In this document: positions 1 to 41,689 of the stretch, piece after piece
Numbering within the stretch: the first letter of the stretch is position 1
How the letters are laid out: the number at the start of each line of letters is the position of its first letter
Assembly: GCF_001921215.1 (NCBI RefSeq)
Contig: NZ_MSIF01000043.1
Location: 1-41,689, forward strand
Origin: Actinophytocola xinjiangensis
GTDB lineage: Bacteria > Actinomycetota > Actinomycetes > Mycobacteriales > Pseudonocardiaceae
Length of the DNA stretch: 41,689 nt
Direction of reading: 5' to 3'
Notes under the pieces: model-generated
What the model saw: only the letters and a program-made list of their open reading frames with translations
Databases searched by the model: none
What the model was told of the DNA's origin: nothing
Program-made: the position numbers and the translations under genes

Positions 1-492
1 GCGGCGGTTGGGCGGCGGTGGGGTCTGGCTCGGGCGGCGCGGCGGCTCGCCGGGCGGCCCGACGACCGGGATGCGACCGGACGACGGCGGGCCGACGACC
101 GGGATCCGGCCCGAGGACGGCGGGCCGACCACGGGGATCCGGCCCATCGAGCCGGGCCCGTTGACCGGGGGCGTGGCGACGGTGGGCGGGCCGGGCGCGG
201 GCGGCGGAGGTGGCTGGCGGCGGCGCTGCGGCGGCTCGACCGGCCGCTGGAAGTCGGTGCGGCTGGCGCGGTGCGAGGTGCGTCCCGGTGGCGGGGTGTC
301 GTCGCGGATGACCGGCATCTCGCCGCTCTCCGACATCACCCGTTCGATGATCGCCTGGGCGCCGGTGTCCTCGACGTCGTCGGCACGCCGGCGGCGGCGA
401 CGGGGCGCGCGCTCCCCCGACTCCTGTCCGTACTTGGCGAGCAACTCAGCGACGGTGCGCTGGGTGGGCTCGGGTCCGCCTTCGTGACTCAT
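1..492 (-). CDS. Rv0497-like proline/arginine-rich protein, N-terminal part (3' end beyond window)
   Basis: Only the first 164 codons are inside the window. The ATG at 490-492 is preceded by GGTGGAGTCA. The N-terminus carries a TVAELLAKYG motif followed by a run of six arginines and GEMPVIRDDTPP. This is the same order as in the mycobacterial protein Rv0497, which lies next to ppx and ends in membrane helices. Visible residues from about 115 onward are proline-rich, with three copies of GRIPVVGP (DNA about 61-160) separated by PSSG, so this part should be disordered and cytoplasmic. The gene lies 79 bp downstream of ppx on the same strand and is probably co-transcribed with it. The function is unknown. 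The membrane segment expected from the family would be outside the window, so it is an inference. Confidence 0.72.
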   Translation of the reverse strand, partial: MSHEGGPEPTQRTVAELLAKYGQESGERAPRRRRRRADDVEDTGAQAIIERVMSESGEMPVIRDDTPPPGRTSHRASRTDFQRPVEPPQRRRQPPPPPAPGPPTVATPPVNGPGSMGRIPVVGPPSSGRIPVVGPPSSGRIPVVGPPGEPPRRPSQTPPPPNRR

Positions 493-571
493 TGACTCCA
501 CCGTGCCCGGAGAGGGGCGTATCGTCCAGCGGATCGGCCTGCGTCGCTCCGCACAGCGCTCATTATGGGCA

Positions 572-1510
572 TCAGGAATCCTCGCCGTTGGTCCGGTCCA
601 GCCGCCGTAGGATGACGCCCTCGCGCAGCGCCCACGGGCAGATTTCCAGCTCTGACACGCCCATCGCACTCATCGCCGCCTGTGCTACCAGCGCGCCGGC
701 GACCAGCTGCGGTGCCCGGTTCGCGCTGACCCCCTCGAGTTCGGCCAGGTCGGCGGCCGGGATGCGGGTGACGAACGCGACGAGCTGGCGCAGGCCGGGT
801 TCGGTGAGCACCCGGCGCACCCTCGGGCCCGCCGAGGACGGTGCGGCGCCGGTGAGCCTGGCCAGCGACCGGAAGGTCTTGGAGGTGCCGACGACCCGGT
901 CCGGCCGGCCCTGTTTGGCCAGCTTCTTCGCCACCGGGGCCAGTTGTCCGGCCAGCCACTCGGCGGTGGCGTCCACCTCGGCACGGGTGGGCGGATCGCC
1001 GGTGAACCGCTCGCGGGTGAGCCTACCCGCGCCCAGCGGCAACGACCTGGCGAAATCGGGGTCCTCGTCGATGCCGGCGGCGATCTCCAGCGAGCCGCCG
1101 CCGATGTCGAGCACCAGCAGCCGGCCGGCCGACCAGCCGTACCAGCGGCGGGCGGCGAGGAAGGTGAGCCGCGCCTCGCCGTCGCCGGGCAGCACGCGCA
1201 GTTCGACACCGGTCTCCTGGTGGACGCGGCGCAGCACGTCGGGGGCGTTGGTGGCGTCCCGGACGGCGGAGGTGGCGAAGGCCAGCAGGTCCTCGCAGCC
1301 GAGTTTGGTGGCCGACCGGCTGGCTCCGGCGACGGCGGCGACGAGTTCGTCGGCGCCGGAGGCCGACAGGTCGCCGTCGGGGGTGATCCGTTCGGCCAGG
1401 CGCAGCAGGGAGCGCTGTGAGCTGGCCGGCATCGGGTGCGCGCCTCGGTGCGCATCCACGACGAGCAGGTGGACGGTGTTGGAACCGACGTCTAACACCC
1501 CGAGGCGCAC
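572..1510 (-). CDS. ppx: Exopolyphosphatase / Ppx-GppA family phosphatase
   Basis: A 312-residue protein of the ASKHA-fold Ppx/GppA family, which hydrolyses inorganic polyphosphate or pppGpp in the cytoplasm. The first phosphate loop is [13 protein letters not shown] at residues 6-18 and the second is the glycine-rich [13 protein letters not shown] near residue 140. The length fits the short actinobacterial Ppx form, which lacks the C-terminal extension of E. coli Ppx. The GTG start directly precedes the conserved [18 protein letters not shown] hexamer ends 8 nt before it, so it may have its own leaderless promoter. The gene begins 44 bp after the regX3 stop, so read-through from senX3-regX3 is also likely. 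That ties polyphosphate turnover to phosphate sensing. The split between exopolyphosphatase and pppGppase activity cannot be told from sequence. Confidence 0.9.
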
Positions 1511-1518
1511 GGGGCGCT

Positions 1519-1524
1519 AGGTTA
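1519..1524 (-). promoter_or_regulatory. Candidate -10 box (TAACCT) of ppx, leaderless
   Basis: Reading on the minus strand, TAACCT is followed by 8 nt and then the ppx GTG. This is the spacing seen for leaderless actinobacterial mRNAs, and no Shine-Dalgarno sequence is visible. No clear -35 element is seen. Confidence 0.4.
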
Positions 1525-1554
1525 CCGGTAGGTCGCGAACCGGGAAGCCTTTCC

Positions 1555-2241
1555 TCACGATTCGAACTTGTACCCCAGTCCGCGCACGGTCACCAGGTGG
1601 CGCGGCGACGCCGGATCGGGTTCGATCTTGGACCGCAGCCGTTTGACGTGCACGTCCAGGGTCTTGGTGTCGCCGACGTAGTCCGCGCCCCACACCCGGT
1701 CGATCAGCTGGCCCCTGGTCAGCACCCGGCCGACGTTGCGCAGCAGGTACTCCAGCAGGTCGAACTCCTTGAGCGGCAGCGGGATCTCGACGCCGTCGAC
1801 GGTCACCACGTGCCGTTCGACGTCCATCCGCACCGGGCCGGCGGCCAGCACCTGGGGCTGGAGCTCGCCGTCGCCGGCCTCCCCGCCTCGGCGCAGCACC
1901 GCGCGCACCCTGGCGATCAGCTCCCGCGCCGAGTAGGGCTTGGTGACGTAGTCGTCGGCGCCGATCTCCAGGCCGACGACCTTGTCGATCTCGCTGTCCC
2001 GCGCGGTCACCATGATCACCGGCACGGTGGAGCGCTGGCGCAGCGCCCGGCACACGTCCGAGCCGCTCATACCGGGCAGCATCAGGTCGAGCAGCACGAT
2101 GTCGGCGCCGTTGCGGTCGAACTCCTCCAGCGCCTGCTGGCCGGTGCTCGCGACGGCGGCGGTGAAACCCTCCTTGCGCAGCAGGAACGCCAGCGGGTCG
2201 GCGAAGGACTCCTCGTCCTCCACGATCAGCACCCTGGTCAC
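1555..2241 (-). CDS. regX3: Phosphate-responsive response regulator RegX3 (OmpR/PhoB family)
   Basis: A 228-residue response regulator. The receiver domain (1-120) has the acidic pair E8/D9, phosphoacceptor D52 in DIVLLDLMLPG, and the conserved lysine in DDYVTKPYS. The C-terminal winged helix (about 130-226) ends in VTVRGLGYKFES, typical of PhoB/OmpR proteins. The GTG start at 2239-2241 overlaps the senX3 stop by four bases (GTGA). A GGAGG lies just upstream, so translation is coupled; the open frame extends further upstream but that part would lie inside senX3. Orthologues control phosphate uptake and polyphosphate genes together with SenX3. Length matches mycobacterial RegX3 (227 aa). Confidence 0.95.
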   Translation of the reverse strand: MTRVLIVEDEESFADPLAFLLRKEGFTAAVASTGQQALEEFDRNGADIVLLDLMLPGMSGSDVCRALRQRSTVPVIMVTARDSEIDKVVGLEIGADDYVTKPYSARELIARVRAVLRRGGEAGDGELQPQVLAAGPVRMDVERHVVTVDGVEIPLPLKEFDLLEYLLRNVGRVLTRGQLIDRVWGADYVGDTKTLDVHVKRLRSKIEPDPASPRHLVTVRGLGYKFES

Positions 2242-3389
2242 GACTGTCCTCCATCTGTGGAACCTGACCCGTTGCTGTGGGCCGGGATACGCAACGTGAA
2301 CGTGGAGCCGGTTCCTGGCCGGCTCCACAGCTTCACCTCGCCGCCGTGGTTGGCCGCGACGTGCTTGACGATCGCCAGGCCGAGGCCGGTGCCGCCGGTG
2401 GCCCGCGAGCGCGCCCGGTCGAGGCGGTAGAACCGCTCGAAGACGCGTTGCTGCTCGTCGGCGGGGATCCCGATGCCCCGGTCGGTGACCGAGATCTCGA
2501 CGTAGCCGCCGACCTGGCGGCGGCTGACGGACACCGGGCTGCCCGGCGGGGAGTAGGCGACCGCGTTCTCCAGCAGGTTGGCCAGGGCGGTGACCAGCAG
2601 GGTGCGGTCGCCCTCGACGAGCAGGCAGCTGTCGGCGTCGGTGGCGATGTCGATGCCGGTGGTCTCCATGGACAGCTGGGAGCGCGACAGCGCGTCCCGC
2701 ACGACGGCGTCGACCTCGACGGCGTTGAGCTCGGGCAGCCGTTCGGCGCCCTGCAGGCGCGACAGCGCGATCAGCTCGGTCACCAGGGTGCCCAGCCGGG
2801 TGGACTCGCGCAGGATCTTGCCGGTGAACCGGCGCACGGCCTCGGGGTCGTCGGCGCCGTCGAGCACGGCCTCGGCGAGCAGCGCCATGGCGCCGACGGG
2901 CGTCTTGAGCTCGTGGCTGACGTTGGCGACGAAGTCGCGGCGGGTGGCCTCCAGGCGCACGGCCTCGGACTCGTCGGCGGCGTCGACGGCGTAGAAGCCC
3001 TCGCCCAGCGGGCGGACCTCGCCGCGCACGGCTTCCGGTCCCCGGCCGACCGCGACGCCGCGTTCGGCCGGGAACAGCTCGATCTCGACCGGCTCACCGG
3101 TCTCCTGAACCAGTTCGACGGCCTTCTTGGTCTCCGGGTCGACGCGGCGGTTGCGCACGACGCCGAGTTCCACGGCGCGTTCGTTGTGCTGCACGACGTC
3201 GCCGAACTCGTTGAGGATGACGATCGCGTTGTGCGATGACTGGACCAGCCGCTGGACCAGTACGGAGATGCTGGGGCCGGGTGGGGTGCGCTCGGCGGGT
3301 CGCCGGCGAAGCCAGGCCACCGCGAATCCGAGGACGAGACCGACCAGCAGCGCCGCGGCCGTCAGGAGCGTCCAGACCAGATCGGTCAC
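2238..3389 (-). CDS. senX3: Phosphate-sensing sensor histidine kinase SenX3
   Basis: A 383-residue membrane kinase. One or two hydrophobic helices at residues 3-28 are followed by a PAS-like domain (about 40-130), without a large extracytoplasmic loop, as in SenX3. The phosphorylation helix carries FVANVSHELKTPVGAMALL with the acceptor His. The catalytic domain shows N box (LLENAVAYSPPG), G1 (VTDRGIGIP), F box (ERFYRLD) and G2 (GTGLGLAIVKH). It phosphorylates RegX3, encoded immediately downstream with a 4-bp overlap. In mycobacteria the gene follows gpm1 directly; here a reductase and a divergent regulator have come in between. The GTG start lies 6 nt after a TACGAT -10-like box, so the mRNA may be leaderless. 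Confidence 0.95.
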   Translation of the reverse strand: MTDLVWTLLTAAALLVGLVLGFAVAWLRRRPAERTPPGPSISVLVQRLVQSSHNAIVILNEFGDVVQHNERAVELGVVRNRRVDPETKKAVELVQETGEPVEIELFPAERGVAVGRGPEAVRGEVRPLGEGFYAVDAADESEAVRLEATRRDFVANVSHELKTPVGAMALLAEAVLDGADDPEAVRRFTGKILRESTRLGTLVTELIALSRLQGAERLPELNAVEVDAVVRDALSRSQLSMETTGIDIATDADSCLLVEGDRTLLVTALANLLENAVAYSPPGSPVSVSRRQVGGYVEISVTDRGIGIPADEQQRVFERFYRLDRARSRATGGTGLGLAIVKHVAANHGGEVKLWSRPGTGSTFTLRIPAHSNGSGSTDGGQS

Positions 3390-3395
3390 GAGCGA

Positions 3396-3401
3396 ATCGT
3401 A
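3396..3401 (-). promoter_or_regulatory. Candidate -10 box (TACGAT) of the senX3-regX3 operon
   Basis: On the minus strand TACGAT is followed by TCGCTC and then the GTG of senX3. No Shine-Dalgarno sequence is present, which suits a leaderless transcript. A 7-bp inverted repeat (GCTCAGG/CCTGAGC, 3406-3435) lies just upstream and could be an operator or the terminator of the reductase gene. Confidence 0.5.
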
Positions 3402-3405
3402 AGCA

Positions 3406-3435
3406 GCTCAGGGGTGGTGGGGACCAGTCCTGAGC
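3406..3435. terminator. Inverted repeat between aldo/keto reductase and senX3
   Basis: GCTCAGG at 3406-3412 pairs with CCTGAGC at 3429-3435 across a 16-nt loop. It lies downstream of the reductase gene and upstream of senX3, so it may terminate the former or act as an operator for the latter. There is no U-tract. Confidence 0.3.
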
Positions 3436-3496
3436 GGCTCCGGGTGATTGTCCTGACATCCAGAACGCCGTAATTCGCTCCTCGGCCAACCCGCGT

Positions 3497-4384
3497 TCAC
3501 CCGATCGTGTCCAACCGGGCGAGTTCGTCGACCGACAGCCGCAACGCCCCGGCGGCGACGTTCTGCTCCAGGTGGTTGAGATCCCCCGTTCCGGGGATGG
3601 CGAGCACGTTCGGTCCCTTGTGCAGTGTCCACGCCAGCCGGACCTGGGCCGGGGTGGCGCCGTGCGCCGCCGCGACCTCGGCCACGACCTCGTCGGCGGT
3701 GCTCGCCTGGTCGCCGCTGGCGATGGCGAAGAACGGGACGAACGCGATGCCGTGCTCGGCGCACAGCGCGATCAGCGCGTCGTCCTCGCGGCGGGTGCCC
3801 AGCCCGTACTGGTTCTGCACGCAGACGACCGGCGCGATCGCCAGCGCCTCCGCGAGGTGCTCCGGCCCGACGTTGGAGATGCCCAGCTCACGGATCAGGC
3901 CCTGCTCACGCAGCTCGGCGAGCGCGCCGAACCGGTCGGCCAGCGACCCGGCCCCCCGGTCCAGGGCCTCGCCGATCCGCAGGTTGACCACGTCGAGGTG
4001 CTCCACGCCGAGCTGGCGGATGTTCTCCTCGACCTGCCCGCGCAGCCCCTCGGGGGTGGCCTGGGGGAGCCAGGCGCCGTCCGGTCCGCGCCCGGGGCCG
4101 ACCTTGGTGGTGATCACCAGGTCGTCGGCGTAGGGCGCGAGCGCGCGGTTGATCAGCTCGTTGGAGCTGCGGCGGGGGGAGAAGTAGAAGGCGGCGGTGT
4201 CCAGGTGGTTCACGCCCAGCTCGACCGCCCTGCGCAGCACGGCGACGGCGACGTCGCGGTCACGTTCGGCCCCGCCGAGGGTGCCGAACGGCAACCGCAT
4301 CGCCCCGAACCCCAGGCGGTTGACGGTGAACGCGCCGAGCCGCCAGGTGCCGGCGGCGCTGGCGGTGATCGTGGAAGAGGTCAT
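3497..4384 (-). CDS. Aldo/keto reductase
   Basis: A 295-residue (beta/alpha)8 NADPH-dependent oxidoreductase. The N-terminal motif RLGFGAMRLPFG is typical of the family. The active-site region contains HLDTAAFY (catalytic Asp/Tyr) and later the Lys in VITTKVGPG. QNQYGLGTR and the C-terminal ALRLSVDELARLDTI are conserved features. The ATG at 4382-4384 is chosen because GGAG sits 2-6 nt upstream; an earlier in-frame start would add 15 unconserved residues and run into the palindrome. It is divergent from the regulator at 4480, which probably controls it. The physiological substrate cannot be predicted. It sits between gpmA and senX3, which are direct neighbours in mycobacteria. Confidence 0.9.
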   Translation of the reverse strand: MTSSTITASAAGTWRLGAFTVNRLGFGAMRLPFGTLGGAERDRDVAVAVLRRAVELGVNHLDTAAFYFSPRRSSNELINRALAPYADDLVITTKVGPGRGPDGAWLPQATPEGLRGQVEENIRQLGVEHLDVVNLRIGEALDRGAGSLADRFGALAELREQGLIRELGISNVGPEHLAEALAIAPVVCVQNQYGLGTRREDDALIALCAEHGIAFVPFFAIASGDQASTADEVVAEVAAAHGATPAQVRLAWTLHKGPNVLAIPGTGDLNHLEQNVAAGALRLSVDELARLDTIG

Positions 4385-4415
4385 GTCTCCAGCCTGTGCG
4401 GCCGGCACGCGCGCC

Positions 4416-4447
4416 GCCACGGATGGCAACTTCTTGCCGGTTGTGGC
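4416..4447. promoter_or_regulatory. Long palindrome between the reductase and its divergent regulator
   Basis: GCCAC-N4-GGCAA-CTTC-TTGCC-N4-GTGGC forms a two-block palindrome centred at 4431-4432. Seven of eight outer positions (GCCGCCAC versus GGCGCCAC as reverse complement) also match. It lies in the 95-bp divergent gap and is the natural candidate operator of the regulator at 4480-5124. Confidence 0.55.
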
Positions 4448-4479
4448 GCCTCGGTGGCGGGACGGGAAGACTTCGTGGC

Positions 4480-5124
4480 ATGGAGCTGACCGGGCAGGTC
4501 GCGGTGGTCCGCGGCGAGGAGGAGCTGTTCGCGCGCACCGCGCACCTGTTCGCGGGCGCCACGGAGATCAACTGCGCGGCCAACGACCTGAACACCTGGG
4601 TCGCCGCGCGCCGACCGCCACCGGCGCCCGCGCACCGCCCGGCCGGCCTGCGGGTCCGCAAGATCTACCGGCCCAGCGTGGTCCTCGACCCCAGGTCGGC
4701 CGAGCAGCTGGCGGCCAGCCGCGCCGCCGGTGCCGACATCCGGATCACCCAGGACGAGATCAACGAGACGATCATCCTGGACCGGCGCACGGTGATCCTG
4801 GCCGGCGACCTGACCGCCGGGACCCGCAGCTACAGCGTGATCCAGCTGCCGGAGGTCGTGCAGGGCGTCGTGTCGCTGTTCGAGGCCGCCTGGCGCGCCG
4901 CGACCGACCTGGACGTCTACGACGCGCAGACCGCCGAACTGCGCCAGATCGCCCCGCGCGTGCTGGAGTTCCTGGCCTCGGGCGGCAAGGACGAGACCGC
5001 CGCCCGGGCGCTGGGCCTCGGCGTACGCACCTACCGGCGCCGGGTCGCCGAGCTGATGGCCGCCCTGGGCGCCGACTCCCGTTTCCAGGCCGGCGTCCGC
5101 GCCCGCGAACTCGGCCTGGTCTGA
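4480..5124 (+). CDS. LuxR-type helix-turn-helix transcriptional regulator
   Basis: A 214-residue protein. The N-terminal 145 residues form an unnamed sensor-like domain (FARTAHLFAGATEINCAANDLNTW, then KIYRPSVVLDP, and a later IQLPEVVQGVVSLFEAAWRAA). The C-terminal 60 residues, from ELRQIAPRVLEFLASGGKDE through ALGLGVRTYRRRVAELMAALG, form a LuxR/GerE helix-turn-helix. This single-HTH architecture without a receiver domain is common in actinomycetes. The ATG at 4480 follows GGGAAG; an upstream in-frame start would overlap the palindrome. It probably controls the divergent aldo/keto reductase. The signal it detects is unknown. Confidence 0.85.
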   Translation: MELTGQVAVVRGEEELFARTAHLFAGATEINCAANDLNTWVAARRPPPAPAHRPAGLRVRKIYRPSVVLDPRSAEQLAASRAAGADIRITQDEINETIILDRRTVILAGDLTAGTRSYSVIQLPEVVQGVVSLFEAAWRAATDLDVYDAQTAELRQIAPRVLEFLASGGKDETAARALGLGVRTYRRRVAELMAALGADSRFQAGVRARELGLV

Positions 5125-5158
5125 GCGCGGGATCCGACCCTTCCGGCGACCGGTGGGC

Positions 5159-5920
5159 TCAGCGGCCCTGGTTGGCGACCGCCGCGGCGGCCTTGGCGGC
5201 TGTTTCCGGGTCGAGGTACTCGCCGCCGGGGGTCAGGGGGCGCAGGTCGTCGGTCAGGTCGTAGCGCAGCGGGATGCCGGTCGGGATGTTGAGCCCGGCG
5301 ATGTCGGTGTCGGAGATGCCGTCCAGGTGCTTGACCAGGGCGCGCAGCGAGTTGCCGTGGGCGGCGAGCAGGACGGTCCGGCCGGCGCGCAGGTCGGGGA
5401 CGACCTCGGCCTCCCAGTAGGGCAGCATCCTGGCGACGACGTCCTTGAGGCACTCGGTCCGGGGGGCGGCGTCACCGAGGTCGGCGTAGCGGGGGTCGGC
5501 GTCCTGGCTGAACTCGCTGCCGAGTTCGATCGGCGGCGGCGGGGTGTCGTAGGAGCGGCGCCAGCGCATGAACTGTTCCTCGCCGAACTCGGCGAGGGTC
5601 TGCTTCTTGTTCTTGCCCTGCAGGGCGCCGTAGTGGCGTTCGTTGAGTCGCCAGTCGCGCTTGACCGGGATCCAGTGCCGGTCGGCGGCGTCGAGGGCGA
5701 CGTTGGCGGTGGTGATCGCCCGGCGCAGCAGCGAGGTGTGCACGACGTCGGGCAGCAGGCCGGCCTCCGCGAGCAGCTCACCGCCCCGGTGGGCCTCGGT
5801 CATCCCCTTGTCCGACAGCGGAACGTCCACCCAGCCGGTGAACAGGTTCTCCGCGTTCCAGGTGCTCTCGCCGTGGCGCAACAGGACGAGGGTTCCGATG
5901 GAGTGCATCGATCCAGCCAT
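5159..5920 (-). CDS. gpmA: 2,3-bisphosphoglycerate-dependent phosphoglycerate mutase
   Basis: A 253-residue glycolytic enzyme interconverting 3- and 2-phosphoglycerate. The N-terminal phosphohistidine motif is [47 protein letters not shown] and the second active-site His in [16 protein letters not shown] are all present. The C-terminus [12 protein letters not shown] is conserved. The ATG at 5918-5920 gives a length close to the mycobacterial enzyme (249 aa). An ATG four codons later is equally possible, and neither has a strong ribosome site. The gene lies upstream of senX3 as in mycobacteria, but with two extra genes between. Confidence 0.97.
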
Positions 5921-5931
5921 GTCGGAAAGCG

Positions 5932-5945
5932 TGCCAGATCTGGCA
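5932..5945. promoter_or_regulatory. Perfect 14-bp palindrome upstream of gpmA
   Basis: TGCCAGATCTGGCA is its own reverse complement and sits 11 bp upstream of the gpmA ATG, close to where the transcription start should be. It is a candidate repressor site. Confidence 0.4.
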
Positions 5946-6120
5946 AGAGCAAGCACTACCACCCATTCGGGGGATTCCCGAGGGCCAAACACACGGCCAG
6001 TTGCCTTTCAAAGGAGTACCGTGACTCAAAAGTTACCTACGGAACGCAATTAACCGAGCGCAAGATATGCCGTGGCCTTGTGTAACCGCCCGACTTCTGA
6101 CAGGTTGACACCCGCCCTAC
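5946..6120. other. Gene-free stretch with a possible 10-codon mini-ORF
   Basis: No full gene is seen. The segment 6000-6085 is noticeably more A/T-rich than its surroundings and probably holds the gpmA promoter on the minus strand. On the plus strand, AAAGGAG (6010-6016) is followed four bases later by GTG at 6021 and a 10-codon frame ending in TAA at 6051-6053. Whether it is translated is unknown. Confidence 0.35.
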
Positions 6121-6296
6121 CGGATCAGCTCCCACGCACTCCCTGATCCGAGAGGGCAGCAGTACGGCTCGTCTCCCCTGCCGAGCCGTACCCCGCCCGG
6201 AATCCCAGGGTGCCCCCCGCCTCAGGGCTCCGACGCGGCGGGAACCCACGCGGCGCGGCTCGAGATCGCGACTCCCCCCTCGCTCGAGCCGCGCCG
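6121..6296. terminator. Array of four stem-loops downstream of the mshA-YbjN operon
   Basis: Four inverted repeats lie in 176 bp. CGGATCAG/CTGATCCG is at 6121-6150. GTACGGCTCG/CGAGCCGTAC is at 6162-6191. CCCGCC/GGCGGG is at 6216-6242. A 14-bp perfect pair beginning CGGCGCGGCTCGAG is at 6251-6264 and 6283-6296. The last, nearest the YbjN stop, is a plausible terminator for that minus-strand operon. The whole block could alternatively be a structured RNA. Confidence 0.5.
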
Positions 6297-6335
6297 CGAT
6301 CCCGCCGGAATTCCCACTTGCCAACGGCGAGGGCC

Positions 6336-6842
6336 TCAGCCCTGCTCCTGGCCGGGTGTGAGCATGTGTTCGAAGGCCCGCAGATTGGCCAGCGACTCCC
6401 CCCGCGAGACCCGCCACTCGTACTCGCGCCTGATCGAGGTGGCGAAACCGATCTCCAGCAGGGTGTTGAAGTCGCCGTCGGCCGCCTCCAGCACCTGGCC
6501 GAGGATCCGGTCCAGCTCGTCGGGCGTGACCGCGTGCGGCGACAGACGCCCCACCAGGTAGATGTCGCCGACCTTGTCGATCGTGTACGCCACCCCGTAG
6601 AGCTTGGCGTTGCGCCGCAACAGGAACCGGTAGACCTCGGCGAACGCCTCGTCCGGCCGCCGGCACACGAACGCCTCCACCACCAGCGCGTGCTCACCCA
6701 GTTGCAACCAGCAGTTGGTCTGCAACTTCTTGGTACCGGGCAACGTCACGAAGAACCGGCCGGCGGACGGGTGGTCGTAGACCAGTTCCCGCTCGTCCAG
6801 TGTGGACTTGATCATATTGTCGAGATCGGTCACAGCCGTCAC
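6336..6842 (-). CDS. YbjN domain-containing protein (Rv0487-like)
   Basis: A 168-residue protein of the YbjN family, whose fold resembles type III secretion chaperones and whose biochemical role is unsettled. Recognisable stretches are [42 protein letters not shown] and [16 protein letters not shown]. The GTG at 6840-6842 overlaps the mshA stop as GTGA, implying coupling; a second GTG three codons later (6833) is also possible. The same gene follows mshA in mycobacteria (Rv0486-Rv0487). The conserved position suggests a link to mycothiol or to envelope function, but that is inference. Confidence 0.85.
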
Positions 6843-8134
6843 ACTGCCACGTCGCGCGCGAACAACGCCCGGCGGAACGCCCCCTGCGCCTCGACGTAGC
6901 CGGCGACCAGCGCGTCGGTCGTGTGGTCCCAGGAGAACTCGCCCGCGTGCGCCACCGCGCCGGCCGACAGCCGCGTCCACAGCCTCGGCTGGGCCACCAC
7001 CTGGCGCAGCGCGTCGGCCCAGTGCACCGCCTCGTGCCCGCCGACCAGCATCCCCGAGTTCAGGTGCGACACCGCCACCGGCAGCCCACCGACCGCGGCC
7101 GCCACCACCGGCGTCCCGCACGCCTGCGCCTCCAGCGCCACCAGCCCGAACGACTCGTTGTGGCTGGGCACCGCGACCGCGTCGGCCGCCCGGTACACCT
7201 CCACCAGCGCCTGGCCCCGGCGCGGCGGCAGGAACCGCACGACGTCGGCGATCCCCAGCTCGGCGGCCAGCTCCTGCAACGAGGTCGGCGCCTCCAGCCC
7301 GGTCCCCGACGGTCCGCCGACCACCACGACCACCAGCCGCTCACGCGGCACCGCCCCGGTCGCGACCAGCTCGGCGGCCGCGCGTAACAGCACGTCGGGT
7401 GCCTTGAGCGGCTGGATCCGGCCGACGAAGGCGAGCACCACGGCGTTCGGCGCGATCCCCAACGCGGCCCGCGCGGCCGCCCGGTCACCCGGGCGGAACA
7501 GCTCCAGGTCCACGCCGGGAGCGACCGTGTTGACCTTCTCCGGCTCGGCGTCGTACAGGTCGGTCAGCTGCGCGGCCTCCACGGCGGTGTTGGCGATCAG
7601 CTGGTCGGCCTGGTCCACGACCTGCTGCTCGCCGATCTCGCGGGTCCTCGGCTCGGGGGTGTCGCCGTCGGCCAGCGCCGCGTTCTTGACCTTGGCCAGG
7701 GTGTGCGCGGTGTGCACCAGCGGCACCCCCCAGCGGTCCCGGACCAGCCAGCCGACCTGGCCCGACAGCCAGTAGTGGGAGTGCACCAGGCCGTAGTGGC
7801 CCGGCTCGTGGCGGGCCTCCGCGCGCTGCACCCCGGCGGTGAACGCGCACAGCTGGGCCGGCAGTTCCTCCTTGCCGAGGCCCTCGAACGGGCCGGCGTG
7901 CACGTGCCGCACCAGCACCCCCGGCGCCAGCTCCGCGACCGGCGGCAGCTCGGAGGAGGTGGCCCTGGTGAAGATCTCGACGGCGATCCCGCGCCGGGCC
8001 ATCCTGGTCGCCGTCTGGGTGATGTACACGTTCATCCCGCCGGCGTCGCCGGTGCCCGGCTGTTCCAGCGGCGAGGTGTGTACGGACAGCACGGCGACCC
8101 GGTGCGGCGGCCGGTGGAGCTCGATCACAGACAC
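6839..8134 (-). CDS. mshA: D-inositol-3-phosphate glycosyltransferase (mycothiol synthesis, first step)
   Basis: A 431-residue GT-B retaining glycosyltransferase (GT4). It transfers GlcNAc from UDP-GlcNAc to 1-L-myo-inositol-1-phosphate, the committed step of mycothiol synthesis. Diagnostic motifs are [22 protein letters not shown] at the N-terminus, [41 protein letters not shown] and the EX7E motif in [14 protein letters not shown]. The GTG at 8132-8134 is chosen because GGGAG lies six bases upstream; a TTG two codons earlier would abut that site. It follows the hydrolase stop by 13 nt and overlaps the YbjN gene by 4 bp, so all belong to one operon. Mycothiol marks the organism as actinobacterial. 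Confidence 0.96.
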
Positions 8135-8147
8135 GCACAACTCCCGA

Positions 8148-8972
8148 CTAGTGGTTCGTCACCGAACCCGCGAACGTTCGCAGCACGTCGTCGAACTCCT
8201 CGACCCGCTCGGCGAACGGCATGTGGCCCACGTCAGGAAACCAACGCCGCCGGGCGCCGGGAATCTTCCCGGCGGCGTGCCAGCCGGACGCGAGATCGAT
8301 CACCTCGTCGACCTCGCCGTGCACGACCAGGGCCGGTACGTCCACGCGTTCGAGCACCTCGTCGCCGCCGAGGTTGCGGTGGAACAGCGCCCGGCGCACG
8401 CTCGCCGGCACCCGCAGGCAGTCGGCCAGCCGCCGCTGGACCTGCTCACCGGTCGCCGGCTCGGCGGTCATCCGCTCGACCAGCGACAGCAGCGCCGGCA
8501 CCGCCACCCTGGCGTCGTCGGAGAGCACCTCGCGCAGCACGGTGCCCATCGCCGGGCCGACCATGCCGCCGGGCCGGCCGGGCCCGATCTCGGTGATCGC
8601 GCCGACCAGCACGATCCCGGCGATCCCCGCGCTGCCGCGTTCCCGCAGGTAGTCGGTGATGACCAGGCCGCCGTAGGACCAGCCGACGACCACCGCCGGC
8701 TCACCGGCATGGGCCAGGACGGCCGCCAGGTCCCCGGCCCACACGTCCGGGTCGTCGTAGCCGTCGGGCGCGATCCCGGAGTCGCCGTGCCCGCGCAGGT
8801 CGGGGGCGATCAGGCGGTGCGCGGCGGTCAGCGCCGGGTCGGCGAACTGCGCGTCCCAGGCCGTGGAGCTCGCGGCCCAGCCGTGCAGCAGCACGATCGG
8901 CGGCGACCCGGGCGAACCGGCTTCCCGGACCGCCAGCGGTAGGCCGCCGGCGCCGGCGAGTTCGCGGCGCAC
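8148..8972 (-). CDS. Alpha/beta hydrolase
   Basis: A 274-residue alpha/beta-hydrolase. The oxyanion-hole motif is [10 protein letters not shown], the nucleophile elbow is [10 protein letters not shown] (Ser in G-x-S-x-G), the acid is probably in [12 protein letters not shown], and the catalytic His in [16 protein letters not shown]. There is no signal peptide, so it should be cytoplasmic. The GTG at 8970-8972 shares one base with the transpeptidase stop (TAGTG). The next gene, mshA, starts 13 nt after the stop. The substrate is unknown. In mycobacteria this position is held by a NagC-like regulator (Rv0485), so the hydrolase is a lineage-specific replacement. Confidence 0.85.
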
Positions 8973-10120
8973 TACGACTGCGCCGACATGGTCTGCCACT
9001 GGCTCCACGGGATGAGCCAGTCGTAGACGTCGGAGGTGGTCGGGAAGTTCGCCTTGGAGCCGGTGACCTCGACCGGGTCGCCGATCAGGGCGCTGTCGAA
9101 GTAGCGCTTGGCGTCGGCCTCGAACAGGTTGACGCAGCCGTGGGAGCTGTTGACCTTGCCGATGTTGGCCCGGTTCTCCTCGTTCTCGTGGATGAACTCG
9201 CCGTGGTTGGAGATCCGCACGGCCCACTTCTTCTTGACGTTGGTGTAGCCGTAGCGCGGGTTGGAGAAGTCACCGACCGGCTCCTTGGCCATGACGATGA
9301 CCGTGCCGTTGGGCGTGTTCAGGTTCGGGTCCTTGTCGTCGCCGTTGCTGGACGGGAACGACAGGTAGAGCTGGCCGTCGCGGTAGACGTTCATCTTGTG
9401 GTCGGGGGTGTTGATCTTCACGACCTGGTTGCGGCCGATGGTGAACTGGGTGCTCAGGTCGGCCTTGCCGTAGGCGCCGCCGCCGTAGGGCAGGCCGTAG
9501 AGCTTGGCGGTCACGCTGACCTCGGTGTTGGCCGGCCAGTACTCCTTGGGACGCCAGTCGACCTGCTGGTCGTTGAGCCAGCCCCAGGAGCCCTCGACCT
9601 CCTGGGAGGTCTCGACGGTCAGGGCCTTCTCCACGGCGGCCTTGTCCTCGACCGGACCCTCGGGGAACTTCACGCTGACCGGCATGCCGACCCCGACGGT
9701 GGCGTTGTCCCCCGGGTTGATGGTGGCGCGCGGGGTGGCGGCCGGGGCGAGGGTGGTGAAGGTGCCTTCGAGCTTCTGTTCCTTGCCGTCGGCGTTCACC
9801 GCGGTCGCGGCGTAGGTGTAGGCCTTGCCGTAGCCGAGGACCTCGGCCGAGGTCCAGCTGAGCTTGTCCTCGGCGATGGCACCCTCGACGGGTTCGCCCG
9901 CCGGGCTGGTCAGCGTGGCCTCGGTCAGCTCCCCGCGCTCCACGGTGATCTTCACCGGGTCGAGCACGGACACCTCGGTGGCGCCGTCGGCCGGCGCGAA
10001 CGCGATCTTGGCCGGCGCCGCCTCGCCGGCGGCCGCCTGCCCCTGTTCACTGGAGGTGCACGACGCCAGCAACGCCAGGCCCGCCACGAACACGACGACC
10101 GAACCGAGTGGTGATCTCAA
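8972..10120 (-). CDS. L,D-transpeptidase lipoprotein (LprQ / Ldt5-like)
   Basis: A 382-residue exported enzyme making 3->3 cross-links in peptidoglycan. The signal peptide ends in lipobox LLASC, giving a lipidated Cys near residue 20. Two Ig-like domains (about 30-120 and 125-225) precede the YkuD catalytic domain. That domain contains HGEFIHE and NSSHGCVNL with the nucleophilic Cys. The C-terminal extension is rich in Trp (DVYDWLIPWSQWQTM). The start is called at TTG 10118-10120 because GGAGG stands six bases before it and the result is an ideal lipoprotein leader; an upstream in-frame start would add 18 residues ahead of that leader. The order murB / Ldt / mshA matches mycobacteria (Rv0482-Rv0483-Rv0486). 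Confidence 0.93.
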   Translation of the reverse strand: MRSPLGSVVVFVAGLALLASCTSSEQGQAAAGEAAPAKIAFAPADGATEVSVLDPVKITVERGELTEATLTSPAGEPVEGAIAEDKLSWTSAEVLGYGKAYTYAATAVNADGKEQKLEGTFTTLAPAATPRATINPGDNATVGVGMPVSVKFPEGPVEDKAAVEKALTVETSQEVEGSWGWLNDQQVDWRPKEYWPANTEVSVTAKLYGLPYGGGAYGKADLSTQFTIGRNQVVKINTPDHKMNVYRDGQLYLSFPSSNGDDKDPNLNTPNGTVIVMAKEPVGDFSNPRYGYTNVKKKWAVRISNHGEFIHENEENRANIGKVNSSHGCVNLFEADAKRYFDSALIGDPVEVTGSKANFPTTSDVYDWLIPWSQWQTMSAQS

Positions 10121-10126
10121 CTGATA

Positions 10127-10131
10127 CCTCC
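10127..10131 (-). promoter_or_regulatory. Ribosome binding site deciding a TTG start
   Basis: GGAGG on the minus strand lies exactly six bases before TTG at 10120, the proposed first codon of the L,D-transpeptidase. Confidence 0.7.
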
Positions 10132-10242
10132 GCGCGTGTGCCTGCGTTTGTGAGGACGCCCCAGGGCCGACCAAGGGTGCGTACCACCGAGTGTGACAGT
10201 GGTCATACCCAATCTCCGACGAATCGATGAGGATCCGTCCAC

Positions 10243-10977
10243 GTGAACAACCTCGGTACGGCCGTCGTTACCGGCGCCTCCTCCGGTATCGGCGCGGCCA
10301 CGGCCCGGCATCTGTCCGCCAACGGTTTCCACGTCGTGCTGGGTGCCCGCCGGATCGACCGCCTACACCCCATCGCCGAGGAGATCGGCGGCACGGCGCT
10401 GCCGCTGGACGTGACCGACCCCTCGTCGGTGACCGCGTTCGCGCGGGCCGTGCCCGAGTGCCGCCTGCTGGTCAACAACGCCGGCGGCGCGCGGGGCCTC
10501 GAACCGGTGGCCGAGGCGTCCGACGACCACTGGCGCTGGATGTGGGAGACGAACGTCCTGGGCACCCTGCGCGTCACCCGCGCCCTGCTGCCGGCCCTCA
10601 CCGCGTCGGGCGAGGGCCACGTGGTGACGGTGACGTCGATCGCGGCCACGGAGATCTACGACAACGGCGCCGGCTACACCAGCGCCAAACACGCCCAGTC
10701 GGTCCTGCACCGCACGCTGCGCGGCGAACACCTCGGCGAGGCCCTGCGCTTCACCGAGATCCTGCCCGGCATGGTCGAGACGGAGTTCTCCCTCACCCGC
10801 TTCGCCGGCGACGAGTCCCGCGCGGCCGGCGTCTACCAGGGCCTGACCCCGTTGACGGCCGACGACGTCGCCGACACGATCGTGTTCGCGGCGACGAGGC
10901 CGGCGCACGTGAACATCGACCAGATCGTTCTCAAGCCGCGCGCCCAGGCCTCGGCCACCCGGGCGCACCGGGAGTGA
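10243..10977 (+). CDS. Short-chain dehydrogenase/reductase
   Basis: A 244-residue classical SDR. The dinucleotide-binding motif is VVTGASSGIGAAT (residues about 8-20), followed by LLVNNAGG, the catalytic Ser in TVTSIAATEIY and the YxxxK pair in YTSAKHAQ. ILPGMVETEF is the usual C-terminal Rossmann motif. ARR after the second strand suggests NADP(H). The GTG start follows AGGA by nine bases. It is divergent from the L,D-transpeptidase, at the position of mycobacterial Rv0484c. The substrate is unknown. Confidence 0.92.
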   Translation: MNNLGTAVVTGASSGIGAATARHLSANGFHVVLGARRIDRLHPIAEEIGGTALPLDVTDPSSVTAFARAVPECRLLVNNAGGARGLEPVAEASDDHWRWMWETNVLGTLRVTRALLPALTASGEGHVVTVTSIAATEIYDNGAGYTSAKHAQSVLHRTLRGEHLGEALRFTEILPGMVETEFSLTRFAGDESRAAGVYQGLTPLTADDVADTIVFAATRPAHVNIDQIVLKPRAQASATRAHRE

Positions 10978-10983
10978 GTTGGC

Positions 10984-11018
10984 GGTGGGCCGCCGGGCTA
11001 CCACCCCCGACGCCCACC
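10984..11018 (+). terminator. Stem-loop after the SDR gene
   Basis: GGTGGGC (10984-10990) pairs with GCCCACC (11012-11018), seven bases beyond the SDR stop. Two further pairs form after one mismatch. No U-tract is present, which is usual in this group. Confidence 0.45.
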
Positions 11019-11024
11019 ACCCGG

Positions 11025-11040
11025 CCCAGGCTCCGCGAAG
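11025..11040 (+). repeat. Direct repeat copy 1 (CCCAGGCTCCGCGAAG)
   Basis: The identical 16-mer recurs at 11251-11266. Both copies are followed within two bases by CATGAC(G/A)C, so the similarity covers about 25 bp. Confidence 0.6.
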
Positions 11041-11098
11041 AACATGACGCCGTGGGCCCATTCTGGCGGGAAGCCAGCTGTCACGTCCCCCAGAATTA

Positions 11099-11121
11099 GG
11101 GAATACCATGCACGTATTCCC
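11099..11121. promoter_or_regulatory. Palindrome GGGAATAC-N7-GTATTCCC upstream of the Crp-like operon
   Basis: Perfect 8-bp arms separated by CATGCAC. It lies about 170 bp upstream of the small membrane protein gene and the Crp/Fnr-like regulator, and is a candidate binding site for that regulator. Confidence 0.45.
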
Positions 11122-11250
11122 TGCGGACAAAGATCGAGTGCTCTCGTCACGGCTCGCTCACCAGCATAAATTCGCAGAACTTCGCGAGGGCTAGCGCTTC
11201 GTAGCCGGTGCCTTCTAGGGTCCGAACACGCCCTTAACCAGGCACACGAA

Positions 11251-11266
11251 CCCAGGCTCCGCGAAG
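11251..11266 (+). repeat. Direct repeat copy 2 (CCCAGGCTCCGCGAAG)
   Basis: Second copy of the 16-mer at 11025-11040, ending about 25 bp before the start codon of the small membrane protein. Confidence 0.6.
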
Positions 11267-11291
11267 CATGACACCAGCGAGGTGACGCTTG

Positions 11292-11483
11292 ATGACGCAG
11301 ACCCATGTCCCGGTAATCGTCGCCGGGGTGGTCGCCCTGGCCTTTCTTCTACTGGTCGGATTACTTGTCTGGCGGCTCACCGCGACCACTCCCGGCCGGG
11401 CGGGACGAATTCTGGTGTCGGTGGCGGCGGTGCTCGCCGGACTGCCGGCCGTGCTGTACGCGCTGCTCAACGAGCAGGCCTGA
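11292..11483 (+). CDS. Small two-helix membrane protein
   Basis: A 63-residue protein with two hydrophobic segments: VPVIVAGVVALAFLLLVGLLVW (about 6-27) and ILVSVAAVLAGLPAVLYALL (about 40-59). They are joined by a short, positively charged loop (RLTATTPGRAGR), which predicts a cytoplasmic loop. The ATG at 11292 follows GAGGTG by eight bases. The regulator gene begins one base after the stop, so the two are co-transcribed. I do not recognise the family. An antitoxin, sensor partner or pore role would be speculation. Confidence 0.7.
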   Translation: MTQTHVPVIVAGVVALAFLLLVGLLVWRLTATTPGRAGRILVSVAAVLAGLPAVLYALLNEQA

Positions 11484-11484
11484 C

Positions 11485-12198
11485 ATGGGCCTCGGACTCG
11501 TCGAGGAGACCGTCAGGTGGCACCGCCGAGGCATGGAGGAGCCGTGGCTGCGGGACTCGTTCATGGCCGGGCTCTCCGCCGAGGCGATCCACCGGCTGGA
11601 ACGGCACGCGACCCTGCTCACCGACACCGACGAGATCGACTGGACTGCCGCCGACGCGCCGGTGGTGATCGTTCTCGCCGGCACGGTCAAGGTGTACCTG
11701 CTCCGTTGGGACGGTCACCTGGCGATCGACCGGATCGCCGGCATCGGCGACGTGGTCAACGGCGAGCACCTGTTCACCGATCACCCGGTACCGATGCGTC
11801 TCGACAGGACCTACGCCGCCGCCATGGCTGTCCCCCGGCGGAAGTTCCGCGATCTCCTCGACCAGGACCGGGAGATCCAGGAGGCCCTGTGGCGGGCCTT
11901 CGCCCACTGGCACCAGGAAGCCGCGGTTCGGCACTCCCACTCCGGCCGCCGGGTCGAACGGCGGCTGTGGGCCTTCCTCGTCGGCCTGGCCCGGCGCCAC
12001 GGAACCTCGACGCCCCAGGGCATCCGCCTGATCGTCGGACTGACCCAGGCGGATCTCGCGGCGGCGATCGGGGCGTCGCACCAATCGGTCGAGGCAGCGC
12101 TTCGGCGGTTGCGGCGCGCGGGAAAGCTGACCACCAACTACGGCTGGTGCGTGCTGCACGAGGTGCCGAGTGAGGACGAGCTCGACCAGGCCGGCTAG
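11485..12198 (+). CDS. Crp/Fnr-family transcriptional regulator
   Basis: A 237-residue protein. The N-terminal part (20-130) has a degenerate cyclic-nucleotide-binding beta-barrel fold (VVIVLAGTVKVYLLRWDG, then IGDVVNGEHLF). It lacks the phosphate-binding-cassette arginine pattern of cAMP binders and has no cysteine cluster. The linker helix is followed by a winged HTH with LTQADLAAAIGASHQSVEAA as recognition region (about 188-207). It forms an operon with the preceding 63-residue membrane protein. The stop codon interlocks with that of murB in a shared CTAG. The ligand and targets are unknown. Confidence 0.85.
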   Translation: MGLGLVEETVRWHRRGMEEPWLRDSFMAGLSAEAIHRLERHATLLTDTDEIDWTAADAPVVIVLAGTVKVYLLRWDGHLAIDRIAGIGDVVNGEHLFTDHPVPMRLDRTYAAAMAVPRRKFRDLLDQDREIQEALWRAFAHWHQEAAVRHSHSGRRVERRLWAFLVGLARRHGTSTPQGIRLIVGLTQADLAAAIGASHQSVEAALRRLRRAGKLTTNYGWCVLHEVPSEDELDQAG

Positions 12199-13295
12199 AT
12201 GGTGCAGTCGACCAGGACCGGTTCCGGGTGCAGTTCCACGCCGAAGGCCTTCATGACGCCCTCGCGGATGTCGCGGGCCAGGGTCAGCAGGTCGTCGGTG
12301 GTGGCGGTGCCCCGGTTGGTGAGCGCGAGGGTGTGCTTGCTGGACAGGGTCACCCGCTCACCCGGCCCGCGGTGGCCCTTGGCGAAGCCGGCGCGTTCGA
12401 TCAGCCACGCCGCCGACAGTTTCGACGCCCCCGGGCCGGCCGGGTACTGGGGCACCGGGACGTCCTCGCCGACCCGGGACGCGATGCGGCGGCGGACCTC
12501 ACCGAGGTCGCGGTCGAGCACGATCGGGTTGGTGAAGAACGAGCCGACGCTCCACGTGTCGTGGTCCTCGGCGTCCAGGACCATGCCCTTGCCGCGCCGC
12601 AGTTCCAGGACCGCCGCACGGGCCTGTGCGACCGGAACCTGGCGGCCCTGGCGCACCCCAAGGACCCTCGCCAGTTCGGTGTAGCGGATCGGCGCGGACA
12701 GGCCGCCGTCGGTGAGTTCGAAGCGCACGCGCAGGACGACGGCGCGTTCGCTGCCCTTGAGGACCGACGTGCGGTAGCCCAGGCCCAGCTCGTCCACCCC
12801 CAGGGTGCGGATCTCGCCGCTGGCCCGGTCCAGCAGGTCCACCGAGATCAGCAGTTGGCCGACCTCGACGCCGTACGCGCCGACGTTCTGGACCGGGGTC
12901 GCCCCGACCGAGCCGGGGATGCCCGACAGGCACTCCAGGCCGCCGAGGCCGGCCTCGACGGTGCGGCAGACCACGGCGTCCCAGTCCTCGCCGGCCTCGA
13001 CGGTCAGGGCGACGCGGCCCTCGCCGAGGGAGTCGATCTCGCTGCCCCGGTTCGCGACCCGCACGACCGTGCCGGGGAAGCCGGCGTCGGCGATGACCAG
13101 GTTCGACCCGCCGCCCATGACCAGGACCCGCTCGCCGCGGGTGTCGGCGGCTCTGACCGAGGCGGCCACGTCCTCGGCCGAGGAGGCGGACACGAAACGG
13201 GCCGCCGGCCCGCCGAGGCGCAGGGTCGTGTAGCCGGACAGGGGCACCGCAGCGCGGTCCACGAGTCCGTCCGCACCGATGGGGAGGCTGGTCAT
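12195..13295 (-). CDS. murB: UDP-N-acetylenolpyruvoylglucosamine reductase
   Basis: A 366-residue FAD enzyme that reduces UDP-GlcNAc-enolpyruvate to UDP-MurNAc, the second committed step of peptidoglycan synthesis. Visible motifs are TTLRLGGPA at the N-terminus, VMGGGSNLVIADAGFPG (FAD pyrophosphate binding), GLECLSGIPGSVGATPVQNVGAYG, YRTSVLKGS and the proton donor Ser in VGSFFTNP. It is type I, as expected. The ATG at 13293-13295 gives the mycobacterial length (about 369 aa). The start is 25 bp from that of the divergent DUF2505 gene, with no ribosome site but a TACCGT -10 box 8 nt upstream. Confidence 0.96.
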   Translation of the reverse strand: MTSLPIGADGLVDRAAVPLSGYTTLRLGGPAARFVSASSAEDVAASVRAADTRGERVLVMGGGSNLVIADAGFPGTVVRVANRGSEIDSLGEGRVALTVEAGEDWDAVVCRTVEAGLGGLECLSGIPGSVGATPVQNVGAYGVEVGQLLISVDLLDRASGEIRTLGVDELGLGYRTSVLKGSERAVVLRVRFELTDGGLSAPIRYTELARVLGVRQGRQVPVAQARAAVLELRRGKGMVLDAEDHDTWSVGSFFTNPIVLDRDLGEVRRRIASRVGEDVPVPQYPAGPGASKLSAAWLIERAGFAKGHRGPGERVTLSSKHTLALTNRGTATTDDLLTLARDIREGVMKAFGVELHPEPVLVDCTI

Positions 13296-13303
13296 GGGCT
13301 CCA

Positions 13304-13313
13304 ACGGTAACCT
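13304..13313. promoter_or_regulatory. Overlapping divergent -10 boxes of murB and the DUF2505 gene
   Basis: Minus-strand TACCGT (13304-13309) stands 8 nt before the murB ATG. Plus-strand TAACCT (13308-13313) stands 7 nt before the DUF2505 ATG. They share two base pairs. Both would give leaderless mRNAs, and each -35 region would fall inside the opposite gene. Confidence 0.5.
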
Positions 13314-13320
13314 CCGTCGC

Positions 13321-13821
13321 ATGGCAACCAGCCTGGAGCACCGCTCCGCGTTCCCCTCACCGGTCGACACCGTCTTCCCCACCCTGGTCGACGAGGCGTT
13401 CCTGCGCGCGCGGTTGCGCGAGATCGGTGGCAAGGACGCGGCCCTGCTCACCCACACGCGCACCGGCGACGAGGTCGCGTTCACCCTGCGTCAGGGCGTC
13501 GACGCGGCGAAACTGCCCAGCGCCGTGAAGTCCGTCCTGCGCGGTGACCTGATCGTGGAACGCAGCGAGCGTTGGCGGCCGGACGGGCCCCGCTACGCCT
13601 CGGCGAGCACCGTCACCATCGACGGGGTGCCGGGCGAGATCCGTGGCCAGTCGCGGCTGGGCACCAAGGACGGCGGCAGCCTGCTGGTCACCCGCGCCGA
13701 GGTGCGGGTGAGCATCCCGCTGGTCGGCGGCAAGCTCGAACAGGTCGTCGCCGAGCAGGTCACCAAGCTGCTGGCCACGGAGGCGGAGTTCGCCGAGAAG
13801 TGGCTGGCCGGGCGCGGCTGA
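13321..13821 (+). CDS. DUF2505 family protein
   Basis: A 166-residue protein resembling DUF2505, a START/SRPBCC-like domain of actinobacteria. It begins SLEHRSAFPSPVDTVFPTLVDEAF, continues with VAFTLRQGVDAAKLPSAV and RSERWRPDGP, and ends in SIPLVGGKLEQVVAEQVTKLL. The IPLVGGKLE motif is the most characteristic. A family member also lies divergent from murB in mycobacteria (Rv0481c, as I recall). A hydrophobic ligand cavity is expected from the fold; no ligand or activity is known to me. No ribosome site is seen before the ATG. Confidence 0.82.
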   Translation: MATSLEHRSAFPSPVDTVFPTLVDEAFLRARLREIGGKDAALLTHTRTGDEVAFTLRQGVDAAKLPSAVKSVLRGDLIVERSERWRPDGPRYASASTVTIDGVPGEIRGQSRLGTKDGGSLLVTRAEVRVSIPLVGGKLEQVVAEQVTKLLATEAEFAEKWLAGRG

Positions 13822-14600
13822 GGCCGGTCGGGTCGCCGACGCGGGGCACGACGAACCCGAACCGGTTACGTCGGGTCGACCGCTGGCTCACCGGCACCGC
13901 CCAGGTCACCGCCGCGCTGCGCGACGCCACCGACCCGCTGGCCATCGACCTTGGCTACGGCGCGTCGCCGGTCACCGCCGTCGAACTGGCCGCGCGGCTG
14001 GCCACCGTCCGCACCGACGTGCGGGTGCTGGGGCTCGAACTGGACCCGGACCGGGTGGCGGCGGCCCGCCCGGCGGCCGACCCGCCGCGCCTGGACTTCG
14101 CCACCGGCGGGTTCGAGCTGGCCGGCACCCGGCCGGTGCTGGTGCGGGCGTTCAACGTGCTGCGGCAGTACTCCGAGGAGGAGGTCGCCGACGCGTGGGC
14201 CACGATGACCGCCCGGCTGGCCCCCGGCGGCCTGCTGGTCGAGGGCACCTGCGACGAGTTGGGCCGCCGCTGCTGCTGGGTGACGCTGTCGGCCGCCGGC
14301 CCGCGCACCTTCACTCTGGCCTGCCTGCCGGCCGACCTCGACCAGCCGTCGGACCTGGCGCCACGGCTGCCCAAGGCGCTGATCCACCGCAACGTCCCCG
14401 GTGAACGGGTGCACGCCCTGTTCACCGACCTGGACCGCTGCTGGGCCACCGCCGCCCCGCTGCGCGGCTTCGGGCCCCGCGCCCGCTGGGTCGAGACGGT
14501 CCGCCTGCTCGCCGCCCGCGACTGGCCGGTGCGCGACACCCGCCGCCGCTGGCGCCTGGGCGAGGTGACCCTCGACTGGGACGCCGTCAGCCCTTCCTGA
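13800..14600 (+). CDS. Class I SAM-dependent methyltransferase-like protein (start uncertain)
   Basis: About 250-266 residues. TNPNRLRRVDRWL is followed by AIDLGYGASPVTAVELA, a glycine-rich SAM-binding loop, then VLGLELDPDRVAAARP (acidic ribose-binding residue) and LAPGGLLVEGTCDELGRRC. No target can be assigned. The start is a problem: the frame has a GTG at 13800 overlapping the DUF2505 gene by 22 bp, and a CTG at 13818 that would overlap its stop as CTGA. Conservation begins near GTTNPNRLRR, about 12 codons after the GTG. The gene is translationally linked to DUF2505. Its end overlaps the convergent gene at 14587 by 14 bp. Confidence 0.78.
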   Translation: MAGRARLRPVGSPTRGTTNPNRLRRVDRWLTGTAQVTAALRDATDPLAIDLGYGASPVTAVELAARLATVRTDVRVLGLELDPDRVAAARPAADPPRLDFATGGFELAGTRPVLVRAFNVLRQYSEEEVADAWATMTARLAPGGLLVEGTCDELGRRCCWVTLSAAGPRTFTLACLPADLDQPSDLAPRLPKALIHRNVPGERVHALFTDLDRCWATAAPLRGFGPRARWVETVRLLAARDWPVRDTRRRWRLGEVTLDWDAVSPS

Positions 14601-15486
14601 GTTTGCGGGCGGTGCCGATCAGCTCGTCGACCCGGCCGCGCAGCGCGGGCACGACCTCGCCGCGTTCGTCGGCCTCGGCGATGTCGGCCACCAGCTTCGT
14701 GTAGCGGGAGGCCACGCTGCGGTAGCGCTGCCGGAACTCCTTGTCCTTGGACGTCGCGTAGCGGCCGTCGAGGTCGATGATCTGTTGGGCCAGGACGGCG
14801 GCCCTGGCGTTGAGCGCGGCGCGGGCGTCGTCGGTGGTGTCGCGGCGGTCGCGGCGGTCGGCGGCCAGCCGGCCGGCGCGGCGGGCGCCCAGGTAGGCGG
14901 CGGCGGCGCCGGCCAGCACCGCCGTGACCGCGGCGATCGCGATCAGGTAGCGGGGCAGCGACGGGGTGATCTCCCGGCCGCCGTCGGGGGCGATACCGGC
15001 CTGGACCAGGCGGTCGTAGTTCACCGCCATCACCTTCACCGCCGACAGCGGATCGTCGGCGAACTGGTCGACGCCGTCGGCGACGGTGGCCTCGGCGACA
15101 TACTTCTTGCCGAAGTCCTCGTCGTCGTCGCCGAGCAGGGCGCAGCCGTAGTGGTCGTACTCGCCGTCGCCGGGCGAGAGGAACATCACGACCGTGCCGT
15201 CGGCCGCGCGGCGCACGTCGTCGCACGCGTCGGACGGGTCGGTGCCCTCGCCGAGGAAGGCGACCACCAGCTTGCGGTTGCCGATGACCCGCTCGGCGGC
15301 CGGCTCGTCGATGTCCACCCCGGACGCCACGTACACCGACGAGACGCGGACCTCCTTGGCGATCCGGCCGTCGAGCAGCCCGCCCGACCACAGCGCCCAG
15401 CCGGCCAGCACCACACAGCCCAGCACCGCCAGCGCGAACGGCGAACGGACGAAACGGGTGACCGCGCGGGTGAGGGCGGGGTTCAC
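14587..15486 (-). CDS. Unrecognised two-helix membrane protein with cytoplasmic coiled helices (operon gene 3)
   Basis: A 299-residue protein I cannot place in a family. One membrane helix is at 16-33 (FALAVLGCVVLAGWALWS). A region of about 130 acidic residues should lie outside the cell (SSVYVASGVDIDEPAAERVIG through YDRLVQAG). A second helix is at about 178-200 (YLIAIAAVTAVLAGAAAAYLGA). A charged helical tail of about 100 residues follows inside. The two Cys (CDDVRR, YGCALL) could form an extracytoplasmic disulfide. The GTG start overlaps the upstream stop as GTGA, with a strong GGGAGGTG just before. It shares its architecture with the next gene upstream, which suggests a common complex. 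Confidence 0.7.
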   Translation of the reverse strand: MNPALTRAVTRFVRSPFALAVLGCVVLAGWALWSGGLLDGRIAKEVRVSSVYVASGVDIDEPAAERVIGNRKLVVAFLGEGTDPSDACDDVRRAADGTVVMFLSPGDGEYDHYGCALLGDDDEDFGKKYVAEATVADGVDQFADDPLSAVKVMAVNYDRLVQAGIAPDGGREITPSLPRYLIAIAAVTAVLAGAAAAYLGARRAGRLAADRRDRRDTTDDARAALNARAAVLAQQIIDLDGRYATSKDKEFRQRYRSVASRYTKLVADIAEADERGEVVPALRGRVDELIGTARKLRKG

Positions 15487-16823
15487 GAGACACCTCCCGC
15501 GAGGTAGGTGGCCGGCCGGTAGTCGGGCCGGCCCAGGGCGCGCGCGGCGGTGTCCAGTTCGGCCTCCGCCTCGGCCAGCAGCTTGCCGACGTGCCGGTCG
15601 GGCAGTTCGCCGACCAGCGCCTCCCGGGCGGCCCCGAGCTTGCCGATGGCCCGGACCAGCGCCGGGTCACGCGAGAGCGCCGACAGTTCGATGGCCAGTG
15701 TGGTCAGCCCGGCCAGCCTGGCCGGCGGGCGGACCGACCGGCCGCGCGCACCGGCGAACAGCGACCGGGTGGAGAGCACCAGGAAGCCGACCACGCACAC
15801 CGCGAACAGCCACGGCAGCGCCGGCAGCGCCACCCGCAGCGGGTCGAACGGCTGGTAGGGCAGCGGCCGGTCGAACAGGCCCGCGTAGCGCACGTCGAGC
15901 ACCCGGCCGAGGTAGGCGTGCAGCACGTTGCCCTGCGGGTAGGCGAAGCGGCTCAGGCGGCTGGCCGACTGGCCGTAGAAGCTGGCGTTGACCACCTCGG
16001 CGAACTCGTCGGCGTGCGGGCCGAAGTAGCCGACCCAGTTGCCGTACATGACGTAGAGCTGGGTGTCGGGGAACAGCCTGGCCAGCGCCGGGCCGTACTC
16101 GGGCACCGGCTCGCCGATCGGCTGCTGCGGGAACACCGCGAACAGCGCGTCGGCCAGGGCGTCCTCGCCGGCGATCCGGGGCAGCTCGTCGAGCGTCGCG
16201 CCGGGGGCGGCGTGCAGGCGGTGGGCGCGCAGGTCGTCGGCGACGGTCGCCAGCTCGGCCTCGGTCGGCTCGCGCCAGGTGATCTCGTCGACGTCCTCGG
16301 GCGGCTCCTGGTCGCGCAGGCCGGCGAGCAGGGCGCGGATCTGGCTGGTGACGTCGCCGGTGGTGAACTGGGCCTGCCAGCCGGCGAGGTCGTCGCTGGT
16401 CACCTCGTAGATGCCGCCGGTGACCTGGGTACCGACGACCCGCACGGTGGCGTTCTCGACCTCGCGGATCTGCTCGCGCTGTTCCTCGTCCAGGCCGGGC
16501 GGGGCGATGAGGATCCGCACCGGCTGGCCGTCGACGGGTTCGCGCAGGTCCTCGGCCAGGCGCTGCTCGTCGAACCCGGCGATCGCGCCGGGCAGCCGCA
16601 CGACGCGCTCCCGCTCCAGCATCGCCGTCATCTCCTCGACCGAGGGCAGGTCGGCGCCGGACAGCTCGCCGGCCGAGCCCTCCTGGACGGTCGCGCCCTC
16701 CGACGGCGAGCGGGCGTAGCTGATGTCGGCGCTCTGTCCCTGGGCGACCACGTAGACCACCAGCAGGGCCGCGGCGACGGCCAGCAGGACCCAGCGCAGG
16801 GCGCCCAGCGTCGGCCTGGGCAT
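15483..16823 (-). CDS. Unrecognised two-helix membrane protein with large extracytoplasmic domain (operon gene 2)
   Basis: A 446-residue protein of no family I know. An N-terminal anchor at 8-26 (LRWVLLAVAAALLVVYVVA) is followed by about 310 outside residues. These include VRLPGAIAGFDEQRLAEDL, RILIAPPGLDEEQREQI, and LFPDTQLYVMYGNWVGYFGP. A second helix lies near 335-355 (LPALPWLFAVCVVGFLVLS). The cytoplasmic tail is helical (LIGKLGAAREALVGEL, LLAEAEAELDTAARAL-like spacing). The start is set at ATG 16823; an earlier GTG at 16835 would overlap the upstream stop by 8 bp. There is no clear ribosome site. It is coupled to the downstream gene by a 4-bp overlap. Confidence 0.7.
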   Translation of the reverse strand: MPRPTLGALRWVLLAVAAALLVVYVVAQGQSADISYARSPSEGATVQEGSAGELSGADLPSVEEMTAMLERERVVRLPGAIAGFDEQRLAEDLREPVDGQPVRILIAPPGLDEEQREQIREVENATVRVVGTQVTGGIYEVTSDDLAGWQAQFTTGDVTSQIRALLAGLRDQEPPEDVDEITWREPTEAELATVADDLRAHRLHAAPGATLDELPRIAGEDALADALFAVFPQQPIGEPVPEYGPALARLFPDTQLYVMYGNWVGYFGPHADEFAEVVNASFYGQSASRLSRFAYPQGNVLHAYLGRVLDVRYAGLFDRPLPYQPFDPLRVALPALPWLFAVCVVGFLVLSTRSLFAGARGRSVRPPARLAGLTTLAIELSALSRDPALVRAIGKLGAAREALVGELPDRHVGKLLAEAEAELDTAARALGRPDYRPATYLAGGVS

Positions 16824-16827
16824 CGAT

Positions 16828-17133
16828 CTAGTCACTGGCGGCCGCCCGCCACAGCTGGTCGGCCCGCCGCGCGACCTCGGCGGCCTCGTCGGCGGCGTCC
16901 GCGCCGCCCCCGGACGCGGCCAGCGACTCCGCGCGAGCCAGCAGCTCGTCGGCCTGCGGCAGGTCGGCCGGGCAGGCGTCGCGGCTGACCGTGGCCGAGT
17001 CGATGGCGGCCCGCGCGCTCGACCAGGCGACCCGCACGCGCAGGTCACGGGCCCGGCGGCGGGGAACGTAGGCGGTGGCGAACCCGGCCGCGACCAGCAG
17101 CAACGCGCCGGCCAGCCAGATCACCCAGGACAC
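16828..17133 (-). CDS. Small single-helix membrane protein (operon gene 1)
   Basis: A 101-residue protein. A membrane helix spans about residues 3-21 (WVIWLAGALLLVAAGFATAYV). It is followed by RRRAR, placing the remaining 75 residues inside by the positive-inside rule. That part is alpha-helical and rich in Ala/Arg/Asp (ADLPQADELLARAESLAASG, EAAEVARRADQLW). It resembles in style the cytoplasmic tails of the two downstream genes. The GTG at 17131-17133 is preferred because GGAG lies five bases before it; an in-frame start at 17184 exists but gives a non-hydrophobic leader. Function unknown. Confidence 0.65.
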   Translation of the reverse strand: MSWVIWLAGALLLVAAGFATAYVPRRRARDLRVRVAWSSARAAIDSATVSRDACPADLPQADELLARAESLAASGGGADAADEAAEVARRADQLWRAAASD

Positions 17134-17201
17134 GGGGGCTCCGTCAACACCCGGACACTCTGACAAACCGCCCCGAGTCGTCACTCCACCGGGTCACTGA
17201 T

Positions 17202-17232
17202 TTGACCTTCTCGCTACGTCAACTTCTACCGT
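17202..17232 (+). promoter_or_regulatory. MerR-type promoter with 19-bp spacer upstream of the TipA-like gene
   Basis: -35 TTGACC (17202-17207) and -10 TACCGT (17227-17232) are separated by 19 bp, the overlong spacer that MerR proteins correct by distorting DNA. TTGAC (17202-17206) and GTCAA (17218-17222) form an inverted repeat across the -35 and spacer. The -10 ends six bases before the ATG, so the mRNA should start at or next to the start codon. Autoregulation by the encoded protein is the obvious inference. Confidence 0.75.
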
Positions 17233-17238
17233 GGAGTC

Positions 17239-18015
17239 ATGGCTTGGTCGATCGCCCAGGTGGCGCGGATGTCGAAGGTGACGTCGCGCACCCTGCGGCA
17301 CTACGACGAGATCGGGCTGCTCGCGCCGGCGCGGGTGGGCACCAACGGCTACCGGTACTACGAGCGCGAACAGCTGCTGACCCTGCAACAGATCCTGGTC
17401 ATGCGGGAGCTGGGGCTCGGTCTGGACGCGATCACCCAGATCGTGCACCAGGGCCGGGACCAGGTGGAGGTGCTGCGACTGCACCGTTCGTGGCTGGAGG
17501 CCGAGCGTGACCGGTTCCAGCGGCTGGCCGACACGGTCTCGCGCACGATCGCCGAGCTGGAGGAGGAGACGGAAGGAGGTGAGAACGTGAACGCGACATC
17601 GATGGACCACTGGTTCGACGGCTTCGACGACCCCGAACGCCAGCAGGCCCTCCAACAGGAGGCCCGCGAGCGCTGGGGTGCCGAGACCGTCGACGCGGCC
17701 AACGCCAAGGTCACCGGCGGCGCCAAGCAGTGGTGGGCCGAGAACGGCCAGCAGTGGGCCGAGCAGGTCACCGCGCTGGTGGCGCTGATCGACGCCGGCC
17801 ACGACCCGGCCGACGAGCAGGTGCAGGCCGTGATCGAGGGCCACCACCGCTGGCTGTCCAGGATGTGGACGCCCAACCGGGAGTCCTACACGGGTCTGGG
17901 CGACGTCTACGCCGACGACCCGAGGTTCCGGGAGAACTTCGACCGGACCGACCCGCGCCTGGCCGAGTTCCTGCGGGCGGCCATGGCCGAGTTCGCCAGG
18001 ACGAGGCTGGCCTAG
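17239..18015 (+). CDS. MerR-family regulator with TipAS ligand-binding domain (TipAL-like)
   Basis: A 258-residue protein. The N-terminal MerR winged helix (1-70) is SIAQVARMSKVTSRTLRHYD through YYEREQLL. A dimerising coiled coil (75-112) follows. The TipAS domain starts at about 117 (MDHWFDGFDDPERQQALQQE, then ERWG, HHRWLSRM and YTGLGDVYADDPRFRENFD). In Streptomyces, TipAL activates its own promoter on binding thiopeptides and TipAS is made from an internal start. Here the same layout is visible: a perfect Shine-Dalgarno sequence precedes an in-frame GTG at 17587. The TipAS domain has no cysteine, whereas TipA traps thiopeptides covalently through cysteine, so a non-covalent or different ligand is likely. 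A multidrug-sensing role is inferred. Confidence 0.9.
   Translation: MAWSIAQVARMSKVTSRTLRHYDEIGLLAPARVGTNGYRYYEREQLLTLQQILVMRELGLGLDAITQIVHQGRDQVEVLRLHRSWLEAERDRFQRLADTVSRTIAELEEETEGGENVNATSMDHWFDGFDDPERQQALQQEARERWGAETVDAANAKVTGGAKQWWAENGQQWAEQVTALVALIDAGHDPADEQVQAVIEGHHRWLSRMWTPNRESYTGLGDVYADDPRFRENFDRTDPRLAEFLRAAMAEFARTRLA
17573..17582 (+). promoter_or_regulatory. Internal near-perfect Shine-Dalgarno sequence inside the TipA-like gene
   Basis: AAGGAGGTGA matches the complement of the 16S rRNA tail almost completely, which is unusual inside a coding region. An in-frame GTG follows at 17587-17589, seven bases after AAGGAGG. Confidence 0.8.
17587..18015 (+). CDS. Internally initiated TipAS-like ligand-binding protein (same frame as the TipA-like gene)
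   Basis: Initiation at the GTG at codon 117 would give a 142-residue protein consisting of the ligand-binding domain alone. Streptomyces lividans TipAS is 144 residues and made the same way. It would lack the MerR DNA-binding domain and act as an abundant ligand sink that dampens induction. The evidence is the ribosome site at 17573-17582, the in-frame start and the exact domain boundary. Expression itself is inferred. Confidence 0.7.
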   Translation: MNATSMDHWFDGFDDPERQQALQQEARERWGAETVDAANAKVTGGAKQWWAENGQQWAEQVTALVALIDAGHDPADEQVQAVIEGHHRWLSRMWTPNRESYTGLGDVYADDPRFRENFDRTDPRLAEFLRAAMAEFARTRLA

Positions 18016-18017
18016 CC

Positions 18018-18059
18018 GGTCACCGGACGGGAGCGCCGCGGATCTCCCGGCCGGTGACC
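18018..18059 (+). terminator. Strong stem-loop after the TipA-like gene
   Basis: GGTCACCGG (18018-18026) pairs with CCGGTGACC (18051-18059). CGGGAG (18028-18033) pairs with CTCCCG (18044-18049), leaving one mismatch and a 10-nt loop. It starts three bases after the stop. There is no U-tract, as is common for actinobacterial terminators. Confidence 0.65.
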
Positions 18060-18068
18060 CGGCAGGCC

Positions 18069-18074
18069 TATCCT
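18069..18074 (+). promoter_or_regulatory. Candidate -10 box (TATCCT) of the isomerase-like gene
   Basis: TATCCT ends six bases before the GTG at 18081, and no ribosome site is present. A leaderless transcript is likely. Confidence 0.45.
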
Positions 18075-18080
18075 CCACAC

Positions 18081-18827
18081 GTGGAGTACGGCGAGTACCT
18101 CGACCAGATCGAGCACCAGGCGTCGGCGCTGCGTGCCGCCGCCGTGGCCGCCGGGCCGGACGTGCCGGTGCCGCCCTGTCCGGAGTGGACCGTACACCGG
18201 CTGGTGCGCCACATCGCCAAGGTGCACAACTGGGTGGGCAAGGCGCTGGTGACCGACCCTTCGGCCCCCGAGCCGCACCCGGACCGTCCGCCGGAGTCCT
18301 GGCCGGACCTGCTGTCCTGGTGGGACGACCAGGTCGGCGCGCTGCTCGGGGCGCTGCGCGCGCGGGACCCGGCCGAGCCGGCGTGGGTGTTCGCGGTCGC
18401 GGCCGAGCCCGCCGCCGCGTTCTGGGCGCGCCGCCAGGCCCACGAGACGGCCGTGCACCGGCTCGACGCCGAGCACGCCGCCGCCCGGTCCGACCGCGCG
18501 GACTCGGTGCCCGCGCTGGTCTTCGACCCCCGGTTCGCCGCCGACGGGATCGACGAGCTGCTGGTGTTGATGACGCCCCGGCGGTACCGGCGGGAGACGG
18601 TCACGGTCGAGGGCACGGTGCTGTTCCACGCCGCCGACGCCGGCCGGGCCTGGCTGGTGACCCTGCGCCCCGGTCAGCCGCCGCTGATCGGCCCGGCGAC
18701 CGAGGTCGACTCCGACGCGTCGGTGGTGGGCACCGCCGACGCCGTGTACCGGGCGGCCTGGCACCGCCCGTCGCACGCGGTCGTGTCCGGCGACCGCACC
18801 CTGGTCGACGCGCTGCGCACGCCATGA
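18081..18827 (+). CDS. Maleylpyruvate isomerase family mycothiol-dependent enzyme
   Basis: A 248-residue protein of the TIGR03083 / MDMPI type. The N-terminal DinB-like four-helix domain has CPEWTVHRLVRHIAKVHNWVG (about 33-53) and AHETAVHRLD (about 120-129). His44 or His49 with Glu122 and His126 are the likely metal ligands. A C-terminal SCP2-like beta domain follows (VTVEGTVLFHAADAGRAWLVTL). Characterised relatives use mycothiol to isomerise maleylpyruvate; most members have unknown substrates. The link to mycothiol fits the presence of mshA. It overlaps purU by 4 bp (ATGA). Confidence 0.88.
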   Translation: MEYGEYLDQIEHQASALRAAAVAAGPDVPVPPCPEWTVHRLVRHIAKVHNWVGKALVTDPSAPEPHPDRPPESWPDLLSWWDDQVGALLGALRARDPAEPAWVFAVAAEPAAAFWARRQAHETAVHRLDAEHAAARSDRADSVPALVFDPRFAADGIDELLVLMTPRRYRRETVTVEGTVLFHAADAGRAWLVTLRPGQPPLIGPATEVDSDASVVGTADAVYRAAWHRPSHAVVSGDRTLVDALRTP

Positions 18828-19690
18828 GCCGCCGCTACGTGATCACCTTCGGGTGCCCGGACCGGGTCGGGATCGTCGCCGGGATCGCCACGTTCCTCGC
18901 CGAACTCGGCGGGATGATCGTCGAGGCGGCGTACCACACCGACCACGACACCGGCTGGTTCTTCACCCGCCAGGTGATCAACGCGGACACGGTGCCGATC
19001 GGCGTGGACGAGCTGCGCGCGCGGTTCGGCGAGGTCGCCGGCGGCCTGGCCGTCGACGGCGACTGGCGGATCACCGACACCGCGCAGCGGCGCCGGGTGG
19101 TGATCCTGGTGTCGCGGGAGGGCCACTGCCTCTACGACATCCTGGGCCGGGTCGCCTCCGGTGAGCTGGACGTGGACGTGCCGGCGGTCGTCGGCAACCA
19201 CCCTGACCTGGCCGGTATCACCGAGGCGCACGGCATCCCGTTCCACCACGTGCCGTTTCCCACCGGGGACCAGGAGGCGAAAGCCGAGGCGTTCGCGTCG
19301 GTGCGGGAGCTGGTGGACGCGCACGACCCGCACGCGATCGTGCTGGCCCGGTTCATGCAGATCGTGCCGGCGTGGCTGTGCACGGCGTGGGCGGGCCGGG
19401 CGCTGAACATCCACCACAGCTTCCTGCCCTCGTTCGTCGGGGCGCGGCCCTACCACCAGGCGCACCGGCGGGGCGTGAAGCTGATCGGCGCGACCTGCCA
19501 CTACGTCACGCCCGATCTGGACGCGGGCCCGATCGTCGACCAGGACGTGATCCGGGTGGGGCACGCGGACTCGATCACCGACATGGTGCGCCGGGGCCGC
19601 GACATCGAGAAGGTGGTGCTGGCCAGGAGCCTGCGCTGGCACCTGGAGGACCGGATCCTGGTGCACGGCAACAAGACGGTGATCCTGTGA
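18824..19690 (+). CDS. purU: Formyltetrahydrofolate deformylase
   Basis: A 288-residue enzyme hydrolysing 10-formyl-tetrahydrofolate to formate and tetrahydrofolate, which balances one-carbon pools and feeds formate to PurT. An N-terminal ACT domain ([23 protein letters not shown], 1-80) precedes the formyltransferase fold. The catalytic Asn-His-Asp set lies in [21 protein letters not shown] and [16 protein letters not shown]. Length is typical. The ATG overlaps the stop of the upstream isomerase-like gene, so the two are coupled. The short gap to the oxygenase (10 nt) extends the operon. Confidence 0.95.
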
Positions 19691-19700
19691 CGGTGATCCC

Positions 19701-20666
19701 GTGACCGCCGATCCCGTGACCCTGCCGGTGATCGACGTCGCCGACCCGGAGCGCGCGGCCGGCCCGATCGCGGCGGCCTGCCGGGACACCGGGTTCTTCT
19801 ACGTCACCGGGCACGGTGTGCCACCGCGGCTGCCGGCCGAGCTGGACGCCGCCAGCCGCCGGTTCTTCTCGTTGCCACACCAGGACAAGCGTGAGATCGA
19901 GATGGTCAGGGGCGGCCGGGCGTGGCGCGGCTGGTTCCCGGTCGGCGCCGAGCTGACGGCCGGTTCGCCCGACCGCAAGGAAGGGTTGTACTTCGGCACC
20001 GAGCTGGCCCCCGACCATCCGCGCGCGGGTCTGCCGCTGCACGGCGCGAACCTGTTTCCCGTTCAGGTCCCCGAACTCCGCCCCCTCGTGCTGTCCTATG
20101 TGGACGCACTGACGGCCGCGGCGCAGCGGGTGCTGCGCGGTGTCGCGCGCAGCCTCGACCTGCCGGCCGACTACTTCGCCGCCGGCTACACCGCCGTTCC
20201 GACCGTGCTGTTCCGGATCTTCCACTACCCGCCGGCGCCGCCGGGCGACCCGGGTTGGGGCGTCGGCGAGCACACCGACTACGGCCTGCTGACCCTGCTC
20301 GGCCAGGACGACAACGGCGGTCTCCAGGTGCACACGCCCGGCGGGTGGATCGACGCGCCGCCGCTGCCCGGGGCGTTCGTGTGCAACATCGGCGACATGC
20401 TGGAGCGGTTGACCGGCGGCTGGTACCGGTCGACCCCGCACCGGGTGCGCAACACCAGCGGCCGGGACCGGCTCTCGTTCCCGTTCTTCCTGGATCCGGA
20501 CTTCCTGTCGCGGGTGCCACCGCTGCCCGACCGGGCCGCCACCGACGCCGGCGGCCGGCGCCGGTGGGACGACGCCAGCCCGCTGGCGTTCACCGGCACC
20601 TACGGCGACTACCTGACGGCGAAGGTGGCGCGGGTTTTCCCCCAGCTGCGCGCGAATCTCACCTGA
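19701..20666 (+). CDS. 2-oxoglutarate/Fe(II)-dependent oxygenase, isopenicillin-N-synthase-like
   Basis: A 321-residue double-stranded beta-helix oxygenase. The N-terminal DIOX_N region is [20 protein letters not shown], with [10 protein letters not shown]. The iron ligands are His and Asp in [12 protein letters not shown] and a distal His in [11 protein letters not shown]. The 2-oxoglutarate-binding Arg-x-Ser is in [24 protein letters not shown] is also a family motif. Substrates in the family range from amino acids to flavonoids and antibiotics, so none is proposed. The GTG start has only a weak ribosome site and lies 10 nt after purU, suggesting operon expression. Confidence 0.9.
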
Positions 20667-20686
20667 CCAGGCCAGTACGGCCCGGG

Positions 20687-20692
20687 TAGGTT
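20687..20692 (+). promoter_or_regulatory. Candidate -10 box (TAGGTT) before the lipoprotein gene
   Basis: TAGGTT ends six bases (GGAGCC) before the ATG at 20699. The GGAG could also serve as a ribosome site, so leaderless initiation is not certain. Confidence 0.4.
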
Positions 20693-20698
20693 GGAGCC

Positions 20699-21076
20699 AT
20701 GCGACCGCTGGTCCCCGCCGCGCTGCTGGCCGCGGCCGTCCTGTTCACCACCGGCTGCGACGAGGTCGGCGCGGCCGTCGACCAGGCGGGCGAGGTGACC
20801 GACAAGGCGGGGGTGTGCGCCGAGGCGCTTGGCCTGGCCGACCTGAACCCGCTGGTCGACCCGGACAAGCTGCGGGAGCGCGCCGAGGACAAGGAACGCC
20901 GGCTGCGGGAACTGGCCGAGAACGTCGGCGACCAGGACGTGAAGAGTTCCCTGCTGACGATGGCGGACTCGTACATCGAGGTGCAGCACGAGCGTTTCGA
21001 GGACCTGTCGGTGATCGCCGAGTGGGCCAAGCGCAACGCCGAGCGGGTGGACGCGCTGCGCAAGGCGTGCATCTGA
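20699..21076 (+). CDS. Small putative lipoprotein
   Basis: A 125-residue protein. The signal peptide VPAALLAAAVLFTTGC has a lipobox-like TTGC, predicting lipidation at Cys20. The mature part is almost wholly alpha-helical and charged (LRERAEDKERRLRELAENVG, YIEVQHERFEDLSVIAEWAKRN). It has Cys at 40 and at the penultimate position, which could pair in the oxidising envelope. No family is recognised. Its stop shares one base with the start of the pentapeptide-repeat gene (TGATG), implying coupled translation. Confidence 0.75.
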   Translation: MRPLVPAALLAAAVLFTTGCDEVGAAVDQAGEVTDKAGVCAEALGLADLNPLVDPDKLRERAEDKERRLRELAENVGDQDVKSSLLTMADSYIEVQHERFEDLSVIAEWAKRNAERVDALRKACI

Positions 21077-21690
21077 TGGCCGAACGCAAGGGCGGCGTTG
21101 CGGCGCCGGCCACCACGTCGACGGTGTACGCCCGCGACTGGGACGCCCAGCACGTGGCCAACGAACGGTTCGACAACGTCCTGTTCGTCGACATCGACCT
21201 GGTCGAGGCCACCACGACCAGTACGACGTTCTTCGAGTGCACGTTCCGGGGCGTGAAGTTCAACGTGTCGCGGCACGAGAGCAGCGGTTTCATCAACTGC
21301 ACGTTCATCGGCTGCGGCTTCTTCGACGCGACGTTCAGCGGCTGCAAGCTGTCGGGCAGCATGTTCAACCGCTGCACCTACGACCTGCTCAAGGCCGAGG
21401 GCGGCGACTGGTCGTTCGTCGGCCTCCCCGGCGCCGACCTGCGCCGAACGACGTTCACGAAGGTGCGGATGCGCGAGGCGGACCTCACCGGTGCCCGCTG
21501 CGCCGGCGCCACCTTCCACGGCGTTGACCTGTCCGGCGCGTGGCTGCACAAGGCCGACTTCACCGGCGCCGACCTGCGCGGCAGCGACCTGACGTCCCTC
21601 GACCCCACCACGGTGGAGCTGCGAGGAGCGATCATCGAACCGGCCCAGGCGATGGTGGTCGCGTCGTCGCTGGGCCTGGAGATCCGCTAG
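21076..21690 (+). CDS. Pentapeptide-repeat protein
   Basis: A 204-residue protein made largely of A(D/N)LXX-type pentapeptides, which fold as a right-handed quadrilateral beta-helix. Repeats run from about 30 (FDNVLFVDIDLVEATTTST) to 185. Clear units are FFECTFRGVKF, INCTFIGCGFFDATFSGCKL, GADLRRTTFTKVRMREADLTGARCAG and KADFTGADLRGSDL. Size resembles the DNA-mimic gyrase protectors MfpA and Qnr, but most pentapeptide proteins have other or unknown roles. Several cysteines sit inside the helix. Translation is linked to the upstream lipoprotein gene. The stop interlocks with that of ybaK in CTAG. Confidence 0.88.
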   Translation: MAERKGGVAAPATTSTVYARDWDAQHVANERFDNVLFVDIDLVEATTTSTTFFECTFRGVKFNVSRHESSGFINCTFIGCGFFDATFSGCKLSGSMFNRCTYDLLKAEGGDWSFVGLPGADLRRTTFTKVRMREADLTGARCAGATFHGVDLSGAWLHKADFTGADLRGSDLTSLDPTTVELRGAIIEPAQAMVVASSLGLEIR

Positions 21691-22232
21691 CGCCCGAGCC
21701 CCTCGACGACCTCGGCCCCCGGCAACCCGGCGAGCACCGACCCCGGGACGAGCAGTTTGCTCCCCCGGATCCCACTCCCGATGACCAGCTCGGGCGCGTC
21801 GGCGACGGCCTGGTCCACCAGCACCGGCCACCCGTCCGGCAGCCCCAGCGGCGTGATCCCCCCGTAGGCCATCCCGGTCAGCTCGACGGCCGTGTCCATG
21901 GGCGCGAACGAGGCCTTGCGCACATCGAGGCGCCGCCGCACGACCCCGTTGACGTCGGCGCGGGTCGTCGCCAACACCAGACAGGCCGCGAACCGCTGCT
22001 CACCGCCACGCTTCCCCGCGACGACCACACAGTTGGCCGAGGCCGTCAGCGGTGACCCGTAGTGCGCACAGAACTCGGCGGTGTCCGCGAGGTCGGGATC
22101 GATCGCGGCCACCCCGACCAGCCCGGCGTCGGGCACCAACGCCAACGCCTTGGCCACGGGCTCGGCCAGCAGATCGGAACGCGAGGTCGCCGCCTCGACA
22201 CTCAACGTGCCGGCGATGCTCCAGTTCACCAC
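21687..22232 (-). CDS. YbaK/EbsC (ProX) aminoacyl-tRNA deacylase family protein
   Basis: A 181-residue protein of the INS superfamily, which hydrolyses mischarged tRNAs such as Cys-tRNA(Pro) or Ala-tRNA(Pro). Typical elements are SANCVVVAGKRGGEQRFAAC, the DVRKASFAPMDTAVELTGM segment and YGGITPLGLP, a near-invariant glycine-rich motif. It is a free-standing editing domain. Two GTG codons in a row (22232 and 22229) can start it; the second overlaps the upstream stop as GTGA. A GAGGG is suitably placed for either. It is co-transcribed with the DUF2516 gene. Confidence 0.87.
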   Translation of the reverse strand: MVNWSIAGTLSVEAATSRSDLLAEPVAKALALVPDAGLVGVAAIDPDLADTAEFCAHYGSPLTASANCVVVAGKRGGEQRFAACLVLATTRADVNGVVRRRLDVRKASFAPMDTAVELTGMAYGGITPLGLPDGWPVLVDQAVADAPELVIGSGIRGSKLLVPGSVLAGLPGAEVVEGLGR

Positions 22233-22519
22233 CGCTGCCCTCGCTGCACCTCGATCAACCGAGGCCGCACGTCAACGATGTACACCAGCGCGGCCACCAG
22301 CCCCGCGATCCAGAAGATCCACCCGATCCCGGCGAAGCTGAACAGCAGCAGCGCCACCGCCGCGCCACCGGTGATCCCGAGCCACGCCGGCTTGGTGAGC
22401 CGCTCGATCGCCTGGTAGGCGTCCGGCCGCTGCATCAGCGCATGGATGAACGCGAAGACGCCGACCGGCACAGCGGCCCAGTCGATGATCTGCAGGATCA
22501 ACAGCGCTTCGTACGGCAC
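22226..22519 (-). CDS. DUF2516 family membrane protein
   Basis: A 97-residue protein with three predicted helices: ALLILQIIDWAAVPVGVFAFIHAL (4-27), LGITGGAAVALLLFSFAGI (46-64) and IFWIAGLVAALVYIVDV (67-84). RPRLIEVQRG at the end is characteristic of DUF2516. In mycobacteria the homologue Rv0476 follows hbhA, the same order as here. The role is unknown. It overlaps the YbaK gene by 4 to 7 bp. Confidence 0.85.
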   Translation of the reverse strand: MPYEALLILQIIDWAAVPVGVFAFIHALMQRPDAYQAIERLTKPAWLGITGGAAVALLLFSFAGIGWIFWIAGLVAALVYIVDVRPRLIEVQRGQRW

Positions 22520-22606
22520 CGCTCCAGACTACGTGCGCACCCGAGCGAGTGACCAGCGGACCACACAACAGACAGGACAGGCACAAACAGACACGCAGCG
22601 GGCGAC

Positions 22607-23095
22607 CTACTTGTCGGCCGGCTTGACCCCGTTGGTCTTGCGGGACGAGGCCTTGGGCGCGGACGTCTTCGGCGCCGAGGCCTTCTGCTCCGTGGTCTTG
22701 TGCTCCGTGGTCTTCGCAGCGGCGGCGACCGGCTCGTCCACGACGGCCTCGACCGACCGGGCCCGCCAGGTCACCTTCGCCAGAACCTCGTCAGCCAACT
22801 CCCTGGCGTCGCCGGCGGCGTCCCCCACCCGCGCCTGCAACGCGGCGATGGCCTCCTCGACCTGCTCCAGCGCCCGCCGAACCTGCGGCTGGGACCGCAG
22901 CTTGTTCAGTGTGTCCTCGCCCTGGTCGGCCAGCTTCTGGTAGGCGCCGGCGAGGTCGGTTCCCCGAACGGCGTCCCGGACGGCCTGGGTGGCCAGGTCG
23001 CCGGCACCCAAGGCCACCAGCAGCGGCATCCGGAGTACCTCGACGGCCTGCTCGCCGGCCTTGCGGACGTCTTCGGTCCTGGGCAACGCAACCAT
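22607..23095 (-). CDS. Heparin-binding hemagglutinin (HbhA)-like protein
   Basis: A 162-residue protein. Residues 1-110 are helical and coiled-coil-like (VALGAGDLATQAVRDAVRGTDL, TLNKLRSQPQVRRALEQVEEAI, RELADEVLAKV). The C-terminal 45 residues are low-complexity, rich in Lys/Ala/Ser/Thr (KTTEHKTTEQKASAPKTSAPK). In mycobacterial HbhA the corresponding tail is a much denser Lys-Ala-Pro repeat that binds heparan sulphate and is methylated. Here the lysine content is lower, so adhesion should not be assumed. A shape or lipid-associated role is possible. It begins 3 bp after the Xre regulator, forming a conserved pair. Confidence 0.85.
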   Translation of the reverse strand: MVALPRTEDVRKAGEQAVEVLRMPLLVALGAGDLATQAVRDAVRGTDLAGAYQKLADQGEDTLNKLRSQPQVRRALEQVEEAIAALQARVGDAAGDARELADEVLAKVTWRARSVEAVVDEPVAAAAKTTEHKTTEQKASAPKTSAPKASSRKTNGVKPADK

Positions 23096-23098
23096 GAT

Positions 23099-23527
23099 CT
23101 ATCCCTCCTGAGATTCCGGGGCACGCTCCACGTCCGACCCCTGGGACGCGGCGTTCTCCCGACGAAACGACTCGTACACGTCGAGCAGGACCTGTTTCTG
23201 CCGTTCGGTCAGCACCTCGTCGGCGCGGATGGCGTCGACGAGCGGGCCGCCCTCGACGACGTCGAGGATGCCGGCCTGCACGTACAGCGCCTCTGCCGAG
23301 ATCCGCAGGCCCTTGGCGATCTGCTGGAGGATCTCGGCGGAGGGCCGGCGCAGGCCCCGTTCGATCTGGCTGAGGTAGGGGTTGGACACCCCGGCGAGTT
23401 TGGACAGTTGCCGCAGGGAGATCTTGGCCGATGCCCGCTGCTGCTTGATGTACTCGCCGATGTCCCGCCCGAGGTCGGCGACCTTGCCGGTGACCTGGTC
23501 GATTCCCGACTCCCCGGTCGATCCCAT
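23099..23527 (-). CDS. Xre-family helix-turn-helix regulator (Rv0474-like)
   Basis: A 142-residue protein. The HTH (about 30-85) reads YIKQQRASAKISLRQLSKLA, GVSNPYLSQIERGLRRPSAE and ILQQIAKGLRISAEALY. The tail (DEVLTERQKQVLLDVYESFRRE) is helical. The ATG at 23525-23527 is chosen because GGAGGAGG lies seven bases before it. It lies directly upstream of the hbhA-like gene, as in mycobacteria. The promoter carries a palindrome over its -35 box, suggesting autorepression. Confidence 0.9.
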   Translation of the reverse strand: MGSTGESGIDQVTGKVADLGRDIGEYIKQQRASAKISLRQLSKLAGVSNPYLSQIERGLRRPSAEILQQIAKGLRISAEALYVQAGILDVVEGGPLVDAIRADEVLTERQKQVLLDVYESFRRENAASQGSDVERAPESQEG

Positions 23528-23556
23528 CGTGGCGCCTCCTCCTGCTCTCACCCACG

Positions 23557-23598
23557 ACCGTACGCCGGGATGCTAGCAACTGCAAGCACAGTGCTTGC
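23557..23598 (-). promoter_or_regulatory. Promoter and operator of the Xre-hbhA operon
   Basis: On the minus strand, -35 TTGCAG (23580-23585) and -10 TACGGT (23557-23562) are 17 bp apart. The palindrome GCAAGCA-CAG-TGCTTGC (23582-23598) overlaps the -35. A repressor bound there would block RNA polymerase. The Xre product is the natural candidate. Confidence 0.6.
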
Positions 23599-23610
23599 GC
23601 AGGTCACGTG

Positions 23611-23708
23611 GGCACGGTCACAGCGGCACGGTCACAGCGGCACGATCACAGCGGCACGATCACAGCGGCACGATCACAGCGGCACGATCACAGCGGCACG
23701 ATCACCGG
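23611..23708 (+). repeat. Tandem array of seven 14-bp units (GGCACGATCACAGC)
   Basis: Six full units (23611, 23625, 23639, 23653, 23667, 23681) and one decayed unit (23695) follow without gaps. The first two units have G in place of A at position 7; the next four are identical. The array lies between the kinase stop and the Xre-hbhA promoter. Fourteen is not a multiple of three, so it is not a coding repeat. Confidence 0.9.
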
Positions 23709-23720
23709 GAGCAGGCACTG

Positions 23721-23762
23721 TCACCTGGGGAGCAAGCTCCGTCACCTGGGGAGCAAGCTCCG
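23721..23762 (-). repeat. 21-bp tandem duplication containing a stop codon
   Basis: Two identical 21-bp units lie at 23721-23741 and 23742-23762. On the minus strand each reads R-S-L-L-P-R-stop. The unit nearer the gene supplies the actual C-terminus of the kinase; the other repeats it, in frame, directly after the stop. Confidence 0.85.
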
Positions 23763-24377
23763 TACCCACCGTGCGACGACGTCTGCGGTGGCGGCGACCG
23801 GCGCCTGGGTGGTGTCCAGCAGGCGCATCGGCGGGCTGGTCCGCTCGGCCGTGGCGCGCACCCAGTCGTTGAACCCCAGCATCTCCTCGATGCGCCCGTC
23901 GTCCCAGCCGCGCCAGGCTGGCCGGTCGCGCAGCCGCGCGCGCAGCACCTCGGGGGCACACGTCAGCGCCAGGTAGTGGATGTCGGAGAACAGCACGCGC
24001 TCGGGCCAGGTCTCGAACTGCGGCGGCGCGACCGTCCCGCACAGCACGACCGGGCGGCCGTTCTGCGCCACGCTGGCCGCCAGCCGCAGCCAGGTCCGGC
24101 GGAAGGCGGCCGAGTCGCCGGACGGGTCACGCAGCGCGCCGACCCACAGCAGGTCCTGTTCCACCACGACACACCGGTCGCGCAGCCGGTCGACGAGCAG
24201 GCGGCCCACGGTGGTCTTGCCGGTCCCGCTGGGACCGGTCAACGCGAACAGCGGCAGGCGCCGGAACGGTTCCCGGTGTCCACAGGACACACAGGCCAGT
24301 ACCGTTCCGGCGCCGTCGGCCAACACCCGAGGTTCGTCGGTCCACACCCCGCAGCCGGCACAGATCATCGGATTCAT
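23742..24377 (-). CDS. AAA-type ATPase / nucleoside-kinase-like protein with N-terminal zinc ribbon
   Basis: A 211-residue P-loop protein. An N-terminal zinc ribbon has Cys pairs in ICAGCGVW and ACVSCGHRE (residues 5-33). Walker A is ALTGPSGTGKTTVGRLL (about 46-62). VVVEQDLLWVGAL holds an acidic substrate or Mg2+ site, and the lid is ARLRDRPAWRGWDDGRIEEM. The layout resembles small gluconate/nucleotide-type kinases. The substrate is unknown. The ATG at 24377 (or a second one three codons on) starts the ribbon. It ends inside the 21-bp duplication, and lies 22 bp after the zf-TFIIB gene. Confidence 0.8.
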   Translation of the reverse strand: MNPMICAGCGVWTDEPRVLADGAGTVLACVSCGHREPFRRLPLFALTGPSGTGKTTVGRLLVDRLRDRCVVVEQDLLWVGALRDPSGDSAAFRRTWLRLAASVAQNGRPVVLCGTVAPPQFETWPERVLFSDIHYLALTCAPEVLRARLRDRPAWRGWDDGRIEEMLGFNDWVRATAERTSPPMRLLDTTQAPVAATADVVARWVRSLLPR

Positions 24378-24399
24378 CGGTGCGGCACGGAGTTCCTGA

Positions 24400-24747
24400 T
24401 CAGTCGAACAACTGCTCCAGGAAGCTCTTGCGCCGACGGTGGCCACCGTGGTGACCACCATGGCCACCGTGACCGCCGTAGCCGCGCGGCGAGTCCGAGT
24501 AGCCGTAACCCTTGGGAGAGTCCCGGTAGTACCCACCGCCGGGCGGCGGCGGAGGCGGCGGGGCGCCGCCGGGTCCCGGCTGGTACGGCGGCGGCGCGGA
24601 CTGGGCCGAGTACTGGCGCTCGGCGTTGAGAATCGACTCCAGCTCCCCCCGGTCCAGGAAGATCCCGCGACAGCCGTCGCACTGGTCGATGTGGATGCCT
24701 TGGCGGTCCACGGTGCGCAATGAGTTCTGGCACTTCGGGCAAATCAC
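24400..24747 (-). CDS. Zf-TFIIB domain protein with low-complexity Pro/Gly/His tail
   Basis: A 115-residue protein. The N-terminal zinc ribbon is ICPKCQNSLRTVDRQGIHID then QCDGCRGIFLDRGELE, with four Cys in CxxC pairs. It is followed by a flexible tail of Pro, Gly, Tyr and His (GGHGGHGGHHGGHRRR) that may also bind metal. The tail ends in RRRKSFLEQLFD, a conserved terminal helix. The GTG at 24745-24747 is preferred since family members start right at the first CPxC; an upstream GTG at 24801 is possible. It may be leaderless. Function unknown. Confidence 0.85.
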   Translation of the reverse strand: MICPKCQNSLRTVDRQGIHIDQCDGCRGIFLDRGELESILNAERQYSAQSAPPPYQPGPGGAPPPPPPPGGGYYRDSPKGYGYSDSPRGYGGHGGHGGHHGGHRRRKSFLEQLFD

Positions 24748-24754
24748 ACTCGTA

Positions 24755-24760
24755 ACAGTA
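24755..24760 (-). promoter_or_regulatory. Candidate -10 box (TACTGT) of the zf-TFIIB gene
   Basis: On the minus strand TACTGT ends seven bases before the GTG at 24747. No ribosome site is seen. Confidence 0.4.
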
Positions 24761-24801
24761 CGCAGATCGGTGTGTTCGGGGCCACCAGGGTTTGCCGCCA
24801 C

Positions 24802-27135
24802 CTACTCGGTCCGCAGCGACGTCAACCGGGTGGCGCTGCGCAGGAACGGCAGCGTCAACGCGCTCACGGCCACCGCGAGCAGCACCGATCCGGCCGACAG
24901 CACGCCGACCCCGAGCCAGTCCACCGCCAGCGACACGTTCATGCTGCGCACGACCAGCCAGGCCAACCCGACGCCGGTCACCACGGCGACCACCACGCCG
25001 AGCAGGATCGGCAACACCACCTGCCACAGCAGCGACCGACCCAGCACGGCCTTGGGCACCCCGCTGGCCACCAGCACGGCCAGCGGCCGGCGGCGCTCCC
25101 GGATGTGCTCCAGCGCGAGCACCAGCAGGCTCACCCCGGCCACCAGCAACGTGAACACCGCGCCACCGTAGAGCCCGCTGCTCACGGTGGTGAACGCCTG
25201 CCGGGCGCTGCCAGCGCTGACGTCGCCGAGCACGTACGTGTAGATCCGCCACTCGTGGGCGGCCACCGCGTTGCGGATCCGTTCGACGTCGTCGCCGGTC
25301 AGCTCGCCGCTGTCGACGTGGACCATCGTGCGGACGTCGGGCAACACCACCCCACCGAGCGCGCCGGGGGTGACGATCAGCGTGCCGCCGACGCGCAGGT
25401 TCGGGCTCTCCGGCAGGTTCCTGGCCTTCGGCACGGTCCAGGTGCCGGTGACCTCGTACTCGTCGCCGACGGGACCGACGGCGACGTCGGCGCCCTCGAC
25501 CGGGTCGACGTAGTCGCGGAACTCGAGGCTGGTTCCCGGCGCGGGCGGGGCCTCGTACCCGGCACGGGCGAACACGTCGCCGTCGGTGCACTCGGTCGCC
25601 CCGGCGAGGGCGCGCACGGCGTCGCAGTCCATGACGCTCAGGTAGGTCTGGGTCAGGTCGGGCCGGTCCTCGCGGCCGGCGACGAAGGCGGTCTCGTCGC
25701 TCACCGCGTAGGCGCCACGTACCGACGGCAGCGCCGACAGATCCTCGACGACCGGCTCGATCAGGCTCTCGTCGGAGACCAGGACCTCGATCGAGGGCTT
25801 CCCCGAGCTGATGCCCCGGTCCCCGAGGGACGTCTCGGCGGTCATCAGGATCGTCTGCAACGCGATCGCCCCGGCCAGCACGACCGCCACCCCGCCGACC
25901 ACCCTGGCCGCCGTGCCGCTGTCCAGTTGCAGCCGCCGGATCGCCAGCTGCCACGACGACGGGCCACCGCTCAGCCGCCGCACGACCCGCTCCACCAGCC
26001 ACGGCAGCAGCACCGGCACGCCGACCAGCAGCAGCGCGGTACCCACCACCAGCAGGGCGATCCACAGGTCCGAGCCCCGGCCGGCCGACCCGCTGTACAG
26101 CAGCGCCGCCACCCCGGCCGTGACCAGCGCCAGCCGCCACCAGCCCCGGCGGCGCACCGGTCGCGCGTACCGCACCACCCCGAGCGGCTCGATGATCGTG
26201 CGGCGCATGGCGAACTGCGCGGTGGCCACCGCCAGGCCCGGCACGGCCAGCACGATCAGCACGGCCAGCACCGGGTCCGGCACCACGTCCTCGCGGTAGA
26301 CCCGCCGGCCGGACAGCTCGATGTCCTCGGCGAACAGCCGCACGAACAGGAACAGCCCGGCGCCGAGGACCAGCCCGGCCAGAGCGCTGACCACCGCCTC
26401 CGCCGCCGAGATCCGGCGCACCTGCCGCGCACCGGCGCCGACCAGCCGCAGCGCCGAGAGCCGCCGGTCCCGCTCCGCGCCGGCGACCCTGGCCGAGGTG
26501 CTGACGAAGATGAACACCGGCAGCAGCAGCACGACCACGCCGACCGTCAGCACGACCAACATCTCCGGCGGCAGCGGCTCGTCGCGCACCGTGGGGTCGA
26601 ACCCGTAGGTCGGCACCGCGCCGTCGGACCCGACGAACGACGCGTCGGCGCCGACGTAGGTGATCAGGTCGCCCGGCTCCGGAACGGCCGAGTCGGGGAG
26701 CGTGCCGATGACCTCGGCGGACAGTCTCGGGGTGAGCAGTTCGCCCTCCGGTGAGGAGAGCAGGTCGGCCAGCGCGGGGGAGACCACCTGCTCGCCGGGT
26801 GCCGGTACCCGGTCCAGACCCGGTGGTACCGGGGCGTTCTCGCCGGCGGCGTGGACGTAGAAGCGCTCCACCCGGTCGCCGTGGAACACGGTGGGATCCA
26901 GCGACCAGTAGAGCGGGTCGACGCCGTCGACCGGGACGTCCGAGTTGGCCGCGAACGAGGTGGTCGCGTCGCGGACCTGGTGCTGGTGGGCGATGTTGCC
27001 GACCGAGGCGCCGACCAGCAGCACGGCCACGCCGATGGCGATGCCGACGGCGCTGAGCAGGAACCGGGTCAGCGAGCTGCGGCCGCTGACCGCGAGCCGC
27101 AGTCCGAGGGCGAGGTCGCCCGCCCAGCGCCTCAT
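24802..27135 (-). CDS. FtsX-like ABC transporter permease
   Basis: A 777-residue permease of the MacB/FtsX (type VII ABC) class. A membrane helix at about 20-45 (FLLSAVGIAIGVAVLLVGAS) is followed by an extracytoplasmic region to about 195. There are three helices at about 200-330, four more in the middle, a second extracytoplasmic region with two Cys (MDCDAVRALAGATECTDGD), and three C-terminal helices (SLLWQVVLPILLGVVVAVVTG onward). The duplicated FtsX layout makes a full transporter with one polypeptide. The ATG overlaps the ATPase stop (ATGA). It probably exports or extracts a lipophilic or peptide substrate under PadR control. Confidence 0.92.
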   Translation of the reverse strand: MRRWAGDLALGLRLAVSGRSSLTRFLLSAVGIAIGVAVLLVGASVGNIAHQHQVRDATTSFAANSDVPVDGVDPLYWSLDPTVFHGDRVERFYVHAAGENAPVPPGLDRVPAPGEQVVSPALADLLSSPEGELLTPRLSAEVIGTLPDSAVPEPGDLITYVGADASFVGSDGAVPTYGFDPTVRDEPLPPEMLVVLTVGVVVLLLPVFIFVSTSARVAGAERDRRLSALRLVGAGARQVRRISAAEAVVSALAGLVLGAGLFLFVRLFAEDIELSGRRVYREDVVPDPVLAVLIVLAVPGLAVATAQFAMRRTIIEPLGVVRYARPVRRRGWWRLALVTAGVAALLYSGSAGRGSDLWIALLVVGTALLLVGVPVLLPWLVERVVRRLSGGPSSWQLAIRRLQLDSGTAARVVGGVAVVLAGAIALQTILMTAETSLGDRGISSGKPSIEVLVSDESLIEPVVEDLSALPSVRGAYAVSDETAFVAGREDRPDLTQTYLSVMDCDAVRALAGATECTDGDVFARAGYEAPPAPGTSLEFRDYVDPVEGADVAVGPVGDEYEVTGTWTVPKARNLPESPNLRVGGTLIVTPGALGGVVLPDVRTMVHVDSGELTGDDVERIRNAVAAHEWRIYTYVLGDVSAGSARQAFTTVSSGLYGGAVFTLLVAGVSLLVLALEHIRERRRPLAVLVASGVPKAVLGRSLLWQVVLPILLGVVVAVVTGVGLAWLVVRSMNVSLAVDWLGVGVLSAGSVLLAVAVSALTLPFLRSATRLTSLRTE

Positions 27136-27821
27136 GCGAACTCCACCGCCTTGGTGCGCCCGTCGCGGACGACGACCTCGCGGTCGGCGTAGGCGGCGAC
27201 CCTCGGCTCGTGGGTGACCAGCACGACCGCCGCGCCGGTCTCCCGGGCGGTGTCGGTCAGCAGGCGCATCACGTGCTCGCCGGCCAGCGAGTCCAGCGCG
27301 CCGGTGGGCTCGTCGGCGAAGACCGCCTTCGGGCTGGTGACCAGCGCGCGGGACACCGCGACCCGCTGACCCTGGCCGCCGGAGACCTCGCCGGGGCGTT
27401 TGCCGGCGATGTCGCCGACCTCCAGCCTGGCCAGCCACTCGGTGGCTCGCGCTTCGGCGTCGCGACGGCGGCCGCCGCCAAGGCGCAGTGGCAGGGCGAC
27501 GTTCTCCAGGCAGGTCAGCTCGGGGACGAGCTGGCCGAACTGGAAGACGAACCCGAAGTCGGTGCGCCGCAGGGCGCTGCGGCGCGTGTCGGACAGCTGG
27601 GCGAGGCCCTGACCGGCGTAGGAGACCATGCCGGCGTCCGGGGCGATGATGCCGGCCAGGCAGTGCAGCAGGGTCGACTTGCCGGACCCGGACGGGCCCA
27701 TCACGGCGACGATCTCGCCGGGGGCGACGGTCATCGAGGCCTGGGTCAGGGCCTTGGTCGGCCCGAAGGACTTGGCGATCGAGTCGGCGACGAGCAGCGG
27801 CGGGGTGGCTGGCTTGGTCAC
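27132..27821 (-). CDS. ABC transporter ATP-binding protein (MacB/LolD type)
   Basis: A 229-residue ATPase. Walker A is VMGPSGSGKSTLLHCLAG (about 42-59), the Q-loop is in FGFVFQFGQLVPELT, the signature is GEVSGGQGQRVAVSRAL, Walker B is AVFADEPTGALD and the switch His is in LVTHEPR. The signature SGGQGQR differs from the usual SGGQ(Q/K)QR. It energises the FtsX-like permease encoded next, whose start overlaps its stop. The GTG start overlaps the padR stop as GTGA; a GTG/TTG further upstream would lie inside padR. Confidence 0.95.
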   Translation of the reverse strand: MTKPATPPLLVADSIAKSFGPTKALTQASMTVAPGEIVAVMGPSGSGKSTLLHCLAGIIAPDAGMVSYAGQGLAQLSDTRRSALRRTDFGFVFQFGQLVPELTCLENVALPLRLGGGRRRDAEARATEWLARLEVGDIAGKRPGEVSGGQGQRVAVSRALVTSPKAVFADEPTGALDSLAGEHVMRLLTDTARETGAAVVLVTHEPRVAAYADREVVVRDGRTKAVEFA

Positions 27822-28342
27822 GGGCGCACCTGCTTGCCGAGGTCGGCCAGGCGGGCGGTGGTCAGCTCCAGCCAGCGCAGGTCGGCCTCCAGGTGGAACA
27901 GCGCGTGGTCGCAGATGAGCTGGTCGGTCAGGTCGCCCCGGGACTTGCGGGTGACCAGTTCGCGCATCATCGCGAGGTGGGCGGCGCGCTGGGTGTCGAG
28001 CAGGTCCTCGGCGTCGCGGCCGGAGCGCAGCGCGATGACGACCTTGGTGTAGAGGGTGCTCTGCAGGTAGGGCTCGGGCTTCTCCGGTGTGGTCAGCCAG
28101 CGCTCGACGTCGGTGACGCCCTCGTCGGTGACCGCGTAGCGCTTGCGGTCCGGGCCGCCGCCCTGCTCGACACCGTCCTCGATGATCAGGCCGTTGCGCA
28201 GCAGGCGGGAGAGCGTGGCGTAGACCTGCCCATAGTGCAGCGGGCGGTCGTGGCCGAAGTGCTCGTCGTAGGCGCGTTTGAGTTCGTACCCGTGGCGTGG
28301 GCCCTGTTCCAGGATCCCCAGCAGGGTGTGACCGACTGACAT
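27818..28342 (-). CDS. PadR-family transcriptional regulator
   Basis: A 174-residue repressor. The N-terminal winged helix is TLLGILEQGPRHGYELKRAYDE (about 6-27), followed by LHYGQVYATLSRLLRNGLI and the wing KRYAVTDEG. The C-terminal helices (about 95-170) mediate dimerisation (Vir_act_alpha_C-like). It heads an operon with an ABC exporter, a common PadR arrangement for drug-responsive efflux (compare LmrR). A 14-bp perfect palindrome lies just upstream of the ATG at 28340-28342. Confidence 0.93.
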   Translation of the reverse strand: MSVGHTLLGILEQGPRHGYELKRAYDEHFGHDRPLHYGQVYATLSRLLRNGLIIEDGVEQGGGPDRKRYAVTDEGVTDVERWLTTPEKPEPYLQSTLYTKVVIALRSGRDAEDLLDTQRAAHLAMMRELVTRKSRGDLTDQLICDHALFHLEADLRWLELTTARLADLGKQVRP

Positions 28343-28350
28343 GCCGGCAG

Positions 28351-28356
28351 AGACTA
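28351..28356 (-). promoter_or_regulatory. Candidate -10 box (TAGTCT) of the padR operon
   Basis: On the minus strand TAGTCT ends eight bases before the padR ATG, directly downstream of the operator palindrome. An alternative -10 (TATACA) lies inside the operator. Confidence 0.4.
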
Positions 28357-28391
28357 CACAGGGTGTATAGCTGAGGTCTATACACCCTGTG
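28357..28391. promoter_or_regulatory. PadR operator: perfect 14-bp inverted repeat
   Basis: CACAGGGTGTATAG (28357-28370) and CTATACACCCTGTG (28378-28391) are exact reverse complements around a 7-bp spacer. The site covers the padR promoter and lies about 70 bp from the divergent CGNR gene. Autoregulation by PadR is inferred from position. Confidence 0.75.
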
Positions 28392-28446
28392 AAGAGCCTG
28401 CTGACCTGCTGATCCATCAACGACGACCCGAGGATGGAGATCCGCC

Positions 28447-28452
28447 TACAGT
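28447..28452 (+). promoter_or_regulatory. Candidate -10 box (TACAGT) of the CGNR gene
   Basis: TACAGT ends seven bases before the GTG at 28460. It is the reason to prefer that GTG over the one at 28451, which overlaps the box. Confidence 0.4.
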
Positions 28453-28459
28453 GGAGATC

Positions 28460-28933
28460 GTGACCGAGGACGTGACCTTGGTGCTGGACTTCCTGAACAC
28501 CGTCGACCTGGCGCGGGGCACCGACCTGCTGGACGACCCCGTGGCCTGGAACGACTGGCTGGCCAGGCGGGGACTGACACCCGGCGCGGAGCACCCGCGC
28601 GAGATCCGCGCGACCCTGCGCGCCGCCGCCGGCGACCCCACCGCCGGGGTGGCGCCGGTCAGCGCCCCGGTCACCGTCGCGGTCATCGACGGCCGGCCCC
28701 GGGTCGTGGCCGCCGACGTCGCCGGCGCGGTCCTCGCCTCGGCCAGCCGGCTGGTCGTGCTCGGCCGGTGGGACCGGCTGAAGATCTGTCCGGCGCGGGA
28801 CTGCCGGTGGGCGTTCTACGACCGCTCCCGCAACCACTCCCGCACCTGGTGCTCGATGCGGGTCTGCGGCAACCGCGAGAAGGCCCGAGGCTGGCGGGAA
28901 CGCGCCCGCACCGCCGCGACGCTCAGAGGATGA
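28460..28933 (+). CDS. CGNR zinc-finger / ABATE domain protein
   Basis: A 157-residue protein (160 if begun at GTG 28451). The N-terminal ABATE-like domain begins LVLDFLNTVDLARG, a stress-induced actinobacterial domain. The C-terminal CGNR motif, residues about 110-145, reads CPARDCRWAFYDRSRNHSRT then WCSMRVCGNREKARGWRER, with four Cys that should bind zinc. These proteins are thought to be transcription regulators, but few are characterised. It is divergent from padR and may share its operator region. Its 3' end overlaps the convergent DUF445 gene by 11 bp. Confidence 0.88.
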   Translation: MTEDVTLVLDFLNTVDLARGTDLLDDPVAWNDWLARRGLTPGAEHPREIRATLRAAAGDPTAGVAPVSAPVTVAVIDGRPRVVAADVAGAVLASASRLVVLGRWDRLKICPARDCRWAFYDRSRNHSRTWCSMRVCGNREKARGWRERARTAATLRG

Positions 28934-30206
28934 GCTGGGCCACCGAGTAGATCACCAGACCGGCCAACGCGCCAACGACCGTGCCGTTGATCCGGATGAA
29001 CTGCAGGTCCCGGCCGACCTGCAACTCGATCTTGCGGGAGGTCTCCTCGGCGTCCCAGCGGCGCACCGTGTCGGTGATCAGCGTGGTGATCTCGTCGCGG
29101 TAGTTGAGCACCACGTACGCCGCCGCGCCCTCCACCCAGCTGTCGACCTTGCCTCGCAGCGCGTCATCGTCGGTCAGCCGCCGGCCCAGGCTGGCCAGGC
29201 CCTCGCGGACCCGCCTGCGCAGCTCGCTGGACGGGTCCTCGGCGGCGTCGAGCAGCATGCCCTTGGCCGTGGCCCAGGCCGAGCCGATCAGCTTCTGCAC
29301 CTCGGGGTGGGCCAGCACCTGGTGCTTGACCTGCTCGGCGCGTTCCATCGTCGCCTGGTCGCTCTGCAGATCAGCGGCGAACTCGCCGAGGAACTTGTCG
29401 ATCGCCAGGCGCATCGGGTGGTTCGGGTCGGTCTTGACCAGCCAGGCGAACGAGAGCACCTCGCCGTAGACCTTGTCGGCCACCATCGAGTCGACGAACC
29501 TGGGCGACCAGTTCGGCGCGCGGTCGGACACCACCCGCAGCACCGTGCCGTGGTTGTCCTTGACCCAGTCGTAGGCGCGGTCACACAGCAGGTCCACCAG
29601 CTTGTGGTGCGCGCCGTCGGCGAACACCCCGCCCAGCAGCTTGCCCAGCGGCGGGCCCCACGGCACCGCCACCACCCGCTTCACCACCGCCTGCTCCAGC
29701 ACGGCCTGCACGTCCTCGTCGCGCAGCACGGTGACCGCGCCCCGCACGACCGTCGCCAGCTCGGCGGTCACCCGCTCGGCGTTGGCCGGCTCGGCCAGCC
29801 ACCCGCCCAGCCGCCGGGCGACCCCGACGCGCCGCAGCCGCTCCCGCACGACCTGCTCGGACAGGAAGTTCGAGCCGACGAACTCGCCGAGACTGTCGCC
29901 AAGGACGTCCTTGCGGGTCGGGATGATCGCCGTGTGCGGGATCCGCAGCCCCAGCGGGTGGCGGAACAGCGCGGTCACCGCGAACCAGTCGGCCAGCGCG
30001 CCGATCATGCCGGCCTCGGCCGCGGCCTTCACGTAGCCGGCCCACGCCGGCGCGCCGGCGGACTGCCAGAAGGACATGGCCAGGAACACCACGGTGGCGC
30101 CGAGCAGGAACGACAGCGCGACCAGCTTCATCCGTCGCAGGGCGTGTCGTTTCTCGGCCTCACCCGGGATCGGGGCGGTGGAGTGGGGACCCGTCAGTTG
30201 CCGCAC
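28923..30206 (-). CDS. DUF445 family membrane protein
   Basis: A 427-residue protein. Helices at about 26-48 (LVALSFLLGATVVFLAMSF) and 58-78 lead to the conserved AEAGMIGALADWFAVTALFR then HPLGLRIPHTAIIPTRKD, the DUF445 signature. A long helical region (90-400) and a C-terminal helix (VVGALAGLVIYSVAQLIL) follow. Function is not known. The GTG at 30204-30206 is 23 bp from the divergent aminotransferase start, so their promoters must overlap. Confidence 0.9.
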   Translation of the reverse strand: MRQLTGPHSTAPIPGEAEKRHALRRMKLVALSFLLGATVVFLAMSFWQSAGAPAWAGYVKAAAEAGMIGALADWFAVTALFRHPLGLRIPHTAIIPTRKDVLGDSLGEFVGSNFLSEQVVRERLRRVGVARRLGGWLAEPANAERVTAELATVVRGAVTVLRDEDVQAVLEQAVVKRVVAVPWGPPLGKLLGGVFADGAHHKLVDLLCDRAYDWVKDNHGTVLRVVSDRAPNWSPRFVDSMVADKVYGEVLSFAWLVKTDPNHPMRLAIDKFLGEFAADLQSDQATMERAEQVKHQVLAHPEVQKLIGSAWATAKGMLLDAAEDPSSELRRRVREGLASLGRRLTDDDALRGKVDSWVEGAAAYVVLNYRDEITTLITDTVRRWDAEETSRKIELQVGRDLQFIRINGTVVGALAGLVIYSVAQLIL

Positions 30207-30229
30207 ACGACCATTGTCCGTGAGACTGC

Positions 30230-31402
30230 ATGACCGTGCGCCGGAAAGCCTTGGTTCCTCGTCTCGAGCCGTTCACCTCGACGATCTTCGCGGAGATGAC
30301 CGCGCTGGCCGCCCGGACCGGGGCGGTGAACCTCGGGCAGGGCTTCCCGGACACCGACGGGCCGCCGTCGATGCTGGCCGCCGCCCAGGAGGCGATCGCC
30401 ACCGGGGTCAACCAGTACCCGCCGGGGCCGGGCCGGCCCGAGCTGCGGGCGGCGATCGCCGCGCAGCGCGAGCGCTACGGCACCACCTTCGACCCGGACA
30501 GCGAGATCCTGGTCACCGTCGGCGCCACCGAGGCGATCGCGGCGGCGATGCTCGCGCTGGTGGAGGCCGGCGACGAGGTCGTGCTGTTCGAGCCCTACTA
30601 CGACTCCTACGCCGCCTCGGTCGCGCTGGCCGGCGCGACCCGCCGGGTGGTGTCGCTGGTGGAGGCACCCGACGGCCGGTTCGCCGTGGACCTGGAGGCG
30701 CTGGCCGCCGCCATCACGCCCCGGACCCGGGTGGTCCTGGTCAACTCGCCGCACAACCCGACCGGCACGGTGTTCACCCGCGAGGAGCTGGCCGGCATCG
30801 CCGCGCTGTGCGTCGAGCACGACCTGATCGCGGTCACCGACGAGGTGTACGAGTCGCTGACCTACGACGGCGTCGAGCACGTCCCGCTGGGCACGCTGCC
30901 CGGGATGGCGCAGCGCACCGTGACGATCTCCAGCGCCGGCAAGATGTTCAACTGCACCGGCTGGAAGATCGGCTGGGTGTGCGGGCCGGCGACGCTGGTG
31001 TCGGCGGTGCGGGCGGCCAAGCAGTTCATGACCTTCGTCGGCGGCGCGCCGTTCCAGCCGGCGGTCGCGCACGCGCTGGACACCGAGTCGGCCTGGGTGG
31101 AGGGGCTGCGCGCGGACCTGTCGGCCAAGCGCGACCGGCTGGCCGAGGGACTGGCGGCCGCCGGGTTCGGTGTGCGGCCCAGCAGCGGGACGTACTTCAT
31201 CTGCGCCGACGTCCGGCCGCTCGGGTTCACCGACGGCGCCGAGCTGTGCTTCGACCTGCCAGGGCGGATCGGTGTGGCGGCGGTGCCGGTCCAGGTGTTC
31301 ACCGACAACCCCGACCGGTGGCGGCACATCGTGCGGTTCGCGTTCTGCAAGCGCGACGACGTCCTCGACCAGGCTGTCCAGCGGCTGCACACGCTCGCCT
31401 GA
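30230..31402 (+). CDS. PLP-dependent aminotransferase, DapC / kynurenine aminotransferase type
   Basis: A 390-residue class I fold-type I aminotransferase. Conserved elements are NLGQGFPDTDGP, NQYPPGPGRPELRAAIA, NSPHNPTGTVF (Asn/Pro binding PLP), TDEVYESL (Asp/Tyr), the Schiff-base lysine in ISSAGKMFNCTGWKIGW, and the C-terminal substrate Arg in HIVRFAFCK. The sequence resembles Rv0858c, annotated DapC (N-succinyl-LL-diaminopimelate aminotransferase), but also glutamine/kynurenine aminotransferases. Lysine/diaminopimelate supply is a reasonable inference, not proof. No ribosome site is evident before the ATG. Confidence 0.88.
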   Translation: MTVRRKALVPRLEPFTSTIFAEMTALAARTGAVNLGQGFPDTDGPPSMLAAAQEAIATGVNQYPPGPGRPELRAAIAAQRERYGTTFDPDSEILVTVGATEAIAAAMLALVEAGDEVVLFEPYYDSYAASVALAGATRRVVSLVEAPDGRFAVDLEALAAAITPRTRVVLVNSPHNPTGTVFTREELAGIAALCVEHDLIAVTDEVYESLTYDGVEHVPLGTLPGMAQRTVTISSAGKMFNCTGWKIGWVCGPATLVSAVRAAKQFMTFVGGAPFQPAVAHALDTESAWVEGLRADLSAKRDRLAEGLAAAGFGVRPSSGTYFICADVRPLGFTDGAELCFDLPGRIGVAAVPVQVFTDNPDRWRHIVRFAFCKRDDVLDQAVQRLHTLA

Positions 31403-31679
31403 CCCCAAACGCCTACTCTGAGTCATCACCCCGTTCCCCACATGGTGGTGGACGGTGTGACGGCGTCGACGCCGCCCCGGAGCACTTCTCGACCCCGTCC
31501 AGGAGACCGTTGGCCGAGCGGGCACCGGGGCGGCCCGGCGACGCTCACCGCGGGTGATCAACATTGGCCCATACGGCCGATAAGGTGCGCTTTTGCGGTC
31601 TTTCCGGGTGGATTCGACGCGGCTAGGGTGCACATTGCCGGTGGGGTGCTAGATAGTGTGGACTTGTCGGAGGGCACCC
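31403..31679. other. 277-bp gene-free region with a possible promoter
   Basis: No gene is supported. A TAGGGT at 31624-31629 preceded 17 bp upstream by TTTCCG, and the later TAGATA/TAGTGT, could serve as -10 elements for the secreted-protein gene. Otherwise nothing definite is seen. Confidence 0.4.
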
Positions 31680-32540
31680 GTGGTACGGGCGGAGCATGGG
31701 ACGGTGGTGGTCGCGGTGAACGGCGCATGGACGCCCGCCCGCGGCCGTTTTCGCCGTTTTCTGCGCCGTACCGTGCTCATCGGCGTGTTCGCCGGGGCCG
31801 GATGGTTGCTGTCCGTGATCTTCGCCGGCGGTGCCTCAGCGGCCCCGCTGTCCGAGGTCGAGGACGCCTTCCCGGCCCACTCCACCCACACCATCGGCCC
31901 TGACCCGGGCGCCGTCGGACCGCACGACGGCCACCTCGACGGGCACCTCGACGGCCATCTGGACGGGCACCTCGACGGGCACCTGGACGGGCTCGCCGAC
32001 GACCTCACCGACCGGATAGGCGACGCCTCCGAGGCGACCAGCGACTCGCTCCACGAGACCGCCACCGACCTGTCGACCCTGTTCGCCCCGCCCCAGGCCG
32101 ATCTCCCGGTGGACCTGCCCGACCCGCTGTACCCGCCGCCCCCGGCCGACCAGGCCACCGGGCCGCTCCCCGGCGCGGCGCCGCCCGCCGCCGTCGAGCC
32201 ACGCTCCCCGGCCGCGCCCCGCGCGCCGCCGGTCTTCACGACACCGACGGAGTACACTCCGTCACCCTCAGCTCCCGCGCGCCGCGCGTCCGCCCCGGCC
32301 GGTGACACCGGCCGCACGGCCAGCGACTCGCCGGTTCCGGAGAGGGCACCAGCGCCGCTGCCCGGTGGCGGCACCACCGCCACCACGGTCCACGACAACA
32401 CCACAGGGGCCCGAGGTACACACGGTGTTCCGGTCACGCCGGCCGCCGTCGAACCGCCGCCGGCGGGCGTCGCCAACCACGGCCACGCCACCGACGCGCA
32501 CGGTCGGACACCCGGCCTACCTGCGACGTCACCTGATTGA
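31680..32540 (+). CDS. Secreted low-complexity protein with five DGHL repeats
   Basis: A 286-residue protein of no known family. An arginine-rich N-region (GRFRRFLRRT) is followed by a hydrophobic core (VLIGVFAGAGWLLSVIFAGG) and a signal-peptidase site after ASA at about 58. Five exact DGHL tetrapeptides follow (DNA 31926-31985), then an acidic amphipathic stretch. A long Pro/Ala/Thr-rich tail ends in TDAHGRTPGLPATSPD. The repeats alternate Asp and His and could bind metal ions. The GTG at 31680 is chosen for the GGAGGG five bases before it; other in-frame GTGs at 31656 and 31704 exist. It is probably extracellular. Confidence 0.72.
   Translation: MVRAEHGTVVVAVNGAWTPARGRFRRFLRRTVLIGVFAGAGWLLSVIFAGGASAAPLSEVEDAFPAHSTHTIGPDPGAVGPHDGHLDGHLDGHLDGHLDGHLDGLADDLTDRIGDASEATSDSLHETATDLSTLFAPPQADLPVDLPDPLYPPPPADQATGPLPGAAPPAAVEPRSPAAPRAPPVFTTPTEYTPSPSAPARRASAPAGDTGRTASDSPVPERAPAPLPGGGTTATTVHDNTTGARGTHGVPVTPAAVEPPPAGVANHGHATDAHGRTPGLPATSPD
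31926..31985 (+). repeat. Five 12-bp tandem units coding DGHL
   Basis: Units begin at 31926, 31938, 31950, 31962 and 31974, each GACGG(C/G)CA(C/T)CT(C/G). They differ only at third codon positions, so the amino-acid repeat is being kept. Confidence 0.85.
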
Positions 32541-32660
32541 TTTCCAACCGGCTCCCCTGGGAGTGGTTTACCTCGGACCGGCCGCGTGTACTCCATTCGG
32601 CCTAACCAAGTGGCCATCGGGAACCAGTGAACGATCGGCCGAAGAGCACAACACGAACCT

Positions 32661-32733
32661 CCCGACCTGCCGACCGCGCCCGGTCAGGTCGGGGCATGGC
32701 CCCGGCGCCGCGATGCCCCCGCGGCGCCGGGGC
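32661..32733. terminator. Two adjacent GC-rich stem-loops
   Basis: CCCGACCTG (32661-32669) pairs with CAGGTCGGG (32685-32693). Six bases later GCCCCGGCGCCGCG (32699-32712) pairs with CGCGGCGCCGGGGC (32720-32733), followed by TCTCCCC. Confidence 0.5.
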
Positions 32734-32812
32734 TCTCCCCCTCTGGCAACTCGCCTGGTCGGCACAACGAGGGGCTGTGCCGGCCGGCCCTGCCGAGCAG
32801 ACCAGAGGCGAC

Positions 32813-32856
32813 CAGTGCGCTGGATGGCCGTATCGGCTAGGCCATCCAGCGCACTG
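32813..32856. terminator. Strong stem-loop with 17-bp perfect arms
   Basis: CAGTGCGCTGGATGGCC (32813-32829) and its exact complement at 32840-32856 enclose a 10-nt loop. CTTTCT follows on the plus strand. It is 32 bp from the stop of the MocR gene, so it can end that minus-strand transcript and any plus-strand read-through. Confidence 0.7.
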
Positions 32857-32888
32857 CTTTCTACCGCGTCCAACGATCTCCGCGCTAG

Positions 32889-34331
32889 TCACGTGACCGG
32901 AATCAACCCGTTGTCGGTGATCGATGCTCGGGTTTCCGCCACGGACACCGCGGCCAGCGAAAGTCGGTGCGCGGCGTCGGCCAGGTCGGCCACCGGGAGC
33001 GTGTAGGGCAGCCGCAGCCAGCGTTCCAGCCCGCCGGCCGGCGCGAAGAACGAGCCGGGAACGACCCGCACGCCGAAGTTCTGCGCGACCGCCGCGATCC
33101 GCGTCCCGGACGGCTCCGGCAGCCGGCACCACAGCGACAGGCCGCCGTCGGGGACCCGGAACGTCCAGTCGGGACACCAGTGGCGCACCGCGTCGGCCAG
33201 CGCGTCCCGCCGACGCGCGAGCTCCCGGCGGCGTTCGACCAGGTCCGCCGGGTCGGCGTCGAGCAGTTCGGCGAACAGCAGCTGTTCGAGCACCGGCGAG
33301 CCGAGGTCCAGGCCCCGGCGCACCGCCAGCAGCCGGTTGACCACCTCGGCCGACGCGCGCAGCCAGCCGATCCGCAGCCCGCCCCAGTGCGACTTGCCGG
33401 CCGACCCGGCGGCCAGCACCAGGTCCCCGGCGAACGCGCCGAGCGGCGGCAGCGCGACCGGCTCGGCCCGCAGGTCCAGTTCCAGCTGGGTCTCGTCGAC
33501 CACGACCGGGGTCCTGGCGCGGCGCAGCGCGGCGGCGAGCCGTTCCCGGCCGGGGACGTCGAGCTGGTGGCCGGTGGGGTTGTGGAAGTCGATGATCAGG
33601 TAGGCCAGGCGGGGGGCGGCCTGGCGCAGGGTGGCCTCGACGCCCTCCAGGTCCCACCCCTCGTCGGTCATGGCGACCGGGACGGGCAGGGCGTGCGCGG
33701 CGCGGACGGCCTCGATGGCGTTGGGGTAGGTGGGCTGCTCGATCAGCACGCGGTCGCCGGGGCCGACCAGCAGGCGCAGCGCCATCGCCAGGCCGTGGTG
33801 GGCGCCGTTGGTGACCAGGATCTCGTCCGGGCCGGTCGGCAGGCCGCGTTCGGTGTACCGGCGGGCGAGGCGTTCGCGCAGGTCGGGGTGGCCCTGTTCG
33901 TAGTAGCCGTGGCCGCCGAGTTCGGCGACCAGGCGGGGCAGGGCGGCCGCGGCGGCGGCCTCGATGCCGGGGATGGCGCTGGGCACCGCGCGCGCGAAGT
34001 CGATGACGTGCGGGTCGCCGTCGGTGAGGCCGTGGTCGGTGACCGGCCCGTCGGGCACCGCCACCCAGGACCCGGCGCCCCGGCGGCTGACGACCAGCCC
34101 GTCGGCGCGCAGCCGTTCCAGGGCGGCGGCGACCATGGTGCGGCTGACGTCCACGGCGGTGGCCAGTTCCCGTTCCGGGGGGAGCGCGGTGCCGGCGGGC
34201 AGCCGGCCGTCGAGCACCAGCAGCCGGATGCCGGCGGCGAGATCTACGGCACCCTGCCGCGAGCCGTGGCGGCGCCACCTGCCCAGTAGCTGGGCCAATC
34301 TGCGTGCACTGACTCTTCCAGCGGCGTTCAT
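32889..34331 (-). CDS. MocR-type regulator (GntR winged helix fused to aminotransferase fold)
   Basis: A 480-residue PLP-binding regulator. The GntR domain (about 28-98) includes LLVLDGRLPAGTALPPEREL, ATAVDVSRTMVAAALERLRA and a wing RRGAGSWV. The aminotransferase-like domain follows with EQPTYPNAIEAVRA, DFHNPTGHQLD, VVDETQLEL and the PLP lysine in LAAGSAGKSHWGGLRIGW. MocR proteins commonly sense PLP or amino-PLP compounds. It is divergent from a YczE-type membrane protein, a pairing known from other bacteria. A perfect palindrome begins two bases upstream of the ATG, so autoregulation is likely. Confidence 0.93.
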   Translation of the reverse strand: MNAAGRVSARRLAQLLGRWRRHGSRQGAVDLAAGIRLLVLDGRLPAGTALPPERELATAVDVSRTMVAAALERLRADGLVVSRRGAGSWVAVPDGPVTDHGLTDGDPHVIDFARAVPSAIPGIEAAAAAALPRLVAELGGHGYYEQGHPDLRERLARRYTERGLPTGPDEILVTNGAHHGLAMALRLLVGPGDRVLIEQPTYPNAIEAVRAAHALPVPVAMTDEGWDLEGVEATLRQAAPRLAYLIIDFHNPTGHQLDVPGRERLAAALRRARTPVVVDETQLELDLRAEPVALPPLGAFAGDLVLAAGSAGKSHWGGLRIGWLRASAEVVNRLLAVRRGLDLGSPVLEQLLFAELLDADPADLVERRRELARRRDALADAVRHWCPDWTFRVPDGGLSLWCRLPEPSGTRIAAVAQNFGVRVVPGSFFAPAGGLERWLRLPYTLPVADLADAAHRLSLAAVSVAETRASITDNGLIPVT

Positions 34332-34332
34332 G

Positions 34333-34356
34333 TGACCAATTCTTTCAGATTGGTCA
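34333..34356. promoter_or_regulatory. Palindrome between MocR and YczE genes
   Basis: TGACCAAT (34333-34340) and ATTGGTCA (34349-34356) are perfect 8-bp arms around an 8-bp AT-rich spacer. It abuts the MocR ATG (34331) and lies 37 bp before the YczE GTG. It is the only clear operator candidate in this divergent gap. Confidence 0.65.
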
Positions 34357-34392
34357 TTGATGAGGGAGTGTGGCTTTGTTCAGGATGGCGAT

Positions 34393-35004
34393 GTGGACTT
34401 ACAGCATGTGTCGGTACGAGCCAGTCCGGTGCGCCGGTTGACCCAACTGCTGGCCGGGCTCGCGCTCTACGGCGCGAGCATGGGCCTGATGGTGCGCGGC
34501 GCGCTGGGCCTGGACCCGTGGGACGTCCTGCACGAGGCCCTCTCAGAGCGGACCGGCCTGTCGTTCGGCACGGTGACCGGCATCATCGGCGCGCTGGTGC
34601 TGCTGTGCTGGATCCCGATGCGCCAGCGTCCCGGGCTGGGGACGGTGGCCAACATCGTGCTGATCGCCGTGACGGTCGACGCGACGCTGGCCCTGGTGTC
34701 GACGCCGTCGTCGCTGTGGCCGCGGATCGTGCTGCTGGTCAGCGGTGTGGTGCTCAACGGCCTGGCCACCGCGACCTACATCGGGGTGCGGCTCGGGCCG
34801 GGGCCGCGCGACGGGCTGATGACCGGACTGTCGGCGCGGACCGGGGTGTCCCTGCGGGTGGTGCGGACCGGGATCGAGCTGACGGTTCTGGGCGTTGGCT
34901 GGTTTCTCGGTGGAACGGTCGGGGTCGGGACCGTGGTGTACGCGCTGTCGATCGGCCCGCTGACCCAGGCCTTCCTGCCGCTGGTGACCTGGCGCGGCCG
35001 GTGA
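34393..35004 (+). CDS. YczE/YitT-like integral membrane protein
   Basis: A 203-residue protein with about five helices: LTQLLAGLALYGASMGLMV (about 16-34), FGTVTGIIGALVLLCWIPM, TVANIVLIAVTVDATLALV, RIVLLVSGVVLNGLATATYI and the long terminal pair VVRTGIELTVLGVGWFLGG. The conserved motifs are GLDPWDVLHEALSERTGLS and GPGPRDGLMTGLSARTG, two similar halves typical of YczE. The GTG at 34393 is chosen because AGGA lies seven bases upstream. It is presumably regulated by the divergent MocR protein; a transport role for a vitamin B6-related compound is conjecture. Confidence 0.87.
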   Translation: MDLQHVSVRASPVRRLTQLLAGLALYGASMGLMVRGALGLDPWDVLHEALSERTGLSFGTVTGIIGALVLLCWIPMRQRPGLGTVANIVLIAVTVDATLALVSTPSSLWPRIVLLVSGVVLNGLATATYIGVRLGPGPRDGLMTGLSARTGVSLRVVRTGIELTVLGVGWFLGGTVGVGTVVYALSIGPLTQAFLPLVTWRGR

Positions 35005-35008
35005 GGCG

Positions 35009-35551
35009 TCAGCCGGCCTTGGCGAAGTGCCGGAGAACGGCGGTGTAGGTGAGTCCGTGCTCGGCGAGAATCTGCGCGGGAACTCCGGGCGCGGCGGCCA
35101 TCGCCAACAGGAAATGGTGGTCGGAAATGTGCCGGTCGCGGTTCTCCTTGGCCTGGACGAGCGCGTTGGTGAGAATGTTCTTGGCTTCGTCGGCGAAGGG
35201 GATGTGACTGCCCGGCAGGTGCGGGCGGCGGCGTTTCGGCGCGGCGAGCGCGTCGGGACCGTGAGTGGCCTCGATCCGGGAGACGATCGACGGGAGGTCG
35301 ATTCCCAGGCCGGACAAGGCATCCACTTCGGACTGGGTGAGGCCGGCCCGACGCCTCGCCTGCGCGAACTCGTCCCGGACGTCCTCGGGAAGCACCCCGG
35401 AATCGGCCAGCAGCGACGCGGTGACGGCCGGCGCGCGCAGCAGGGAAAGCATCAGGTGTTCGGCGGTGACCCGCTCCGCGCGGTCGTTCTCGGCCTCACT
35501 CACGGCGTTCAGGACGACGTGTCGGGCGGATTTCGTGAAACGTTCGAACAT
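35009..35551 (-). CDS. Clp N-terminal (Clp_N) double-repeat protein without AAA domain
   Basis: A 180-residue protein consisting only of the substrate/adaptor-recognition domain of ClpC/ClpA. Repeat 1 is MFERFTKSARHVVLNAVSEA with RVTAEHLMLSLLR (1-70). Repeat 2 is IPFADEAKNILTNALVQAKE, then DRHISDHHFLLAMAA (115-160). No Walker motifs are present. Such proteins might compete for adaptors or present substrates to ClpCP; no function is established. The ATG is one base after the stop of the HTH gene, so they form a two-gene operon. The convergent YczE stop is 4 bp away. Confidence 0.9.
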   Translation of the reverse strand: MFERFTKSARHVVLNAVSEAENDRAERVTAEHLMLSLLRAPAVTASLLADSGVLPEDVRDEFAQARRRAGLTQSEVDALSGLGIDLPSIVSRIEATHGPDALAAPKRRRPHLPGSHIPFADEAKNILTNALVQAKENRDRHISDHHFLLAMAAAPGVPAQILAEHGLTYTAVLRHFAKAG

Positions 35552-35552
35552 G

Positions 35553-35762
35553 TCAGGCCTTTCCGTGTTTCTTGTGGACCGCCTGTCGGGTCACGCCCAA
35601 CTCGGTCGCGATGTCCTGCCAGGACCAGCCGTTGACGCGCGCGTTGCGCACCTGGACCGCTTCGAGGCGTTCGAGGAGCTTGCGCAGGGCGGCCACCGCC
35701 CGCAGTCCGACTCGGGGGTCCTGGTCGCCGGCGTCGGAGGCCAGCTGGGTCGCCTCACTCAT
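35553..35762 (-). CDS. Small helix-turn-helix regulator
   Basis: A 69-residue protein. The C-terminal half, NGWSWQDIATELGVTRQAVHKKHG, is a homeodomain-like HTH. The N-terminal half is a helix that could dimerise (VGLRAVAALRKLLERLEAVQV). It precedes the Clp_N gene by one base. Upstream is TAGATT, six bases from the ATG and inside one of two matching palindromes. It probably represses its own operon and perhaps the divergent PP2C-like gene. Confidence 0.85.
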   Translation of the reverse strand: MSEATQLASDAGDQDPRVGLRAVAALRKLLERLEAVQVRNARVNGWSWQDIATELGVTRQAVHKKHGKA

Positions 35763-35765
35763 GAT

Positions 35766-35781
35766 GTCAATCTACGTTGAC
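35766..35781. promoter_or_regulatory. Operator 1, GTCAATCTACGTTGAC, over the HTH-Clp_N promoter
   Basis: GTCAA-N6-TTGAC. It contains the minus-strand -10 box TAGATT (35769-35774), which ends six bases before the HTH start codon. A protein bound here must block transcription of the HTH-Clp_N operon. Confidence 0.7.
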
Positions 35782-35792
35782 AACTGTCCCGT

Positions 35793-35808
35793 GTCAACCG
35801 GAGTTGAC
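35793..35808. promoter_or_regulatory. Operator 2, GTCAACCGGAGTTGAC, over the PP2C-like promoter
   Basis: A second GTCAA-N6-TTGAC palindrome, 27 bp centre to centre from the first. It ends three bases before TAGGAT (35812-35817), the probable -10 of the PP2C-like gene, whose ATG follows after seven bases. Confidence 0.7.
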
Positions 35809-35824
35809 GCGTAGGATGTGGATC

Positions 35825-36658
35825 ATGAAAATCGACGTGGCGGAGCGCCCCGGAGTGGGCCTGGACGGGCAGGAACGGCCGAGCGAGGACGTCGTCGTCG
35901 TACTGCCCAACGCCGTCGTCGTCCTCGACGGGGCCACCACCCTGCTGCCCGGCCGGCGCAGCGGCGGCTGGTACGCCACCCTGCTGTCCGGGCAGATCGC
36001 CGGACGGCTGACCGGCTACCCCGACATGGACCTCGCCGACCTGCTCGCCGCCGCCATCGGCGCGCTGGCCAGGGAACAGGACCTGGTCGCCGGCGACGCC
36101 CCGGCCAGCACGGTCGCCATCGCCCGCTGGTCCGGCGACACCGTGGAGGGCCTGGTCCTGGGCGACAGCCCGATCGTCGCCGTCACCGCGCAGGGCCCCC
36201 AGGTCCTGGCCGACGAACGACTCGCCACCCTGCCGCGCACCGGACCCGGCTACCGCTCACGGCTGCGCGCCGGCGGCGGCTACGGCGCCGACCACGTCGC
36301 CGCCCTGCGCACCTCCGCCGTCGGCGTCGACCGGCTGCGCAACACCGAGGGCGGCTACTGGGTCGCCGAGGCCGACCCCGACGCCGCCTACCACGCCGTA
36401 CGCGCCCGCTGGCCGCGCGCCGACGTGCGGCAGGTACTGCTGGCCAGCGACGGCGTGTCCTGCGGCGTCGACGACTACGGGATCCTCGACTGGCCGGCCG
36501 CCGTCGAACTCGTCACCACGGCCGGCGCGCAGGCGATGCTCGACGCGGTCCGCGCCGCCGAGGAACAGGACCGGGACGGGGCCCGCTGGCCCCGCCCCAA
36601 GCCCCACGACGACCAGGCACTCGTGGTCGTCGACCTCCAGAGCGAGAACCGGGACTAG
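35825..36658 (+). CDS. PP2C-like serine/threonine phosphatase family protein
   Basis: A 277-residue protein with the ordered motifs of PP2C: PSEDVVVVLPNAVVVLDGAT (metal-binding D-G near residue 37), VEGLVLGDSPIVAVT (GDS motif near 110), QVLLASDGVSCGVDDYG (SDG near 205) and the terminal HDDQALVVVDL (DD near 265). Motif spacing matches PP2C, so it may be an active metal-dependent phosphatase, although similarity is low. Its promoter carries one of two palindromes shared with the HTH-Clp_N operon. The stop codon interlocks with that of the sugar dehydrogenase in CTAG. Confidence 0.78.
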   Translation: MKIDVAERPGVGLDGQERPSEDVVVVLPNAVVVLDGATTLLPGRRSGGWYATLLSGQIAGRLTGYPDMDLADLLAAAIGALAREQDLVAGDAPASTVAIARWSGDTVEGLVLGDSPIVAVTAQGPQVLADERLATLPRTGPGYRSRLRAGGGYGADHVAALRTSAVGVDRLRNTEGGYWVAEADPDAAYHAVRARWPRADVRQVLLASDGVSCGVDDYGILDWPAAVELVTTAGAQAMLDAVRAAEEQDRDGARWPRPKPHDDQALVVVDLQSENRD

Positions 36659-37959
36659 CGGCGGCCCAGCCCGTTCCACTCGAAGCCCGCGCGGCGCACC
36701 ACGTCCGGGTCGAGCAGGTTGCGGGTGTCCACCACCACCGGGCGGGCCACCACCCCGGCCAGCTTCGACCAGTCCAGCGACCGGAACTCCGCCCACTCGG
36801 TCAGCACCACGACCGCCTCGACACCCTCGGCCGCCTGGTACGGGTCGTCCACCAGGGTGATGCCGTCGAGGTCGGCGCGGACGTCACCGGAACGCAGCGC
36901 CGGGTCGTAGCCGACGAGCTTGGCACCGGCCTGACGCAGCAGCGCGGCCACCGCCAACGCCGGGGAGTCCCGCAGGTCGTCGGTGCCGGCCTTGAACGTC
37001 AGGCCCAGCACGCCAAGGCGGACCTTGGACAGCGAACCGCCGCGCTTGCCGGTGACCGCCAGCCGCACCTTCTCCACCATGCGCTGGCGCTGGCGGTTGT
37101 TGGTGTCGATGGTCGCCCGGATGAGCCGGAACTCGAAGTCGGCGGCGTCCGCGAGCTGCAGCATCGCCGAGGTGTCCTTGGGCAGGCACGAGCCGCCCCA
37201 GCCGGGACCCGGCTGCAGGAACGCCTGGCCGATGCGCTTGTCGTAGCCCATGCCCTCGGTGACGTCGGAGATGTCCGCGCCGAGGCGGTCGCACAGCTCG
37301 GCGATCGCGTTGACGTAGGACAGCTTCATCGCCAGGAAGCAGTTCGCCGCGTACTTGACCAGCTCGGCCGACGCGGCGTCGGTCAGCACGGTCGGCGCGC
37401 CGAGCCGGGCGTAGAGGGCGGCCACGCGCTCGGCGGCGTCCTGCTGGTCGCAGCCCACGACGATCCGGTCCGGGTTCAGGAAGTCGTGCACCGCCGAGCC
37501 CTCACGCAGGAACTCGGGGTTGGACACGACCGCCACGTCGTCGCGCTCGATCAGCTCGGCGGTGCGCTGCGCGCTGCCCACCGGCACCGTCGACTTGTTG
37601 ACCACGACACACCCGGCCGGCAGCAGCGTGCCGACCTCCTCGATCACCGACTCGACGATCGACAGGTCGGCCACCCCGCCGACACCCATCGGGGTCGGCA
37701 CGCAGAGGAACACCACCTCCGCGCCCTCGACGGCGGCCGGCGCACCCAACACGAACGAGAGCCGGCCGGCGGCGATGCCCTCGGACACCAGCTCGGCCAG
37801 GCCCGGCTCCAGGATGTCGACCTCGCCGGCGCACAGCCGCTTCACCTTGTCGGCGTCGACGTCGGCGCAGACCACGTGGTGGCCGAGTGACGCCAGGCAC
37901 GCACCGGTGGTGAGTCCGACATAACCGGTGCCGATCACCGCGATCCGTCGTACGAACAC
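36655..37959 (-). CDS. UDP-glucose 6-dehydrogenase
   Basis: A 434-residue UDP-glucose/GDP-mannose dehydrogenase. The NAD site is IAVIGTGYVGLTTGACLA; NKSTVPVGSAQR and VSNPEFLREGSAVHDFLNPD are next; the catalytic Cys is in GWGGSCLPKDTSAML; and the C-terminal UDP-binding domain has LTFKAGTDDLRDSP. It oxidises UDP-glucose to UDP-glucuronate for polysaccharides. The match to Ugd/TuaD-type enzymes is good. The GTG at 37957-37959 follows GGGGAG by eight bases. It is divergent from a paralogue that heads the polysaccharide operon. Confidence 0.93.
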   Translation of the reverse strand: MFVRRIAVIGTGYVGLTTGACLASLGHHVVCADVDADKVKRLCAGEVDILEPGLAELVSEGIAAGRLSFVLGAPAAVEGAEVVFLCVPTPMGVGGVADLSIVESVIEEVGTLLPAGCVVVNKSTVPVGSAQRTAELIERDDVAVVSNPEFLREGSAVHDFLNPDRIVVGCDQQDAAERVAALYARLGAPTVLTDAASAELVKYAANCFLAMKLSYVNAIAELCDRLGADISDVTEGMGYDKRIGQAFLQPGPGWGGSCLPKDTSAMLQLADAADFEFRLIRATIDTNNRQRQRMVEKVRLAVTGKRGGSLSKVRLGVLGLTFKAGTDDLRDSPALAVAALLRQAGAKLVGYDPALRSGDVRADLDGITLVDDPYQAAEGVEAVVVLTEWAEFRSLDWSKLAGVVARPVVVDTRNLLDPDVVRRAGFEWNGLGRR

Positions 37960-37988
37960 GGCCCACTCCCCTTCGTGCGAACGAACGT

Positions 37989-38001
37989 CCCCTCGCAGGG
38001 G
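37989..38001. promoter_or_regulatory. Short hairpin CCCCT-CGC-AGGGG upstream of the dehydrogenase
   Basis: Five-bp arms with a three-base loop, 30 bp upstream of the minus-strand dehydrogenase start. Its role is uncertain. Confidence 0.25.
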
Positions 38002-38170
38002 AACCTACAGGGGCCGACCTCGCCGAATTTCCGCCACTCCCGGTAACAGTGGCCCGCGATCGGCCGACCTACCTCAAGGAGTCAGGTGCGCGCAGGCCCG
38101 CACCCGGGCCCGCACCCAATGTCCGGAATCGGGGTCCGGAGCACAAGTCCGAGAGGAACTCGCGTGGTTA

Positions 38171-38214
38171 CGTCACGCTTATTTCGTGCTGCCCGCGTCA
38201 CGGTGACCGTCACG
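38171..38214 (+). promoter_or_regulatory. Three copies of CGTCACG before the polysaccharide operon
   Basis: Copies lie at 38171-38177, 38196-38202 and 38208-38214. GTCAC-G-GTGAC (38197-38207) is a small palindrome between the last two. They end 14 bp before the ATG at 38229 and could bind a regulator. Confidence 0.35.
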
Positions 38215-38228
38215 GCGGGAGAGGCCGG

Positions 38229-39560
38229 ATGACCGGCCTGCGGATCGGTGTCTTCGGCCTGGGCTACGTCGGCTGTGTGTCCGCCGCGTGCCTGGCCGCG
38301 CGGGGGAACCAGGTGGTCGGGGTGGACGTGAACCCCACGAAGGTCGACCTGGTCAACCGGGGTCAGGCGCCCGTGGTCGAGGAGCGGATCGGGGAGCTGA
38401 CGGCCGACGTGGTGCGCGCCGGTGCGCTGCGCGCGACCACCGACGTCGCCTCGGCGGTCGCCGGGACCGACGTGTCGCTGGTGTGTGTCGGCACACCGTC
38501 GGCGCCCAACGGCAGCCTGTCCACGGCCTACCTCGAACGGGTGGCCGAACAGATCGGTGAGGCGCTCGCGACGCGCACGGATGGCCGGCGTCACACCGTG
38601 GTCTTCCGCAGCACGATGCTGCCGGGGACCTGCCTGAACCTGCTGGTCCCGATCCTGGAGAAGGCGTCAGGGCGCACCGCCGGGGTCGACTTCGGGGTGG
38701 CCGTGAACCCGGAGTTCCTGCGTGAGGGCACCAGCGTGCGGGACTTCTTCTCCCCGCCCAAGACCGTCGTCGGCCAGCTCGACGAGGCCAGCGGCGACGT
38801 GGTGGCCGCGCTCTACGACGGCCTGCCCGGCGAGGTGTTCCGGGTGCCGATCCCGGTCGCGGAGATCACCAAGTACGCCGACAACTCCTTCCACGCGCTG
38901 AAGGTCGGCTTCGCCAACGAGCTCGGCGCGATCTGCGCGGCGCTGGGGCTGGACTCACACAGCGTGATGGACGTGTTCCTGGCCGACCGCAAGCTCAACG
39001 TCAGCCCCGCCTACCTGCGGCCCGGGTTCGCCTTCGGCGGCTCGTGCCTGCCCAAGGACCTGCGCGGGCTGGTGCACGCGGCGCGGCGCGCGGACGTGGC
39101 GGTGCCGATCCTGTCGCACGTGCTGCCCTCCAACGAGGAACACCTGCGGCGCGCGTTCGACCTGGTGGCCAGGACCGGCAAGCGGCGGGTGGGCCTGTTC
39201 GGGCTGTCGTTCAAGCCGGGCACCGACGACCTGCGGGAGAGCCCGCTGGTGGAGCTGGCGGAACGGTTGCTGGGCAAGGGTTACGACCTGCGCATCCACG
39301 ACGCCAATGTGAGCCTGTCGCGGCTGCTGGGCGCCAACCGGGAGTTCATCGAGGCCCGGTTGCCGCACCTGGGGCAGCTGCTGCTCGGTTCGGTCGAGGA
39401 GGTGCTCGACCACGCCGAGGTGATCCTCGTCGGCTGCACCGACCCCGACGTGCTGGCCAGGCTGCCGCACGGCGGGCCGCAGACGATCGTCGACCTCGTC
39501 CGCCTCCCCGACGCGCGGGCGCGCCGGGCCGAACCGGGATACGTGGGCCTTGCCTGGTAG
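38229..39560 (+). CDS. UDP-glucose/GDP-mannose dehydrogenase family protein (AlgD-like paralogue)
   Basis: A 443-residue sugar-nucleotide dehydrogenase. IGVFGLGYVGCVSAACLA is the NAD site; VFRSTMLPGT, VNPEFLREGTSVRDFFSPPK and the active-site Cys in FAFGGSCLPKDLRGL follow; LSFKPGTDDLRESPLVELAE opens the C-terminal domain. FGLGYVG and the FRSTMLPGT/NPEFLREG pattern are nearer to GDP-mannose dehydrogenases (AlgD) than to the divergent paralogue at 36655. The substrate remains uncertain. The ATG at 38229 follows GGGAGAGG. It overlaps the glycosyltransferase start by 11 bp and begins an extracellular polysaccharide operon. Confidence 0.9.
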   Translation: MTGLRIGVFGLGYVGCVSAACLAARGNQVVGVDVNPTKVDLVNRGQAPVVEERIGELTADVVRAGALRATTDVASAVAGTDVSLVCVGTPSAPNGSLSTAYLERVAEQIGEALATRTDGRRHTVVFRSTMLPGTCLNLLVPILEKASGRTAGVDFGVAVNPEFLREGTSVRDFFSPPKTVVGQLDEASGDVVAALYDGLPGEVFRVPIPVAEITKYADNSFHALKVGFANELGAICAALGLDSHSVMDVFLADRKLNVSPAYLRPGFAFGGSCLPKDLRGLVHAARRADVAVPILSHVLPSNEEHLRRAFDLVARTGKRRVGLFGLSFKPGTDDLRESPLVELAERLLGKGYDLRIHDANVSLSRLLGANREFIEARLPHLGQLLLGSVEEVLDHAEVILVGCTDPDVLARLPHGGPQTIVDLVRLPDARARRAEPGYVGLAW

Positions 39561-40740
39561 AGCGCTGATCCTCGTCGAGAACCTCTCCGTCCCGTTCGAC
39601 CGCAGGGTGTGGCAGGAGTCGACCACCCTGCGCGACGCCGGCTGGGAGGTGCACGTCATCTGTCCACAGGGGAGCAAGCGGGACACCGAGCCGTTCGTGG
39701 AGCTGGACGGGGTGCGCGTGCACCGCTACCCGCTGCGCGCGGCGACCGGCGGCCCCGCCGGCTACCTCAAGGAGTACGGCTCGGCGCTGTGGCACACGCT
39801 GCGCCTGGCCCGCGAGGTCGGCGAGGTGTACGGGCGGGTGGACGTGGTGCACGCGTGCAACCCGCCGGACCTGCTGTACCTGGTGGCCAAGCGGATGCGC
39901 CGGCGCGGCACGCGGTTCGTGTTCGACCAGCACGACCTGGTGCCCGAGCTGTACCTGTCGCGCTTCGACCGGGGCGAGGACCTGCTGTACAACGTGGTGC
40001 GCCGGCTGGAGCTGGCGACCTACCGGCAGGCCGACGTGGTGATCGCCACCAACGAGAGCTACCGGCGGGTGGCGATCGACCGGGGCTCGATGGCGCCGGA
40101 GAAGGTGTTCGTGGTCCGCAGCGCGCCGGCCACCGACCGCTTCCGGCAGGTGCCGGCCGAGCCGGAACTCAAGCGGGGCAAGGAACATCTGCTCTGCTAC
40201 CTGGGGGTGATGGGCCCGCAGGACGGCGTGGACCACGCCCTGCGCGCGCTCGCGGCGCTGCGTGACGAGCAGGGCCGCAGCGACTGGCACGCGGTGTTCG
40301 TCGGCGCCGGCGACACCTTCGACCAGATGCGCGCGCTGGCGACCCAGCTCGGCCTGGACGAGTGGGTGGAGTTCACCGGCCGGATCCCCGACGAGGACCT
40401 GGTGCGCTACCTGTCGACCGCCGACGTGTGTCTGTCGCCCGACCCGCTCAACCCACTCAACGACGTGTCCACGATGAACAAGGTCATGGAGTACATGGCC
40501 ATGGGCCGGGCGATCGTGTCCTACGAGCTGCGCGAGGCGCGGGTGTCGGCCGGCGAGGCGGCGGTGTACGCGCGGGCCAACGACGTCTCCGAGTTCGCCA
40601 AGCTCACCGCCGAACTGCTCGACGACCCGGACCGGCGCGCGCGGATGGGCGAGATCGGCCGGGAGCGGGTCGCCGGCGAGCTGTCCTGGGCGCGTTCGGC
40701 CGAGTCGCTGCTGGCCGCCTACGCGGAGGCCATCCGGTGA
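39550..40740 (+). CDS. Family 4 glycosyltransferase
   Basis: A 396-residue GT-B glycosyltransferase. The N-terminal domain has LILVENLSVPFDRRVWQEST and HACNPPDLLYLVAKRM; the linker carries FDQHDLVPELYLSRF. The C-terminal half has YLGVMGPQDGVDHALRALA, VGAGDTFDQMRALA and FTGRIPDEDLVRYLSTADVC, and a nucleotide-sugar-binding acidic region NKVMEYMAMGRAIVSYE. The TTG at 39550 is taken as start since it is the only start codon ahead of the conserved ALILVENL; it lies inside the end of the preceding dehydrogenase and lacks a clear ribosome site. It overlaps the Wzz-like gene by GTGA. It probably adds a sugar to a lipid-linked or growing polymer. Confidence 0.9.
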   Translation: MPGRALILVENLSVPFDRRVWQESTTLRDAGWEVHVICPQGSKRDTEPFVELDGVRVHRYPLRAATGGPAGYLKEYGSALWHTLRLAREVGEVYGRVDVVHACNPPDLLYLVAKRMRRRGTRFVFDQHDLVPELYLSRFDRGEDLLYNVVRRLELATYRQADVVIATNESYRRVAIDRGSMAPEKVFVVRSAPATDRFRQVPAEPELKRGKEHLLCYLGVMGPQDGVDHALRALAALRDEQGRSDWHAVFVGAGDTFDQMRALATQLGLDEWVEFTGRIPDEDLVRYLSTADVCLSPDPLNPLNDVSTMNKVMEYMAMGRAIVSYELREARVSAGEAAVYARANDVSEFAKLTAELLDDPDRRARMGEIGRERVAGELSWARSAESLLAAYAEAIR

Positions 40741-41689
40741 CCCAGCCGGTGCACACCGACGCCGTCGGCCTGGCGCTGGTCGGGCGGGTGCTGCGGCGGC
40801 GGTGGCGGGTGCTGGCGGTGTGCGCGGTGGCCGGCGCGCTGGCCGGCGCGGCGGCCTCGCCGCTGCTGTCCCCCGGCTACGAGACCTCGGCCAGCGTGCT
40901 GTTGCAGGGGCCACGGGCCGCCGACGAGCTGCGGACCGAGGCGCAGGTGGCGGCCAGCTCGGTGGTGCTGGACCGGGCGGCGGCGGGCCTTGGCGGCGGC
41001 GTGACCGGCGCCGACCTGGCCAGGACGGTCGAGGCGGCGGTGGCCGACGGCAACATCATCGAGATCACCGCGGTCGCGAGCGACGCCGAGGCGGCCCAGG
41101 CGAGGGCCGACCGGGTGGCCCAGGAGTACGTCACGTTCTCCACCCAGCTGCTCGGCGACACCGAGGACCCGTCGGCGCGGGTGTCCCAGGACCAGCAGGA
41201 GAACCTGCGCCAGCAGGTCACCCAGACCATGCGGCGGATCTCCGAGCTGCACGACTCGGCCGGGCGCGGCGACACGATCGACAGTGTCGGCGTGCGCACC
41301 GGGCTGGAGTCGCTGCGCACGGCGCTGGCGCAGGCGATCACCAAGCTCGACGAGCTGGACGCGGCGACCGGCCGGGCGAAGATGGTGGTGATGGGCCCGG
41401 CACAGCGCCCGGCCGCCCCGGCGGCGCCGACGATGGTCCACCTCGGCGCCGGCGGCGCGCTGGCCGCGCTGGTGCTTGGCCTGTTCGGCCACCTGCTGGC
41501 GTCCCGGCTCGACCGGCGGGTGCGGCCGGAGCCGGAGATCGCCGGCGCGCTCGGCACCACGGTGCTCGGCTCGGTCGACGAGCCGGCGATGCCCGAGGAC
41601 CACCCGGCCCCCGGCGCGCTGCGCCGGCTGCTGGGCCTGGGCGCGCCGCCCTGGCACGCGCCGGACCTCGCCGAGGCGGCCGCGGGCCA
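40737..41689 (+). CDS. Wzz-like chain-length determinant / polysaccharide co-polymerase, N-terminal part
   Basis: The frame is open to the window end (317 codons). A GTG at 40737-40739 overlaps the glycosyltransferase stop as GTGA. A membrane helix at about 24-45 (WRVLAVCAVAGALAGAAASP) is followed by ETSASVLLQGP and an extracytoplasmic helical domain (NIIEITAVASDAEAAQARAD). The motif MGPAQRPAAPAAPTMVHLGA is the proline-rich segment of Wzz proteins before the second helix (about 238-258). The cytoplasmic part begins ASRLDRRVRPEPEIAGALG TTVLGSV and may continue into a tyrosine-kinase-like (BY-kinase) domain outside the window. Role: control of polymer length in exopolysaccharide export. Confidence 0.87.
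   Translation, partial: MTQPVHTDAVGLALVGRVLRRRWRVLAVCAVAGALAGAAASPLLSPGYETSASVLLQGPRAADELRTEAQVAASSVVLDRAAAGLGGGVTGADLARTVEAAVADGNIIEITAVASDAEAAQARADRVAQEYVTFSTQLLGDTEDPSARVSQDQQENLRQQVTQTMRRISELHDSAGRGDTIDSVGVRTGLESLRTALAQAITKLDELDAATGRAKMVVMGPAQRPAAPAAPTMVHLGAGGALAALVLGLFGHLLASRLDRRVRPEPEIAGALGTTVLGSVDEPAMPEDHPAPGALRRLLGLGAPPWHAPDLAEAAAG

Follow-up and report, generated by a model that had tools for sequence, protein, structure and literature searches.

Architecture of the MerR–TipAS gene

The window, that is, the whole 41,689-nucleotide stretch of DNA analysed here, from the soil actinobacterium Actinophytocola xinjiangensis, carries a gene whose features are collected in Table 1. The full-length MerR–TipAS protein expected from the original prediction is encoded at this locus: Pfam detects PF13411 (MerR_1; 2.6e-18), PF00376 (MerR; 1.6e-14) and PF07739 (TipAS; 2.1e-30), all above the cut-off, and the two domains that characterize the TipA class are thus found in a single chain. 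The product predicted to start within the linker corresponds to the ligand domain, as had been claimed, since it contains the entire TipAS match and, searched alone, resembles Streptomyces lividans TipAS (~4e-13) with a similarity that begins at its residue 9. A search of the ligand domain against a phage collection returned no match at 1e-5. The gene is flanked upstream by a DUF6403 gene on the other strand and downstream by a mycothiol-dependent isomerase-like gene, and neither neighbour hints at the ligand.

Table 1. Features of the MerR–TipAS gene and its promoter in the window
Feature	Coordinates	Strand	Remarks
-35 hexamer TTGACC	17202..17207	+	read in the sequence; pattern common to relatives
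19-bp spacer with MerR-type operator	17208..17226	+	conserved CGTCAAC on the right; the left half is degenerate in the window copy
-10 hexamer TACCGT	17227..17232	+	ends 6 nt before ATG 17239
TipAL-like full-length regulator	17239..18015	+	MerR, linker and TipAS, 258 aa; ATG at 17239, stop ends at 18015
MerR DNA-binding domain	17248..17448	+	PF13411, residues 4-70
Internal ribosome site AAGGAGGTGA	17573..17582	+	maintained in relatives through codons that these genes seldom use elsewhere
Internal in-frame start codon GTG, codon 117	17587..17589	+	start-column comparison
Predicted TipAS-like short product	17587..18015	+	142 aa, ligand domain without the DNA-binding domain; from sequence only
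TipAS antibiotic-recognition domain	17653..17991	+	PF07739, residues 139-251

Promoter, operator and first start codon

The anticipated MerR promoter is present, and the gene is preceded by its own MerR-type promoter with the 19-bp spacer of the TipA class. We compared this region with 52 relatives retrieved by a scan of genome contigs, yielding 53 genes with that of the window. The pattern (TTGA.., a 19-bp spacer containing CG(T/G)CAA, and TA...T) recurs in 52 of the 53 genes, the window included, and is absent from one Streptomyces gene. The spacer dyad is weak in the window copy, where 7 of 13 symmetric positions pair, and clearer in relatives; no inverted repeat of at least 8 nt was found in 17180-17250. 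In a comparison over window 17202-17223, the left operator half reads TTCTCGC versus TTGACGT or TTGACGC in the same-genus genes L003-L007, and a Nonomuraea gene (L047) has a left half altered much as in the window. A sigma-70 scan with 16-18 nt spacers over 16900-18200 returned no promoter and no terminator.

As only 6 nt separate the -10 hexamer and the ATG at 17239, the long form is probably translated from a leaderless start. Family-wide, such a start is the exception: the distance between the -10 hexamer and the start codon amounts to 6-7 nt in 4 of 52 genes (the window gene and three Actinophytocola genes) and to 24-58 nt in the other 48. Since Actinophytocola L003 and L005 are among the latter, this feature varies even within the genus.

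The operator–promoter occurs at one site of the host genome, before its own gene, when up to 3 mismatches are allowed. With at most 1 mismatch, the operator is single in five of six same-genus genomes, including the host, and the sixth (G005) holds two sites, one of them with a mismatch. MerR regulators commonly control exporters, and both products could exist with the long form mainly controlling other genes, for instance a drug pump, and the short form damping the response. The second, operator-like site of G005 (1 mismatch), located some 195 bp before the gene of an ABC transporter ATPase, is in line with such wider targets, but it lacks a -10 hexamer at the right distance and the operator is single in the host and in most of the genus, and we regard this reading as unlikely. 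A wider regulon was rejected: the full operator–promoter pattern, with up to 3 mismatches allowed, gave the gene's own site alone in the host, and the extra G005 site, retrieved with a shorter pattern, is unmatched by a different, longer pattern. That site (L232:1501-1522) precedes the ATPase gene and then a frame that we take to be permease-like; it may mark a pump as a target in this one genome, or may serve a different MerR regulator.

Internal ribosome site and start codon

The ribosome site AAGGAGGTGA and the in-frame GTG at codon 117, on which the proposal of a second product rested, are both found in the linker region. The window has a single copy of AAGGAGGTGA, and 100 dinucleotide shuffles produced none. 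When followed by a start codon 3-7 nt downstream, it occurs six times in the 9.5 Mb host genome, and a control with the reversed pattern gave 0. Further genes with the same internal site had been suggested as a subject for a search, and by our reading of the frames two of these six occurrences lie within a coding frame, that of the window gene and that of a second locus, L235. There (G000:C13:143454-143471, in the host genome), AAGGAGGTGA is followed by an in-frame GTG within another open frame, whose protein reads ...VKEVTIVLGELVANAFQHA... and presumably resembles an anti-sigma-factor-type ATPase; L235 may hold another internal start, or its amino acids may produce the motif by coincidence.

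The pairing energy with the 16S tail is -21.2 kcal/mol at the internal start versus -2.8 kcal/mol at the first start, and the internal site is stronger than the first-start site in 47 of 53 genes when the best candidate start near the column is considered. Around the internal start, the RNA shows no more structure than shuffled sequences (z +1.29), although its predicted fold involves part of the ribosome site and of the start codon in base pairs.

Codon choice at the internal start

To the 53-gene set we added a wider survey: a TipAS match was found in 123 of 396 genomes of the phylum and a match in 91 of 120 genomes of the family, and the whole protein was matched in all 6 genomes sampled from the genus. 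From the phylum and family searches, 30 loci and 40 regions each were taken, mainly among the stronger matches, and the survey therefore leans to good matches. Among 225 records, two that duplicate the window were set aside and all 223 others were family matches; 192 were full length, and 181 were kept once exact duplicates had been removed. Among the 31 records below full length are the host's second TipAS gene (twice), matches to the MerR part only and L037, which has a 168-aa frame and is counted in the 53-gene codon set.

The column of the internal start reads GTG in 28, ATG in 18, AAG in 6 and AAC in 1 of the 53 aligned genes (among them L037, with its shortened frame) and never GTC, compared with 362 GTC, 339 GTG, 8 GTA and 8 GTT among valine codons elsewhere in the same genes. 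The codons that form the ribosome site are biased as well: Gly113 is encoded by GGA in 34 of 41 genes with glycine at this position versus 41 of 840 glycines elsewhere, and Glu112 by GAA in 37 of 40 genes with glutamate versus 129 of 1052 elsewhere. In the 181-gene alignment, valine in the window's column is encoded by GTG in 40 genes, by GTA in 2 and by GTC in none, against 970 GTG and 963 GTC elsewhere; where GTA stands, it is followed directly by ATG, a candidate start. The seven genes with neither GTG nor ATG in the column (one from Streptomyces, five from Nonomuraea and one from Microbispora) carry ATG three codons downstream of it, where the ribosome-site matches amount to just 3-4 nt. 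In Kribbella, the ribosome site is found in a shifted register across different amino acids.

An in-frame linker start behind a ribosome-site match of at least 6 nt is present in 75 of the 181 genes versus 13.2 expected from within-gene synonymous shuffles, counts that are not independent as the surveyed genes are related. For Glu-Gly-Gly-like linkers the number is 60 of 86 versus 8.1 expected (71 of 86 versus 37.9 for matches of at least 5 nt), and for other linkers it is 14 of 50 versus 4.9 (24 of 50 versus 17.7). Met-Glu-Ala linkers give 1 of 45 versus 0.1 (44 of 45 versus 32.6 at 5 nt or more), a group in which the test has little power because these amino acids almost force GGAGG. With one gene per cluster and an approximate null, we counted 37 of 109 versus 5.9 expected at 80% identity, 16 of 48 versus 4.2 at 60% and 11 of 25 versus 2.6 at 50%, and none of 200,000 simulations attained the observed count at any of the three levels.

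The site is also restricted in its position and frame. Along the whole gene, 79 sites fall within the 10 codons before the TipAS motif and every other 5-codon bin holds 0-3. A ribosome site is present in the linker of 90 genes. In 76 of them an in-frame ATG or GTG follows at a distance of 3-12 nt (with an out-of-frame start as well in three), 14 have no start in this range, and none has an out-of-frame start alone.

Were the internal site a functionless chance product of codon usage, Glu-Gly-Gly codons could account for its look, and synonymous shuffles of the window gene indeed reach a match of at least 5 nt in 37% of cases. The 10-nt match is reached in just 2 of 500 such shuffles, however, and the family-wide excess adds to the case against chance, which we consider extremely improbable; we reject a chance or amino-acid-dictated site on the basis of the shuffles together with the codon counts. 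The original prediction had named dictation of the site by conserved amino acids as one outcome that would overturn it, and this comparison, once run, gave the opposite answer both in the 181-gene excess and in a start column that is never GTC. The location of the site at a domain boundary is what would be expected if it acted as a pause between the DNA-binding and ligand domains, aiding their separate folding and involving no initiation. A pause does not need a start codon, yet the column is GTG or ATG in 46 of 53 genes, and an in-frame start follows in 76 of 90 genes with none having an out-of-frame start alone, so that pausing is disfavoured by the start-codon and frame restriction and appears very unlikely to us. 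Because synonymous codon choice, the GTG/ATG column, the frame restriction and the position peak agree, we conclude that the internal site is not dictated by the amino acids. The ribosome site and in-frame start before the ligand domain that are expected of a two-product switch are therefore present and, as judged from codon comparison, under selection.

Family tree and distribution of the internal site

A FastTree tree of the 181 rows was built leaving out the linker columns; its midpoint root serves for drawing only and some long branches are flagged. The window gene falls into a group of 8 rows (support 99), the other seven being genes from Actinophytocola and Actinokineospora; its nearest named relatives are from Actinophytocola, with ~80% protein identity. 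A supported branch sets 103 rows, the window among them, apart from the other 78, to which the tipA-like linkers belong. Internal sites of at least 6 nt number 65 of 103 versus 10.2 expected on the window's side and 10 of 78 versus 3.0 on the other. A cysteine at the first TipA cysteine column is found in 63 of 181 genes, all 63 on the 78-row side and none of the 103 on the window's side, and 44 of the 181 surveyed genes encode proteins without any cysteine, as does the window gene. Since the Met-Glu-Ala amino acids nearly dictate a short ribosome site, the branch of the window is better suited for testing the internal start.

Some members do not have the site. The second TipAS gene of the host (L002), a 266-aa MerR–TipAS paralogue, has one ATG in its linker and no ribosome site before it, and provides a natural single-product comparison within the same cell. 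A well-supported branch of seven rows with DRMIDAHERG-like linkers (L193, L194, L198, L201, L205, L217 and L218) has no internal ribosome site, which suggests that it lost, or never had, the short product.

Nine genes on named plasmids were picked from 35 matches and gave raw counts, to which the shuffle comparison does not extend: in seven of the nine, including four from Bacillota and one from an alphaproteobacterium, a purine-rich site and a start immediately precede the domain. For the non-actinobacterial members of this set the count is five of seven, and the two sphingomonads have no start behind a purine-rich site before the domain. We lean, by a small margin, toward the view that a sensor and a sink made from one gene are the default of MerR–TipAS genes across phyla. 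Our data also suggest that annotation with one protein per gene would overlook a second protein in many of these genes, and the conservation pattern suggests that a free ligand-binding domain may be useful in itself rather than as a thiopeptide peculiarity.

Proposed model of a two-product regulatory unit

The domains, the promoter geometry, the one genomic operator–promoter site and an internal start under selection can be read from the DNA, and we think it likely that they compose a self-contained TipA-class drug-response unit in which one message would yield both the 258-aa regulator and the 142-aa ligand domain. The MerR-type promoter with its over-long 19-bp spacer would transcribe this single message, from which the regulator would be translated starting at 17239, probably without a leader, and the ligand domain starting at 17587 behind a near-perfect ribosome site. 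A small, presumably drug-like molecule would bind the C-terminal domain of the long form, which would then activate its own promoter. The additional message would give mostly the short form, as the internal ribosome site is much stronger than the first-start site, and the short form would soak up the molecule without competing for DNA. We infer the ligand-triggered self-activation and the ligand sequestration by the short form from work on the TipA class, as described in PMC7762955.

A combined reading would join the cross-phyla default to a split of the two starts in this lineage into a leaderless one and one led by a ribosome site: the ratio of sensor to sink could shift when an antibiotic disturbs translation initiation, providing a second, translational sensing of ribosome inhibitors. 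We rate this combination as highly improbable.

Comparison with known systems

SkgA (PDB 7cla; 1.1e-39) and the MerR-like regulator of PDB 3qao (4.9e-26), which we take to be Lmo0526, are the closest solved full-length relatives of the 258-aa protein by sequence search; TipAN (3.7e-14) and TipAS (7.3e-13) are also among the solved relatives. Like the window protein, SkgA has no cysteine within the aligned stretch. A MerR–TipAS protein of Mycobacterium marinum is linked to vitamin B12 uptake in PMC11237697, which bears on ligand breadth and not on the internal start.

AlbAL/AlbAS of Klebsiella oxytoca resembles the window system in being a MerR-like drug-binding protein for which a long and a shorter form are described. 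According to PMC10189885, the AlbA operator is palindromic, has a 19-bp spacer, which is also that of the window promoter, and is found nowhere else in its genome. AlbAS differs in that it comprises two tandem TipAS-like domains. The two AlbA products are assumed by analogy with TipA in PMC6078987, and AlbAS is termed a natural isoform in PMC12531866.

The two-product switch is already known, being documented for tipA and proposed for albA (PMC7762955, PMC6078987 and PMC10189885). Two in-frame products from one gene are described for tipA in PMC7762955, PMC6078987 and PMC2893106, the first of which gives TipAS as the predominant form in S. lividans. We found no family-wide survey of the internal start in the open-licence literature, and an earlier one may exist.

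The window protein shares with S. lividans TipAL/TipAS the MerR N-terminus and the TipAS C-terminus, and family members with tipA-like linkers show GGAGG followed by an ATG immediately ahead of the TipAS domain. The window gene is nonetheless separated from tipA by a supported branch in the family tree, its protein has ~30% identity to that of the tipA-like gene L090, and its internal ribosome site is embedded in Glu-Gly-Gly rather than Met-Glu-Ala codons. The two cysteine columns of TipA are occupied by P212 and G219; as the window protein contains no cysteine, covalent capture of a thiopeptide through a ligand-domain cysteine, as expected of tipA proper, is impossible. Of the thiopeptide-contact residues F123, F126, Y131, V135 and W139 listed in PMC7762955, two are kept in the window protein, as F129 (for F123) and W146 (for W139), and P132, L138 and A142 replace the other three. 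With the cysteine and three of five contacts absent, we do not claim membership of tipA proper: judged by its residues, this is a remote relative of tipA that lacks cysteine, and its ligand need not be a thiopeptide. The original prediction of a TipAL/TipAS-like switch is supported by an internal start that is selected in codon choice, frame and position, and what our analysis adds to the known systems is evolutionary evidence, from codon choice, of a maintained second start in a branch without the cysteine chemistry of tipA.
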